From Ryuthela nishihirai (Eukaryota; Arthropoda; Arachnida; Araneae; Heptathelidae), in assembly GCA_038380435.1 (NCBI GenBank), contig JAWZYU010000020.1, forward strand, positions 45,912,307 to 45,976,306: DNA of 64,000 nucleotides, written 5' to 3'. The position numbers and the translations under genes are program-made. The notes under the pieces were generated by a model that ran no database searches, was not told where the DNA came from, and saw only the letters and a list, made by a program, of their open reading frames with translations. This document shows, in pieces, positions 1-64,000 of the stretch; the stretch's first letter is position 1; the number at the start of each line of letters is the position of its first letter.

Positions 1-310
1 AATTTTTAGGTGAAAAACTTTTTGGAGCAAGGACAGCATTCTATCTTCAGTGAAGTGACACAATATGGTGACATTAGGACTGTTAAGAGCTTCTTTCCAC
101 ACATTGTGAATGGCAATTCCAGTATCAGTTGCAGGTGCAGATGGGAGAAGTCATTATTTCAATAGCCTCACAGACTATGGTTCCGTAGTAAGCGGATACA
201 TGTGCTAGCAGCATGCTCCCAGTCTATGATTGCTGCATGTTGTATTACAAGCTTGGCAGCAGCAGTCATCAGCTTGTTTTGGCTGACATCTGTTTGATGC
301 TGTCACTTCA
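1..310 (-). pseudogene. GIY-YIG/Penelope-like retroelement C-terminal remnant
   Basis: On the minus strand one frame reads LVIQHAAIIDWEHAA and, after a one-base frame change, AYYGTIVCEAIEIMTS. The pattern of a D-W core followed by a Y(Y) and then an EAIEI helix resembles the end of the GIY-YIG-type domain that closes many Penelope-like element proteins. A stop follows the first segment and the reading frame is broken, so this is a dead fragment that continues beyond the left edge of the window. The family name rests on a short stretch and is tentative. Confidence 0.33.
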
Positions 311-424
311 ATGAAGATTGAGTACTATCCTAGCTCCGAAATGCTTTTGAATGTTCTCTTAAAAACTTTTAATATGCAAATAGTTTGAAGGATAACCTTA
401 GAAATTTTGCAAATAATTATTGCT

Positions 425-498
425 GATGGTGCAAGACTCGAACCTGCAACTCTCCAGATACATGCTGGAGCACTCTACCAGCTAAACCAACCATCAGA
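425..498 (-). repeat. tRNA-like SINE head (family SINE3)
   Basis: Read on the minus strand it contains an A-box-like TTTAGCTGGTAGAGTG and a B-box GGTTCGAGTCT separated by about 30 bases, ending in a short acceptor-like stretch. The same core, with GCATGTNTCTGGAGAG before the B box, recurs at 13603-13677 and, more diverged, at 4487-4570 and 39745-39805. This makes it an interspersed tRNA-derived family rather than a single functional tRNA gene. The anticodon stem is poor. Confidence 0.5.
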
Positions 499-1448
499 TG
501 ATAATTTGCTTCTAGAAAATGGCCTTCTATCTTTCACTGCACATGACAGAAATTTTTAAGTTATTTTAAACACAGTCACTATATTTGCACTTTTTTTTCA
601 TTTCTTTTTTGTAATAACACTGAACTCAGAAATTTTAAAAAGAAAATTAAACCCTCTCAAACATTGCTTTCCTAACTTAAAAAACCTAAACCTACCTAAC
701 CTAAACTTCATCCCTCTACATCAGTCTAACAGATGCCAGCAGGTGAGGAGGCATCTACACCTTAGTCATCTGACCCAGATGATCCCCTAACTTGCGACTT
801 CCAACTATCTCCAATCCAACCACAACCAGCAAAGCCATCAGAGAAAGTACTCAGCTTAAGTTAAAAATATTATATTAATACATTTTCTTATTGGAGACAG
901 GCTGTATTCTTTTTTTTTGCCTTGCTGTAAAGTCTATTATAGTAACAAACAAATGCTGTATAATGAAAAATAAAACAGTGGTGGAAATATTAGTTTTGAG
1001 GCAGCACTGCCCCCTATCTCTACCACTTGCTTTAATTCTTATTAGAAAATATTGCTTTAAGTAGTTTTTTAAGAATGTAACTTCTGTGTAAACTGAAAGT
1101 AAACTACTCAAATTATACCCCTTATGATATATCCACAAAAATAATTTTTTTTGTGTATTCAAAAAAATAAATAAATGAATAATCCAATACAGATGTCTAG
1201 AACAGCCTCACACAATTGGTTATATTGGAATGTGTAGGTTTTTTTTTTTTACACTCTTTAGGTGAATTTTTAAAGATCTATTGATAAATATATGTTTAAT
1301 TTCTAGGTTCTTGTCATTACACTGAAATACATGCAGGGGCTAGCTGGAATTTCTTTTGCACGAACAGTTAAGGTTTCAATGAAAAAACATTTTGCAATAT
1401 TTCAATACTTATTCTCTGTTGATAGTTCATACTTACCACTTTTAATAG
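499..1448. other. no gene seen
   Basis: AT-rich DNA. Short open frames are present but show no recognisable domain, splice context or repeat match inside the window. Confidence 0.5.
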
Positions 1449-1499
1449 TCCCCCCCCCCCAATTCCACAGAACTATGGAATTAGGGGAGGGGGGGGGGG
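1449..1499. repeat. C-run/G-run inverted repeat
   Basis: A run of ten C is followed by AATTCCACAG, then ATGGAATT and a run of G (about 16 of 17 bases). The two halves are near-complementary, giving a hairpin with G/C-run arms. The G-rich half could also form a quadruplex. Confidence 0.75.
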
Positions 1500-1568
1500 C
1501 TTTCATCAAACTTCTGCCAACCTCGTTGAATAATTTCCTTCCTGGAAGGCAGTACATAGCCGACATCA

Positions 1569-1762
1569 TTAACCCTTTCAGTACCACATTGGCCTAAAGC
1601 AGCAGATTTTAAATGGACTCATTTAATCAGTGCTATTCTTTCCTCCGCACTACCTCCTACCTGCACTTTGGGTCAATATGGTAGATAAATAAACCACAGC
1701 TACTAAAATTATCTATTTAATTCACGATTAAACAGATACAATATCATAGAGAAAGGGTTTAA
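1569..1762. mobile_element. TTAA-flanked MITE candidate, 186 bp
   Basis: TTAA lies at 1569-1572 and 1759-1762. The enclosed segment starts CCCTTTC and ends GAAAGGG, an inverted pair. TTAA target choice and terminal CCCTTT are typical of piggyBac-type non-autonomous elements. There is no coding capacity. Because the terminal repeat is short, chance is possible. Confidence 0.4.
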
Positions 1763-2460
1763 TAGCAACTACAGTATTTCTTGGGTCATTGTGATCTCTC
1801 ACAAACAATACTGATGTCATACTTGTATTACATACAGCATCAAACACAACAATTATACAATGTGGAAAATAAGATTTATTTTAAAAAAAAAACTTGCTCC
1901 TATGAAGGGCCTGAGCCACTACAGCATCCCGTTGCCAGTGTGCACCTAAATGCAGGGCATATTCATAGCACTGTAAAAGTGTATGCCACTCTAAATACTG
2001 ATCTTAAAACATGCAACCTTTCACAAAGGAAATTGCTACATATAGAGGGAAAAAATCCTAGAAACTAAAACAACTAAAATTTTGTGCTGGCAACTAAGGG
2101 ATAGTTACATGATTTCCATAACATTTAAATCTTGGGAGCCACAAATAAACCTTTTCAATCCTTGCTTAAACTGCTAGTTTCATCAAATTTCCTATATTTT
2201 ACAAGAGGAAAAGAACATTAGGCATTTTGAAGAATCAGCAGCAATGAGTACTATATAAATATATTATTTTTGACAAGTTTCAAAATATTAACAACCATTA
2301 TAAATTTCCCCTAAATATGTAAAATTTGCAAACAATCATTAAACCAATAATGCAAATTGTTATGAAATAATGATAAAACTAAAATAGTGCAATTTTTCCC
2401 TCTTATCTAGAAAGCAAAAAAGGTTAAAAAAAAAACTTTTTTAACTATACACACACAAAT
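1763..2460. other. no gene seen
   Basis: AT-rich DNA with A-runs. No domain, tRNA-like box pair or internal repeat was recognised. Confidence 0.5.
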
Positions 2461-2655
2461 ATAATTATTATCGCTTAAAGTATCAGAAGTTAATTTTATT
2501 TTACAAAAGAAAATCTGCATATGAAACGATATCTTTTTTATTATATTTTTTGTTCAGAATTAAATGCTCTTTTGGTATGTAACTAACTATTTCATTCATT
2601 AGCTGCTTCATAATAAAGCTCAGGTGTAGAGTTTAAAAAGAAACTGCCCTTAAAG
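2461..2655 (+). repeat. repeat family B, degraded copy
   Basis: Shares ordered blocks with 20288-20520 and 52450-52610: a CAGAAGTTAAT block near the left, then GAATTAAATGCT, ATTTCATTCATTAG, TTCATAATAA and an AAGAAACTGCCCTTA-like right end. The left terminus and TTAA are not cleanly preserved here. Confidence 0.6.
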
Positions 2656-3217
2656 AAGTTATTGCTCCAGTTTTATAAAAATATTTTACTAATTAGTTAA
2701 AAAGCAATTTTGTCAGTGGGAGAAAAATCAATTCAAACCTAATTTTGGGCTTTTGCAAAACATTTTACCACTATCACTACTTTAATTTAAGCAATACAGT
2801 AGGTTTCACATAGCACTGTTATATCTCAGATTCCTCCATTAATGTTCAATCAACTGCTCCCAATCATTAAATTTTAGAGAGCTATGCAATATTCCTTAGT
2901 CATCATCTTTCTCACTGGAGTGATAAACAAAGACCATCTTCCTTATTAGCCATCAGCTCTAACCCTCTGTTCTTTCTCATTTATCATCCATTTGAATTTT
3001 CTTCAAGCAACCAACATATAAGTAGCATGCAACTTAAGGCAATTTCTGCCTCAGATTGCTTTGTTTCAACTAATAACTAAGATTTCTTGGAGTTTTTTTC
3101 TAACTAGATCCTTTATGAAATATTTAAAAAAAATGCACTATAAAAATTTCCTCATCTTTAAACTGGAAATGAGACCATAAATTTTGTATCTCACTCTTTT
3201 TAACTCTCCAATATAGG

Positions 3218-3400
3218 TCATCTGTGGCAGAGTGGTTATTGCACTTGTCTACTGATCTTAGGGACCTGGGTTCGAGCCCCGGTAAGGAATGGATGTACGT
3301 GTTGTTTTTCTGATGAGGTCCTGTCATCCTTACAGACCTTCTACTATAGCATATAAACTGACAGCTCCTGTCAGACCTCTGTGGCAAGCAGCTGCTTGAG
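3218..3400 (+). mobile_element. SINE1 (tRNA-headed), near full length
   Basis: A-box CAGAGTGGTTATTGC and B-box GGTTCGAGCCCC are followed by the family body: GAGGTCCTGTCATCC, CTTCTACTATAGCATATAAACTG, CTCCTGTCAGACCTC and CAAGCAGCTGCTTGAGG. Other copies lie at 8069, 9129, 11951, 14170, 21155, 33564, 45154, 48930 and 62546. There is no protein coding. Confidence 0.85.
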
Positions 3401-3767
3401 GTCTGTAGTTTCCCACAATTTTCACTATTTCTGAAAATAATTTTAATTTTATTTTCTGAAAGCAGTATATTTTCATGCAGAATTTCATTAATCATGTTTT
3501 GTGATGCTGATTTTTTTTTTTATTCATAAGCAAGTGAACCAATATAATAAAAATCTCAGACGCTGCTTAAAAGCTACTGTTAATCTTTACTTCAAACAAT
3601 AATGTTCTTAGTAGTAAAGTTAAAATTCTACTATCCTTCATATTATACATACACAAGCAGCCACAGGCTATATAGAGGTCGAACAAGACTAATTTAATCT
3701 TCCCAAACATGTCATGAGCTACAGATATTCTAACAAGCTCCTGTTCAATATTCACATCCTAAAGTGC

Positions 3768-4055
3768 AGGGATTTGATAGCCAGTAGCACACCACACTCA
3801 CCTTTTACAGTTCCCAGGTTCAAGACTCATGTGTTGAGATTTATCTCCACTAAGCTCCTTTCCAACCTCAGAAAAGGGACACCGATGGCCTTGGAAAGGC
3901 CACAGTATATCAGATGAGGCAAAAGCAGTGGACTCATGTAGGAGAGCCATATTCTGAGAATGTTATAGAACATGCTGGATGATCTTGACAGGAGACTTCC
4001 ATCTGTCTCCCAACAGCTGTCCAATGGGCACCCCTTTCTTCCCCAACCTTATCCA
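3768..4055 (+). mobile_element. SINE2 (tRNA-headed), diverged copy
   Basis: Contains TTCCCAGGTTCAAGACTC (B box), GAGATTTATCTCC, GGACACCGATGGCCTTGGAAAGGC and CCATCTGTCTCCCAACAGCTG in the same order as the well-preserved copy at 59973-60354. Substitutions and small gaps are frequent. The last 60-70 bases of the family are missing. Confidence 0.75.
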
Positions 4056-4313
4056 AGTCCAAAAATGCACCACAGAACAAAAATTCAACTACATCCTAGG
4101 TCTCATCCTTTTTCTGGAGCCTTTAGACACACTGTTCACTATTTGTGATCTGTCGTTATGTATATAGGTGACATGGCCAAACCAATGCAGTCTTCTCTGT
4201 ACATAATGTGGCTCAAAGACAGTTGCTGACTCCCTTGCCTAACCATATAATTACTGCAAAGTCAAACAACCTAATGTCCAAAACACAATGTAAGCATCTA
4301 AAATCAAAGCTTT

Positions 4314-4430
4314 GGGTTGCTTTTATCTCTGAGCAACACTTTTTGCACACAATGAGCTAATGACCAGGTAATAAGGACTCCAAGGGTTCATAAAAGTTGG
4401 AAAGGGGCTACCGAACAGCTGTTGCGAGAG
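4314..4430 (-). mobile_element. SINE2 3'-tail fragment
   Basis: Reads GGGTTGCTTTTATCTCTGAG, ACTTTTTGCACACAATGAGC, then AAGTTGGAAAGGGGC and ACAGCTGTTG. These are the terminal blocks of SINE2 in reverse orientation. It is 5'-truncated and lies inside the LINE-A fragment. Confidence 0.75.
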
Positions 4431-4486
4431 AATAAAAGCATCAAGTTTGCTCTTATAAAGGGTTGAAGTTTCACTTCAGCTGCTGA

Positions 4487-4570
4487 TAGTTTAGCACTTA
4501 AACTCCTGGCATATATTCAGATGTAGGTTCATGTCCCACCCAGGAAGGAACTTGTTTGTCAGCAAAATAT
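4487..4570 (+). repeat. tRNA-like SINE3, degraded
   Basis: TAGCACTTAAACTCCTGGCA and then GATGTAGGTTCATGTCCCAC give an eroded A-box side and B box with the spacing seen at 13603-13677. Confidence 0.4.
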
Positions 4571-4615
4571 TTCCTGAATTCTGCTACCACGAAAAATTGC
4601 TTTTAATGTTTTGAA

Positions 4616-5245
4616 CAGAATTCTAACTTTTTCCACTTTTATATAAAATTATTAGACATCACACAGTCTTCGTGTATATAAAAGTAAAAGGTTAATGTTA
4701 CATCTTAGGTCATATACCTGGTTTTTCGCAATCAATAGAAGTCCTTATTCTTGTTTATTTCATATTGCACATCACTAGATGTTATACATACTAGTATCTC
4801 TTACACAGCTCCTGAGATAAATTGAAACACTTGCTGAAGAGTGCTAAACACCCAAAAGAACTTCTATACATTTCAAAATTACAATTTATCTTAACAAAAA
4901 TTACAGTAGAGGTTCACAGTGCAGTAATTAAAATTAAATTGAAATCTTTAATTCTCTATGAAAACTATTTAAAATTACTACTGTTAAATGTTTTTAGCAC
5001 TTCAACAAATGTTCTATACTATCAAGTATTAAAAGTTGTCAAGAGGAGAAACCCTTTCTCCAAGAGGAAGGAGACTTTATAGCATAGAACATTTGTTGAA
5101 GTGCTTAAAAACATTTTACAGTGTCATAGAGAATTAAAGATTTCAATTTAACTTTAATTTACTTAGCCCTTTACTTTCATATTACATGAAGACTGTGTGA
5201 TGTCTAATATTTTCTTATAAAAGTATAAAAAGGTTAGATATTCTG
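4616..5245. repeat. large foldback, left arm interrupted
   Basis: The right arm (about 5085-5245) is complementary to two separated blocks on the left. The inner block (about 4929-5018) includes TTGAAATCTTTAATTCTCTA and GCACTTCAACAAATGTTCTA. The outer block (about 4616-4699) includes TATTAGACATCACACAGTCT. The material between the left blocks (about 4700-4911) has no counterpart on the right, and part of it is LINE-A sequence. The spacer between inner arms is about 65 bp. Confidence 0.8.
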
Positions 5246-8068
5246 CAACATTAGAAACATATGGAACATAATTTCTTGCCTTTATATTCTAAATAGATAC
5301 TTTACAAAATTACCCAAGATATATTCATGTGGAGTTTTTTTAATGCTTAATGCTCAAAGGCAAATTAAAACAAACATTTTAAATATTTAATTGATATAAA
5401 AAAATATTTGAAATATTTGATTTTTACTTTCTCATGCTAAATATTCCCACTAACACAACAAAAAGAGATGCAGTTCTTGCAAGAATAAACAAAAAAACTT
5501 GCCTGGCAGGATATTTTGTTGCAAACAATTCTTTTTAATAATATAGTGGCACCTTTTGGTTAAGGAATGCGGAAGTTTTCCAAGTAACTCAATTTCTACA
5601 CATGGTTAAATACTTCAGTTAATTCACATATATTTGTAGGTTGTCTCTTATTCAACAGAGACTTTCTGCCAGAAATTTTCTATGGCAATGTTTTCTAAAC
5701 TGGGTTCACAAAGTTCAATTAGATCTGTACTTCAACACATTTCAATTTAAGCAATATCAAAATGCACAGTACTTAAACCTAAAAAATTGACATGCTTGGG
5801 GATCCACCAATTTACTGATTAAAAATGAGGATTTGCAGTCAACTAAAGTTTAAGAACTTCTGTTCTATATAGTTCAAATCTGAAGACGGGTCAGTTGAGG
5901 CAGCCACCTCTTATGGTGATACCAGTCTCATTATTCTTTCCCCACTGCCATCCTGAAATCTTCATCTGTAACATTTCCTCAGTATTCAGTTATAAACAAT
6001 TCTAAAAAACAAACATTTTTGTCTTTCCATAGGCCCTCAGCAGCAAACTCCTGACATATACTGGCAACATTATATCATTACAAATTTTGAGTGCTTGATT
6101 GTCCATTGTTGGGCTCTCCAATTTTAACTTATTAGGATATAATCTTACATAGACCCATTGTCAGTAATTAAAAAAAGATTATCAATAAAAAATAATTTTT
6201 CTCATTCTGCAATAGTTCATTGGCAATATTGCTTTGCCCACTGCAGTCTGTTTTTTCAATATATTTGAGACAGGAGGTTAAAGGATTCAACCACATACTC
6301 CACCAAAGCTTTCAGACCATACTTAAAGTAACTGAAGAATTAAACCTTCTATTTTTATGGTAGAGTTTTGCCAAAACCTTGTTTCTCCAAAGTATGGTGT
6401 GCTTTGGTCATTCTGCAAATGACACTCTTTGATGCTTTTGGTTTATGTCAATTAATGGTTCTTACAATCTGTCAATTTCTTACAGTTCACTTAACTAACC
6501 ATAATTCTGCTATACCAGTGTTTTTAAATCTTTTCTAATTCATGATCTGTGTAACATGTTACAAGATCTTGAAAAAACCCTATCTCTCCTATGTATAAAC
6601 ACACACAAAGCATACACAACACATAAAAATACATTTCCTCCTGATAAGAACACTAAGAATATGCCATTATATGTTATGATAGTTATAATGTGATCAAATT
6701 TTTGCTTGACAGCATTTTAACCTATCAAAACTATAAGAGTACCTGACAGAACCAGAGATACTGCTAATGCTTTTACAGAAAGATTAAACAAAAGGGTCAA
6801 CACACTATCTGGCATTGATATCAGAATAACTCATGTGTTGGCTTCACAACCTTAAAGTTGGAAGTGATGGTCACTGTTGTTCAAGTTGCAGAAAGAGCTA
6901 GAAGTCATGAAGAGACTGTTCATCACTCAATGGAAGTACATGGTGCAGGGGACATTAAATATGCAAAAAAAGAGGAATCAATTTGAATGACAAATTTCTA
7001 GGCAAAAAGTGAGGAGCTACCTAAGGTAGGAAAATGAAGGAAAGCAGGAGAATAGTACAAGGAAATTAAGAGAATGTTAGGTTTGATATCTTGGTTGACA
7101 AAAGAAGCTAAACAGCACGACTGAGCTTTACAGAGAAAATATTCTGTTAAAAAAAATCATTTTCACTGTTTTCCACCTTTCCCCCCACATGCACACATAA
7201 ACACAACAGCACCACACAAAATTTCCCACACTAATGTATAAAGTCCCCAACAATAAAACAAAACTCAAACTATATCCCCAACCTTAAAATTGTACCCTCC
7301 CCAACTTCTTAAGAGTGAACCACATGTACTACCACCCATCCCTCCACACAATGTGTTCCAAGCCTAATGTAAACATAGACCAACCACAGCATGCTAACAT
7401 CTGTGCCTGTCATAAAACAACTATTCCACCTGAAGATGTATTGGAGCAACAATGCAAAATGTTTAGCAAGTATGTATTAAAATATAGTATTCGCACTTCT
7501 GGAAAAGTTAGGACATAACTAATTTATTTTTAGATTTCCAGCTAGCTTTAGATTTTCAACTAATCAATGTCAACCTAGCACCAACATTCCTGCAAAGAAC
7601 AAAAAAAATCATGAACATATGTGAACTTATATCTGGACTGTATATCACCATAGGTCAATAGACCCATTCATCTACCCATTGGATATCAGCACAAGAAAAA
7701 AACAAGTTCCTACATAATAATTCCATCTAATTGTCTCAACTTTTCTGACAATACAGTGATAGAGAAAATTCAATAATTATGCTGATAATTTAACTCTGTT
7801 GGCAAATGGTATTCACAAGATGAACTCTTATTAAAGTTGTTGATAAGGCTAGTAATAGGATAGAATTTTCTTTACAATTATAATAAGCCTACGATTTACA
7901 CTTGATAGGTGGTAAAGTATTTCAGTTCCTTTAATGGTTACACTCTTGAAAGTTGCGCAACAGATTTTGGTTCGATTTGTTTGGCTTAATGGCACACCAG
8001 CAAGGCTTTATAACAAACAAAATATGCCAGATATTAGCAATGCACAATATGAAGCAAAATAAAAAAAT
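5246..8068. other. no gene seen (about 2.8 kb)
   Basis: AT-rich DNA, probably within the first Gdi intron. I looked on the minus strand for the second Gdi exon (residues after GTGLK) and did not find it. No SINE boxes or repeats shared with the rest of the window were recognised. Confidence 0.5.
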
Positions 8069-8240
8069 AAATATCCACTCAGCAGCTGCTTGCCACAGAG
8101 GTCCAACAGGAGCCTGTCAGTTTACATGCCATAGTAGGTCTGTGAGGATGGTGGGACCTAAACAGAAACACAGCACAAAGATTCGCGTCTTACCAGGAGT
8201 TCAAATCCAAGCATGCTAACCACTTTGCCATGGGACACAG
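8069..8240 (-). mobile_element. SINE1 (tRNA-headed)
   Basis: Reverse-oriented body (AGCAGCTGCTTGCCACAGAG, GGAGCCTGTCAGTTTA) followed by a degraded B box (GAGTTCAAATCC) and A box (GCTAACCACTTTGCCATGG). Confidence 0.8.
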
Positions 8241-8327
8241 GGCAGAAAATATTGCTGCTGGAAATTTTAAGAATCGATGGAGAATTTTAAAAATGGTTAT
8301 GGAGAATGGAGAATTTTGAAATGGTTA

Positions 8328-8387
8328 AACAAAAATATATAGTCGAAGTTAGACCTAAAGGCCTAACTTCGACTATATATTTTTGTT
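8328..8387. repeat. near-perfect palindrome, 29-bp arms
   Basis: Arms 8328-8356 and 8359-8387 are complementary with one mismatch and a 2-nt centre. No similarity to other repeats in the window. Confidence 0.9.
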
Positions 8388-8600
8388 CACTCCAGAAAGT
8401 TTACTGCGATAGTGAACTTCAGTTCCTTCTTAAGAGAAAAAATAGTGATGTTTATACAATGTTTATGTGACAGAGATTGCATTGGTTTTGCCAGGTTGCT
8501 CTCTTGATTAACTATAGATTAGTGGAGAGTTATTAACAGTCTAAAGGCTCAATGAAATGGAAGAACATTTCAAGCAGGATGCATTAGAATTAGGCTGCAG

Positions 8601-8650
8601 CACTCCTGTCAGACCTCTGTAGCAAGCAGCTGCTTGAAGGCTATTTATTT
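8601..8650 (+). mobile_element. SINE1 3' fragment
   Basis: ACTCCTGTCAGACCTCTGTA then AGCAGCTGCTTGAAGG and a TATTTATTTTA tail. A 5'-truncated copy. Confidence 0.75.
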
Positions 8651-8671
8651 TATGTTGGTTCAATTGTTTTA

Positions 8672-8945
8672 CTTCTGAACCACCCTTGTTTGCAGACAAT
8701 GGGCTAAACAGACAGGTTACAAGGACCCTAATAGCTCAGAGGTTGGATCCAATTGGATATCTGTTAGAAGCCAGATGGAAGTCTCCCATCAAGCATGTTC
8801 TTAACATACACAGGATACGGCTCTCCTGCACACTGGATACAACATTCCATCCAATGAACAGTGGCTTTTCCAAGCCCATCAGTCTAAAATTTTCGTTTTT
8901 CAACTAGGGGTAGGATGGGGAACAGCAGAGATATACCTTAACACC
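8672..8945 (-). mobile_element. SINE2, diverged copy
   Basis: Reverse-oriented blocks: GGGCTAAACAGACAGGTTAC, AAGGACCC, CCAGATGGAAGTCTCCCATC, AAGCATGTTCTTAACATACA, CTTTTCCAAGCCCATC, GCAGAGATATACCTTAACAC. The tRNA head is lost; at about 8948 the sequence passes into a LINE-A 3' tip. Confidence 0.7.
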
Positions 8946-8947
8946 CA

Positions 8948-8980
8948 CTCCTCCATAATCTATGGCTGCTTGAGTATTAA
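8948..8980 (+). pseudogene. LINE-A 3'-terminal scrap
   Basis: CTCCATAATCTATGGCTGCT followed by TGAG matches the 3' tip of the LINE at 47465-47500. It directly abuts the SINE2 copy on its left. Confidence 0.5.
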
Positions 8981-9049
8981 TTACACAACTTTTAAGATTT
9001 CTTCAAAACTAAATTAAAAAGAAAAATCAAAATAATTGCACTTAACAGG

Positions 9050-9125
9050 CAATGGTGCAACAGATAACTAGTCTAATGCTGAATCAGAAGATTCCGGTTT
9101 GCATCTTGGCTGGCTTGATAATTTT
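9050..9125 (+). repeat. tRNA-like sequence (SINE head?)
   Basis: TGGTGCAACAGATAACTAGT (A-box-like) and GGTTTGCATCT (B-box-like) at tRNA spacing. No other copy was recognised in the window, so the family is unassigned. Confidence 0.3.
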
Positions 9126-9128
9126 TAC

Positions 9129-9318
9129 CTGTCCCGTTGCCAAGTGGTTAGTGTGCTTGGCTATTGATCAGAGGAGCCGAGTTCAAGCCCCGGGTAAGGA
9201 ATGGATATTGAGCGTTTTTCTGCTCTGATCTCACCATCCTCAGACTGTCTACTATGGTGTATAAACTGGTAGGTTGCTGTCAGACCTCTGTGGCAAGCAA
9301 CTGCTTCAGGGGGTATTT
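9129..9318 (+). mobile_element. SINE1 (tRNA-headed), near full length
   Basis: GTCCCGTTGCCAAGTGGTTA (A box) and GAGTTCAAGCCCCGGG (B box), body CTCACCATCCTCAGACTGTC, then GTCAGACCTCTGTGGCAAGC and a GGGGGTATTTATTTTA tail. Confidence 0.85.
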
Positions 9319-9555
9319 ATTTTAATTACATTTATGTATCAATATAATTGCGTTTCTTAAAAAGTTGCAACAGCTACTGCCGTTCTACACATTTTACAGT
9401 TAATATGTGCAACAATTTGAATACTCTGGCATCTTTGTCACACCCAAAACTCTGGTATCTTTGTCATCCTTCTGTGTTACTGTCCAATGGATGTCAAACT
9501 TGCAACTTAAAACGAAATAAGCACTAAAGACAATGACCACTTGCATTACTAAAGA

Positions 9556-9627
9556 CTAACACACAGAGGTCTGACAGGACCTACCTCTGTGTGTTAGAGA
9601 CACAGAGGTCTGACAGGACCTCTGTGT
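9556..9627. repeat. tandem pair of hairpins built from a SINE1 segment
   Basis: Arms 9556-9570/9583-9597 and 9600-9609/9618-9627 are perfect complements. Each loop carries the SINE1 sequence CTGACAGG. The same CACAGAGGTCTGACAGGACC string occurs twice in direct orientation, so a SINE1 scrap was both inverted and duplicated. Confidence 0.85.
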
Positions 9628-9630
9628 GTG

Positions 9631-10613
9631 GAAAACAAACTCACCTGTTTACTGGACTTCATTGTAGAACTATTAAAATTTTTATAGAAATTACTAAAAT
9701 CAACTAAATGTCTTAGCTTTTTATAACATTACAGTGTTACTGAGTAATTAGAGTAATTTAAAGCTACACATTAATAAGTAAAATAAAAATATGGTGGTTA
9801 AATCAAACATACTTATGGAATGCTAAGAAAAGTATGGTGGAACCTCCTATATCAGTTGAAATTTGGTCATTAGAAAATCTTACATCAATATCTGCAGACT
9901 ATAAATAATATTTCATCTTCATAAGATTAAGTACCATCAGGAGAAACTAAAGAAACTAAAATATATCTGAAAAATACATTAATTTAAATAAAAAACTGTT
10001 TTTGTTACATAATTAGTTTAACTTAATCTGGTGAAATTCCTTGAAATACGTATCATGTAGTATGCACTAAAATATTTACTTTCGGAAACTACATAAATAT
10101 TACTTTTGTTGAATGTTCAACTTATTTCTTATCTATTCCATTTCTTTTTTCTTCCATTTTATGCATTATTCCACACATTACAACTAGAAAGAAATTTGTT
10201 TTAGTAACATTAATCATCTTACAAGAACGTTTAAGAAATACACTTTTCTGATTAGTGTACTCCACCCCCATTTTTACTAGCTCGTTTTACTTCTTTTGCT
10301 AAATGACAAAGCAGGCTTTGTACAAGTATACTTTTTTTTGTGGATGAAAACTGAAAGGAAATATAAATAATACTGGAATAGCTAATAATGCAAAACACAA
10401 TTTCAATACCTGCTCATTGAAATGAAAAATAACTCGAATTTAAGAAAGCGAACGATTACAACACAAATTGCTTCTGCAAAATGGGCTGTGGCCGGTATCA
10501 CTAGTAGATACAGCCTATTAGATTAGGCTTAGTAAAGTGTTGCGAACCCATATCGCGATATAAATATCAATATTAGAAAATATAAAACAATATAGTAGCA
10601 TAACAAGACTTAC
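9631..10613 (-). other. 5' part of Gdi intron 1
   Basis: Follows the Gdi exon donor on the minus strand. AT-rich, with no repeat or second exon recognised. Confidence 0.6.
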
Positions 10614-10658
10614 TTTAAGCCCTGTACCCAAAACAATTGCATCGTATTCTTCATCCAT
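10614..10658 (-). CDS. Gdi: Rab GDP-dissociation inhibitor, first coding exon
   Basis: Minus-strand ATG at 10658-10656 opens MDEEYDAIVLGTGLK (15 codons), which stops exactly at a GTAAGT donor (exon end 10614, phase 0). GDI proteins of animals start M-x-EEYD-x-IVLGTGL-x followed by ECILSG, so this is the beginning of the FAD-like nucleotide-binding fold of the GDI/REP family. The protein extracts GDP-bound prenylated Rab GTPases from membranes and keeps them soluble in the cytosol. The next exon was not found in the 10.6 kb to the left, so it is presumably outside the window or in sequence I could not recognise. The exon is too short for homology search alone, but the residue match plus the precise donor make it convincing. 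It is transcribed leftwards, away from the other genes here. Confidence 0.9.
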
Positions 10659-10850
10659 AGTGAAAATCGGTAGAACTATAACTAAGATCTATTAAAAACG
10701 ACTGAATAAATCTATTCTCCAAATCACCACACCGCCCGCGGTAGGATGACTACGAGCGCCGTATCACTTCTTAAGGCTTCCATAACTCACTTTGCAAAAT
10801 TGTAATCATCCGCCAAAAACACATAGTTCTAAATGAAAATTACTCTGTTG
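10659..10850 (-). promoter_or_regulatory. Gdi 5' UTR and probable promoter
   Basis: Upstream of the Gdi ATG the base composition changes: a cluster of CpGs (CACCGCCCGCGGTAGG, GAGCGCCG) at about 10730-10763 in otherwise very AT-rich DNA. This is what a housekeeping promoter island would look like. No TATA box was assigned. The transcription start is inferred, not seen. Confidence 0.5.
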
Positions 10851-11240
10851 TGAAATTGAACAAATACCTTTTAAAGCTGAATCAGTCACGAGTGTATCTT
10901 ATTATTGATAAAAGCACGTACTTAGAAAAATCAATGCTGCAATCAAAGTATAGATGTATCTATATGTATAAAAAAAAAGTTTTTCGTTCTTTCGCATACA
11001 TCAATATGTGGCTGACTAAATCTTGGAAATCAAGGAAATGTTTTTATTTTTTTAGATGTTTAATGTAATTAAACTATGAAAACTGAAATATCTTAAATCA
11101 TGTATGTAATATTGGGACGTGTGATGGAAATTAACGTTTCGTTTATTGCACTGACTTTTTCCAGCCATTGATTGATACGAAAAAAGAATGTGGCCTAACA
11201 GTTAGCAGATTACATACATACATACAAACAAATTCCTAAT
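10851..11240. other. no gene seen
   Basis: AT-rich DNA; a short CATACATACATACA tract lies near 11212-11226. Confidence 0.5.
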
Positions 11241-11290
11241 GCAGCTATGGGCTACGGAGGTCCAGATTAGAAAGCTCCAAACCACGCTGT
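11241..11290 (-). pseudogene. LINE-A 3'-terminal scrap
   Basis: The minus strand reads GGAGCTTTCTAATCTGGACC then TCCGTAGCCCATAGCTGCAT, matching the LINE-A 3' tip at 36760-36800 and 47460-47495. Confidence 0.55.
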
Positions 11291-11950
11291 TGGGAAGTCA
11301 TAGTTACTTATGAGCAGTACTTATGAACCCATATATCATATTACAGGAGTCATAGTTACATATCAACAGTACTTATGAACCATTTTCACTTCCTGACAGA
11401 ACGCTGCACACATATTATGGGGTCCACTTACTCGCTACAAACCGAATTTAATACGTATTGTCTTTAAATTTAAATAAAGAAGCGCTTCAACTGATAGCAT
11501 TGAACCGCGCTGAGTTCATCATTCACTCTTATTCATGAATATTAGATGACAACCTCTGCCAAAGAATATCAAGAGAAGGAAACCTTCAACATATGGAGAT
11601 AGGAAGAGGGGCACATGCCTTATAGTGAGAAACTATGACAGGCGTAACCATATTGCTCTTATAATAATAACGAAATTATTAACCGGTGTCACCAAATTGT
11701 TCCTGAACAAATAAGCGTAAAAATTTCATCCTAACGTGCGATGTCTATGTTAACTATTGCGCTATATAGGGAAATGGAATGTACAGGATGCACTAGAGAG
11801 GCCGTTTTTCGATTACATTTTCCTAGCCAAGGTGGTAAAAGAAATGTACTTAGTGATAGCCTATGGAGAAACTCAGGTTTAATCAGGAAAATAATAAATC
11901 ATAATGGCTTTCTTTAGTGTTCCCACTGGCTGCATGAATATAAATATAAA

Positions 11951-12147
11951 ATAAATAAATACCCCCTCAAGCAGCTGCTTGCCACAGAGGTCTGACAGGA
12001 GCCTGTCAGTTTATATGCCACAGTAGAAGATCTGAGGATGGCAGGACCTCAGCAGAAAACAACACGAACATCCATGCCTTACCCGGGGCTCGAACCCAGG
12101 TCCCGTAGATCAGTAGCCAAGCGCGCTAACCACTCGACCACGGGACA
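11951..12147 (-). mobile_element. SINE1 (tRNA-headed), well preserved
   Basis: Complete reverse-oriented copy: ATAAATACCCCCTCAAGCAG tail, TCTGACAGGAGCCTGTCAGT, GGATGGCAGGACCTCAGCAG, GGGGCTCGAACCCAGGTCCC (B box) and GCGCTAACCACTCGACCACG (A box). One of the least diverged copies in the window. Confidence 0.9.
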
Positions 12148-13230
12148 AGGTATATATAAAATAGTCTTCACGGATATTTTACCTAAAACAATTATCAAAA
12201 AAAATTTTTTTCGCAATCGAATAACGTTATGTTTTCAGGATCAAAAACTCTCAATAGAACACGCTGATTCAAAGTTTTCAACGCTTAAATATGACTTTTT
12301 TTATTTCTGTAAAAACAAAAATATTAGACATTTATACCTCTTCAAAGGTTTATTTTAGATAATTTTATTCTATCTTTTTCATCTGAAGGCTTTTTTTATA
12401 TTAATAAATTTCTTGAATATAAATTTCTTGAATCATTTTACTGATTTTTTTTCATTTATATATATTAAAACATTTCTATGGAAATGTTTTATACTTAGCT
12501 AAAGTTTCGTGCCAAGGAAGTGCTGCGTCGTAGTTTTGTGGCAAGGGGGTGGGGAGGGGAGAGGTTTGGAGTAAAATTCTTCTGGGAGTGAAAATTGTAG
12601 CCTGTGTGATCGCTGTGTGGCCCATGTTGGCTGCAAGTTGGTAAAAAGGGTGCAAGGTAAATATTCAAAATCGCCTCGAGTCTAACATCCTTCTTTAAAA
12701 ACTGGACCATTTTGTAAAAGGGACTTGGCCCCTTTATCATCTGGTCCACGAGAAAACGTTTTTTTGTGTGCGTCAGAAAGTAGGGACCAGTACAGTGAAG
12801 TGCTAGCGACCCTACATGTTGGCGATAGACTTTTGGCTGTTGTTATAATTTTATATATTTCTATCACTTTTTTGTCTATAAAAGCTGCCATATTTTATGA
12901 ATGCCTCACTACACTGCATTGGCGTGTAAAAATTTCACTCAAAGAAATAAATTAATGAATACTTTTTTCCGAGAAATCCATCAGAAGATGCAATCGGCTG
13001 CCAAAGTAAAATGAGACAACTGAAAAACAAATAAAATTTTTTTTTAAGGTTCGTTTGAAAAATGAGCTGATGCTTCCATTTTATCGTCTGCCTATGCCAA
13101 TATTTGTTCATCTGTCGTCCGTGTCTCTGTAAATGTTGTCTGTCTGTCCGTCTACAGGCAATCAATTTTATTTTTTGCTTTTAAAGCTAAATGAAAAATA
13201 TTTTTGGGGTTGGATAAGTATTAAACAAAT
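12148..13230. other. no gene seen; contains a shared palindromic motif
   Basis: At 12705-12752 a 47-bp imperfect palindrome (ACTGGACCATTTTG ... CTTTATCATCTGGTCCA) occurs again in opposite orientation at 18482-18530. The rest is AT-rich with several short open frames and no recognisable domain. Confidence 0.5.
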
Positions 13231-13254
13231 ATTCGATTAGCAATTTTGAAAATT

Positions 13255-13490
13255 TTCAGTAGCTTTATTAGCGTCCTCTAGCGATGGAAAAAGATGGGAA
13301 AATGTTAAAATTTCAAACGAATATTCCAAAAAACTATTTACACTGGAACTCTGAAATTTTGGAAATAGAGTGTTATGATCAGAAAGTATACAATGGCGAC
13401 AAGGCTTTGCCGTCTTAGTTAAAAGGGGGTGCGAAAATATATTTTTTTTTATTTTAAGAGATAAACGAAACAATATATATACATATATAT
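13255..13490 (-). repeat. long-unit repeat family C, copy 1
   Basis: The minus strand contains TTGGAATATTCGTTTGAAAT, then CATCTTTTTCCATCGCTAGA and GGACGC. The same ordered blocks occur at 13755-13960 (minus) and at 14695-14835 and 14878-15005 (plus). Confidence 0.65.
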
Positions 13491-13602
13491 TGTTTTACAG
13501 GCACTAACAAAATATTAATGAATTAAACAATATTTGATAATCTCAGCGTTGCCTGTAGACGTTTAACGTCTATAAATCGATAAATGTTTGTGAAAAAAGC
13601 CG

Positions 13603-13677
13603 GCATTAGTTCAACAGGTTAGAATCCTGTGGCATGTTTCTGGAGAGATGCAGGTTCGAATTCCGTATGTCGGCGAA
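13603..13677 (+). repeat. tRNA-like SINE3
   Basis: GCCGGCATTAGTTCAACAGG (A-box side) and GATGCAGGTTCGAATTCC (B box); the ends GCCGGC and GTCGGC could pair as an acceptor stem. It matches 425-498 on the other strand, indicating an interspersed tRNA-derived family. Confidence 0.55.
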
Positions 13678-13754
13678 ATTTTTTTCCAGAAAAATATTAA
13701 TATTTACATTTTTCGAATGATCATCAGCGGATTTTGCAGTGTTCGAGTAATAAA

Positions 13755-13960
13755 TACAAACTAGAAAGGCGACCTCTGGAGGCGGAAAAAGCTGAAAAAT
13801 ACCAAATCTTTAAATAAATATTTCAAACAATCTATTTTTGCTAGAACCATACATTTTTGGTCATAAATTGTAATAATCGAGTGGTTTACCCTAATAGTAG
13901 TGATTTGTCCTGTTGGTAAAATGCAACTTTTCTGCTTTAAAAGATAAATTAAAAGCATTT
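13755..13960 (-). repeat. long-unit repeat family C, copy 2
   Basis: Direct repeat of 13255-13490 at about 500 bp spacing, with the shared order of GGAAAAAG...TGAAAA, ATATTTCAAAC, TATTTTTGCT and a following AATAAAATATTAAT. Confidence 0.5.
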
Positions 13961-14169
13961 TTTTTTTAATTTTATAGGTACTAATAAAATATTAATAGTT
14001 CATTTTCTTAATTATACAGTAGTAGTTCGAATTTCCACTGTCAGAGGGTACTGAAAATGTAAAAACAACTAGAAGAATGCATATTGCCTCTGGCGCATAT
14101 GGAAATCTCATTTTCAAAGAGAATGAAGTTCTTCCTTTGCCTACTTTTTCACTCCTTAAAAATTTTAAT

Positions 14170-14297
14170 TATGGATGTTCCTGTTGTTTTCCAGCTGAGA
14201 TTCCACCATCCTCATGGACCTTCTACTATGGCATAAAATTTGAGAGGCTCCTCTCAAACCTCTGTACAAGCAGCTACTTGAGGGGTTATTTATTTTT
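14170..14297 (+). mobile_element. SINE1 3' part
   Basis: TTTTCCAGCTGAGATTCCAC, CATGGACCTTCTACTATGGC, CAAGCAGCTACTTGAGGGG and TATTTATTTT. The tRNA head is missing. Confidence 0.75.
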
Positions 14298-14694
14298 TAA
14301 TGTTTCATGGGGGAAATGCACGTAGTAATATTTTATCAGTAATTATAAAACATAAAAAGTATTTGTCTTTTAGTTCTTAAATTTAAAAAGTTGCTTTTCT
14401 CTCGCTCCTCTGAAAATAGCGGACAGATCATTGCTGTCAGTGGAATTTTTACCATAACAGAACTTTACATGCCATAATTTCTACCATAAAGATCTCACTT
14501 GAAACATTAGTTAAAAGTTTTGCAGTTTCGATATTTAGTGACCTCTAATGATATAAATTAAAACTACTTTTGAAAATGGGAATTACATTTCATTAGTAAC
14601 CAACTAAAAAAGAAATTTCCAATTATCTCTTAAAACAAAACGGTTCCTTTTCTTCCTAACCTTGAACTTGGGGTCAACTCATTGTTCTCAACGG

Positions 14695-15005
14695 AATTTT
14701 CAAGACTATCACATTCCACGACCAAAATTTCAAATTTCTAGCCTAACTACATCATTTGCAATATTCGTTTTAAATTTTGGGATTTTCCGATTATTTTCCA
14801 CCATTAGAGGGCGCAGTTAGGCCCATTAGACCCCCCTGGATCTAAAGGGTCAAGTGACTGTTGCCAATGGTAATTATGCAACCTTCACATTTCAACACCA
14901 AAATTTCAAACTTCTAATATAACTGCATCGTTTGGAATATTCGTTTGATATTTCGGAATTTTCAAATTTTTCCACCGTTACAGGCCGCATTTATGACTTT
15001 TAGGA
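14695..15005 (+). repeat. long-unit tandem repeat family C, two units
   Basis: Units at 14695-14835 and 14878-15005 share CCAAAATTTCAAA, TAACT(A/G)CATC(A/G)TTTG, AATATTCGTTT and CCACC(A/G)TTA(G/C)AGG. The period is about 180 bp. They are inverted relative to the two units at 13255 and 13755, so the region is an inverted cluster of one satellite-like unit. Confidence 0.65.
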
Positions 15006-15354
15006 GATTCAAAAAATGCAAATCGTAATATATCATTAATACCTATCTAACACAAAAAGAATTTTTTATGAACAAAAAAGTTCGACATCTACAGATGGAC
15101 AGACAGCAAAGTGAAATTATATAATTTTATATAAAAAGGCTTTTGGATTTTTTGCCCAAAAATTTACTTTTCCTTTTTTAACCATTTTCTAAAGTGCTTC
15201 CAATCATGAACACTGAAATCTGTGTGAAATATTACCCTACCCTTTTCTGGAATCCATAAGTATCCTTGCAATACCATTCAAATTGCACGCCAAACAATCC
15301 GAGCGATGACAAAACATGGCGTCTAATTTTGCGATGGCCAACTTCTACATATAA

Positions 15355-15715
15355 GGACCTCTAGATTTTGCGAACTCCCCAAGTTTTGCCAACTGGCCCT
15401 AGATTTTGCCAAATCGCCATAATTTTACAGAAAAAAATCCAATTTTTACATCTCATCTGAATTGTGACTACTCCCCAAGATTTTACCAAGTCACTCCGAA
15501 TTTTGCCAACCCACCTGTATTTTACAAAGTGGCTTCGAATTTTGCCAACTGCTCTAAATCTTGCCGTCTCTCCATTTTCCAAACTGTCTTAGATTTGCCA
15601 AGTTGTCTCGACTTTGACAATTCCCCTTAATGTTACAAAAAAGATTAAATTTTTACAACTCAACTAGATTTTACGAAGTCGCATCGAATTTTGTCAACTC
15701 CAGATACTTTGGGGG
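15355..15715. repeat. degenerate minisatellite
   Basis: About a dozen imperfect units of roughly 27-30 bp built around GAATTTTGCCAACTC or AGATTTTACCAAGTC with CCCC/CACC spacers. The open frames on both strands here are products of the repeat, not genes. Confidence 0.75.
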
Positions 15716-16194
15716 AGGAGCTTCTCCCCATAACTACACCCCTGTGCACAGCACCATCTACTGTTACTTTGGAAAATGGACTATGTACGAGTACTTGTGG
15801 CGTCAATCCATAAATTAAACGATCACCCCTCATTGTTCCTTTTCTAAATGTCTAAGTCGATCACAGGGATTTGTAATATACCTGGCATTTTCGCCCTATT
15901 GTAATTGCCCTTTGTACTTTCTGCATGAATGCAGACTCTCCCTTTCTTTTCCATTGCAGCATTGTCATGATGGAGAAATCTGGCTATTGCAAATCATTTT
16001 CTTCGAGCGCCAACTGCAACGAAGGTGGCTTAGATAGGTGCTTCCTAAATTCCTTTGAAATGTACCAATGAAGGGCTTTCTTCGTTGATCATAAATGTAT
16101 ATTGTACATCTGTCTGTACATCTGTCTGTTTCACACAGGTTTCTAAGTATATCTTATGAAGGAAATATCTGAAATGTATCAAAACACAGAAACT
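15716..16194. other. no gene seen
   Basis: Moderately AT-rich, with a short TGTACATCTGTC direct duplication at about 16105-16128. No domain recognised. Confidence 0.5.
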
Positions 16195-16340
16195 GTGAAA
16201 ATAACGAAATAATTTTTTTTCCGTTATTTATTACGTTTTATCGTTATAAATATTTTGAAATTCCGCTAACATTTTTCATAACGTTATTCAATAATTATTT
16301 CGTTACTCCGTTACAGTAATGTTTTCCAACATTGTGTTTG
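16195..16340. mobile_element. possible hAT-type terminal fragment
   Basis: Dense TAACG/CGTTA words (AAATAACGAAATAATTTTTT, ATTTCGTTACTCCGTTACAG) resemble the subterminal arrays of many hAT elements. No terminal repeats or target duplication were identified. Confidence 0.25.
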
Positions 16341-17239
16341 ACTAATGCTTTAGGACTTTAGGTCAGATATTCCACTGGGGGCAAATTCAAGTTTTACAAG
16401 GAAAAGCAACTGTTAGGAGCTCTCAGAGATGGATATTAATATTAGATGGTTTTATAGAAATATATCAGTATAAAAACTTGCAACTTCTATTAAAATATAA
16501 ATTTTATTTAATAATTTTAGTATAAGAAACGGTGTGTTTTTATAATCTAACTTTTCTTTACTTTCAGTACTACCATTATTTTTCTACAATATTTATTATG
16601 TTACAAACTAAAACCATATCTATATACTGTATAAGCCTTTACTGGATAGTGGTTAGGGAGCAAGTGACTGTTCCTGCACGGCAAACTTTGTGTGCTGTGT
16701 TGGTTCTAACTGAAGAAGTGGTCAGTAGTGACATTGGTCCTAATAGGCCTATACTTCTATGAGAAGGCTTGTAAAGAGTACTTGTAAGTTCTAGGATTCT
16801 TCTCTGTCTACATGTCGAAATGAAAAATATATATATATATATATCCACATTACCCTCCACTTAGCATTAGTTCGAGTATAGTGCCTATAAGTATAGTGTG
16901 GCATTCGCCTATTAAAACCTGGCAGAAAAAGTGTCACATACCAGTAGAGGGCGCTGGGAACGATATTCTTGCCTTGTTAACATTACCCTCTATGGGCGTT
17001 TCGCTTTTCAAAAACTTTCAAACATAAAGGCATTTATGCAATGAATTTACCATTCAAAGGCACATTATTCCTAAGTATTTTAACTGAACTAGTAAAACTT
17101 AGAGAACGCTTGAGCAAGTATATTTTTTTAAAACGAAGAAAATTGATGGCCATTCGATCAAAACAAACTGCATTCCTCTTTATGTATCAGAGCGCTGAAG
17201 TGATCGTTTTGATTGGCTCTTTGGTAAACTCTCCGAATG

Positions 17240-17525
17240 ACACGTGATGTAACATATGTTCTAACATGTGACATTTGGACTCGCCAATTGTAATAGAAGT
17301 CTTATGGCGTAGATATCCTTGTAAACTGCAAAAGAAAATTTAAAACGTTGTAATTGGCTAAATAAGAATGCAAGTTATTAGTATCATGATTATTCTTTCT
17401 TGTTTAGCCAATTATAACGTTTTAAATTGCTTTTTGAAATTTACAAGGATATCTATGCCAGGACTTCTATTACAATTGGCGAGTCCAAACGTCACATATT
17501 AGTACGTATGTTATTTGTCACATCT
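17240..17525. repeat. foldback 1 with 28-nt apex
   Basis: Arms of about 117 bp (17252-17368 and 17397-17512) are complementary with scattered mismatches, e.g. GGACTCGCCAATTGTAATAG on the left and its complement on the right. The apex at 17369-17396 is TGCAAGTTATTAGTATCATG followed by ATTATTCT. The same apex occurs at 17594-17621. Confidence 0.9.
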
Positions 17526-17559
17526 TCAAATTATAAAACATACTTCAAGTAATAAAAAT

Positions 17560-17658
17560 TTGAATTAACCGATAGGTTAGATCATTTTAATACTGCAAAT
17601 TATTACTATCATGATTATTCTGTATTAAAATGCTCTAACCTATCGATTGATTCAAAGT
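17560..17658. repeat. foldback 2 with the same 28-nt apex
   Basis: Arms 17560-17593 and 17622-17658 (around CCGATAGGTTAGATCATTTT and its complement) share no sequence with foldback 1. The 28-nt apex at 17594-17621 matches foldback 1's apex at 26 of 28 positions. Confidence 0.9.
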
Positions 17659-19487
17659 TTCATTACCCCCTGTCAACCCACAACCCCCACTTCACTACTC
17701 TGAATACACCAATTGGTCATAAACAGAATCCCAAAACCCCCTTACCCCTCCCTATAAGGAAAAAAAATTATGGTATCAAATATCCTTTAATTCACAAGGA
17801 ATACAGTTTGCACTGGACCCCTTCGAGTCTACTTCACTGCATTCCACTTCATTATTATCGCTTATCTAACTGGCTAACAACCATCTCCTTATCCCCATAT
17901 ACCTCATTTCACAACCCCATTAAATTAATGGCACATTTTAAAATTTTTAAGGGAATTAATTAAAGGTCCCCCTCCCCCTCTCCCCTAAAAATTCCATTTC
18001 TACAGTTAACTTCCTCCAATGCAATGGATTTAAAGAATATAAAAGTTCTATCTTAGCCTCTCCAGGGCACAAATTTCCACCCCTATTCAAGACCCCAGAC
18101 CCCTCCTTCCCCACATCATTAAAAATTTATAACTATCTCAATCCCATATCTTTAACTACAGTCCATCCCATTTCCTTGGTAGTTACGCTACGTTGTGTAA
18201 CGACGCAAGTGTCAATTATCGACACCAACTCACGGCATGTCCCACAACAAGCATTATACATTTCACCTTCCATCATGGAAGATATTTTAACTACTCCCCA
18301 CCACTCTCTAACACTTTTTACGACGTAGCAGCTTCCCTTTGCTTCTTTTTTTTTTCATTTTTCAACGAATCTAGGCGGCCTGTGAGCCATTAAGCCTAAT
18401 CACCGAAAGTGGGAAAACCAGCACTTTACGGTCCTAGTCCCGTCAGTCGTTGCTTACAGCGCCCAAAATTGAATTTTGCGATTGGACCAGATGATAAAGG
18501 GGCGGAAGCCCCTCTTAAAAAGTGGTCCAGGAAAGGATGAAGGATTGTTAAACTCTGTTACCATCTCGTGCTGAATGACACAGCATTTTATTACTGTTAA
18601 GTACTGGAACATAGGTCATGGAGTTGACAGGAACCAATAACAGCTTTACTGTACCCACAATGCAAATTAGACTTGAATGTTCTTAAACGTAAAAACAAAA
18701 CCACAGTAATATATTTATATTTGAGAAGAATCAAAAATTCCATATATTACTCTTAAAAATTCTCGTCTTAACTGCACTGTGCAAAAGAAAGTTGTTATAC
18801 TGAGAAAAATACTTTTAAAATTGTTCGTTGCAATCGTGAGGCTAGCGGTTCCTATCATTTCAAGATGCCGCATGCAAAGCACACCTTACTACATTAAGAG
18901 TACAACGGACGCGATCATGCCTTTTAGCCACGGCGAGCTGAATTTCTTACGCCAACACAGTATTCAGCAAGTTGTATTTGAAATTGTATTAAATGTCACG
19001 TGAGGTTAAATACGAGCAAATATAAACTATATAATTCTCTCCTTTCCATAACGTTAAACATAGCAACACTAAAATTTACAACCGCCCTGATACTTCTATA
19101 AACGATCAATTATGCTAAATAAATTAATTAAAGGTTTATTCACTTTATACTTACCAAATTAAAATGGATGTACAAATGGGATTTGTGAGGATGCCACCAG
19201 AATAAAACAATTTTTTATTATGTAAGCTAATTCTTAATATTTAAATTTCTGGAGGAAACTAACGAAACATTTTAGCTGCTTATAGAGTATCATGTTTTTT
19301 GATGCCCATAATGTTTCGCTATTTAATTTTTTATGTAGAACTACTTTTATTCTTATCTAGAACTACTTGAGGCGGAGTAATTTGGCGTAAAACGGTACTA
19401 TATCAATATCTTTTCACTGCGCATGTACGAAGTTATTATGCTAGTTCCCCTGTCCGTTGGGGACCAATATTTGGACCACTTTTTAAT
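17659..19487. other. no gene seen; one shared palindromic motif at 18482-18530
   Basis: 17659-18140 is C-rich on the plus strand with many CCCC words. At 18482-18530, GGACCAGATGATAAAGGGGC and TTAAAAAGTGGTCC form an imperfect palindrome that repeats the motif at 12705-12752 in opposite orientation. No coding signal recognised. Confidence 0.5.
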
Positions 19488-20075
19488 GGCTATGTTATTG
19501 AGGATTGCCACACTATTACTTATAGGCACTATAGTTTGGGTAAACCCATTGAGGTAGTATACTAGAGACAGGACTCAATTCCCATAACATTGGCAGCCAT
19601 GATCACAGTAGGATGTGCGTGCAGATTGTTTAAGAAGGCAAGAATACCCATGAGGCCTTGCGAATGGCTGGTAAACGACGATGAATGAACGACGACAAAA
19701 TGTTCGAAATGAAGCAGAACTTTGCTGTTTTTCCTTTCTTATTTCAATGAGGTTATTTCAGTGTATAACTAAAACAACAAACTAGATTTAATTAATACAC
19801 ACTTACTGATTTATATCGGATGAAATGCGGAAATGCTGGAAACTGCTTCTCCTTCAAATTGAGGTTTTGTATGAAAATTTAGGAAAAATTCGATATGCTC
19901 TTAATATGTGATTAAAGCTGAACTAAATTGACTGTAAACTTAGCAGACTTTGATCCCGTTTAAAACAGGGACAATGGTAAACATATTTTAAAATCTAATA
20001 CATGATCAAATCTTTTAACTTAAGCAAAACTCCGCAAAATTTAGAGATTTCAACTGTGCACATCCGAGCCTCATT
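19488..20075 (+). repeat. repeat family A, copy 1
   Basis: Matches 27525-27975 in inverted orientation over about 430 bp (e.g. GAAGCAGAACTTTGCTGTTT, AACTGCTTCTCCTTCAAATT, GACTTTGATCCCGTTT). Its left part (CCCATTGAGGTAGTATACTA, GCCATGATCAC) matches the complement of 36232-36295. No open frame; class unknown. Confidence 0.75.
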
Positions 20076-20287
20076 TAAAAAACAACATGAAATAAAAAAA
20101 TTTTTAATTCAGCTGAGTCAGGATATTATATTTTATTGAGAGGGGGGGATTAACCTGAATTTTTTAATTAGGTATGAAATAGTTGTGTCAAGAATATAAA
20201 ATTTTCTCCTGGAAGACACTGTTCAGTAATTTTTTGCAATTGCACACACATACTGTGAGAAGAGCGAGAAAATCTCAATTTTTAATA

Positions 20288-20520
20288 TTAACCTTTAAAG
20301 TGACAGAAGTTAATTATCAGTTTTCAAAAATCACTACAAATGAATCTCAAACATTCTTTTTTATGTTTCCCTACCATTTTTTTCCCTTTTATTCTTTTTT
20401 TCTAGAATTAAATGCTTTTTCTTTTGATATGTAATGTGGATCATTTCATTCATTAGTTTTTCATAATAAGGCTCAAAAGTTGTTTCTTAAAGAAAAAAAA
20501 ATTGTCTCTGTAAGGGTTAA
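20288..20520 (+). mobile_element. repeat family B, intact-looking TTAA-flanked copy (225 bp)
   Basis: TTAA at 20288-20291 and 20517-20520 flanks a segment starting CCTTTAAAGTGAC and ending GTCTCTGTAAGGG, an imperfect terminal inverted pair. It is probably a short derivative of the longer copy at 51363-52610, which has similar ends. TTAA target and CCC(T/A)T termini suggest piggyBac-type mobilisation. Confidence 0.5.
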
Positions 20521-21154
20521 CAAGTGCAGACACAGAAGACTGCATTAGGTCAGAGTCAATGCTAATTTACATTCTATGCAAGAAATCTTTCATAATTCTT
20601 TTTTTTGCTATAAAGACAGCATATAATGACATTTTCCAATATCAGAAAAGAGACACAATGACCTTCATTGCTTTATGGTGATTTCTTTGGATTTCCCACA
20701 AGCGTGAAACACTCTAAATGTCACTGGGCATTTCATATTTGCTGCCAATGATTTTAATTTCATTCAAATTTAAACAATTGCCATTTTTCATATTAATTAT
20801 CAGCTGGCTAATTGCTAATTGCATGTGTGCAATTTGGAACTAAAGATCATTAGGTCATTATAGTTTCCCTCTTTTGCTCTTATAGCTTAAAAAAAAAAGT
20901 TGAATATCATCCTGGACTGAATTTGCAAGTCAAAAGATATTTTGAGCCAGACGAATCAACTGTTAGAAAAATAACCTATGGGGATTTTCCAGCTATATAA
21001 AACAATCATTAAAATTTAGTTTCAGAAGCCACATCTTAATATTTTTCATTAGCGTTATTACCATAATCCACATATCCACAATAGCATTTAACAATATTTG
21101 TTTCCTAATCGACTTCTCATCAAATAATAAAGTGAATATCATATGCTTCTGTTT
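20521..21154. other. no gene seen
   Basis: AT-rich, no repeats shared with the rest of the window recognised. Confidence 0.5.
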
Positions 21155-21348
21155 ATACCCCCTCAAGCAGCTGCTTGCCACAGAGGTCTGACAGGAGCCT
21201 GTCAGTTTATATGCCATAGTAGAAGGTCCGAGAGGATGGCAGGACCTCAGCAGAAAAACGACACATACATCCATGCCTTACCCAGGGCTCGAACCCAGGT
21301 CCCTAAGATCAGCAGCCAATTACGCTAACCACTTGGTCACGGGACGGC
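21155..21348 (-). mobile_element. SINE1 (tRNA-headed), well preserved
   Basis: TACCCCCTCAAGCAGCTGCT tail, AGGAGCCTGTCAGTTTATAT, GGATGGCAGGACCTCAGCAG, GGGCTCGAACCCAGGTCCCT and CTAACCACTTGGTCACGGGA. Full body and head. Confidence 0.9.
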
Positions 21349-22437
21349 TTTACCACCAGTAAAATGTTCCATGCAAAAAACTTCAATAAATCCAGGAAGG
21401 CCATCTACAGATCTGCACCAAGTTAAAATTGTGGAGCTATTGGGGAAGAAGTTTTTCTCTTACAAATTCATAAGCCTTTTGGACAGTGAAAATATAGTAT
21501 TATGGTAAACCTATTTACCTCTTGACAATAAAATTTGCCATTGCTTCTTTTAGTATTTTGCTGTGAATTTCTGAACAGGTTTAAAGTTATGTCTAGAAAC
21601 ACAGGCTTTGGTGACTCAATGTCACCTTGAACAGCTTTTGAGCCTTAAACAAATCTAATATTTCTTTTAAAGAAGAGTCTGATTGTTTGGCTCTAAGTTA
21701 GTAGTAATATCACCATAGCATTTTCTTTAAGCTATGGATTTCATTTTGCACTGACATCAACTTTCTCAGAAAATTTCTAGGATTCTTCTCTCTTAGACAG
21801 CACGAGTGATCATTTTTATAGGCAATATATGTTCTCATTGCGATTTCTGTCATATTGTTACAACAGATGAACGTGTTACAATGGACTTGTGGTAGATGTG
21901 TCATGAACACTCGCCCATGCTTCAGCGTGACAATTACGTTGTCAACTGTTTAGAACAATGATGCTTTGAATAATAAGATTTGTGGAGGAAAACCAACAAG
22001 TTGTAGTGGAGTAGTGAAGAAATAAGGATATATTGTATTAAATTAGTGTTGTGTGATATTATGTAAGAAGACTGTTATTATTTGACTCAAGATGAGCCTG
22101 GTTCCAGTGGCCATGAGCAGCAAAGTTATTTTTGGGCCCTCTATCAGGAGAGATCAACATTAGATGTTTCGCATTTATAATGTATAAAGCATTATTAAGG
22201 TAGTCCTCTAACACAAATGAAATTCAATATAAACTGGTTTGTTTGTTGGATGTTGCAAATAGGTTCTATTTTGTCACAGGAATTTAATATTGACAGCACT
22301 GTGGTTTAAACAGAAATTAGTTAAACCTAGTAAATCATTCTTTTTATGGTTTGACTTTATACTAAGATGAATAGAAATACTTGTGTTTAGATAAGATTGT
22401 TTAATTTGTATAATTTTTGTGCCTTTGTAATAAATTA
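21349..22437. other. no gene; possibly part of an LTR
   Basis: Sequence between SINE1 and the 5S-headed SINE. The part nearest 22437 contains TTTGTAATAAATTAG, an AATAAA-like signal, and lies upstream of a primer-binding-site-like motif at 22762. It could be a diverged 5' LTR, but no second LTR was found to prove it. Confidence 0.3.
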
Positions 22438-22671
22438 GAAGCCAACGGCAGTACCAATCTGAAAACACCAGTTCTCGTCCGATCACCAAAGTTAAGCAGC
22501 TTTGGGTGTGGTCAGTATGTGGGAGGGTGACCACCTGGGAACACCGTGTGCAGTTGGAAAAAAATCTGCCGAGAACCCGCCATCCTCACAGATTCTTCCA
22601 CTATGGCATATTGAACTGACAGGCTCCTGTCAGACCTCTGTGGCAAGCAGCTGCTTGAGATATTTTTTTAG
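22438..22671 (+). mobile_element. 5S-rRNA-headed SINE sharing the SINE1 body
   Basis: 22441-22557 is 5S-like: starts GCCAACGGCAGTACCA and includes AGTTAAGCAGCTTTGGG (A box/intermediate element) and GGGTGACCACCTGGGAACAC (C box). From about 22563 it continues with the SINE1 body: CATCCTCACAGATTCTTCCA, CTCCTGTCAGACCTCTGTGG, GCAAGCAGCTGCTTGAGA. A TAAATTA duplication flanks it (22431-22437 and 22672-22678). So the tRNA head of SINE1 is replaced by a 5S promoter. Confidence 0.85.
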
Positions 22672-22761
22672 TAAATTACTTCATTTATACTTTACTTTGG
22701 TATACATATATACTATGTTTGAACTCGGGCTAAGTTTTCATCTCTTTGAATTCATAAAAAT

Positions 22762-22778
22762 TGGTGTCAGGAGTGGGA
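22762..22778 (+). promoter_or_regulatory. primer-binding-site-like motif
   Basis: TGGTGTCAGGAGTGGGA begins with TGG (complement of a tRNA CCA end) and lies 11 bases upstream of the first gag-like ATG, where a retrotransposon minus-strand primer site belongs. The tRNA was not identified. Confidence 0.5.
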
Positions 22779-22789
22779 TAATTTATTGA

Positions 22790-23280
22790 ATGCCTTTTCC
22801 TAGAAGTATGGATGAGTTAATAAAGTTGACGACTGACATTAAATTTTATATAGCTGCCCAAATCAGCAAAATTGGTGAACTTTCTAGTCAAAATAATGAG
22901 ATAAACAGTAAAATTGGTGACATGAGAGCTGAGATCGTCTCTGAAAAAGATGACTTGAAAGCGGAAATGGCTATATAAAGTAACGAATTGAGAGCTGAGT
23001 TGAGAGCTGAAGCAACTTCTCAAATTGGTAAGATTACTGATCAGAATAATGATCTGAATAAAGAAATCCGTGAAATCACTGATCAGTGTAAGGACATTAA
23101 AACCGAACTGAACAGACAGTATTAGTTTAAAAGTTGAAATTTATTGTGTAAAAAATGATATTGATGGGGTCAAGTGTAATGATAATGAAATCACTTTTGA
23201 TTTTAATGCCAAACTTGACAGTGTTAAGCATCAAATTGAAAATGTAAAAACTGATTATGAACGTAAGTTTGATTTTAGGA
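22790..23280 (+). pseudogene. LTR retrotransposon gag, N-terminal coiled-coil part (broken)
   Basis: Starts MPFPRSMDELIKLTTDIK and continues with a heptad-like, charged repeat (ISKIGELSSQNNEINSKIGD, RAEIVSEKDDLKAEMAI) predicted to form a coiled coil. A stop at 22976 and later stops interrupt it. The same style continues after the stop (ELRAELRAEATSQIGKITDQ), so this is one decayed frame. It precedes the gag core at 23257. Confidence 0.65.
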
Positions 23281-23850
23281 AATGAAAGGCTACCTTCTTC
23301 TTGTGACAATGGTAATTTTAATGACAATGTTTTTACACATATCGCTAGAAATACAATTAAACCATCCACATATGATGGTCAATCATCTTGGACAGTCTTC
23401 AAAACACAGTTTGACGTCATTCCTAGAGCTAATGATTGGAATGAATTCCAGAAGGCCAGTTTTCTTGCAGTCTCCTTAAAAAATTCTTCTGCGGAAGTTT
23501 TACAGTCTGTTTCAGAAGAAAAACGACTTGATTATCAAAATCTGGTTTCTGCATTAGAACTCAGGTTTGGCGATAGTTATTTAAAACAATACCATATGAC
23601 TCAATTTAAATATCGTATGCAGAGGAGTGGCGAAACTTTGCAAGAACTTGCTAGTGATATTGAGCGTCTAGCTAGATTGGCTTATAGTAACTGTCCACCA
23701 GAAATTTAAGATAACTTAGCTCAATTACAATTTATTGATGCTATTGCTGACCCTGAAACTCAACAATCTCTGAGGATGTTGGAAGGTGAAACTTCAAAGT
23801 CAGCCGTAGTACATGCCATGAACTACGAGTGCTCCAGGCTTTCCTCCTGA
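23257..23850 (+). pseudogene. LTR retrotransposon gag core
   Basis: Contains KPSTYDGQSSWTVFKTQFD, then WNEFQKASFLAVSLKNSSAE and LVSALELRFGDSYLKQYHMT, the capsid-like arrangement (P-x-YDG, W-x-x-F, then RFG) of arthropod Gypsy-class gag proteins. A stop at 23707 interrupts it, after which FIDAIADPETQQSLRM continues the same domain. It forms the capsid of the element's intracellular particle in living relatives. This copy cannot make a full protein. Confidence 0.85.
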
Positions 23851-24317
23851 GCAAACGCACAGTGAGATTTGTGAATGCAGAAGAAATTATAGAAAAGGAT
23901 AGTGAAATGAAAGAATTAACCAAAACAATATTATCCATTTTGAAAGATATTAAAGGTTCCTCTCCAATGACTTCTACAAACATACAGTGTTGGAATTGTG
24001 GCAAGACTGGACACATTCGAGCCAACTGCAAAAGGTGGTGGGTACAAAGTTCAAGCACGTCTAACAGACAACAGAACCAGCATAAGCAACCTGAAGGGCA
24101 AAGGATGGCTGTTGATTGGTTGGCCCCAGGGGAAGTCGCCCACGTTTCAGCACTATATGGTGAAGATAACGGATTGATAGCTGATGAACCCATGAATGGA
24201 GTGCCTTGTGGTATGATAACAGACACTGGTGCAAATGCAACTTTACTCAGAACAGACATAATAGAGATAATAGCTCACCCAAACCGGAATGCTACACAGT
24301 CTAATATAACCGTATAA
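23829..24317 (+). pseudogene. LTR retrotransposon nucleocapsid and protease region
   Basis: A CCHC zinc knuckle, CWNCGKTGHIRANC, at about 23988-24030 is followed by the aspartic protease active-site motif ITDTGANATLLRTD near 24208-24255. The order gag knuckle then protease fits Gypsy-class elements. The frame ends at a stop at 24315, and decayed protease sequence continues to about 24670 (LGLDFLKKHGFSI, the second conserved protease block). Nothing here is an intact enzyme. Confidence 0.85.
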
Positions 24318-24424
24318 ACAACCACTGGAGATCGTGCTAAAGTCCATGAAAAGATAGAACTCAACATCAGAGTTGGTAGTTGTCTGGTATGACATCCTGT
24401 TTACATTGCTGACATCTACGATGA

Positions 24425-25010
24425 ATGCATTTAGGCCTCGATTTTCTAAAGAAGCATGGGTTCAGCATTAGACCCAGTGACAGCCTATTCATCTATAAGG
24501 CAGAAGAGATCCCTCTGCTTAGCAGAATACCCAATTCTTTATCAAGTATAACCACAATATTAGTGATGGAAGACACAGAAATTCCAGCACAATGTGAAAT
24601 CATATTCCGTGGACATCGGGCAGAGACTTCTGGGGCCTTCCGATTGGCAGTCACTGATGCCCCCTGGTAAAGGAGCTTTGGCTCATGGTATCCTGGTTGC
24701 AAGACTTTAATCAATGTAGATAAAGAACAGATTCCTATCAGAGTGATGATCTGTAACAAATCCAATAGAATATTTAAAAAGGGTGAAGAATTAACAACAT
24801 GTGAACCTGTTACCTGTGTAACAAGTATAAACACAATAGAAGTTACTGGCTCACACTAACACTTTACAGACATCCCATCTCATCTTACTGACTTATGGAG
24901 AGAAACAAGAACATTAACTGAAGACCAAGCTGCTAAGGTCCAGAACTTACTGACTTTTCCAACATTTTTTCTGCCACAACAAATGATTATGGCCGTACTA
25001 ACCTGATAGA
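24425..25010 (+). pseudogene. protease tail and protease-RT linker, decayed
   Basis: GLDFLKKHGFSIRPSDS matches the GxDFL protease region; the following RTSGAFRLAV-type and VMICNKSNRIFKKGEELTTC-type segments read in changing frames with stops. Continuous with the RT domain to the right. Confidence 0.6.
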
Positions 25011-25588
25011 ACACAAGATAAACACTGGTGATTCTCCTGCAGCCCATCTACCGGCAAGAAGGCTTCCATTGGCAAAACGAGAGGAGACAGAACAACACAT
25101 AAGGGACATGGAAGCTCAAGGCATTATAGAACCATCAGAGAATCCCTGGACATCACCAGTGGTTCTTGTCAAGAAAAGGATGGATCTACCGATTTTGTGT
25201 AGATTACCGCATATTAAATGATATAACAAAGACTGCTTTCCTTTACCCAGGATTGACGACACACTGGACACTATCTGGGTCAGAATGGTTCTCGAGATAT
25301 GACTTGAAGAGCGGCTATTGGCAAGTTGGTATACATCCTGAAACCGTGAGTAAACAGCTTTCACTACACAAATGGACTTTGGCAGTTTAAAGTGATGCCA
25401 TTTGGACTTTGCAATGCACCTGCAACGTTTGAACGATTCATGGAGTCGGTGTTCAAAGGTTTGTCTTGGGAAGTCTGCCAGGTTTACTTGGACGATGTCA
25501 TCGTTCTTGGAAAGACTTCTGAAAAATATTTGAGAAATCTTCGTCAAGTGTTCGAAAAACAAAGGGGAGCCACGCTAAATTTGGGATA
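25011..25588 (+). pseudogene. LTR retrotransposon reverse transcriptase (5' part)
   Basis: Frames in series read IEHKINTGDSPAAHLPARRL, QGIIEPSENPWTSPVVLVKK, FCVDYRILNDITKTAFLYP, WFSRYDLKSGYWQVGIHPE, MPFGLCNAPATFERFMESVF and VYLDDVIVLG. These are the canonical RT blocks of Gypsy-class elements, including the catalytic YLDD. At least two frameshifts separate them. Its closest living relatives by motif are arthropod Gypsy/412-style elements. It is interrupted at 25604 by a SINE2 insertion and resumes at 25881. Confidence 0.92.
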
Positions 25589-25603
25589 GACTAAGTGTAA
25601 ACT

Positions 25604-25880
25604 TTGGGTTGGGTTGTTTTACCTCTGAGAGGCACTTTTTTTGCACACCATGGAATAAATGGCCAGGTCACATGGACTCCGAAGGCTCAGAGAAGGTTGA
25701 GGGAGCGGACCCACTGGAACAGCTTTTGGGAGACAGATGGTAGCCTGCCATCAAGCGTGTTCTTTAACGTACACGTTATGGCTCTCCCACACACGGCGCC
25801 ATGGCTTAACTTCCCATCTGACAGACAGCGGTCTTTCCAAGCCCATTGGTGTCCCCTACTGATTGTAAGCAGGGCGGGAA
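25604..25880 (-). mobile_element. SINE2 inserted in the RT gene, with 14-bp target duplication
   Basis: ACTAAGTGTAAACT occurs at 25590-25603 and again at 25881-25894, a perfect 14-bp duplication. Between them lies reverse-oriented SINE2 from its 3' end (GGGTTGTTTTACCTCTGAG) to the GGGCGGG block; the tRNA head is missing, i.e. a 5'-truncated retro-insertion. The RT frame TKCKLF continues across the duplication. Confidence 0.95.
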
Positions 25881-26092
25881 ACTAAGTGTAAACTGTTCCA
25901 GCAAGAAGTTCATTACGTTGGTCATGTCATCACTACATCAGGGATTAAGAGTATCCTAGTAAGATAGAAGCTGTAAGAGACTGGCCTCTACCACAGGATG
26001 GTCATCAACTTCGTAGTGTTATTGGACTTTGCACCTACTATAGATTTGTAAAAGGTTTCTCCATCATAAGGCCATTACATCGTCTGACAGAG
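25881..26092 (+). pseudogene. LTR retrotransposon RT thumb/connection (3' part)
   Basis: CKLFQQEVHYVGHVITTSGI, then AVRDWPLPQDGHQLRSVIGL, CTYYRFVKGFSIIRPLHRL: the block following YLDD in Gypsy-class pol. The element stops abruptly after 26092; RNase H, integrase and a 3' LTR are absent. Confidence 0.9.
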
Positions 26093-26395
26093 TGTTATTT
26101 AGCCAAAATAAAAATGCAAAGCAGAAGTCTCATAAAATTAATGTCCAAGTTTAATATTTCTTTTTGAAACAAAATTTATGAAAATATTCTATAAATTCCA
26201 AGCTGTTTCAATCTGTAAATAACCTTTTTATACGCAAATATTATTGGTTTCATTTATGAAAAAAATCGTGAACTACATTTGATATTATACTAGGACAGAA
26301 CGGTATTTTGAAATGCTTTATTTATTTTTAGGCCTCTCTGCTTTAACAATTTCAATTTAAAAGGATTTCAGAATTTTCTTAAATTTCTAAAAAAA
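26093..26395. other. no gene seen
   Basis: AT-rich DNA between the truncated pol gene and the chimeric SINE1. Confidence 0.5.
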
Positions 26396-26550
26396 ATAAA
26401 TACCCCCTCAGCCGAGTGGGTAGCACGCTTGGCTAGTGATCTAAAGGGACCTGGGTTCGAGCCCCGGGTAACGCATGGATGTATGTGTCGTTTTTCTGCT
26501 GAGGTCCCGCCATCCTCACAGACCTTCTGCTATGGCGTATAAACTGACAT
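26396..26550 (+). mobile_element. SINE1 copy with an inverted tail scrap at its head
   Basis: 26396-26412 (AAATAAATACCCCCTCA) is the reverse-oriented tail end of SINE1; it joins directly to a plus-oriented SINE1 head (GCCGAGTGGGTAGCACGC, GGGTTCGAGCCCCGGG) and body to CTATGGCGTATAAACTGACA, where it is cut by the pogo fragment. So two SINE1 pieces in opposite orientation are fused head to tail-scrap. Confidence 0.75.
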
Positions 26551-27028
26551 ATTGTTGTGCTGCATCCGAATCAGCAGATGCTCTTTCACCTTTCAATCTT
26601 AGATTATGTAAAGAATGTCTTTGTTTAAATCTCTCGAACCAACCATGGCTTGCGGGAAAAGATACCTTCTTTTCATCTAGCGAAGTCGACGGTAACTGAT
26701 TCTTAAGTGTTTCATAAATCTTTAAAGCCTTATTTGTAATGGCACTGGTATCAACTGGAACCCGCTTTTGAGTTTGGTCTTCTAGCCATATCACTAATGC
26801 CTTTTCCATATTTTCCATTGTAACATCTCTTACATATGAAATTGTGCTCATACTCGTGCAAGATCCAGCTGCTACACTTTTTCTAATGGAGTCTGCATTT
26901 TTTCTTATTGTCCTTATTGTGGCTTCATTCATGGGGTAAAATTTAGCAACATCTGTTACTCTTTCTCTATTACATAGACAATCTAATATTTTAATTTTTG
27001 TTTCTAAAGAAATAACTTTTCTTTTCAT
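26551..27028 (-). pseudogene. pogo/Tigger-type transposase, N-terminal half
   Basis: The minus strand encodes KRKVISLETKIKILDCLCNR (CENP-B-type helix-turn-helix), then a second DNA-binding module with WLEDQTQKRVPVDTSAI and FPASHGWFERFKQRHSLHNL (HTH of the Tc5/CENP-B type). The frame is open for about 160 codons and ends at the junction with SINE1 at 26550, so the DDE catalytic domain is missing. A protein of this kind would bind the element ends and cut and paste at TA. What remains could only bind DNA. The intact frame implies a recent insertion. Confidence 0.9.
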
Positions 27029-27445
27029 TTGATATTTTTAAAAATCTTTTGGCATTATAAAACCTTAAAAAATTTACGTAAATTATAAAAATGCCAGAAA
27101 AACTATAAATGTTGGAAACTTACCAGTAGATATTTAAATATAAAATAAAAAAAAACGCACAATGATGTAAAGCTTTGCTGCTAAAATGATACTGCACTAC
27201 TTCACACGAACCAGATAGCTTTACTATTGTGAAATACTACGGGGATTCCACGTGTTGTAAAATATAGGGGAATCCCCGTCCCCGTTGTTGCCAGTGTTAC
27301 CAAAGGAATGAGATTAAAAAATGACTTGAAATATATATGCAGCCGAATATACATTTTTATCAGTTTTTTGAAATCCGTTATTTTATCAACCGTGTAAAAC
27401 CGAAATCGTGTAAAACAAGGACCGTGTAAATCGGGGGATAAGTGT
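27029..27445 (-). mobile_element. pogo/Tigger 5' end
   Basis: The minus-strand sequence starting near 27445, TACACTTATCCCCCGATTTA followed by CACGG and GTTTTACACG repeats, has the style of Tigger termini (T-A target, CCCCCG, then TTxACACGG repeats). It lies upstream of the transposase ATG at 27028. The opposite terminus is lost. Confidence 0.6.
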
Positions 27446-27524
27446 ATTTGATTATTTCTTTTAATTTTCAATAAAAATTAATTATATTTTAATGAAATAA
27501 GGTGACTTTTCATGTTGATTTCTT

Positions 27525-27975
27525 AATTGAGGTGCGGATTTGCACAATTAAGACTATAAATTTTGAGGGCTTTTGCTTAAGCTAAAAGATTTGATCATGT
27601 ATTAGATTTTAAAATATGTCTAGCATTGTCCCTGTTTTAAATGGGATCAAAGTCTGCTAAGTTTACAGTCAATTTAGTTCAACTTTAATTACATATTAAG
27701 AGCATATCGAATTTTTTCTAAATTTTCATACAAAACCTCAATTTGAAGGAGAAGCAGTTTCCAGCGTTTCCGCTTTTCATCCGATATATATCAATGTGTA
27801 TTAATTAAATCCATTTTGTTGCTTTAATTACTACACTGGAATAACCTCATTGAAATAAGAACAAACAGCAAAGTTCTGCTTCATTTCAATCATTTGGTCG
27901 TCGTTTACCAGTCATTCGCAAGGCCTCATGGGTATTCTTGCCGCCTTAAGCAGTCTGCAAGCACACCCGCCTGTG
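27525..27975 (-). repeat. repeat family A, copy 2 (inverted)
   Basis: Inverted match to 19600-20075, including AAACTGCTTCTCCTTCAAAT on the minus strand and ACCAGTCATTCGCAAGGCCT on the plus. Copies 1 and 2 face each other about 7.5 kb apart. Confidence 0.8.
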
Positions 27976-28612
27976 AGGGACGAGACTTAGGACTTGGAGC
28001 TCTGACTTCGATTATGACGTGTTTACGCATCACTCCTGGATTACTTCAAAGTTTATTTATTAGTTTACTTAAATTTCCTACTAGCCTTGGGCAAGACTGG
28101 GTGAAAATCCCAGTGGAGCCCTTGGCAGGAAGGGTAGCTAGTTAAGACTAAATTTTTACTTAAACTTGTAGTATCTTAGCTAGGGTTTATACAGGTTTCA
28201 ATTTTCTACAATGTTGTGTGAATAAAGTCTACAGTGGATACTACTTTAGATATACATTACTACATTTGATAAGTATTAGTACAGGCCAATAGCCGACCTC
28301 AGTTGGCCGCTGTCAGTATAGGAAAAGAACACGCCAATAGCAGACTTCAAGTTGTTGGCTTAAGCGACTTTAAGTTGTTGACCGTTATTGGCTTGGAAAT
28401 ATACTATTTAAGTAAGCTTGCTACTTTAAAAATCCTCCGTTGAGGTATTCTAGCTCTAAGTTTTCGAATTTTATTCGATTCTAGTTGCTACTGAAAAGTA
28501 GCTTTTTGTATTTCATTCCTTATTAGTCTTGTAAATTTACACTTATTCTCATATATTTTTACTCATTTTGAGTTTTAATATTGCTTTTGGATTGATTACT
28601 GTTAGTTTACAG
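27976..28612 (+). other. no gene; left flank of hAT, possibly LINE 5' region
   Basis: Contains a short hairpin (CTGGGTGAAAATCCCAG). Because the hAT element inserted at 28605-28612 separates this from the sequence leading into the Jockey ORF1, it may be the Jockey 5' untranslated region; there is no second copy here to test that. Confidence 0.3.
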
Positions 28613-28769
28613 CATAGATTCCCAACGGGGGCGATACCGCCCCCCAGTGGGCGCTGGAGCCTTCCATGGGGGCGGTAGCGGATCCAGAGGCAAATGCCCC
28701 CCCCCCCCCCCAATGGGCGTTGAGGCAATCAATAGGGGCGGTCAAATAAACAAATAAATTTAATGGAAT

Positions 28770-29225
28770 TTTCTGTGACAACCTTTTTATCTCTTCTATT
28801 CTGTGGTGTCTTCCTGGTAATTCTGGTCATCCACTACCTCATCCGCCATGTACAGCTTTTCAACTACAGCTTGGACAATAAGTTCCCTGCTACCGCCTAC
28901 TAGCGTACTGATACGTCTGAAGTCGACTGAGATGCTCTCAAAAGTTCTGTTCAAGATCACCGATTGGATATAAGCTTCAATATGTTTTCCCACTCCAAGT
29001 CGCTTTGAGTATGCTTTATGGTACGTAGTTGAATTAGGCTCAACTCATTAGCCAGCAGATCATACTTCCTCTTCTTTTCAACCTCTACTGTCTGCAGTTA
29101 TCCTGAGATGTTATTCCTACTTCAATAATTGTAATCTCATCCAATACCTTAACATGCACTACTATATCAGGCTTATTATGTTGGACATGTGTGTCCGTCC
29201 TGATAGGCAAATCAACCTTGATGCA
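28770..29225 (-). pseudogene. endonuclease-like retroelement fragment inside the hAT
   Basis: The minus strand reads DLPIRTDTHVQHNKPDIVVH, then VKVLDEITIIEVGITSQDNC and, after a stop, LKRRGSMICW and KLISNR-type frames. The spacing of PD and (E)V resembles the PD-(D/E)xK site of restriction-like endonucleases found at the end of some non-LTR element proteins. A run of AATAATAATAATAA marks its 5' side (29228-29241). The assignment is tentative; it could also be another mobile-element domain. Confidence 0.35.
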
Positions 29226-29734
29226 ACAATAATAATAATAAATTTATTATATTTAATATTTTTTTCTATAATTATTTTTTTAATATAATAAAATACTTTG
29301 AAAATACCTGTTTTTATGAATAAATATTTTATCTAGCTATGTAAATTATCTTATTGTTATCGCGTTAATAAGCATTTTTAAATTAGCATTAGGTATATCT
29401 ATACCTAATTTGTTTTAGTTTAGAATAGATTGACGGTGACAAGTCCTTGCAAATTGGTAGGCAAACACGCGGTTCATGCAATTTAACATGTTTCGACAGG
29501 AATATGGGAGCTTGAAATGACTTGTTCACGGAGCAAGTGCGCCGGCATCGCAAACATACAAGTTAATGCGTGCACAAAATCAAATCTATGAAAGCGATAG
29601 CTATAGGAATGTTTTATTATTTTTATGTGCTTCGCCGTGATAAATAGTCGTGAGTGATAAGTGTTAGAAGTCATTATAAACATTATTTTTATAACTATCT
29701 ATAAATCTGTTGAGAAGTTAATTTGTATTTGAAA

Positions 29735-31504
29735 ATGTCTGAATCTACATCTAAAAAGAAATGCCGGCAGTACAGTATCGAGTATTTGAAATATGGATTT
29801 ACGTACTCTCCTACAAACCAATCATTACCTATGTGTTTAATTTGCAGAAAAGTTTTTTCAAATGAAGCTATGAAACCTTATAGGCTACAAGAGCATTTAA
29901 ATAAAATGCATGCTGATAAGAAGAACAAAGATTTATCCTATTTTCAAGAACTGGAAAAGCAATATTTAAAACAGCCAACTATGTCAAACCTTTTTGCGTC
30001 GTCTTCTAAACAAGATGATGATGGACTACGAGCCTCATATAACGTTTCATTGTTAATCGCAAAAGCAGGAAAATCACACACAATTGGCGAGGAATTAATT
30101 TTGCCGGCAGTCAAGGAGATATTAAAAACTGTTCTTCATCATAAGACACCGTCAGATATCATCAAAAAATTCCTCTCAGTAATAATTCAGTGCAAAGAAT
30201 AGATGAAATGGCAAAAGACGTTGAAATATCATTATGTGATTACTTAAAGACTTGCAAATTTTCCATTCAACTCGATGAATCAACTCTACCAAATAACGAA
30301 GCTCTACTCTTATCATACCTACGATTTATAAAGAAGAAAAAAATTCACGAAGAGTGATTATTTGCTAAAAATTTGGAATCTGATACAAAGGGAGAATCTA
30401 TATTTAATACCATGCAAAAGTTTTTTCAAGAGAAAGAAATTCCTATTTGCAATATTTTGTCTGCTGCTACTGATGGTGCTCCAGCAATGACAGGGCGTCA
30501 TAAGGATTTCATAGCGCATTTGAAACAAGCAGTACCAAATGTACTCGCTGTACATTGTATTATTCATCGTCAGCATTTGGTTGCAAAAAATTTGAATGAA
30601 CGTCTGCATACGTCGCCCCATTACGTTATTGAAGCAATCAATAAGATTAGAAGCAATTCATTGAATGACCGATTATTTGGTAAGCTTTGTAATGAAAATG
30701 ATGAAGATTACAATCGCTTGCTGCTGCACACAGAAGTACTTTGGCTCTCTAAGAGTGTTTGTCTGAATCGTTTTTTCAATCTATTTGACTCAGTACTGGA
30801 CTTTCTTGAAGACAGACGAAAAATTGCGCGAAAACCTGATTACGTCAAAAAATGACATCGCTTATTTGACAGACCTGTTTCAAATATTTAATCAAGTTAA
30901 TTTACAATTGCAAAGTGATGAGTTGAATTTAATTAAAACGAAAAACGTCATAGCTGCTTTTGCGGGAAAACTTCTATTCAAACGAAATCTAGGTAGAGGT
31001 GAATACAACCACTTTCCCACATTATCAGCAGTCTCTGCAAAACCGGAAGATTTACTTACTTACTGCCAACACTTGGAAGTTCTTCATGTTGATTTTACGG
31101 AGCGTTTCCAAGATATTTTAAACATGAATATACCGAGTTGAGTTTTAGATCCTTTCCCAAACACAGATACTGAAGAATCATCAAATTTGGAAGAGGAACT
31201 CTTAGAACTCACGACTAACGAAGTACTCAAAGTAAAATTCAAACATGGATACAAAGAGTTCTGGCTTCAAAAATCAATACCAGTTCTCTACCCTGAATTG
31301 TGGGCAATAGTATAGAAGTTTTTAATCGCATTTCCTTCGTCCTATATGGCTGAGCGTGGATTCAGTGCAGTAGCTAATTTAGTGTCAAAGAAGAGGAACA
31401 GATTACACATCACTGAACGTGGCGATCTGCGATTCATGCTAAAGAAATTGGAACCCGACATTAACAAATTGTTAACACTCCACCAGCCTCAACCATCTCA
31501 TTAA
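29735..31504 (+). pseudogene. hAT transposase, ZBED5-like, broken by stops
   Basis: ATG at 29735 opens MSESTSKKKCRQYSIEYLK. A BED-like zinc finger follows (CLICRKVF ... HLNKMHADKK). Then come the DDE/RNase H-fold pieces CKFSIQLDESTLPNNEALLL, AATDGAPAMTGRHKDFIAHL and VLAVHCIIHRQHLVAKNL, the LHTEVLWLSKSVCLNRFF block and a C-terminal hAT dimerisation region (SSYMAERGFSAVANLVSKKR). The catalytic D residues are in LDE and TDG. Stops at about 30200, 30354, 30853, 31139 and 31313 make it non-functional. The whole coding region is otherwise easily followed, so decay is recent. Confidence 0.93.
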
Positions 31505-32042
31505 TTTTTTTTATTAATTTTGTGTTTATCTCATTATTTTTTTGTTTCTTATTGATTCTGTGTTTATTTTTAAAATTTTAATAAACAATTTTATTGTACA
31601 TTTGGTTGTCGTTTTATTAATTTCTGCTTTATGATTTTTAATAGATAAAAAAACAGATAAATTAGGTACAAATAATATACAACAATATTTTAATATTTCA
31701 TATAAAATTAACTATTATGGACTAGGGGGGCGTTGGAATTTTTGTTCTCTTCTAAAGGGGGCGATGGTCCAGAAAAGGTTGGGAATCACTGGTTTACAGT
31801 AATCTTATCCTTTTTCAAAACTGGTCTGAGCCGGTTCTTTCAGTTACAGCCGCAACTGTCAATTTTTACAGTTGCAACTGTCAAATTTTACATCTGCAAA
31901 TGTTCAAAACTTTCAAATTTTTGCATTTTTGTGATATTGTTCTAAGTAATATATATTTACATATATGTATCCTTTAACATTGTTTTACTATCATTCATTG
32001 CTTTTCATTTGAAAAATCTCAAATAGTAAAGCTGTATTGAAA

Positions 32043-32098
32043 ATGTCAAAATCTGACAATATGGATTCTCAATCCAAGGATTAATTATCTGCTTTTTT
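32043..32098 (+). pseudogene. Jockey-type LINE ORF1 start
   Basis: ATG at 32043 gives MSKSDNMDSQSKD and a stop, just before a 132-bp block copied from the hAT gene. After that block the ORF1 protein resumes. Assigned to the LINE because of position; the short peptide itself is not diagnostic. Confidence 0.4.
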
Positions 32099-32230
32099 AT
32101 GCTGATAAGAAGAACAAAGATTTATCCTATTTTCAAGAACTGGAAAAGCAATATTTAAAACAGCCAACTTTGTCAAACCTTTTGCGTCGTCTTCTAAACA
32201 AGATGATGATGGACTACGAGCCTCATATAA
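32099..32230 (+). repeat. captured fragment of the hAT transposase gene
   Basis: 132 bp matching 29910-30042 of the hAT coding region with one substitution (AACTTTGTC for AACTATGTC) and one deleted T. It sits 300 bp beyond the right end of that hAT and inside the ORF1 region of the LINE. Confidence 0.95.
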
Positions 32231-33000
32231 AGGAAAAATCCCTCCAATCATTATACGTTCACCCAAGAACTGGATGAATACCCATAAGGAATTGACAAAA
32301 ATCGCTGTAGAGGCATTTACTGCTAAGACCTCTGGCGAAACAGTCGGATTAAATGTTCAGATGACTACAGGTCATTTGCTCGATTCTTTGAAGCCTCAAA
32401 ACAGCAATTCCATACCTACAAATTGAGGGATGAGAAAAATCTACCCTATGACATAACTTCCGATGACGTCCTTATTGCTCTGGTTGACTTGGGTTTTACA
32501 GTCATAAAAATTTCACAGATGAGACGTGGCAAACATAAACGTCCGATCCCTGTTTTCTTGGTAGAATTACCAAAAGACACTGTCAACAAAAAGATATACG
32601 ATGTCACTGACCTCTTTCATCTGAAGACTCACATTGAGAGCTAGAGGACTAAACACCAACGCAGTGCCATAATTGTCAGCGCTATGGCCATGCACAGAGT
32701 GGATGTTTTAATCTTCCACGCTGTGTGAAATGCGCTGTAGTCACGTAACAATGGACTGCCTTAGGAAAAAGGATGAAAGTCCGCCCAAATGTGGCCTTGG
32801 CCATACGGTCAACTACAAAGGTTGTTCCTATTATCCTACTAAGGAGGTTGTGACTACTCCAAAGGAAAAATCTAATAGTGCCCCATCTTTAAAGGCTGTT
32901 AGTACTCCTGAATTATCTTACGCAAGTGCTGCTGCAAAAAGCACACCTGCTCCCAAATCTCAAACCTTTACCTAAGAGATATCCTATGCTAAATCCTACT
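32231..33000 (+). pseudogene. Jockey-type LINE ORF1 (nucleic-acid-binding protein)
   Basis: Reads PPIIIRSPKNWMNTHKELTK and AFTAKTSGETVGLNVQ, then LRDEKNLPYDITSDDVLIAL, RRGKHKRPIPVFLVELPKDT and YDVTDLFHLK, followed by a zinc knuckle C-x2-C-x4-H-x4-C (CHNCQRYGHAQSGCF) and a second knuckle region (GCSYYPTKE). This is the gag-like ORF1 of arthropod Jockey-clade elements, which coats the element RNA. At least three frame breaks are present. Confidence 0.88.
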
Positions 33001-33182
33001 GCCGTACCTCCTATGCAAGCTCCTTCTACAAGCGAGCAGTTTGATGCCACCATCTTAAACAATCTGAAGGAAATCTTTTTGATTTTCAAAAATCTTAATG
33101 TTGCTAAGATCTTATTAATGGCTAAGTCATTAATAAATATCAGAATATCAACGGCCTTATGGGCAAACTCACAGTTGGGCTG

Positions 33183-34140
33183 AAAGCGTTCGATTATTTA
33201 CTCTCTTCGCTGTCCTCAAATGGAGCACAACTGTACGAAGAACTATCTCATGAATTTTTCTTGGAATGCGAATGGCATTCTCACCGATTTATGGGAGTTC
33301 AGTAACCTTTTGTCACTCCCAAGCTGATATTGTCCTTTTGGGCGAAACACACCTTAGAGCTTCTGATAAATTGAAGTTTTCGAACTTTGAGGTCTACAGA
33401 ACGGATCGACAGCATAAGAGGTGGAGGTACCGCTGTTATCAAGAGAACCATCAAACACCATATTTTACTAACTGTAGACTTCAATACGTTGGAGATCACT
33501 GCTATTGCAGTCAACGATGTCCTTTTTGGAACTTTGAATATATATGCGGCATATAAACTGCCCGTAGCCGTCCCATGGCCGAGTGGTTAGCACGCTTGGC
33601 TACTGCTCTAAGGGACCTGGGTTCGAGCCCCGGATAAGGCATGGTTGTGTGTGTGTGTGTGTGTTTTTCTGCTGAGGTCCTGCCATCCTCTCAGATCTTC
33701 TACTTTGGCATATAAACTGACGGGCTCCTGTCAGACCTCTGTGGCAAGCAGCTGCTTGAGGGGGGTATTTTTTTTTATAAACTGCCCAACTCTGATATTA
33801 TTTTAGATGATTTTAAAATAATTTTTAACACCAATACTCCTACAATTTTAGCAGGAAATTTAAACTCCAAAAATGTTACCTGGAACTCCAGATCCTGCAA
33901 CAAAAATGGAAATATTCTTTTCAACTATGCCACAGCCAATGGCATTATTGTGGACGCTCCCAGTGAGCCCACCTTCTATCCTTACAACTCCATGCCCAGA
34001 CCAGATGTATTAGATCTGGTATTGTTAGGAAATTTTTTACCATCCTATGAACTTTGTGTTCATTTTAATCTGAACTCTGACCATTTACCAGTTTGCTTGA
34101 CTGTTTTTGTCTGTCACCCTTGTCCCAGACAATTTTAGAG
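33183..34140 (+). pseudogene. Jockey-type LINE ORF2 endonuclease domain
   Basis: ADIVLLGETHLRASDKLKFS, then EVYRTDRQHKR and, from another frame, GGGTAVIKRTIKHHILLTVD begin an apurinic-type endonuclease; GTLNIYAAYKLP is cut by a SINE1. Beyond it ILAGNLNSKNVTWNSR and LNSDHLPVCLTVF give the GDxN-type and SDHLPV motifs. The enzyme nicks target DNA to prime reverse transcription. Interrupted at 33564-33775 by SINE1, and by frameshifts. Confidence 0.9.
33564..33775 (+). mobile_element. SINE1, full length, with perfect 12-bp target duplication
   Basis: TATAAACTGCCC at 33552-33563 is repeated at 33776-33787. The insert runs from GTAGCCGTCCCATGGCCGAG (A box region) and GGGTTCGAGCCCCGG (B box) through a (TG)n stretch, the full body and GGGGGGTATTTTTTTT tail. 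This defines the ends of SINE1 exactly. Confidence 0.97.
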
Positions 34141-35980
34141 TCGTAAACTGGGAACTCTTTAAAACTACAGTCAACGGAAAAGTCTCCGGATCTTGTAATA
34201 CTCTATCTCGCAGGAAGATTGATGATACATTATCACCTTTACTGATCTTTTGAATCAATCTAGAATTGATGCTACTACCATTCATAAACCTGGTAAGGAC
34301 TTCTACATCCTTCCAAGATTTCTTTCTAATCTTGTTAAAGAGAAGAATAAAGCCAGACATAAATGGCAGAGATCTAGAGTCATGATAAGAATGCTTATTA
34401 TGCACTCAAGATCGATGTCAGACAAAAGCTCATAGACCACTGTAGTTTTACATGGAACAGGAAAATTACCTCACTTTCTACAAGTGATGGCTCCATCTTG
34501 AAGATGGTTAAAACCTTAAAGAATCCTTATGTTAAGTACCCTCCCATCCAGGGAAAGGATGGATTGTGCTATAATGAGGATGATAAATGTGAAGCTTTTG
34601 TGGATACGCTTGAGATTCAATTTCAAGAAAATTCTGATCTCTCCAACGATACACCTGCGATAAAGTGGAGGAAACTTTTCAGTTTCTCAAGTGGACAGAT
34701 CTAGAATTCGTTTTACATCTCCATCTTAATTGATTCAGGCCATCCGCAAGTTGAAACCCAATAGGCTTCAGGTCCCGATGACAGGATGCTGAAGAACCTC
34801 CCGAAAAATGCTATCACGCTGTTGTGCAACATTTTCAATTTCCTCCTCCGGCATCACATCTTTCCGGAGGTATGGAAGAATGCCTATGTTAGGCTCATCC
34901 ATAAACCGGGTAAGGACCCTTCTTTAGCCGACAGCTATTGCCCAATAAGTCTATTATCTGTTTAGGAAAGTTGTTTGAGCGAATTCTGCTCAACCGACAG
35001 GATGAATTCCTTTCAAATCACCCTATTCTGCCTGAGTCACAATTCGGATTCAGACGAAAAAGATAAACTCAGCATCAAGTCTTCAGAGTAGTGGAGAATA
35101 TTGCTGAGGCAGTCAACAAAAAAGAAACTGTTGCTGCTGTCTTTCTGGACGTGGCCAAAGCTATTGACCGCGTCTGGATGGACGGCCTCATCTATAAACT
35201 GATCACGATTGGAATTCCTTCGGGCCTTACTCACAATCTTATCTTTCAGACAGAACCTTCCAGGTTCACATTAAAACCTCTATTTCCATAAAGAGAGTGG
35301 TGGCCGCTGGAGTCCCACAAGGCTCTCTTCTCATTGTACCTTTTTGACGTTCCTTCTTTTAACCGGATTGTCATTGCTCAGTATGCTGATATTGCACTCA
35401 TCTCCCCTTCTTTGGGAGTATGCAATAAGACTTCAAAATTGCTTGAATGAGTTAGACTCGTGGTACGATAAATGGAAGATGAAAATAAACACAGATAAGG
35501 GTAACGCCATACTTTTTAGTGGCAGGAGGATTAATAACCCTCAAACCTTACTCTTTATGAATGAAGACATCAGATGGCAAGATACTGTGAAATACCTTGC
35601 ATAAGAAACTCAAGTGGAATCCCCACAATTCATGGGATCATCACTAAGGTGAACACCGTCAGATGTCAGCTGGGACCTCTTCCGAGACGAAATTCCAACT
35701 TGTCCATTGACCACAAGCTTTTGCTGTACGATATGGTCATACGTCCCATCATATGCTTTCCCTATTTGGGCGAACACTACTCCCACCAATATCCATGATT
35801 CAGGTCTTGCAGAACAAGATCTTGAGATGTGCGGTCGATGCACTATGGTTTGTAACTAACAGACAAATCCATAAAGATCTGGGCATCGACCATATTTCCC
35901 CTTATATTGTTTCTTTCAGGTGGCTTTTTTGTCAGTTCAAAGCAAACCCACATGTTATCTCCTGCTTGTTTGCTTAACTA
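34141..35980 (+). pseudogene. Jockey-type LINE ORF2 reverse transcriptase
   Basis: Serial frames give RLIHKPGKDPSLADSYCPIS, SNHPILPESQFGFRR, AVFLDVAKAIDRVWMDGLIY (block with the first catalytic D), VVAAGVPQGSLL (block before the active site), YADIALISPS (an altered FADD-type site) and LQNCLNELDSWYDKWKMKIN, then LLYDMVIRPIICF. These are the ordered motifs of Jockey-clade RT. Numerous frameshifts and stops; one residue of the usual FADD signature is lost. Ends near 35975; the 3' UTR runs to about 36225. Confidence 0.92.
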
Positions 35981-36229
35981 CAACCATGAATAGTTACAAG
36001 AGGCCTAAAATGATGGCTTTCAGCAAAGGTAGTCATCCATTTTAGGTCTCTTGTGCATCCTTACTACTTTTATATTAGATTTTTAATGCCCTTTGGGGGA
36101 CCACCACTGGTGGTTTAATTTTTTGCATTTACACTGATGCCAACTAGGCACATGTTCAGATGGGAGAGGTTAGGGGTACCCAAATACTTGGTACTCTGAT
36201 AATCATTTACCGATCTACTACCCGCCAGT

Positions 36230-36390
36230 GATCATGGCTACCAATGGTACTGGAATCGGAGTCCTAGTCTAGTATACTACCTCAATGGGATTTCCTCAAT
36301 TACTAAAATATATCACAGAACAGGAAAGGTTAAACTAATATTCTAAATGGAATAAAAAACTTTTTTTAAATCTATTTTTAGGTGTAAAAT
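36230..36390 (-). repeat. repeat family A, copy 3 (first half)
   Basis: The complement matches 40355-40445 (ATATATTTTAGTAATT ... AAAAATAGATTTAAAAAA) and, in its left end, 19548-19610 (CCCATTGAGGTAGTATACTA, GCCATGATCAC). Split from its second half (36825-36900) by a LINE-A insertion. Confidence 0.75.
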
Positions 36391-36820
36391 TAGGTCTTTC
36401 TAAGGTTAGTTATGGTAGCGAAGCATGGAACTCTTTGTAAGCAGGATAACAAGAAAATGAGCTCGATTCTAGATGTTTGCGCAGTACCTTGTGCATTGTG
36501 GACATTGTAAGTAATGATGAGACTAGGAATCATCAACCTCCTTTGAGCAAATTTTATGCAGAGAGACTGACCATGTTGCCCGTATGCACAGCTGCAGATT
36601 GACACACAAATTTATAAAGTGGTGTGTCTAAAGGCGTCAGGAAAAGGGGGCGACCTAGGTTGCGATGGGTAATGTCAAACAGGACTTTGCTAGAATTGGA
36701 TTAGAGGCCAAATGCAACAGCTGAGCTCAGAACATGATTGCAACATATGTATGAAGAGGAAAATTAGTCTGGTAAGACCTCCATAGCCCATGGCTATACG
36801 AGGATTTTGTATGTATTTTT
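36391..36820 (+). pseudogene. LINE-A 3' fragment inserted in family A
   Basis: TAAGGTTAGTTATGGTAGCG, GATTCTAGATGTTTGCGCAG, GTAAGTAATGATGAGACTAG, AAAGGGGGCGACCTAGG, GTCAAACAGGACTTTGCTAG and AGACCTCCATAGCCCATGGC align with 47020-47490. Only the 3' 430 bp are present, as expected for 5'-truncated retrotransposition. Confidence 0.85.
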
Positions 36821-36824
36821 AGTC

Positions 36825-36900
36825 TTGATATATACTAGGAGGCAAAAATTATACAAACTGTTTTGGATTTGAAAGCAGGTAGACAAATTTGTTTTCGTAC
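36825..36900 (-). repeat. repeat family A, copy 3 (second half)
   Basis: The complement (CTACCTGCTTTCAAATCCAA, ATAATTTTTGCCTCCTAG) matches 40257-40345. Confidence 0.7.
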
Positions 36901-37167
36901 GACTAGAATTTAGGGAGAGGGCTCCCCTATGTACGTCCCTGGTAGAGACTACTTAATAGTCATCTGTATTAATTGTACGAAGTGCCCAAGATTTCTCATA
37001 AGATTACTTAAATTTTGAAAGTAAAAATACGAACTCCCTTACATGCTAGTTTTTGTATGAAATCTTAAAGGCTAGCTTTTCACACTCATCAGTGCCATTC
37101 ACTATTCTAATGGTACAAAATTAGTTTTACTGATTACTTCTAACCACGATAACGAATTTTTTTTCAG

Positions 37168-37283
37168 AGCTTAAAACCTTCAACTTGGACATTGGACAAA
37201 GAATCCAACATGGAATGCGACAGCTGCCAGCTTTAATACAAATGGATCCGGATTTTAATCTACAGCAAGAGCACAGCACTTAA
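37168..37283 (+). CDS. putative terminal exon, unidentified protein
   Basis: A good 3' splice site (TTTTTTTTCAG, ending 37167) is followed by an open frame ending in TAA at 37281-37283. Read with a two-base split first codon it gives LKTFNLDIGQRIQHGMRQLP then ALIQMDPDFNLQQEHST. The peptide is rich in amphipathic, charged residues, unlike the low-complexity frames around it. Codon use is balanced despite the AT-rich surroundings. I do not recognise the family. Upstream exons would have to lie to the left on the plus strand; none was identified, so this is a candidate only. It could alternatively be part of a retrocopied gene. Confidence 0.4.
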
Positions 37284-38411
37284 TTTTGCAAGCTAAATTA
37301 TCATGCTAAGCGTTTGTATCTATCATTTGTCCTTGGTTTCTTCATGATTTCATTCTGTCCTGTGAGTGGGCATGCTTTCATTGGGAATATTATGGAATTA
37401 TGTATGTTTCAGCTATTGATGTCACAGGGTACAACTTAGTATAAACATGATATTGGGTAGTTTTCCTTATAGGAGGTAAGAGTTTAGTACTTTGCAGAAT
37501 GGCAGGTTTTCTATCTAAAGAAAAGTATATCATAAACCAAGAAATTCCCAATCAAGGGCATACACTAAGAAAATGTGCGTTTTCTGCTGAGAAACAAAGA
37601 CATCTCTTGATTGCAATAGATAAATGAAGAAAAAGTACATGAACCACTGCAAATTTGCAATGAATGTTATCAGACTTCATGAAGAATTGGTGAACAATTA
37701 CTTTAGTGTTACAATAGATATATACTTTTAATGGGACGGAGTAAAAAACAATATTATGGGGTTGTGGAAGTATTCTGTAAACTTCTCTTTTACAGTACAG
37801 AAAAAAAGTCTGAGGAACTTTGCAGCACATTACATGGCAAAAGAATCGCTAAAAACAAGCTTTTTTTCTGCTGTAATGTGCTGGAAGTTGTTTTTATGCA
37901 CAATAGCTTTAAAATCATGAAACTTATATAAAAATTTAAAATGAAAAATGCATTTTTCATTTTAAATTTATACAATGCATAAATGACATCACTAAAAGCT
38001 ATATAATTTTTTAATGAATATGTGCTTAGGTATGATTGAATGATGCCATCTGATATTCCACTATACAGGACAGTACTACATCTGATGGATGGCCCCACAA
38101 GCCACCTTCATGTGTTGATTGAGGCCTAAAAAAACTGACATTAAAGCTGCGAAGCAGAGGGGAAGGTACCTATTGAAATTATCTACACTACTCTGTTATC
38201 TGATTCTGTCAGTTTCCGTATCTGGAATATGGAAACTTTTTGAATTTTGAGCTGTGCCAAGGATTTGTTGTCAATATGGTTAGGTAGCATTGTCTAAATT
38301 TATACTGTAATTCTGCGAATGAATTGTGCAGTCTTCCATTATTTAAAGGGTAAAATGAGCTTTTCCAAAAAAATAAACGATTTTTTTCTACATAAATATC
38401 AGAAAGTTGGG
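37284..38411. other. no gene; contains a palindrome
   Basis: AT-rich. 37932-37969 is a perfect 38-bp palindrome with no spacer, inside a weaker symmetrical stretch from about 37900 to 38005. Confidence 0.6.
37932..37969. repeat. perfect 38-bp palindrome
   Basis: The left half AAATTTAAAATGAAAAATG is exactly complementary to the right half with zero spacer. Outer flanks (AATAGCTTTAAAATCATG versus its imperfect complement near 37990-38005) extend the symmetry. Confidence 0.95.
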
Positions 38412-38540
38412 ACAAATGTCCAAGCTCTCATGGATGGTTTGGTGAGGGGACCCACTGGACAGCTGTTGAGAAAAGGGTGTGTCTCCCGTCAAGACCATCT
38501 AGAATGTTTTTACGTGTGTTGGGTATGGCCACGGCTTAAC
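38412..38540 (-). mobile_element. SINE2 internal fragment
   Basis: GGTGAGGGGACCCACTGGAC, AGCTGTTGAG, CTCCCGTCAAGACCATCTAG, GGGTATGGCCACGGCTTAAC: a middle piece of reverse-oriented SINE2 with a deletion. Confidence 0.75.
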
Positions 38541-38752
38541 ATATACATTTTTATAATTTTGAAAATATCCAAATATAACACTTTTAAAATGTACAGTAAT
38601 CTATACCGGCAAAAAATTTTTGCTAGTGACAAATTGCAGTGATGTTTAGCTTCACTTGTTGACAATCATTCTGGCTTTTTTTCCAAAGAAAAAACGTCGA
38701 ATAAAAGTACATTTACACTGTTTTAGAAGGTAAAAAAAAAAGCAACATTATT

Positions 38753-38973
38753 AGTAACAAATCAGCACTTTAGCGTCGATTTAAATCTTAGAGGAAAAAT
38801 GGTCTTGAGCCAGGTGGGATACGAACCCACGAACCCCTGATAACATGTCAGGTGCTCTGGACCACTGAGCTACCGGCAGCCGATCAAGATCTCTAATTAG
38901 AACATTCTGGCATGTAAGTAATGTAATTTTTCCTCTAAGATTTAAATCGACGCTAAAGTGCCGATTTATTACT
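38753..38973. repeat. foldback with tRNA-like centre
   Basis: Arms 38753-38800 and 38926-38973 (48 bp each) are complementary with two mismatches, e.g. TCTTAGAGGAAAAAT and its complement. Between them, on the minus strand at 38805-38880, is a tRNA-like sequence with A box TAGCTCAGTGGTCCAGAGCA, a 5-bp anticodon-like stem around CATGTTA and a T arm GTGGGTTCGTATCCCAC. The arms are not part of the tRNA. Confidence 0.9.
38805..38880 (-). tRNA. tRNA-like sequence (probably pseudogene or SINE core)
   Basis: Folds as D-arm (AGCTCAGTGGTCCAGAGC), anticodon stem CCTGA/TCAGG with loop CATGTTA (anticodon position TGT), and T arm GTGGG/CCCAC. The acceptor stem has only about five pairs (GCCGG/CTGGC) and base 33 is A rather than the nearly universal T, so a functional tRNA-Thr is unlikely. 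Confidence 0.35.
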
Positions 38974-39343
38974 TGAATACGTCGAGCTTATTTCATTAAC
39001 ATTATTAGTGTAATACCACAAGCCTGCTTTCACAGGAAAGAGCCAATTTTTTTATCAGTTGTAATGCATGGAATTCATTTTTGCAGCACACCCAAGGTAC
39101 TGCCACATCATATACCAGTGTGCATCACTGCTACGCGATGGATTTTCTACCAATAGTGTACCAATTTTCAGTACACCAATTGTAGAAACTGGGTTATGGG
39201 TACTCCTCCCTAAAGAATATGGAATAACTCTGCCTATGGCGTGACATGATTTAAATCTTTGTGTTCTTAGGTTTGCGATGGAATCTTCTGAAAAATGATA
39301 TCAGTACAGTACTCAGCAAACAAAAATTGATCTCCATTCACAA

Positions 39344-39676
39344 GGTTGGGTTATTTTACCTCTGAGCAGCACTTTTTTTGCACACCATGGGCTAAATGGC
39401 CAGGTCACAAGGATCCAGAAGGTTCGGAGAAGGGGACCCACCGGAACAGCTGTTGAGACAGATGGTAGCCTCCCATCAAGGCCATCCAGCGTGTTCTTTA
39501 ACATGCACAGGGTATGGCTCTCCCACACACAAGACCATGGCTTAATCTCCCATCTGAAGGACAGTGGCTTTTCGAAGCCCATTGGTGTCCCCTATTGACG
39601 GTGGGCAGGGCGGGGAATTCTGCAGAGATAAATCTCAACGCTGACCCAGCTGGGACTCAAACTTGGGAACTACACC
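39344..39676 (-). mobile_element. SINE2, most of the element
   Basis: GGGTTATTTTACCTCTGAGC, TTTGCACACCATGGGCTAAA, GGACCCACCGGAACAGCTG, AAGGCCATCCAGCGTGTTCT, GGTATGGCTCTCCCACACAC, AAGCCCATTGGTGTCCCCTA, AACGCTGACCCAGCTGGGAC. The last part of the tRNA head is missing. Confidence 0.9.
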
Positions 39677-39744
39677 ATTCATGAAGAATTTGATATTATG
39701 AAATTTGTAAAACTAATTCAGATCAAGTTTTGTGGAAAAATGTT

Positions 39745-39805
39745 TTACCGACATGCAGGATTTGAACAGATACATGCCAGAATGTTCTAACCAGACTACT
39801 AGTAT
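39745..39805 (-). repeat. tRNA-like SINE3, degraded
   Basis: The minus strand reads TGGTTAGAACATTCTGGCAT, GTATCTGTTCAAATCCTGCA, TGTCGGTAAAAC, matching the 13603-13677 copy. Confidence 0.45.
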
Positions 39806-40139
39806 CTTACCTTTTAAGGCACTAAAAATGAGAAAATAATCACTCACTTTTTTTAGCTATCTTTGTCACACAAATTGCACAAGGTTTGCCATTCCAGAGG
39901 TATACACAATGAATTACTTTTTAAAATGGTGCAGTCAAGCAAATTTTTCCTTTGAAGCAACTTCTTGCACAAAAAGTCTGAACCTGTCAGTACAGGATCA
40001 TTATAGAATACCAGATATTTTAAAGTGCTATATTTGTTAAAAAAATTATATACAAATTATCAAACTCTCCAAGTTTTGTTTTTAAGACTTCACTGTGGGT
40101 GCCATAACTTCTGCTAAGCAAGTCTGTTTCAACTTGTAA

Positions 40140-40445
40140 ATGCTAGGTATATTGGGGAGAGGGGTTTGATGTGGGGCTGTTGAGCAGTTCTAAAAATATT
40201 CCCCCCCCCCCCAAAAAAAAAATTCCAGTTATTTTATATGAAATCTCAAACTAGTCTACCTGCTTCGAAATCCAAAAAGAAGATAAATAGAATCATACAA
40301 AGAAAAACAGTTGCCTTTGTATGATTCTATTTTTGCCCCACAGTATATGCTTGACACTAAAAATAGATTTAAAAAATTAAAATTTTATGCCATATGGAAT
40401 ATTTTAGGTTTTCCTGTCTGATGGTATATTTTAGTAATTGGGAAA
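40140..40445 (+). repeat. repeat family A, copy 4
   Basis: Left-part copy matching the complement of 36825-36900 and 36300-36390 as one continuous block, with no LINE insert. It carries a C12/A10 tract at 40201-40222 and an 18-bp inverted duplication (40285-40302/40315-40332) absent from copy 3. Confidence 0.75.
40285..40332. repeat. 18-bp inverted duplication inside family A
   Basis: Arms 40285-40302 and 40315-40332 (AAATAGAATCATACAAAG and its exact complement), spacer 12. Copy 3 (36825-36900) has only the right-arm sequence, so the left arm was added here. Confidence 0.9.
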
Positions 40446-40889
40446 TCATTCGAATTCTCAGAACCCACAGAAACTAGATTCTTACTCTCCCCCCTCCCCC
40501 CACAAAAAACAACTAAATCCTGGGTATGTGGACAGGCAGCAGCTACATATATTTATAGCATTTATAGGAGTGAATCAATTTTTCTTCACATTAAACGTTT
40601 TTAATGTATACCCAAAAAAATCCAGTGATGTCAAATTGGGTATATCTAAACAAGTAAACTTTTGAGAATTTTACATTTTGAACATACAATTACTTTTAAT
40701 TATTTAATCAAATATACTTTCAAATACAAGTATTCCATTATAACAACCTAGTATATTTTGTAGAGATCTGTGAGGAAGGTGAGAATTCAGCAAACACATG
40801 AAAAGAAACATTTTATATAAGATCAAACCCTAGTACCAGATATTTTAAAGTCAAACCCTAGAATACCAGATATTTAAAAGTGCTATACC

Positions 40890-41124
40890 CTAGTCCTTCT
40901 GCAATGCAGCTATACGAGTTAACCACACGACAACTGGGATGGCTAGTCCAGCAAAAATTTCATATTGTTTTTCAGATTTCCATATATATAGTATAAAAGG
41001 TATTAATTTTGGTTCATGGATAGGTTGTACATATGTCCCAGTTTCTTGAACTGTTCTAAAAAAGTATTCATTTACACTCTTAAATGGTATGGCCTTGAGT
41101 AGTTTTCTTGAAAGACTCAATGGC
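40890..41124 (-). CDS. putative terminal exon of a small membrane protein
   Basis: Minus-strand 3' splice site CTTACTTTTAG precedes 41124; the frame reads LSRKLLKAIPFKSVNEYFFR, TVQETGTYVQPIHEPKLIPF, ILYIWKSEKQYEIF, then AGLAIPVVVWLTRIAALQKD and a TAG stop (40892-40890). The C-terminal region has a hydrophobic stretch (about 15 residues) ending in a short basic tail, as in small mitochondrial or ER membrane proteins. The phase (one base before the first full codon) fits the exon at 42545-42653. I do not recognise the family. The intron holds a SINE2 copy. Confidence 0.42.
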
Positions 41125-41204
41125 CTAAAAGTAAGGAATTTTACACATTTGCTGAAATATATCCCGAAGTGTGGTAGTTGTTTCCAAGCATGTCTCCACA
41201 TTAA

Positions 41205-41600
41205 TGGGTTGTTTTACCTCTGAATGGTATTTTTTTGCACACCCTGGGCTAAATGGCCAGGTCACAAGGACCCCAAAGACTCAGAGAAGGTTGGGGGAGG
41301 GGACCCACTGGAACAGATGGTTGCCTCCCGTCAAAGTCATCCAGCATGTTAACGTGCACCGTCTGTTGGATGGGACGTTAAGCCGTGGCCCTGTGTATGG
41401 CTCTCCCATACACAGGGCCACGGCTTAACGTCCCATACAACAGATGGTGGCCTTTCCAAGCCCATTAACGTCCCCTACTGACCATGGTCAGGGAGGAGAG
41501 TTTTGTGGAGATAAGTCTCAACACTAACCCAGCTGGGACTTGAACCTGGGAACTGCAGATTACAAGCCTGGAGTGCTACTGACTGAGCCGCCCCTGCCCC
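41205..41600 (-). mobile_element. SINE2, full length, with 9-bp target duplication
   Basis: CCACATTAA at 41196-41204 and 41601-41609. The reverse-oriented element runs from GGGTTGTTTTACCTCTGAAT to GACTGAGCCGCCCCTGCCCC and includes the B box (GGACTTGAACCTGGGAAC). A 38-bp inverted duplication (41363-41443) has been added internally. Confidence 0.9.
41363..41443. repeat. 38-bp inverted duplication inside SINE2
   Basis: Arms 41363-41400 and 41406-41443, one mismatch, 5-nt spacer (CTCTC). Other SINE2 copies have only the right-hand arm sequence (CACGGCTTAACGTCCCAT), so the left arm is a local copy in reverse. Confidence 0.95.
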
Positions 41601-41609
41601 CCACATTAA

Positions 41610-42544
41610 CGAGTCTTGTCTCTAAGCTGAAGTAGTCTCACTCCAAATTGCAGGAAAAGCAGAAATTGCTATTTTTCATTCATAGAACATTTATTAATGA
41701 AGTAGAATGTAAAAATGTTAACAGTAAAGCTTTCCCATAACCTGCTCTACCACGACAATCTTTTGGTTAAACTGAAATAATAAGTCAACATAAAATTACT
41801 TTGGTTTTGGCATATTTCTATTTTAAATTGTCTATGGATTTAGTCAATCCTATTTGAATCAAAACATTAACATTTTTGGGATAACTGTATATATGCTTTA
41901 ATATATTAGTATTTTTTGAATTTGTATTGAACACCAATCAGTGCTCAATGGGAAAGTTGATTACTGTTGGGATTTTGCTAAAGCACAAACTTACAGGCTT
42001 AGAATTAGCTGTGCCACAAAAAAAGGTTATGCATTTCCAACAGTGAAAATGCCTCTGTCATACACAAGCTTATTAATATATGCAGCATAACTACTTAATG
42101 TGTACTCAACATGCTTATAGTGGGCAAATTATTGCTCATCTTGCTACAAATTGTTCATCCATCTTGTCCTCTGATACAATTACCTTTTTTTCAATTTTCT
42201 GTGGGGTTACATTTCCAAATGTCCCAGTTTCAGTAAACTGAACATTTACTACTGTCCTGGTTTCAGAAAGCCACAACTAGAACATTTACTGTTATACCCT
42301 TTTAACCAAGCATTGAAAACTGTAGTTATGCCATTTTTACGCAGACTACTGTGCAATTTCACCTTTTCCCATATATGTTTAGCAAATTCGCATTTAAAAC
42401 CAATATTCCATTAAATTTTGTTTATATGCCAATTCAGATTTCAGTGAAGCTTATAGTATAAACATTTTATTTATATTTCTTTGAACAGTCGAACAATATA
42501 TGCAACAAAACCCAACTTTTAATGTTAGAAAAATTTCACCTTAC
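41610..42544. other. no gene; presumed intron
   Basis: AT-rich DNA lying between the two candidate minus-strand exons. No repeats recognised. Confidence 0.4.
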
Positions 42545-42653
42545 CATTTGTGAATTAAAGCATACTGGAAGCACAGAACGAGAACTGTCCATGAAGGCAT
42601 ATTCCTTCAATCTTATCTTTTACACACCAAACCTGAGTGCTCTGTTATGAACA
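42545..42653 (-). CDS. putative first coding exon of the small membrane protein gene
   Basis: Minus strand: acceptor TCATTTTCAG before 42653, donor GTAAGG after 42545. ATG at 42600-42598 gives MPSWTVLVLCFQYALIHK plus two bases, which joins in frame to the exon at 40890-41124 (total 96 codons). A second ATG at 42592 would be out of phase with that exon. Acceptor, donor and phase agree, but the peptide has no family match that I know, so this is a model to be tested by transcripts. Confidence 0.35.
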
Positions 42654-42855
42654 CTGAAAATGATTGAGTAATTCCTCATGTACAAAAAAAAAACTGCAAG
42701 TGAAAATGGATTCCATATATATATATTGTCCAACTATTGTCAAAATAATTTTAATTAAAAATTATTACCAAGAAAGTTTCTGACAAATATGTTAAACAAA
42801 AAAATTTAAAAATCATTATTGCACATAAGAGGAATAGAAGTTTATAAAGTACAAA

Positions 42856-43066
42856 TTAACCCTAAATATCAAAGTATTAAAGACATGATAACTGCATCAG
42901 TTTTTAATTATGTTTTAACATATGAAATATTATTAGAAGAAAACATTTTAACTCGGTATTCATCAAATAATATTTCTAAGAATATATGTTTTGTAGTCTA
43001 GTGTAATTTATCTAGATGATTCAAAACGAAATAATTCCATTTTCATTGAATTGTGTAGTTTGTAAA
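42856..43066 (+). repeat. 211-bp direct repeat, left copy
   Basis: Identical to 44415-44628 except that the right copy has three extra bases (GAT after TTTTAACAT). Starts TTAACCCTAAATATCAAAGT and ends GTGTAGTTTGTAAA. Confidence 0.97.
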
Positions 43067-44099
43067 TTCAATTTCTACTTTTCTCAGAACTAGAGAGTGA
43101 TGCACAAGATGTTACTAGAAACAAGGCACAGGATAGTTTTTCGATCCGAAATAAAATTTGCTTTATTTTCCGGCAAATTATAAATTAACCCTATTTTTTG
43201 GGTTATCTCATATCACTGGTTCCAAACGTGAATTAGGCTTCTGGTTTGAATTCCTTTGTTTTTTTTAAGGACCAAGTTTGAGATTTGTCTATGCAACACC
43301 GTACTCATGAAATCAAAGTCATGGTGAAATGACCTAATGGCCAAATTCATAATGAAGATCTAAAAGAGTTACTACGTGTTCTGGTTACTCAAAGAACTGT
43401 GTGCTAGCACAGAAAAATAGTTACAGTCCACGCACATGGTACAAAACTTTTAATTGAAACCTATGAATATTCAGTTATTTTTCCATTAGAGGTTATTTGC
43501 TTTCTATAACAATTTTATAGCCACAGATCACATGGAATCAAAAGGTTGAATTTTTATCATAAAATAAAATGAAAATTTAAAAGTTGGATCAGTTTGGATC
43601 TTACCACATAGCAGTCAAGACCATTTTAGAACACGAAAGTGTCCAAGAAATAGTCTGTCTACATCAGATATCCATTCTTTGTCATCATTTCCAACATTAG
43701 GCCTAGGAATTATCATCGCTTTCGCTCAAAACTCCCCGTTTATCATCATTTTGGATGGCCACCGCTATTGTGCTTTGCACTACAGCATGAAACACATCCA
43801 ATCAAATAAGATCAAGGTTGTAGTAGTACTAAATATACAAAGAAAAGTCTCACAATTCACACACTCACCATTCACACGCACACAAAGAACACAGAAGAAT
43901 GAAACAGAGGGCGAGTTTTCCAAGCCAGGTCCGTAGAAATAAGACGGAAAACGTGATTCATCCTGTTCTGCTAATTAGGATCCTTTTTCCTACTTTTGAT
44001 ATTGAGCGATAAGTAAATTTTAAAAAAATCATTCAGAAAAATAGCGAATATTTACTTTTCGTTAAAAATTTCTAATGAATTTTGCAATGGTTTATGAAT
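43067..44099. other. no gene; between the direct repeats
   Basis: 43830-43895 is rich in CACAC. Toward 44100 the sequence changes to the promoter-like composition described next. No coding signal recognised on either strand. Confidence 0.4.
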
Positions 44100-44220
44100 A
44101 TTTCACGTTTTTGTGACGTGGTATTTTACCTTACGTCACCATTTACGGAAGTAAGCAGCCATCGCCCCTCTACGCTAAGAAGTTATCTGTACCGGAGTTT
44201 GTCTTTTCTGTGGGGGTTAG
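44100..44220 (+). promoter_or_regulatory. probable promoter, possibly bidirectional
   Basis: Within about 110 bases: GTGACGTGG and TTACGTCACC (two CRE/ATF-type half sites), TACGGAAGTAAG (ETS-type), GCAGCCATCGCC (YY1-like) and a CpG-bearing stretch CCCCTCTACGC ... TACCGGAG. This motif set is typical of TATA-less housekeeping promoters. It lies upstream of Rap1 on the plus strand and of the candidate small gene on the minus strand. Inference only. Confidence 0.45.
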
Positions 44221-44379
44221 TAAAATTTGTTGAATTTCATTAAAGTTTAATTTTTTTTTACTTTTTAGTATCCAGTTATATAAAAGCTTATTTTTATGAA
44301 GTCTGTTTTTATAGGTTTACTATAATTCACCAATATTATTATTGAAATATATGTTTCAAATTTAAAGCCTAAATGGCGA
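44170..44379 (+). other. candidate non-coding first exon of Rap1
   Basis: Two possible donors: GTTAGT at about 44216 and a stronger GTAAGT right after AAATGGCGA (exon end 44379). The Rap1 ATG exon has an acceptor at 53804, so a 5' untranslated exon must exist upstream; this is the best place seen, but nothing proves the link. Confidence 0.3.
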
Positions 44380-44414
44380 GTAAGTTACTTTAGATTACAC
44401 AAACTTCTGTCAAT

Positions 44415-44628
44415 TTAACCCTAAATATCAAAGTATTAAAGACATGATAACTGCATCAGTTTTTAATTATGTTTTAACATGATATGAAATATTATTAGAA
44501 GAAAACATTTTAACTCGGTATTCATCAAATAATATTTCTAAGAATATATGTTTTGTAGTCTAGTGTAATTTATCTAGATGATTCAAAACGAAATAATTCC
44601 ATTTTCATTGAATTGTGTAGTTTGTAAA
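44415..44628 (+). repeat. 214-bp direct repeat, right copy
   Basis: Right copy of 42856-43066; the pair flanks the promoter-like region in direct orientation at about 1.56 kb spacing. Confidence 0.97.
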
Positions 44629-45153
44629 CTTATGCCTTTATATGAGTAATGAATTTGTATATGTGCATGCTTCATTTAACTTAAAAATTTCAGACATAAC
44701 ACCCTCAATGTACGTGAGTTACTTAACACCATTAATTGGCTTGCTAATATTATGCACCATTTAAGATGTATATGTTTATTTGGAACAGAATAGGTTTACT
44801 ATATTTTTTTAACTCTTAATGAAGAATTTTTAATTAGGCTAGCATTTTTATGTATTTGATCAGTTTGCAAATATGATGTGCACAGAATATATTACAGGAT
44901 GTGTGAAGATTTTATCATAATTTTATTTCTGTTGTATTTTTTACCAGATTTTTTAATTAATTTTGTCACGATAAATATGTGCACTGCTAATACTCTTTTT
45001 TTTCTCCAAATGCCTAATCATTTTTGAAGTCAATAACATGCCAAAAATAAGCAAACTGTTTTGCTGCATCTGTATTAGTAAATGTGAAAAGAGAAGAGCA
45101 TAGAATCTAGAGAGGCTTTAAGAACAATGTACATAATTGGTAAACAGTGCTAT
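44629..45153. other. no gene; presumed Rap1 intron
   Basis: AT-rich, no repeats recognised. Confidence 0.4.
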
Positions 45154-45290
45154 TTTGGTGGCTGAGTGGTTAGCTGCTTGGGTGCTGATCAAAGAAACAT
45201 AGATTTAAGCCCTTGATAAGGTATGGCTGTTTTCTTCCTTGTGCCTTTATGTTGAAGTCTTGCCTTCCCACAGATCTCTGGTGCATTAAA
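45154..45290 (+). mobile_element. SINE1, diverged
   Basis: TTTGGTGGCTGAGTGGTTAG (A box), ATAGATTTAAGCCCTTGATA (B box, eroded), TTGAAGTCTTGCCTTCCCAC and AGATCTCTGG. The 3' end of the family is lost. Confidence 0.7.
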
Positions 45291-45599
45291 CCAACACCTA
45301 TAACAGAATACCAATGGACCAAGCAAGCCATGATGTCACCACATGTAGTTCGAAGCTCGCTCTTTGGCAAACCAGTTTTTTCCCCTTAGTTCTGTTCACA
45401 GCACAGATTGTTTTACTCTTATTTCAGTTTTTAGTTTTACTGAGTATATGATATGAATATTTGTAGCAAGTAATTGAATCTGTATCTTTTATGATCACTT
45501 TTCTCCTGAAAAATTATTAGAAAACGGAACTTCGAAATTGACTTTTGATAAAAATTAAGAGCATAATTTTGTGCAACTGCTAAAGCATGTGACAACCAT

Positions 45600-45682
45600 A
45601 AATGTTAGTATAATACCTTTTCAATCTGAGTAATGTTTTTAGAAACAATTACTCAGAATGAAAAGGTATTATACTAACATTT
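45600..45682. repeat. 35-bp-arm palindrome
   Basis: Arms 45600-45634 and 45648-45682 are complementary with one mismatch; 13-nt spacer. Confidence 0.95.
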
Positions 45683-45895
45683 TTAATCAAATTTAAATTG
45701 TTTAAAGAGGCAAAAAAAATTAAAAATGCAACATATATATATATATCTTTTTACAATTTTATTATGTAATAATACATTACAAAAAAAGTATAATTTTGAT
45801 ATAGAATGCTCCAAGCAAGGTTATAACGTGATGCAAATTTCATTTTTGTTAAACTGGTACTTAAATCTGTATAAATATAACTTTAAAATTTAAGA

Positions 45896-46086
45896 TGTGG
45901 CCACAGCTTTTAATGTCCCATCCAATGGACGATGGTCTTTCCAAGCCCATCGGTGTCCCCTACTGACCGTGGGCAGGGCGGGAGTTTTGCAGAGATAAAT
46001 CTCGACACTGACCTGACTGGGACTGAAACCTGAGAACTTCAGATTATGAGTCTGGCACACTACCGATGAGCCATCCCCACCCCTCA
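45896..46086 (-). mobile_element. SINE2, head half
   Basis: GTGGCCACAGCTTTTAATGT, AAGCCCATCGGTGTCCCCTA, GCAGAGATAAATCTCGACAC, CTACCGATGAGCCATCCCCA. The tRNA head is retained but the 3' half is missing, the opposite of a normal retro-truncation. Confidence 0.85.
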
Positions 46087-46259
46087 GAGTGGGACAGTCA
46101 AGATATTGAGGGGAGGGGAGGTTGAAAGTACACAATATATACTCAAAAGCTCATAACTGTTTAAAAGTATATATTTTCCAGGGAGAAGGGGAATGACTGT
46201 TTGGATCGATGAATTTGTTGCCAATATAGAAAATATCTTTATAGAGCTTGCACCCAAAT

Positions 46260-47505
46260 TTGAATATTTTTCATTGGCTCTTGATGAAATTAGCAGTATT
46301 TTCAATTAGCAGTATTTTTGTGTGGCTTATTAGCTTTGTTGATTTCAAAAAGGCTTTTGACTATGTTGATTGCCATAAGTGTGTTGATTATGAGATCATT
46401 TGGCATACCAGACAAGTTAACATAATGAAAGCTTTCTATAATAACACTGAGTGGTGTGTGAGAGTTGGTAAGGCTTTTAGCAATTGGTTTAGCGTTACTT
46501 CTTGTGTTTGACAAGGGCGTGTTTTGTCTCCTTTTCTCTTTAGTTTGGTTATTGATTATGTTATGCGAAATTCACTGCAAGGGAAAGATTTTGGCTTTAA
46601 ATGGTCTGGAGATCTGAAAATTTATGATTTAGATTATGATGATGATTTAATTCTTTTGGCAAACGATGTTGATATGATGAACTCTTTCATTTGAATTGTT
46701 GATGAGACTGGTAGTAGAGTAGGTTTGGTTATAAACAGAGAGAAAACTAAAGTGATGAAAATTGGTCAGGCAGGCTGTGGTTCAGATCAACTGAACCACA
46801 GCCTGCCTGACCATGCACCTGCAGTGGTTGCACTCTTGAGCAGGTGTCTCAGTTTAATTATCTTGGGCGCTATGTAATAGATACTGGTGATGTGCAGCAT
46901 GAGATTAACAGAGGAATAGGGATTGCTGCCAAGACTTTTAAGAATCTATGGAGAATGTGGAGAAATACGTGTATTCATCTAAAGACTAAAATTAGGCTGT
47001 ATAATTGTTTGGTTCTTTCTAGGGTTAGTTATGGTAGTGGAACTTGGATGCTCTGTAAACAAGCTAACAGGAAACTTGATGCTTTTTATTCTAGATGCTT
47101 ATGCAGTATCTTGGGCTTCAGGTGGTTCATCTTTGTAAGTAATGATGAGGTTAAGCAAAGAGTCTGCAACCTTCTTTGAGCAGCATATTGTGCAGAGAGA
47201 GACTCCATTGCAGTAATTCTACTTAGTAGTAAATGTATGGCCATGTTGTCCACATGGATAATAATATGGTAAATGTATGGCCATGTTGCCCATATGGATA
47301 ATTATAGATTAGCAAATAGGGCTATGAATAGTGTGCCTAATGGCCTCAAAAAGAGAGGGAGACCTAGGATGCCATGGACAGACAATGTCAAACAAGACCT
47401 TGTTAGAATTGGCGTGCAGTAGCTCAGGATAGATCTGCTTGGAGAATTAAATTGCACAATCTGGTTGGACCTCCATAGCCTATGGCTGCTTGAGGATGAT
47501 GATGT
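46260..47505 (+). pseudogene. LINE-A reverse transcriptase and 3' end
   Basis: Frames in series: SFVDFKKAFDYVDCH and YEIIWHTRQVNIMKAFYNNT (RT block A region), VLSPFLFSLVIDYVMRNSL (B region), LDYDDDLILLANDVDMMN (active-site YDDD in place of the usual FADD/YADD), NREKTKVMKIGQAGCG, QFNYLGRYVIDTGDVQHEIN, IRLYNCLVLSRVSYGSGTWM, KLDAFYSRCLCSILGFRWF, then KKRGRPRMPWTDNVKQDLVR. This is the RT and C-terminal region of an endonuclease-bearing (APE-type) non-LTR element common in arthropods. Several frameshifts and stops. It ends with CCTATGGCTGCTTGAGGATG and a short GATGATGATG tail. Confidence 0.9.
46764..46812. repeat. 22-bp inverted duplication inside LINE-A
   Basis: Arms 46764-46785 and 46791-46812 (GGTCAGGCAGGCTGTGGTTC and complement), perfect, 5-nt spacer. 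The minus-strand LINE at 60660-60700 has only one arm, so this hairpin was added after insertion. Confidence 0.95.
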
Positions 47506-48929
47506 GTGGAGTTGATTTTAATTCTGATATAGTTTTGTTTAAGTTTTATCTTAATTATGCTATTTACTTTTAATTTCTTGTATATTTAATACTCATGTTC
47601 CTTTTTTATTATAAATATGTGTATATGAACATTTAATTGTTTATATTTTATAATGTAATAAGTATAATTACCTTGATTGTAAAAGTATGTGGTCTACCCA
47701 GAGATTAGATGGTTGGGTTGTGTGTGTTTGGGGGGGGGGGGGGGGTAGAGTGCTTAATGCAATAAGTAAGGTTTTGGCCTGTGGTACCCTGAAATGCTCA
47801 TGCAACACACCAAAGGGAAAAGATTGCCAATATCTGATTTAGGCATTGCCATTTTCTTTCTAGAAATCGTGAAAGTGCCAAAGAAAAATCTGCACATAAC
47901 CTCAAATAATAAAAAGTTATGTTTTCAAATAATAGGTATGAAGTCATGAGAATATTGTGGAAATCCATGGTGGCTGTAGAAAATCAATTATGGCTTCACT
48001 GCCATTTCATTCTCATCAGATCTCTGTAAAATTTGTGGAACAGCACAGATAGTGAAGTGGTCAGTAGATTTGTACTCAAAGCACACCAGTTATACTAGAA
48101 TATGAGTTAACTCCAAAGATAAAATTTCAAGGGGAAATCGTTTAGAGCACCTTTGAAAGTAGAATGGTCAAAAAGTAAACTCCATTTTTAGTGGTTCTTT
48201 TATAAAATGTATGAAAAGAGTAACCAGAAAAGATTTCAAATATTGCAAAGTACTGTCTCCTATTTGCAATTCTACTTAGCAGTAAATAGAAAAAATTTAG
48301 TCAAAAATCAAGTTCTTTGAATTCAAAAGTGGCCCCTTGGTGGAAAAATACAGTTATTAAAACATAGTGATCTTCACATGAATTTTGGAAAAGTGACTAA
48401 AAATTCCTAGCTTTGTTTGACATGTTCATGATAAGAAGATTGTTTATTCTGAAGTAGTTTACATGAATAATCATATTGGCAGTTCACTTCTCTGAAAAGC
48501 AAGAGTTGGTTCACTGGAAACAAAAGGTTTAATAAATTTCTAAATTGTACAGATAAATGTAATCTGCTAATTCTGTTAAATCCGTCAAGCATGTTATACT
48601 GGAATATGAATCTCTGGAATAACTTAGATGTGATTATATATATATTATATATAATATATATTATTATATATTTATATTTAATATATTAATTATATGTATA
48701 GTATTATGTGAGACTGTGTTTAAGAAAAAATGTTTGTCCCAAATGTATTTGTTTTAAATGCAAAAATATAATTTTGTTTCATTTTATCCTATCTAAATGT
48801 AATGAAATTAGATGTAATTACACAGGTCTTACACTGTGGGGAAGAAGTCACAATTTTATTTATTATTCTAGGGGATCACAGTGTTAAAAATGTTTGAGAA
48901 CCACTGCTTAAGTAGACTTTGTCATAAAA
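47506..48929. other. no gene; simple repeats
   Basis: Holds a 16-base G run (47730-47745) and an AT/TA-rich dinucleotide tract at about 48631-48700. Otherwise AT-rich with no recognised element. Confidence 0.6.
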
Positions 48930-49062
48930 TCAGTTTAATAAACTATGGAGAAAGTGTGTGAGGAAGGAGAGAACTAAGCAGAAAGAAACATCCATGCCTT
49001 ATCCAAAAAATTAACCCAGATCCCTTTGCTTAGCAGCCAAGTATACCAACCACTTGATGCAT
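48930..49062 (-). mobile_element. SINE1, diverged
   Basis: GAGGAAGGAGAGAACTAAGC, AACATCCATGCCTTATCC, AACCCAGATCCCTTTGC, AGCAGCCAAGTATACCAACC: reverse-oriented head and upper body. Confidence 0.65.
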
Positions 49063-50036
49063 TTCTGTATTTATAATGCCCAAGTATTGACATATATGTT
49101 ACGTGTTTTCCATTTTTTTTTTTGTTTCTCCATAATTTTTTTGAATCAGTGTTACACTGAAGAATATAACTTTCATAGTGTTCTCTCAGAAACATCAGTC
49201 AACTTGAAAGATGCAGGAACAGCTGCTTGACATTCCCTTACTAGGAACAACAGAGCTTGGTGGATTATAACAGCAAGACTCCTGACTCTAGAGCTACAAG
49301 AGGGAATAGCATTGTTTCTGACCACTTATGTTTCAGGACATGATCAGTGATTTGAAGCAAGATTTCAAGGAATTTTGGGAGAATATTCCAAAACTCAGAT
49401 GATGTGAATCTCAAAGGTATTAGTTTTAATGAGCCAGTGGGCATTAAATGGTTAGTTTTGATGAATGGCTCCCTCAGCCCACCTCCAAGAAAACTTCCCA
49501 CCCTAAATGGTCTGGGAAATGAAATAGCAATATATATTGGATTTAATCTATGGTTGCCAACAGATTTGTTTATACCATCATCATCCTATTGTGATTGATA
49601 TGCTTTTCTATTGCACAAATAGCTTTTAGAACCTTTTAGCCTCTTTTAGTCAACACTTGTCAAGTTCGTCATTTTATCCCCTCTTTGCCACTCTTTCCTT
49701 GAATGGTAATTACCAGAAGAGTGGGAGAGGAAAAATGTCTTGCTTGCTGAAACTAACCTTTAAATTGTGCATCTGCTGAAGTTAGTGCAGATTTGATTTC
49801 AGTTTCTAAACAAAAAATAAATTGACATAACTTGTAAAGAACAATCTTTTCGTAAGGAGGAAAATGTGCTACCCTAAAAGTTTCTTCCCAAGCAATTGCT
49901 TGGAATGCTTTTGCTGCATGTTGTTTCTGATTGCCTAACTACAATCCTATATATATCCTGTATCAATAAACAAGAACACTACTAATTGTAATGAGTTCCC
50001 TTTCAGAAACATGTAGCAAATAGCAATTATACATAT
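49063..50036. other. no gene seen
   Basis: AT-rich; no elements recognised. Confidence 0.5.
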
Positions 50037-50562
50037 TTCTAGATCAGTGCTGTCCAACTTCTCTAAGACCGCGGGCCATTTTTCCTTTCGCTAATATTTC
50101 GTGGGCTATTTTTTTCTTTCGACAATATTTCATGGGCCAAAAAAAAGAGAATAGGACAGGATAGGTAATTGAAAAGTCTGTTCATGTCACCTCAAAAAAT
50201 TATTTATACGAAAAATAATAAGTAATAATAAACCAATATAAAATTTCTAAACCTTATCAAATATGTAATAAATTTAATGGGAGCATTGTGGCCGTAGTTG
50301 TTGGGCAATAAGAATAGAATGAGTAAGTTGAAATAATGCAATAATAATTGCAAATAGAATGAGTAAGTTGAAGATTACATATCAAGTAAAGTAATATAAG
50401 TTGACAAAAAATTATAAGGTGGATTATAGATATTTATTTAAAATTTCAAGTAAAAACTTGATTTTGTTCGCGGGTCATAAAAATCCTTGTGCGGGCCATA
50501 AAAATCCTTGTGCAGGCCATATGCGGCCTGTGGACTGCTAGTTGGACAGCGCTGTTCTAGAT
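50037..50562. mobile_element. hAT MITE, 510 bp, perfect 8-bp target duplication
   Basis: TTCTAGAT at 50037-50044 is repeated at 50555-50562. The element begins CAGTGCTGTCCAACTTCT and ends CTAGTTGGACAGCGCTG, a terminal inverted repeat with one or two mismatches. Subterminal GGGCCAT/CGGGCC words repeat several times (50081-50135 and 50470-50530). An internal AATAGAATGAGTAAGTTGAA is directly duplicated. No coding. Confidence 0.95.
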
Positions 50563-50754
50563 CATAATTTATTAAAATGCCTTTGTGATATGCATATAAT
50601 AGCAAATTGGACATATAACAATGGAAGTATGCTTCTAAATGTTTAATTTTTTTTTTTATTTTCCAAAAGAAAAAAGTTGGAATTAAGTAAAAATTCTAAA
50701 ATTTTGCCACCCTCAAATTGTGCCATTTCACCCACATGACTGCCCTGGATATAC

Positions 50755-51355
50755 CTAAAGATTAAAATTAGCATATATAATTATTTGATTCTCTTTAAAG
50801 TTTGCAGGTAGTAAAACACACTCTTAATGAGCAAGTTAATAAGAGGCTTGATGCTTTTAATTCTAGATGCTTATATAATATATTTGGTATTAGCACATTT
50901 GTTGCTACTTGGATGAGACTAGGATGAGAGGCAGCTTTGCACAGAAATAACTTTTAACTTCAGTTCAGATACTTATTGGGATGAGGGAAAACATGGCTAG
51001 TGACTGCTAGTTCAGATAGGTGGGACTACCAATACTTGGTGATGCACATATGTATCAGGTAGCATGATGCACAAGTGTGTGAGAAAGAGTTTTAATGTAT
51101 AAGTAATGAGGTTGTATCAGCCATTTTTAAGTAGCATCTTATGTAGGAAGAGACTGCATTGGCTTGACATGTTGGCTGAATGAATGATTAATGAATTGAA
51201 TTTTGAACAGTGTGCCTTGAAGCTTTGAGAAAAAGGGGAAAACTTAGAATAAGGTGGGTGAACAATGTCAATTAGAATTTTTTAAGATTTTCAATTAATG
51301 GCCAGATGCAGCAGTTGTTGCTCAAGGGTAATATATTTTACATAGCTCCATAGCT
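50755..51355 (+). pseudogene. LINE-A 3' fragment, strongly decayed
   Basis: AAGATTAAAATTAGCATATA, TTGATGCTTTTAATTCTAGA, GAAGAGACTGCATTGGCTTG, AAAAAGGGGAAAACTTAGAA, GTGGGTGAACAATGTCAATT and ACATAGCTCCATAGC parallel 46985-47480 in order. Confidence 0.7.
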
Positions 51356-51362
51356 TAGTCAC

Positions 51363-52610
51363 TTAACCTTTAAGTGTGGTAAACTGATTAGTTTTCAAAA
51401 TCACTACAAACTTTTTTATGCTTTTTTTTTCCTTTTAATTTTTACCTGTTTTCCTATTGCTTTTTTGCTAATCGTTTTGTAGATTTGTCAAAACAGTTGT
51501 TACACCATAACTTTCAAACACGATGAGCAAACTTAATGATAAATTTTTCTGATCTACCTTCAGAAAGCATGGGCTACAGAAAGTAAAGGGCTATGCATCA
51601 AATGAAAATTTGTGACATGGGGAGTGTTACAGGTTATAAAAATTCTTCCTTCTTTCCACCTTAAAAAACGAGAAATATTAAAACGTTTGTTCCATTATAT
51701 CTTTGGAATGCAAGGACCAAAAGTTGCAGGCTATGCGTGAAATGAAATCTTGTGACATGGAGAGTATTTACATGTTATAAAAATTTCCCCCTTCTTCCTC
51801 TCTCCCTCCCTAAAAAGGGAAATATGAAAACAATTGTTCTGCTATATCTTCAGAACACGAGGGCTGAACATAATGAATTGTATATCAAATGAAAACTTGT
51901 GACAGGTAATGTTATGGCCCTTGATTTCTTCTCTTCTAAAAAGGGGGAAATGTGAAAGTCATTCCACTACATCTTCAGAATGCAAGGACCACACTTACGA
52001 GTTAGATGCTAATTGGAAGCTCATGTGAGGACTTTCATAGACTGCTTGGAATTATGTCCCCCCATTATTCTCCTCTACCCAAAAAGGGGATGGAACCTTA
52101 ATGAGCTATATCTCAAAGCTTATGACATCTACAATGTCATGTGCTACCTCATACACAGCTTCAGAAAAAGGGAGCAGAAAAATGTGGCTGATGTTTATTA
52201 GTCATATCAATTAAAGGTTTTTTAATGTAAGTGCTTTTAGTGACAAAAATATTAATAAATTTAAAAATACCTCTATATGTTCCCTAAATAGTAGAAATCA
52301 GTGGTGTCAGTCATTGAATTTCTATTCACTTCAAAAGAAGATAGGTTGCTGATTTACCAACACCATATCTCTATTGATTGCCAGCATCATATCTTCCTTT
52401 GAAGTGAATATGAATTCAGTGGCTTATTACACCATCTATGTGTTTTAGGTTTATTTTCTACTTTTTAGGGCAAAGATTTGTCAAATTTATTATTTGTTTT
52501 TTGTTCCGAATGAAATGCTTTTTCTTTTGATGTCTAATATGAATTATTTCATTAGTTGCTTCATAATAAACCTTAGAAATTGAATTTTTAAAGAAAACCT
52601 TGGCGTTATA
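51363..52610 (+). repeat. repeat family B, long copy containing a tandem array
   Basis: The left end (TTAACCTTTAAGTG, TAGTTTTCAAAATCACTACA) matches the left end of the 225-bp copy at 20288-20520, and 52450-52610 (GAATGAAATGCTTTTTCTTT, ATTTCATTAGTTGCTTCATA) matches its right half. Between them sits the 130-bp tandem array at 51488-52160. The shorter copy may be an internal deletion of this longer form. Confidence 0.55.
51488..52160 (+). repeat. tandem array, about four units of 125-195 bp
   Basis: Units start near 51488, 51681, 51827 and 51954. Each carries a TATATCTTCAGAA(C/T)GCAAGG-like block, ATCAAATGAAAACTTGTGAC and a pyrimidine-rich stretch before AAAAAGGG. Units differ by 15-30%. Confidence 0.7.
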
Positions 52611-53804
52611 AGAATTATTTAGGGTGTTTTTATTGCATGTGCAGCAGTTTGTTTGAAATTTATAGCTTTGGCAATTTGTTTTTTGATAATACTCCTTATA
52701 ACGGCTGACTGTTTTTGGAGTTGGAGAATTTTGGTCTCTTTGGGAAAAACTGCTCAGTAATTTCCAGCATTTTGATTAAACTTTGCATTTTTATATGAAT
52801 TTTTTTGTGTATTTTTTTGTTTAATGCAGTTGCAATGTCTTATTTCAGTGTTTCCATTTCTTTATGTGACTGTCTTAATCATCGAAACATCAGGTTTTTC
52901 AAAATGCATGCAATTGTGGCAAAGGTCAAATTTTATTCTTTTCAACAGAAAACAACTGAACTTTAGAACTTTATTTTGCAGTGATTAACAGATATACATG
53001 TTACATACCAAATGAAAGAGAATATTATTCTGAATAATAATGCAACAGAAATTCAAATTGAAATGAAGGCTGTTTAAGCCTAATATAAAAAAAAGGGTAA
53101 ATCCTGCTTTGGATACTTTAAGGATTTAAGATCTCATTTATATATAACTATATAATAATTTAATTTCTAATTAAAATGCATCAATAAATTGGAAAATGAT
53201 ATTTCAATAAATTTGTTGTCGATCAGTTAAAGATTTTACTTTTATTTCTCGTACTGGCCATTTCTGAAATTTGAAGTATTTGTCTCTGATCTGAGATTCA
53301 GTTTGGTTGAGTTAACCATTTAACACTGACTACCTGAGATTTGAAATGGATAAAATTCAAATAGTGCTGTATGTCTTTACTGCCATTTGGATCATTTTTG
53401 GAATTAAAGGGTTAAAGATGGAATGGATTGTACAATACCCCTGTTAAATATATAAATATATATATTTGATGAATCCATCATAGAGTGTGATTATAAAATG
53501 CTTTGAAATGGACATTACTGGTTGAATGGAAGACATTGTGAAGATAGCTAAATTAAAATTAAATATCAGTTTATTTTTATGGATACCTCAAGAACAGTAT
53601 TGTATTTGTTTCTTGATGTTTGTTGGATTTTAGAATTCATTGTGAAACATAAAAACTTATGTTTTTAATTCATAAGTTTCCATTCACTCAAGTAGTTGTA
53701 TTGACTTTGAATGACGAATCTAATTTCAAAATATGCTCTTATTTAGAACTTTTAAATTTTTTACTGAGAAATTGCATAACTTTTTATGTATAACTTTATT
53801 TTAG
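52611..53804. other. presumed end of Rap1 5' intron
   Basis: AT-rich, ending in the acceptor TTTATTTTAG (53795-53804). A weak TTAA-flanked 88-bp segment at 53320-53415 was noted but not accepted as an element. Confidence 0.5.
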
Positions 53805-53892
53805 GTTCTTAACTTAAATTTGCACCACGCCCGCGATGCGAGAATACAAAATTGTAGTGCTAGGGAGTGGAGGTGTTGGTAAAAGTGCGCTG
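53805..53892 (+). CDS. Rap1: Rap1 GTPase, exon with start codon
   Basis: Acceptor TTTATTTTAG then a 31-nt leader and ATG at 53836. Nineteen codons, MREYKIVVLGSGGVGKSAL, stop exactly at a GTAAGT donor (phase 0). This contains the G1/P-loop GSGGVGKS of Ras-family GTPases; MREYK and the G-S-G-G-V form are those of Rap1. Rap1 is a membrane-anchored small GTPase switching integrin/cadherin adhesion and MAPK signalling between GDP and GTP states. The exon is intact, with no substitutions in the P-loop, and is joined in phase to the exon at 62854. Confidence 0.96.
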
Positions 53893-54159
53893 GTAAGTAT
53901 TAACTTCTGATTATCAATTCAAAACTTGTTTTAAATTGTTAATGTGAAGTCTTTTTATTTGAAGTACTGAATTAGTTTTCCAGTATTATTATCTGGTGGT
54001 GATGCATTTGCCATAAGGTTAATTACTGTCATTGAGGCACATGCTATGAATATTAGTCTACAGTTAAATTATACCACAACTTATATCAATAGTTTGGCTA
54101 GTGTAGATAATATCATGATCTGGAGAATGATATATGAAATGTCACAAGTTCTCTTGTTG

Positions 54160-54330
54160 CAATGCTGCCTTGGTGGTGTAGCGGTATCACATTGGCTCAT
54201 GGTGGTCTGCCACTGGCCTGGATTTGAGTCCCAGGATGACATGGTTGTATGTTTGTATGTTATATGAGGAACCAGGATGACAAGCATGATAGAGCTAAGT
54301 TATATCTATCATTTTTAAATAAAAAATAAA
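54160..54330 (+). mobile_element. tRNA-headed SINE4
   Basis: CTTGGTGGTGTAGCGGTATC (A box) and GGATTTGAGTCCCAGG (B box) at tRNA spacing, then ATGAGGAACCAGGATGACAA and an ATAAAAAATAAAAA tail. The head resembles tRNA-Gly. No second copy in the window. Confidence 0.55.
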
Positions 54331-54621
54331 AATTTACTAGCAAAAAAAAAGATAGTAATGTTATTTTTGAAGATAGAGCATCATTACAAGGCAGATACTG
54401 TACTTTTGTGAATAGATGTGTAATCTATGATAAAAGATAAAATTTTTAATTTTCTTAAGCCCAAGTAAACATATGGCTTAATGTGATGTTTCTTAGACAT
54501 TAATAATGCCCAGTTAAAATGCTGTTAAAAACTTGTAGATTTTTGAACTAAATAAACTGAAATTATATAAATATTTTTCAGAATTTTTGTTTCATAAAAA
54601 TAAAAGGTCTAGTACTAGCAA

Positions 54622-54964
54622 GTTGGGTTGTTTTACCTCTAAATGGCTTTTTTTTTTTTGCACACAATGGTTTAATTGAGTGATTAATATGAGGGCTCAG
54701 AGAAGGTTGGGGGAAAGGGAACCCACTGGACACTGTTAGGAGATAGATGGTAGCCTCCTGTCAAGGCCATCCAGCATGTTCTTTATTGTGCATATAGATG
54801 GCTTTCTTGCACATGGGGCCATGGCTTAACATCCCATCTGATGGATAGGACCTTTCCAAGCGTATTGGGGTCCACTTCCTGACCGAGAGCAGGGTGCGGT
54901 TTAGTGGAGATAAATCTCAATGCTGGCACAGGTGAGACACAAGCCTGGTGCACTATCAGCTGCA
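54622..54964 (-). mobile_element. SINE2, nearly complete, diverged
   Basis: GGGTTGTTTTACCTCTAAAT, GCTCAGAGAAGGTTGGGGGA, AAGGCCATCCAGCATGTTCT, GGCCATGGCTTAACATCCCA, GTGGAGATAAATCTCAATGC, then the head eroded to GCACTATCAGCTGC. It is followed by C16 (54965-54980) and directly by a TTAA element. Confidence 0.85.
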
Positions 54965-54981
54965 CCCCCCCCCCCCCCCCA

Positions 54982-55972
54982 TTAAACCCTTTCCAAGTCT
55001 ATCTATTTTTTCACTCTGATCAGGCAAAAAAAAATAACTTTACAGCTTTTTTTGCCAAATAACTAATGAAAGGAATTATGGCATGTTATGTGCCAAATTA
55101 ATCAGGATTTAATTCTGGGTTTTCTGAAAATAAAATATTTAGCAAAAAAGATGAATAGTTTTATTTTAATAAGACTTTTAGAGTCATGTGGTAAAAAAAA
55201 TGCACTGGCAACACAAATAAAAATTTATTTAAAACACACTAATAGACAGAAATTATTATAATACGCATGAATAGAAGGGCTATTTATTTCTGAATAACAA
55301 CAAAAAAATTTCTTGTTTAAACATTTCTTCCATTTTGTAATTTTTTCCTTCTTACCATACTTTGAGAAAAGGCCAGGCTTGGTGCAGAGTCCAATAAACA
55401 AGTCAATTTTAGAATATTTTTAATAATTAACTAATCTACAGAAATAGGTCATGTTATATACCATATTAAGGAGAATTTAATTGAGGTAAAACAAACATTG
55501 TATTAACATATTAATTTTAATAACACTTTTTACAGTGGTATACAGAAAATATAGGTGCATATTTCATAATTACTTCCAAAACCTTCTGTTTTTAAAAATA
55601 GAAATTTTTTGTTAAATTTTAGGAGATTTTCGAAAATTCAAGCAAAAATATGGTGATAATAGTTCAGATCAAACTTGTGAGCTTAAATCAGGTGATTGCT
55701 TCAATACAGAATAGCGTTAACAAACAAATCAGCAATACCGTATAGCGCTTCTAAAATATGGCAATCAGATGGCTTTATCGAATTATTTATATTGTAGTTT
55801 AATAAAATGTGCATCAAATTAAAAAAGAGAATGTTATTTTTCAAGCTTGAATTACGTATTTTTAAAAGATATATGTAAGAAAATTTTCAAATGGCAATTA
55901 AAAAAAAAAAATCGAAGTTTCATGTGTTGCACAAAAAATGTCTATAGATGTCCTTGGCCTGGGAAGGGTTAA
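54982..55972. mobile_element. TTAA-flanked element, 983 bp
   Basis: TTAA at 54982-54985 and 55969-55972. The segment between starts ACCCTTTCCAAGTCTATCTA and its complement from the other end starts CCCTTCCCAGGCCAAGGACA, with further pairing (ATCTAT, T-runs) inside. piggyBac-type target and ends. No intact transposase; AT-rich internal frames only. Confidence 0.5.
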
Positions 55973-58747
55973 TAGTAGTGATGATTAAGATTAAATATCA
56001 GTCTTGACTGAATGTTGAACAGGAGTTTCAAGTGCCTCACAAATGATACCCACATTTGGCTTACTCTGGCAAAAAAAATTAAGATCAAATTTCCCACTAG
56101 AAGTTAATTCTAGGTACTGTGAGGAATTTTTTTTTAACCAAACCTCTTTGTATTTTTATTTGTTCTGCTTGACCTAAATGTAAATACATAATATTTTTGC
56201 AACATAATTGTAAATCAAATTATATAAAGATTATAAATGCTATATACTGAAAAAGTCTCAATGTAAATAAATTATGTAGATTTCAGATTAAAAGTTTATG
56301 ATTACTGGAGACTACATATTGAGATTCAGAGAGTAAAGTGAATTGATACTTTGGTTTGCAATTTTTTTGGAGGTGGGTGGGGAAGTGAATTTTTTTCCTT
56401 GGAGTCATTATGTTAGGATATGTGTAAATAAAACTTAATGTTCTGTAATTCTTTAGATTATTTCCAGTATTTGCTCCTCTTCAATGCACTTATCATGAAT
56501 CATTACATTGTCTTAACCTTAATTTTGAGTCATATATAGCATATTCATAGTTACTTTTTGAGGAGCTTGGAATGAAGTTAATTCTTAATATGAGTTTCTT
56601 GCAATATTTGTTATTTCTAATTATTTATTCAAACTTTGTCAGAATGCTGTGGTTTTTACCTCTGCCTGGCAAGGGCAGCTGTCATTTCATGTGGAATATA
56701 AGCTTTGTTTGTATAGATAATCAAGTTTGATTTTTTTTTATGTGCCATTTCTCATGGAAAGGTCAACCAATGCAGAGCATATTCTACATAATTTCTTTAA
56801 AGCTAATGCAACATTCTTCTAGAACTATTGCAGGTTTCCAAAACAGAAAGGCAACACATTACTTATTCCCCTTCCCCACCTGATTTGGACTTTGATCCAC
56901 TCCTTATTTGAACCCGTAATCCAGCTGCCTGAGTATTGCTAAGCTAGCACAAATACCATTGAAGCATTGGTTTGTATCCATAAAGAAAAAAGTTTTAACC
57001 TTTATGGTCTAATCCCCCCTCCCCAATCACACACAAAGGTCCATTTGATATTAACCTTTGCAGCCCACTGTTGGACTCAGTTCAACATTGGACCAGGACA
57101 GAGAAATAGCAAGGTCAGATTTAGTCTGACAAGGGATCCCAAAGAGTTTGCAAGAAAAAATTTGCATTCAACTTAAAATTGTCAGTAGGTTATAGAATTG
57201 TTTTTTAGACATGTTTCTCAAGTTACGTTTTTGAAACAACTTTGGCATAATTTCAGAGATAATAACAGCTACTTATATTCATTATACAGATTCAGATATA
57301 AAATTATAAAGATGTTACCAACACAGAGCTGCCAACTACGATTTTATTGAATTTCCTCTGATTTTTGGTTTAAAATATGATTTAGGGTTTCTTCAGTTTT
57401 AACACTGATGGAAATCTGCCTCCAAATTGTACAGCATTTTTGCCCTTTTCCTAAAAATAGAATGTTAATGAAAGGGAAGAATTGTTTTCAATTTAGGTCT
57501 TTTACTGTACTAAAGATTCAACTGTGTTCCCACTCCCTAATCTGTGCATGCTTGTGGATCTCACTGTAATGCTCCAAAGTATGTTAACTTTACTTTGCCA
57601 GATAGCTTATATTCTCAGGTGCCAGGCAATTAATCTTGCTGATAAATTAAATAAGGGTTTTTTTTAATTGTGTTAGACAAGAAAAGAACTTAAATGATTC
57701 TCTTAAAGTTAAAAAAGTAGCTAAATATTTTTAAACAAACTCTGCTCAAGAGAAAAAAAAGATAAATTCCAAACACAAATTTCATAAAATAAATAACTGT
57801 TTATTCAAAATCTAATCTCACCAAATAATCAACACTTCTGAACTTAACTTGCTCCTCACTAAGCAGCTTCTACAACTAATCTCCTTCTCCCACTTCACAT
57901 CACCAACTAACACGTCACCAACTAAAACATCACCCACTGACTAAATCACTGTGACCTAACATCACTTGTTATACAACTTGGTGTGCAAACTGACACATAC
58001 ATTTGCATATGATGATCACACACTCGCACTAGATATGACATAAGCAAGTGTGTCCTGTAGCAGAATTGCACAATCGCAACTCCTTTAATGGAACGAGCAG
58101 GAGAATGATGGATCAACTTAAAACTCCAAAATGATAAATAATGTAAATAAAACTAGTTAAGGAAAAGTAAAAGTGAATGGATGAACTATCACATCACCTG
58201 CACCATCAATCAGAAGAAATCCTCCAGCTAACCATTTGTAGACAACACATGGCAAAGTCCACACCTAAATTCTTTCACTGATTTCAAGGTAATAGATTGT
58301 TGTTAAATTGGTGTTTATTGAACCTATACCCAATTCTCTTGACTCTGGCCAACTAAATGTTAATTAGATTACTTAAAATCGAAAACTTCAGAGTGAAGGA
58401 GATAATACAGATTAAAGAATTTCCCTGATCTGTGGGATATGATTGACATTGCAACTGGAATGGGTTTCATTCATGTCTATTGTTATCTGGGTTGGACTAT
58501 TGGGTTGATGAGGGATTAAAACTTTTTTTTTTCCTAGAGTTGAGGCACTTTTAATTATAATCAATTACGCACTTTATGTTCTTTACTGTTATTTTATTTC
58601 CTATTGCATTTTGCTTGTCATTTGTTTGCCAATGTCAGTTTTGGTTTGCCATAACATAGTAACCTGGCAGCTGATCACAAGAGGTATGCATTTGGATTGT
58701 TTTAAAACCAAGCTACATGAAAATGCCACTCAGAGACTATTAGTCAA
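55973..58747. other. no gene seen (about 2.8 kb of Rap1 intron)
   Basis: AT-rich. A short direct repeat of CACCAACTAA words lies at about 57900-57935. Nothing else recognised. Confidence 0.5.
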
Positions 58748-59330
58748 TTATTAATAAATGAGTGATATTTACATATTGATTGTTAGTTATTAATAATTAG
58801 TTATTAGGCTAACTTTTGTTAATATCAAAAACCTACAGATGTAGTGACTTGGCTGCAGTAAGCCAGTTCTTCCCTTGCCCACATGACAAGCTGCCACTGC
58901 CTATGATACAAGCACTTAAAAAAAAGTCACAATGTTATTGTCCCCAATGTTATTGTAATGCCTAACTTTTGAAATATATTAATTTATTTATTATTAATCA
59001 GGGAATGATGCCTACATATTGAATATTGATTATTAGTATTTAGGTTAATTTTCTTTAATATCAAAAACTTCTGCTGGTTCCATGGGATTATATATGGGTA
59101 AAACATATGGATGCAGTTCAGTAGGCTGCAAACTGCCAACAACCCAAGCACTGTGCAAAGAAAAAAAGCTATTTGGGAGTGGGGTGCAATAATTGTTGTT
59201 ATTCTCTTTGTATTGCAAATGTTAAATTTTGTAATATATCTATTGTTAATCATTGGTTGATGCACACTATATAATGTTGATTATTAGCGATTGAGTTAAA
59301 TTTCATTAATATGAAGAAGTACTCATACCA
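58748..59330. repeat. tandem repeat, about 250-bp unit, 2.3 copies
   Basis: Blocks ACATATTGA(T/A)T(G/A)TT(A)...TTAATATCAAAAAC recur at 58748-58840, 58983-59075 and 59240-59325. Units are diverged 20-30%. Confidence 0.6.
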
Positions 59331-59639
59331 GAAATGTAACTAAACTGATTTAAGCTTTTTATGTTATATTTCATATAAGATAGAAAATTAGATTCATAAT
59401 CAGTTAATGGGTAAGATAAAAAGATTATCGCTAAACTCAGATTGTTTGAATGTGAAGGTTTTCACCCATAACCACAGGGCACACAAGGTGCTGAGACTTT
59501 ATGTTATATAAATGTTTTTTTTTTTGCTAATAACTAGTAACTAATATTCAATATGTTGGTACACCTGCAGTTTACTGTACTCACTCAATAAATGGTGTCA
59601 CAAATGGTTTCAGAAATTTCATCTTATTCATTATTCTCA

Positions 59640-61330
59640 AGCAGCCATGGGCCACTGAGGTCCAACGAGATTATGTAATTTAGTTCTCCAAACACATCTC
59701 TCCTGAGTTACATCTTTTGCATCTCGCCACTGTAGAGAAATTCTAATGAGGTCCTGTTTGACATTGTTTGCACACTGCATTAGAGGTCTTCCTCTCTTTC
59801 TGAAGACTTTAGACACTGTTCATAATCATATTTGCTAATGTATAGTTATGCATACGGGCAACATGGCCAAACCAATGGAGTCTCTGCACAATATGCTGCT
59901 CAAAAGAGGTTGCTGACTCCTTTGCCTAACCTCATCCTTAATTTACAAAGTTGAACCACCTAATGCTCAAGAGGGGCGGGGGTGGCTCAGTCGGTAGCGC
60001 GCCAGGCTCGTAATCTGTAGTTCCCAGGTTCGAGTCCCAGCTGGGTCAGCGTTGAGATTTATCTCCGCAAAATTCCCCGCCCTGTCCACGGTCAGTAGGG
60101 GACACCGATGGGCTTGGAAAGGCCGCCGTCCGTCGGATGGGACGTTAAGCCGTGGCCCCGTGTGCGGGAGAGCCATACCCTGTGCACGTTAAAGAACACG
60201 CTGGATGGCCTTGACGGGAGGCTACCATCTGTCTCCCAACAGCTGTTCCAGTGGGTCCCCTCCCCCAACCTTCTCTGAGCCTTCGGGGTCCATGTGACCT
60301 GGCCATTTAGCCCATGGTGTGCAAAAAAGTGCCGCTCAGAGGTAAAACAACCCAACCTAATGCTCAAGATACTGCATAAGCATCAAGAGTCAAAAGCATC
60401 AAGTTTCCTGCTATCTTGTTTACAAAAGGTCCAAATTTCACTACCATAACTAACCTTAGAAAGAACCAAACTATTATACAGTCTAATTTTAATCTTTAGG
60501 TGTATACGGCTATTCCTTCACACTCTCCATATATTCTTAAAAGTTCCAGTAGCAATCCCTATTCATCTGTTAATCTCATGCTGCACATCCCCAGTGTCTG
60601 TTACATAATTGCCAAGGTAATTAAACTGAGACACTTGCTCAAGGGTGCAACTATTCAAATTAACTGAACCTCATCCTGCCTGACCAATTTTCATCATTTA
60701 GGTTTCTCTCTGTTTATCACCAAATCTACTCTGCAACCAATCTCATTAACAGCTCTAATGAAAAGAGTTCATCTTATCAACATCGTTTGCCAAAAGGGCC
60801 AAATCATCAACATAATCTAAATTAGAAATTTTCAGATCTCTAGACCTTTTAAGCCAAAAACTTTCCATTGCAGGGAATTTTGCACAACACAATCAATAAC
60901 CAAACTAAAGAGAATAGGCGATAAAATGCACCCTTGTCGAACACCAGAAGCAGCGCTAAACCAATTGCTAAAAGCCTTACCAACTCTCACACATGACTCA
61001 ATGTTATTATGTAGATCTTTCCTTATCTAATTTGTGTGGTATGCCATATGATCTCACAATCAATGGAGTCAAAAGCCTTTTTGAAATCTGCAGAACTAGT
61101 AACCATAGGTTTCTGAAACTTTAAAAATTTCTCAAGAATCTGTCTAAGCAAAAAAATCTGATCTACACATTCCCTACCACTTCTGAATCCACACTGCTCA
61201 TCACATAGTTGTCTGTCAACCAGATTCTTAATTCTGTTAAGCACAATCATGCAAATAATTTTACCTGAAACAGAAAGTAGGCTGAGAGGCCACATTTTGT
61301 AACCCTCTGGGTCACTTTCTACTTGCAAGC
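59640..61330 (-). pseudogene. LINE-A reverse transcriptase and 3' end with nested SINE2
   Basis: The minus strand from 61328 reads QVESDPEGYKMWPLSLLSVS, GKIICMIVLNRIKNLVDRQL, CDEQCGFRSGRECVDQIFLL and VTSSADFKKAFDSIDCEIIW, the RT blocks of the same LINE family as 46260-47505, here extending further 5'. It continues through NREK-type and KAKYDG-type segments with frameshifts to the 3' tip (GGACCTCAGTGGCCCATGGC, TGCTTG) at 59640. It is interrupted at 59973-60354 by SINE2. The 5' endonuclease domain is missing. Confidence 0.9.
59973..60354 (+). mobile_element. SINE2, full length and best preserved, 15-bp target duplication
   Basis: ACCTAATGCTCAAGA at 59958-59972 and 60355-60369. Head GGTGGCTCAGTCGGTAGCGC (A box) and GGTTCGAGTCCC (B box), body GGGACACCGATGGGCTTGGA, GGACGTTAAGCCGTGGCCCC, and tail CAGAGGTAAAACAACCCA. 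CpG-rich and little changed, so recent. It defines SINE2 as a 382-bp element. Confidence 0.97.
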
Positions 61331-61471
61331 CACAGGTTGGTAGCTACTGCTTTATGTAGTTGTTTTGAATTGTGAAGATGTTCTCAGTTTAAATTAATTG
61401 TAAAGTGTTTAGACATTCTCATATGGACTCTGATTAGAATTAACCACATAAAGCATGTTTTAATTTTTTTT

Positions 61472-61512
61472 TTTACTTTTTACTGCTATTACTAATAGCA
61501 GTAAAAAGTAAA
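61472..61512. repeat. perfect palindrome, 20-bp arms
   Basis: Arms 61472-61491 and 61493-61512, one-base centre. Confidence 0.95.
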
Positions 61513-61997
61513 CCATTTTTCATTACAGGTCAAATTGTTAAGCTGTTTCATTGATAATTAACACTTTCAGCACTCTGGCAGTACATGTATAATGAATTTA
61601 TTATTCTTCAAAGTTCTATAGCTACACATGTGTGATGTCATTAATTACTTATTTAAATGCTTGGTAGCACTATTTTTTATGACTTGATGGGAAATGTTTG
61701 CTCCCACTTGTTTGTAATGGAATGGAAAGCCACTTTCAAAGCTCCCTAATATTGAAAATAAACCTTTTACACAAAAACTGCTATTGGCGATAAATTGTAG
61801 ATGTCACTAAATCTCTCTAAATATATTTCCCACAATATTTGTTTAATATTTAAAGAATGAATGGGAGCTGAAGCATTTTATCTTCAACTTTTGACACTTG
61901 TGAAAAAGATACTTCAATAGATAAAACACAACTCATTGTAACAATTTGTTCACTAACATAAATATCTGAAGTTTGTATGACTTTTTTTAAGTTTTCA

Positions 61998-62198
61998 TCA
62001 ATTTGGAGGCAATGTGAAAGTGTCGTCTGCTGGTAAATGGCCCCGCTTCAATGACTCTTTAAATATTGATTGAAAATTGTCGAAAATTGCCACTGTCACA
62101 TTGCTTCCAAATGCTATTTCTTGGGCTGCTTCGGTTACCTTTAATGTTTTTCCAGTAATGATGTAAAATTGCACAATTTCAATACCAAACTCACTCAT
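61998..62198 (-). other. open frame of 66 codons, unrecognised
   Basis: MSEFGIEIVQFYIITGKTLK, then EIAFGSNVTVAIFDNFQSIF and KRGHLPADDTFTLPPN before a TGA. The composition is protein-like (few low-complexity stretches). No splice site pairs were found. It may be the C-terminal remnant of a mobile-element or retrocopied protein; I cannot name it. Confidence 0.25.
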
Positions 62199-62545
62199 TT
62201 GTACACATTTCTAATGATAAATCTTATTACTAAATTCAGAGGTATGCAAATACAACATGGTGATGTGTCACTGTACACATTTTGCACGGCAAAAAATTCA
62301 TAGACTTACGAATCACTCTAGTATAATATTGGTAAATTCCCCATTTATATATATATATGTACAAACAAGCAAACAGTTTATTAATGTTTTTTAATCAGTA
62401 TGTCAATACGTTTTACTAACAAACACCAAACATATTGTCAAGAAATTGTAGGTTTGAATTCCACTCCATTATTTTTCCCCCTAGCTATTGTTTTGTTTAC
62501 AATTAATACATTTATAATATATTTTTGTTGGCTAATACTACCATC

Positions 62546-62750
62546 CCAGGGGCCAATTTTAGCTTACTTGGTTACAAATCAAGGAAGACCTAGGTTTGAG
62601 CCCATGATATGGATAGACTTTTTTTTTCTTTGCTGTGTTACTGCTGAGGTCTCACCTTTCTCACAGACTTTTTCTATAATATGTTATACTGACAGACTCC
62701 TGTTAGACGTCTGCAGCAAACAGTTGCTTGAAGGGTAATTTATTATTTGA
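62546..62750 (+). mobile_element. SINE1, diverged full length
   Basis: GGCCAATTTTAGCTTACTTG (A box, eroded), GGTTTGAGCCCATGATAT (B box), GCTGAGGTCTCACCTTTCTC, ACAGACTCCTGTTAGACGTC, CAAACAGTTGCTTGAAGGG. About 100 bp upstream of Rap1 exon 2. Confidence 0.8.
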
Positions 62751-62853
62751 TTTGATGTTGATTTTTTTAGTTGTATTGATGTTGTTTTTTTTTTATATGA
62801 TTTTTTTTGTTGTATTTGATAGTTATTTGATGGACTATTTTTTTAACATTTAG

Positions 62854-62922
62854 ACAGTACAGTTTGTTCAAGGAATTTTTGTAGAAAAATATGATCCAAC
62901 TATAGAAGATAGCTACCGAAAA
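62854..62922 (+). CDS. Rap1: Rap1 GTPase, second coding exon
   Basis: Acceptor TTTTAACATTTAG (ending 62853) and donor GTAAGT (from 62923) bound 23 codons: TVQ followed by FVQGIFVEKYDPTIEDSYRK. This is the switch I/effector region with YDPTIEDSY. FVQGIFVEKY distinguishes Rap1 from Ras (which has IQ-x-HFVDEY there) and from Rap2. Phase 0 at both ends, so it joins directly to the exon ending at 53892. The remaining exons (from residue 43 on, including the switch II and C-terminal CAAX) lie beyond 64000. Confidence 0.97.
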
Positions 62923-64000
62923 GTAAGTAAATTCTAACAACTGGTTTGTATTTGTTTTCTGAAAGCCAAAACATCTATTAAGTTGTGCAAACATTGATAT
63001 GTTACATTTTTCTTTTAAATCCAAATATTAATTTCTTTGTTATAATTAACTCATGTACATATTATAAGAAAATATATATGTGGGAAAAGAGAGCACATGC
63101 ATCCAGATTTCTGCATCATCTGGGTATCTTTTTTACTCTATATAAAACTTGTATGTCAGGTTATAAGGTGTGAAAATTATACAGGGTAATTGTCAATTAG
63201 CTTAGATTTACAACTTCACACATATTTACTAAACTCATCCATCAGTTTTCATATGGTTTTGGTTTAACATAGTAAAAAAAATGCAACTCATATTGTTTTA
63301 CATTATGATAGATTTGGTTTTAAATGGCTTAGATTTGGATTTTTTTTTATGTATATAGATATAATGCATATTAGGAAACGTAGCAGTGATGTTGTGTCAA
63401 GAGATTAGATTGTCTGCCCAAAGTAAAAACTTAATAGTTTTATCTTTTGCTCAAGTTATATTTTTTTCATTGTAAAACAATCTTCTCTCTTAAAAATTTT
63501 TCAAGGTAATCAAAGACACCAACTTTTAACTTATACACAGAGACAGAATAGTTATATCTAGGGTTGGATTTATCTTGTTAGGCACAAGAAGTAGTAATGT
63601 GCACTTACTTCAGCTTTCTTTTTTTAATTTCTATAAAAAATATAGATATGTTACCAAATATCCTAAAAATTAATGTAATAAATTAATACTGTACATTGCA
63701 TATGATTTATAATATTTGGTATGCAGTAATGTTTAAAAATCAAATTATTCAATCTGAAATTTGAGCATTTTATTTTCCTTGCTGTTTTTGCTCTGGAAAT
63801 GAAATTACTCTATTGGGATCCTTCCATGTTGTGTGAAGCAAAAGCTATATTCAAATATCCTTAACTTTAAAATAAGCTTTTGGTGGCAAAATGTCATAAA
63901 AAATAAATTGAAAATTAAAAGAAAATTCCTCAAAATCTAATTTTTAACAATATTTGTAAAATATTAAATTGCAGTATTACTAGTCGCAAGAATTTACCTT
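62923..64000 (+). other. start of next Rap1 intron
   Basis: AT-rich to the end of the window; no third exon recognised. Confidence 0.6.

What the first reader, a model, noticed from the sequence alone, without database searches (positions are those of the whole stretch)
17240..17658. Two neighbouring foldbacks with unrelated arms share the same 28-nt apex
Seen directly: foldback 1 (arms about 117 bp) and foldback 2 (arms about 35 bp) lie 60 bp apart. Their arms share no sequence, yet the unpaired centre is the same 28 nt (17369-17396 and 17594-17621, 26 of 28 identical), with arms starting immediately on each side. Ordinary foldback transposons share arms and differ in loops; this is the reverse. 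Inference: the 28-nt unit may be an insertion or replication-stall core around which flanking DNA is copied in inverted orientation.
Basis: seen in the sequence. Interest (0 to 1): 0.78.

Follow-up and report, generated by a model that had tools for sequence, protein, structure and literature searches.

The report
Twin foldbacks sharing one loop
Two neighbouring DNA hairpins in an animal genome have unrelated stems but the same 28-letter tip, most simply read as the scar of one DNA break whose two ends each folded back on themselves, though this could not be confirmed without a genome-wide search.

Summary
FB1 (arms 17250-17368/17397-17513, 104 of 119 alignment columns identical) and FB2 (arms 17549-17593/17622-17666, 40 of 45) carry the same 28-nt apex in direct orientation (26 of 28), while their arms are no more alike than shuffled sequence. 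Among 153 pairs of foldback loops (18 loops of 15 nt or more) from the window plus 252 kb of the same assembly, 8 pairs share a loop; 7, from two repeat families, also share arms. FB1/FB2 is the one exception. The core occurs only twice in the window and was not found in the sample.

My preferred reading needs one core, not a mobile one: a staggered break with 28-nt overhangs in an ancestral A-core-B' sequence, each end folding back at the core edge, then end joining. It predicts that the pre-event allele lacks exactly 17397-17621. This is inference: FB2 shows no priming microhomology and no relative was available. Rivals (loop copied into a second hairpin, two TA-flanked foldback elements, a dispersed core) stay open because the genome search did not complete (22 tries).

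The parts
17250..17368 (+). FB1 left arm (A); taken as the original left flank of the core in the preferred model
   Evidence: the repeat finder I1 and I2; aligned with the reverse complement of 17397-17513, 104 of 119 columns identical. TA at 17250-17251.
17369..17396 (+). core copy 1, 28 nt, apex of FB1
   Evidence: unpaired centre in the DNA fold, apart from one isolated pair in the minimum-energy structure
17397..17513 (-). FB1 right arm (A'), inverted copy of A; taken as new DNA in the preferred model
   Evidence: TA at 17512-17513.
17514..17548 (+). x, 35 nt between the foldbacks; filler in the preferred model. 17520-17557 is an imperfect 19-nt tandem pair that runs into the start of FB2's arm; the first bases can be aligned as a gapped continuation of A'
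17549..17593 (-). FB2 left arm (B), inverted copy of B'; taken as new DNA in the preferred model
   Evidence: 40 of 45. TA at 17550-17551.
17594..17621 (+). core copy 2, 28 nt, apex of FB2, direct orientation to copy 1 (26 of 28)
17622..17666 (+). FB2 right arm (B'); taken as the original right flank of the core in the preferred model
   Evidence: TA at 17664-17665.

Best explanation
One break, two foldbacks. The ancestral DNA read A-core-B' with a single 28-nt core. A staggered double-strand break left the core as a 3' overhang on both ends (top strand on the left end, bottom strand on the right end). Each overhang turned back at the border of the core and was sealed to, or extended along, its own duplex, so the left end became A-core-A' and the right end B-core-B'. 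The two extended ends were then joined through a short filler x. Because the two ends are treated the same way under 180-degree rotation, both cores end up in direct orientation, each keeps only one original flank, and both sets of arms begin at the same core edges. Shown: the architecture, the direct orientation, the unrelated arms, divergences that do not differ detectably. Inferred: the break, the overhang, the order of events. Prediction: the pre-event allele equals the window without 17397-17621 (225 bp), with one core between A and B'.
For: One event gives the order arm-core-arm, short gap, arm-core-arm, with direct cores (26/28 direct, 11/28 inverted) and coinciding edges on both sides. 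Arm divergence in FB1 and FB2 does not differ, nor arms from core (Fisher p 1.0 for 15:102 against 5:40; 0.75 for 20:142 against 2:26; the 15:102 is a rounded input, the BLAST alignment has 15 differing columns of 119), as expected if all copies were made together; with so few sites this is weak. The 3' end of core 1 has a 5-nt complement at the A/core border (AGAAT at 17365-17369, read). Apex sharing without arm sharing is the exception here (1 of 8 loop-sharing pairs, the other 7 coming from two families), which suits a one-off accident better than a repeat family. In yeast, break ends fold back on a short inverted microhomology with a 41-nt loop and add inverted copies of 2 to about 150 bp, most under 14 bp, captured by end joining (PMC11724301, passages).
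Against: FB2 has no priming microhomology: the longest complement of its 3' end near the border is 1 nt, so it would need sealing of the overhang to the recessed 5' end, which is inference. In FB1 the 5-nt complement is 4 nt out of register with the observed arms and needs one small slip. The cited yeast mechanism extends one end only and its products are mostly much shorter than FB1's 117-119 nt; extension of both ends was not found in the passages read. A 28-nt stagger is long. No ortholog or paralog without the insert was available, so the ancestral junction is not shown. The TA at both ends of both foldbacks is not explained by this model except as chance.
Confidence: 0.38

Rival explanations
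1. Loop transfer. Two foldbacks arose separately; one of them broke at its tip, and repair copied the exposed 28-nt loop of its neighbour into the gap (templated insertion, polymerase theta or microhomology-mediated repair).
For: The donor would be 225 bp away; short templated insertions at breaks are documented (start of the abstract of PMC8421209 in the listing; PMC11724301 passages). Core divergence (2 of 28) is not larger than arm divergence. That foldback tips are fragile is recalled.
Against: Needs two independent foldbacks and a copied tract whose ends coincide with the edges of the donor loop, which no step of the model forces unless only the loop was single-stranded.
Confidence: 0.2
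2. Two foldback (MITE-like) elements with TA target sites that share a central module but have different terminal arms.
For: Both foldbacks begin and end at a TA (17250-17251/17512-17513 and 17550-17551/17664-17665). Foldback repeat families are common in this genome: among the 25 foldbacks found in 202 kb, arms recur between loci L004, L010 and L022 and between L007, L011, L015 and L016 (by reading; pair scores), and window 52309-52424 belongs to the second group.
Against: In the 7 other loop-sharing pairs, which come from two families, the arms are shared too (one of them, L007/L015, only just above the threshold). No copy of either foldback's arms in 252 kb of the same assembly at E 0.05 except one 46-nt match of 72% to FB2 (E 0.011). 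TA is frequent in DNA of 33% A and 33% T (composition).
Confidence: 0.18
3. Dispersed core: the 28-nt unit is a repeated insertion, nicking or replication-stall site, and each copy provokes an inverted copy of local flank.
For: Both copies have arms starting at the same core positions on both sides.
Against: Only two cores in the window, next best 19 of 28 without foldback; none in 252 kb sampled (no exact 14-nt piece in the first 202 kb); no exact 28-mer in viral contigs or genome contigs (these collections do not cover animals). With none in 252 kb, up to about 12 copies per Mb remain possible (rule of three, my arithmetic).
Confidence: 0.14
4. Functional hairpins: the loop is conserved by selection (protein binding site or RNA loop) and the stems keep pairing while their sequence drifts.
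For: Of the 11 bases next to the core, 7 match; on the left side the two differing bases (17366, 17368 against 17591, 17593) are each paired within their own foldback, read from the alignments.
Against: Stems of 119 and 45 nt are far longer than a recognised loop should need, differ at 11-13% of positions and share nothing beyond about 6 bases. No Rfam family matches here at gathering thresholds.
Confidence: 0.06

Closest known systems
Foldback inversions (short inverted duplications) at double-strand breaks, yeast (PMC11724301 passages; PMC10622511 abstract)
   Same: A loop of tens of nucleotides flanked by a copy of one flank in inverted orientation; inverted copies of 2 to about 150 bp.
   Different: There one end is extended at pre-existing inverted microhomology and most copies are under 14 bp; here both ends would be extended, with the same loop in each and almost no microhomology at FB2.
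Short-range replication template switching that creates hairpins (PMC8794818 passages)
   Same: Creates near-perfect inverted repeats from one local flank in one step.
   Different: The passages seen concern rRNA stems with small loops (4 nt enriched); a single event as described makes one hairpin and does not duplicate its loop.
LIMP and HyLIMP palindromes of the Lobosphaera incisa mitochondrion (PMC4524435 passages)
   Same: Palindromes with an invariant loop.
   Different: LIMP stems are repeats of one pentanucleotide in all 19 copies, and the loop is 7 nt and occurs in both orientations; here the stems are unrelated and two copies are known.
Foldback transposons and foldback MITEs (class recalled; families of this genome seen)
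   Same: Long inverted arms around a short centre, TA at the ends.
   Different: They share arms among copies; these two do not, and no further full copies were found in the sample.

Membership tests
Foldback transposon / MITE family | Several copies in the genome that share terminal inverted arms | tested here: inconclusive
   No further copy of FB1's arms in the window beyond 21-23-nt matches at E 0.38, and only weak matches to FB2's left arm at E 0.12-0.33; none in 252 kb of the same assembly apart from a 46-nt 72% match to FB2. The whole genome could not be searched.
Foldback transposon / MITE family | Target-site duplication | tested here: inconclusive
   TA at both ends of both foldbacks; TA is frequent by chance in this sequence.
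Foldback transposon / MITE family | FB1 and FB2 as members of one family: shared arms | tested here: not met
   8 of 8 arm comparisons at shuffle level, p 0.39-0.88.
Break-induced foldback inversion | Inverted copy of local flank next to a loop | tested here: met
   Arms begin at the core edges on both sides in both foldbacks. Which arm is the original is not shown.
Break-induced foldback inversion | Inverted microhomology at the fold-back point | tested here: not met
   FB1: 5 nt but 4 nt out of register with the arms; FB2: 1 nt.
Break-induced foldback inversion | Pre-event allele without the inverted copy | not testable with these tools
Invariant-loop palindromes (LIMP type) | Many dispersed copies with the same loop | tested here: inconclusive
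   Two in the window, none in 252 kb.
Structured RNA family | Match to an Rfam covariance model | tested here: not met
   No hit at 17240-17670 at gathering thresholds (3 hits elsewhere in the window).

The most novel reading that the evidence does not exclude
The 28-nt unit is the overhang of one staggered break whose two ends were both sealed or extended as hairpins, and genomes carry a class of such twin foldback scars: neighbouring inverted repeats with unrelated arms and one shared loop equal to the overhang. Such scars would record, to the base, the overhang of ancient breaks and could be counted in any genome.
Probability: 0.15. Interest if true: 0.75.

Novelty: new variant of a known kind. 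Interest (0 to 1): 0.42.

Why it matters
Many inverted repeats in animal genomes have no assigned origin. If a twin foldback with a shared loop is the footprint of one break with both ends folded back, its loop gives the overhang and its arms give the length of fold-back synthesis, so germline break repair could be read from assembled genomes. If instead the core is dispersed, it would be a new kind of foldback-provoking site. Either way a search for neighbouring foldbacks with equal loops and unequal arms would tell.

Tried and rejected
Rejected: artefact of assembly or amplification (arms are 11-13% diverged). Chance. FB1 and FB2 as members of one arm-sharing family. Any model that puts the second core in inverted orientation: 26/28 direct against 11/28 inverted. 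A tandem S - inverted S - S amplification: it requires the reverse complement of x and B' to the left of A; FB1's arms end before that. A single viral contig hit to a 20-nt piece of the core shows no flanking foldback when read by eye and is taken as chance. A possible larger element between 16877 and 19533 was looked at: the left flank does not continue the repeat that flanks the right end (best alignment score 13.5, low-complexity), so no empty site was seen.

Led nowhere: literature searches (no paper; one unrelated paper). Searches (15 of 18 papers listed) listed no paper that I recognised as describing neighbouring foldbacks with a shared loop and unrelated arms. Four papers were opened: passages of PMC11724301, PMC8794818 and PMC4524435, abstract and outline of PMC10622511. 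The library lacks most subscription journals.

The identity of 205 of 225 for the predicted product is inflated, because x (35 nt) was taken from the window itself; it is not used as evidence.

Full report
What is there. The window is animal DNA, mostly 29-44% G+C per 2-kb step, with an ORF that I read as gag-like (no Pfam match) before one with a CCHC zinc knuckle, a Tigger-like ORF for which the 8 hits that name an organism, of 20, are all arthropods, a 5S rRNA match and two tRNA-Thr matches. It lies in an assembly with contigs of 155, 122 and 117 Mb. At 17250-17666 there are two foldbacks. FB1 has arms 17250-17368 and 17397-17513 around 17369-17396; FB2 has arms 17549-17593 and 17622-17666 around 17594-17621. 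FB1's arms are identical in 104 of 119 columns, FB2's in 40 of 45. The centres are identical in 26 of 28 positions in direct orientation and 11 of 28 if one is inverted. The predicted DNA folds are -95.8 and -27.6 kcal/mol with z-scores of -19.2 and -10.8.

Is it more than chance? The core pattern with up to 3 mismatches is matched twice in the window and never in 100 shuffles. Foldbacks themselves are not rare here: 10 score 18 or more in the window and 25 in 202 kb of the same assembly, while 8 block-shuffled windows reach at most 15. What is unusual is the sharing. In 316,000 bases (window plus 252 kb; L001, the viral hit, left out) 42 foldbacks score 16 or more, 18 of them have a loop of at least 15 nt, and of their 153 pairs 8 share a loop (score 14 or more). 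Seven of the 8 also share arms; they are not independent, 6 coming from one family of four loci and 1 from another, and one (L007/L015) passes the arm threshold only just (15 against 14). The eighth is FB1/FB2, arm score 7.5. Arm comparison of FB1 and FB2 in 8 combinations is at shuffle level (p 0.39 to 0.88, 300 shuffles each), and identity in register beyond the core is 11 of 30 on the left and 9 of 30 on the right. Just next to the core 7 of 11 bases match (binomial p about 0.03 at a match rate of 0.32), so the true edge may lie a few bases further out.

Is the core repeated? Within the window the next best matches are 19 of 28, and none of the listed matches of 18 or more is flanked by a foldback (flank pairing 9 to 16 of 30 against a mean of 11.9 and a maximum of 19 at 2000 random places; FB1 28 and FB2 27). 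In 252 kb of the same assembly nothing matches the core, the arms of FB1 or x at E 0.05; FB2 has one 46-nt match of 72% at E 0.011 in L006. An exact 14-nt piece of the core is absent from the first 202 kb. Exact scans of viral contigs and genome contigs found no 28-mer, but those collections are viral and prokaryotic. The sample is a small part of the genome: none in 252 kb leaves up to about 12 copies per Mb possible (rule of three, my arithmetic).

How it most likely works. Four facts need explaining together: the arms are unrelated, the cores are direct, both core edges coincide in both foldbacks, and the two lie 35 nt apart. If the core had been a longer direct repeat on which two foldbacks formed independently, its similarity should run on into a flank; beyond a few bases it does not. 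A single original core explains this. In A-core-B', a staggered break leaves the core as a 3' overhang on each end. Each overhang folds back at its border and is sealed or extended: the left end becomes A-core-A', the right end B-core-B'. Joining A' to B through x gives the observed order, and equal treatment of both ends gives direct cores. The left foldback then keeps the original left flank and the right foldback the original right flank. All copies should be of one age; the observed divergences do not differ (Fisher p 1.0 and 0.75), with little power. Yeast data show the single-ended version: a resected break end folds back with a 41-nt loop and is extended by polymerase delta, inverted copies range from 2 to about 150 bp with most under 14 bp, and end joining captures the product (PMC11724301, passages).

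What speaks against it. Fold-back priming in that system uses inverted microhomology. FB1 has a 5-nt complement, but 4 nt out of register; FB2 has 1 nt. The model then needs sealing of the overhang to the recessed 5' end, which is inference. FB1's arms are near the upper end of the lengths seen in yeast. The ancestral junction was not seen in any relative. Both foldbacks also start and end at a TA, which would suit TA-targeting foldback elements; foldback families are common in this genome, although TA is frequent in such AT-rich DNA.

Comparison with known kinds. Works like: break-induced foldback inversion and short-range template switching (PMC8794818, passages; PMC10622511, abstract). Membership is not claimed, because the microhomology feature was tested and not met and the pre-event allele could not be sought. 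Invariant-loop palindromes are known in the Lobosphaera incisa mitochondrion (PMC4524435, passages), but their stems are one repeated pentanucleotide.

Verdict. The interpretation as a recurring core is not supported by the limited search possible. I favour a twin foldback scar from one break (0.38), with loop transfer, foldback elements and a dispersed core as live rivals.

Noticed in passing
window 52309-52424: Foldback that belongs to a dispersed repeat family with matches in sampled loci L006, L007, L011, L015 and L016 (foldbacks at four of these, L007, L011, L015, L016).
   Followed up: partly
L004:9456-9643, L010:5687-5907, L022:8534-8753: A second foldback repeat family with long arms containing TACAGTCGCTCAAAAAAGTATCCGAACACTAT; L004 and L010 have similar loops, while in L022 the pairing runs on to a 4-nt loop.
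   Followed up: no
window 16877-16933 and 19477-19533: Inverted pair with a sharp outer edge (TATAGTGCCTATAAGT), 2.6 kb apart, enclosing the finding; possible termini of a larger element, with no match in 252 kb.
   Followed up: partly
window 38753-38973: A tRNA-Thr match (38806-38879) sits inside an inverted repeat with 48-nt arms, 96% complementary.
   Followed up: no
window 22441-22724: A 5S rRNA match (76 bits, 22441-22559) is followed directly by a repeat module (from 22565) that recurs in the window, for instance at 3309, 8036, 11952, 21162 and 33668; possibly a 5S-headed SINE.
   Followed up: no
window 41357-41449: Palindrome of 44-nt arms with a 5-nt loop inside a repeat unit; 100 BLAST rows in the window and sampled DNA, self included, 12 shown.
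   Followed up: no
window 4598-5259: Inverted-repeat stretch with two nested inverted pairs (4926-5159 and 4991-5110).
   Followed up: no
window 16941-16954: CCAGTAGAGGGCGC resembles the CTCF motif as I recall it; not tested.
   Followed up: no
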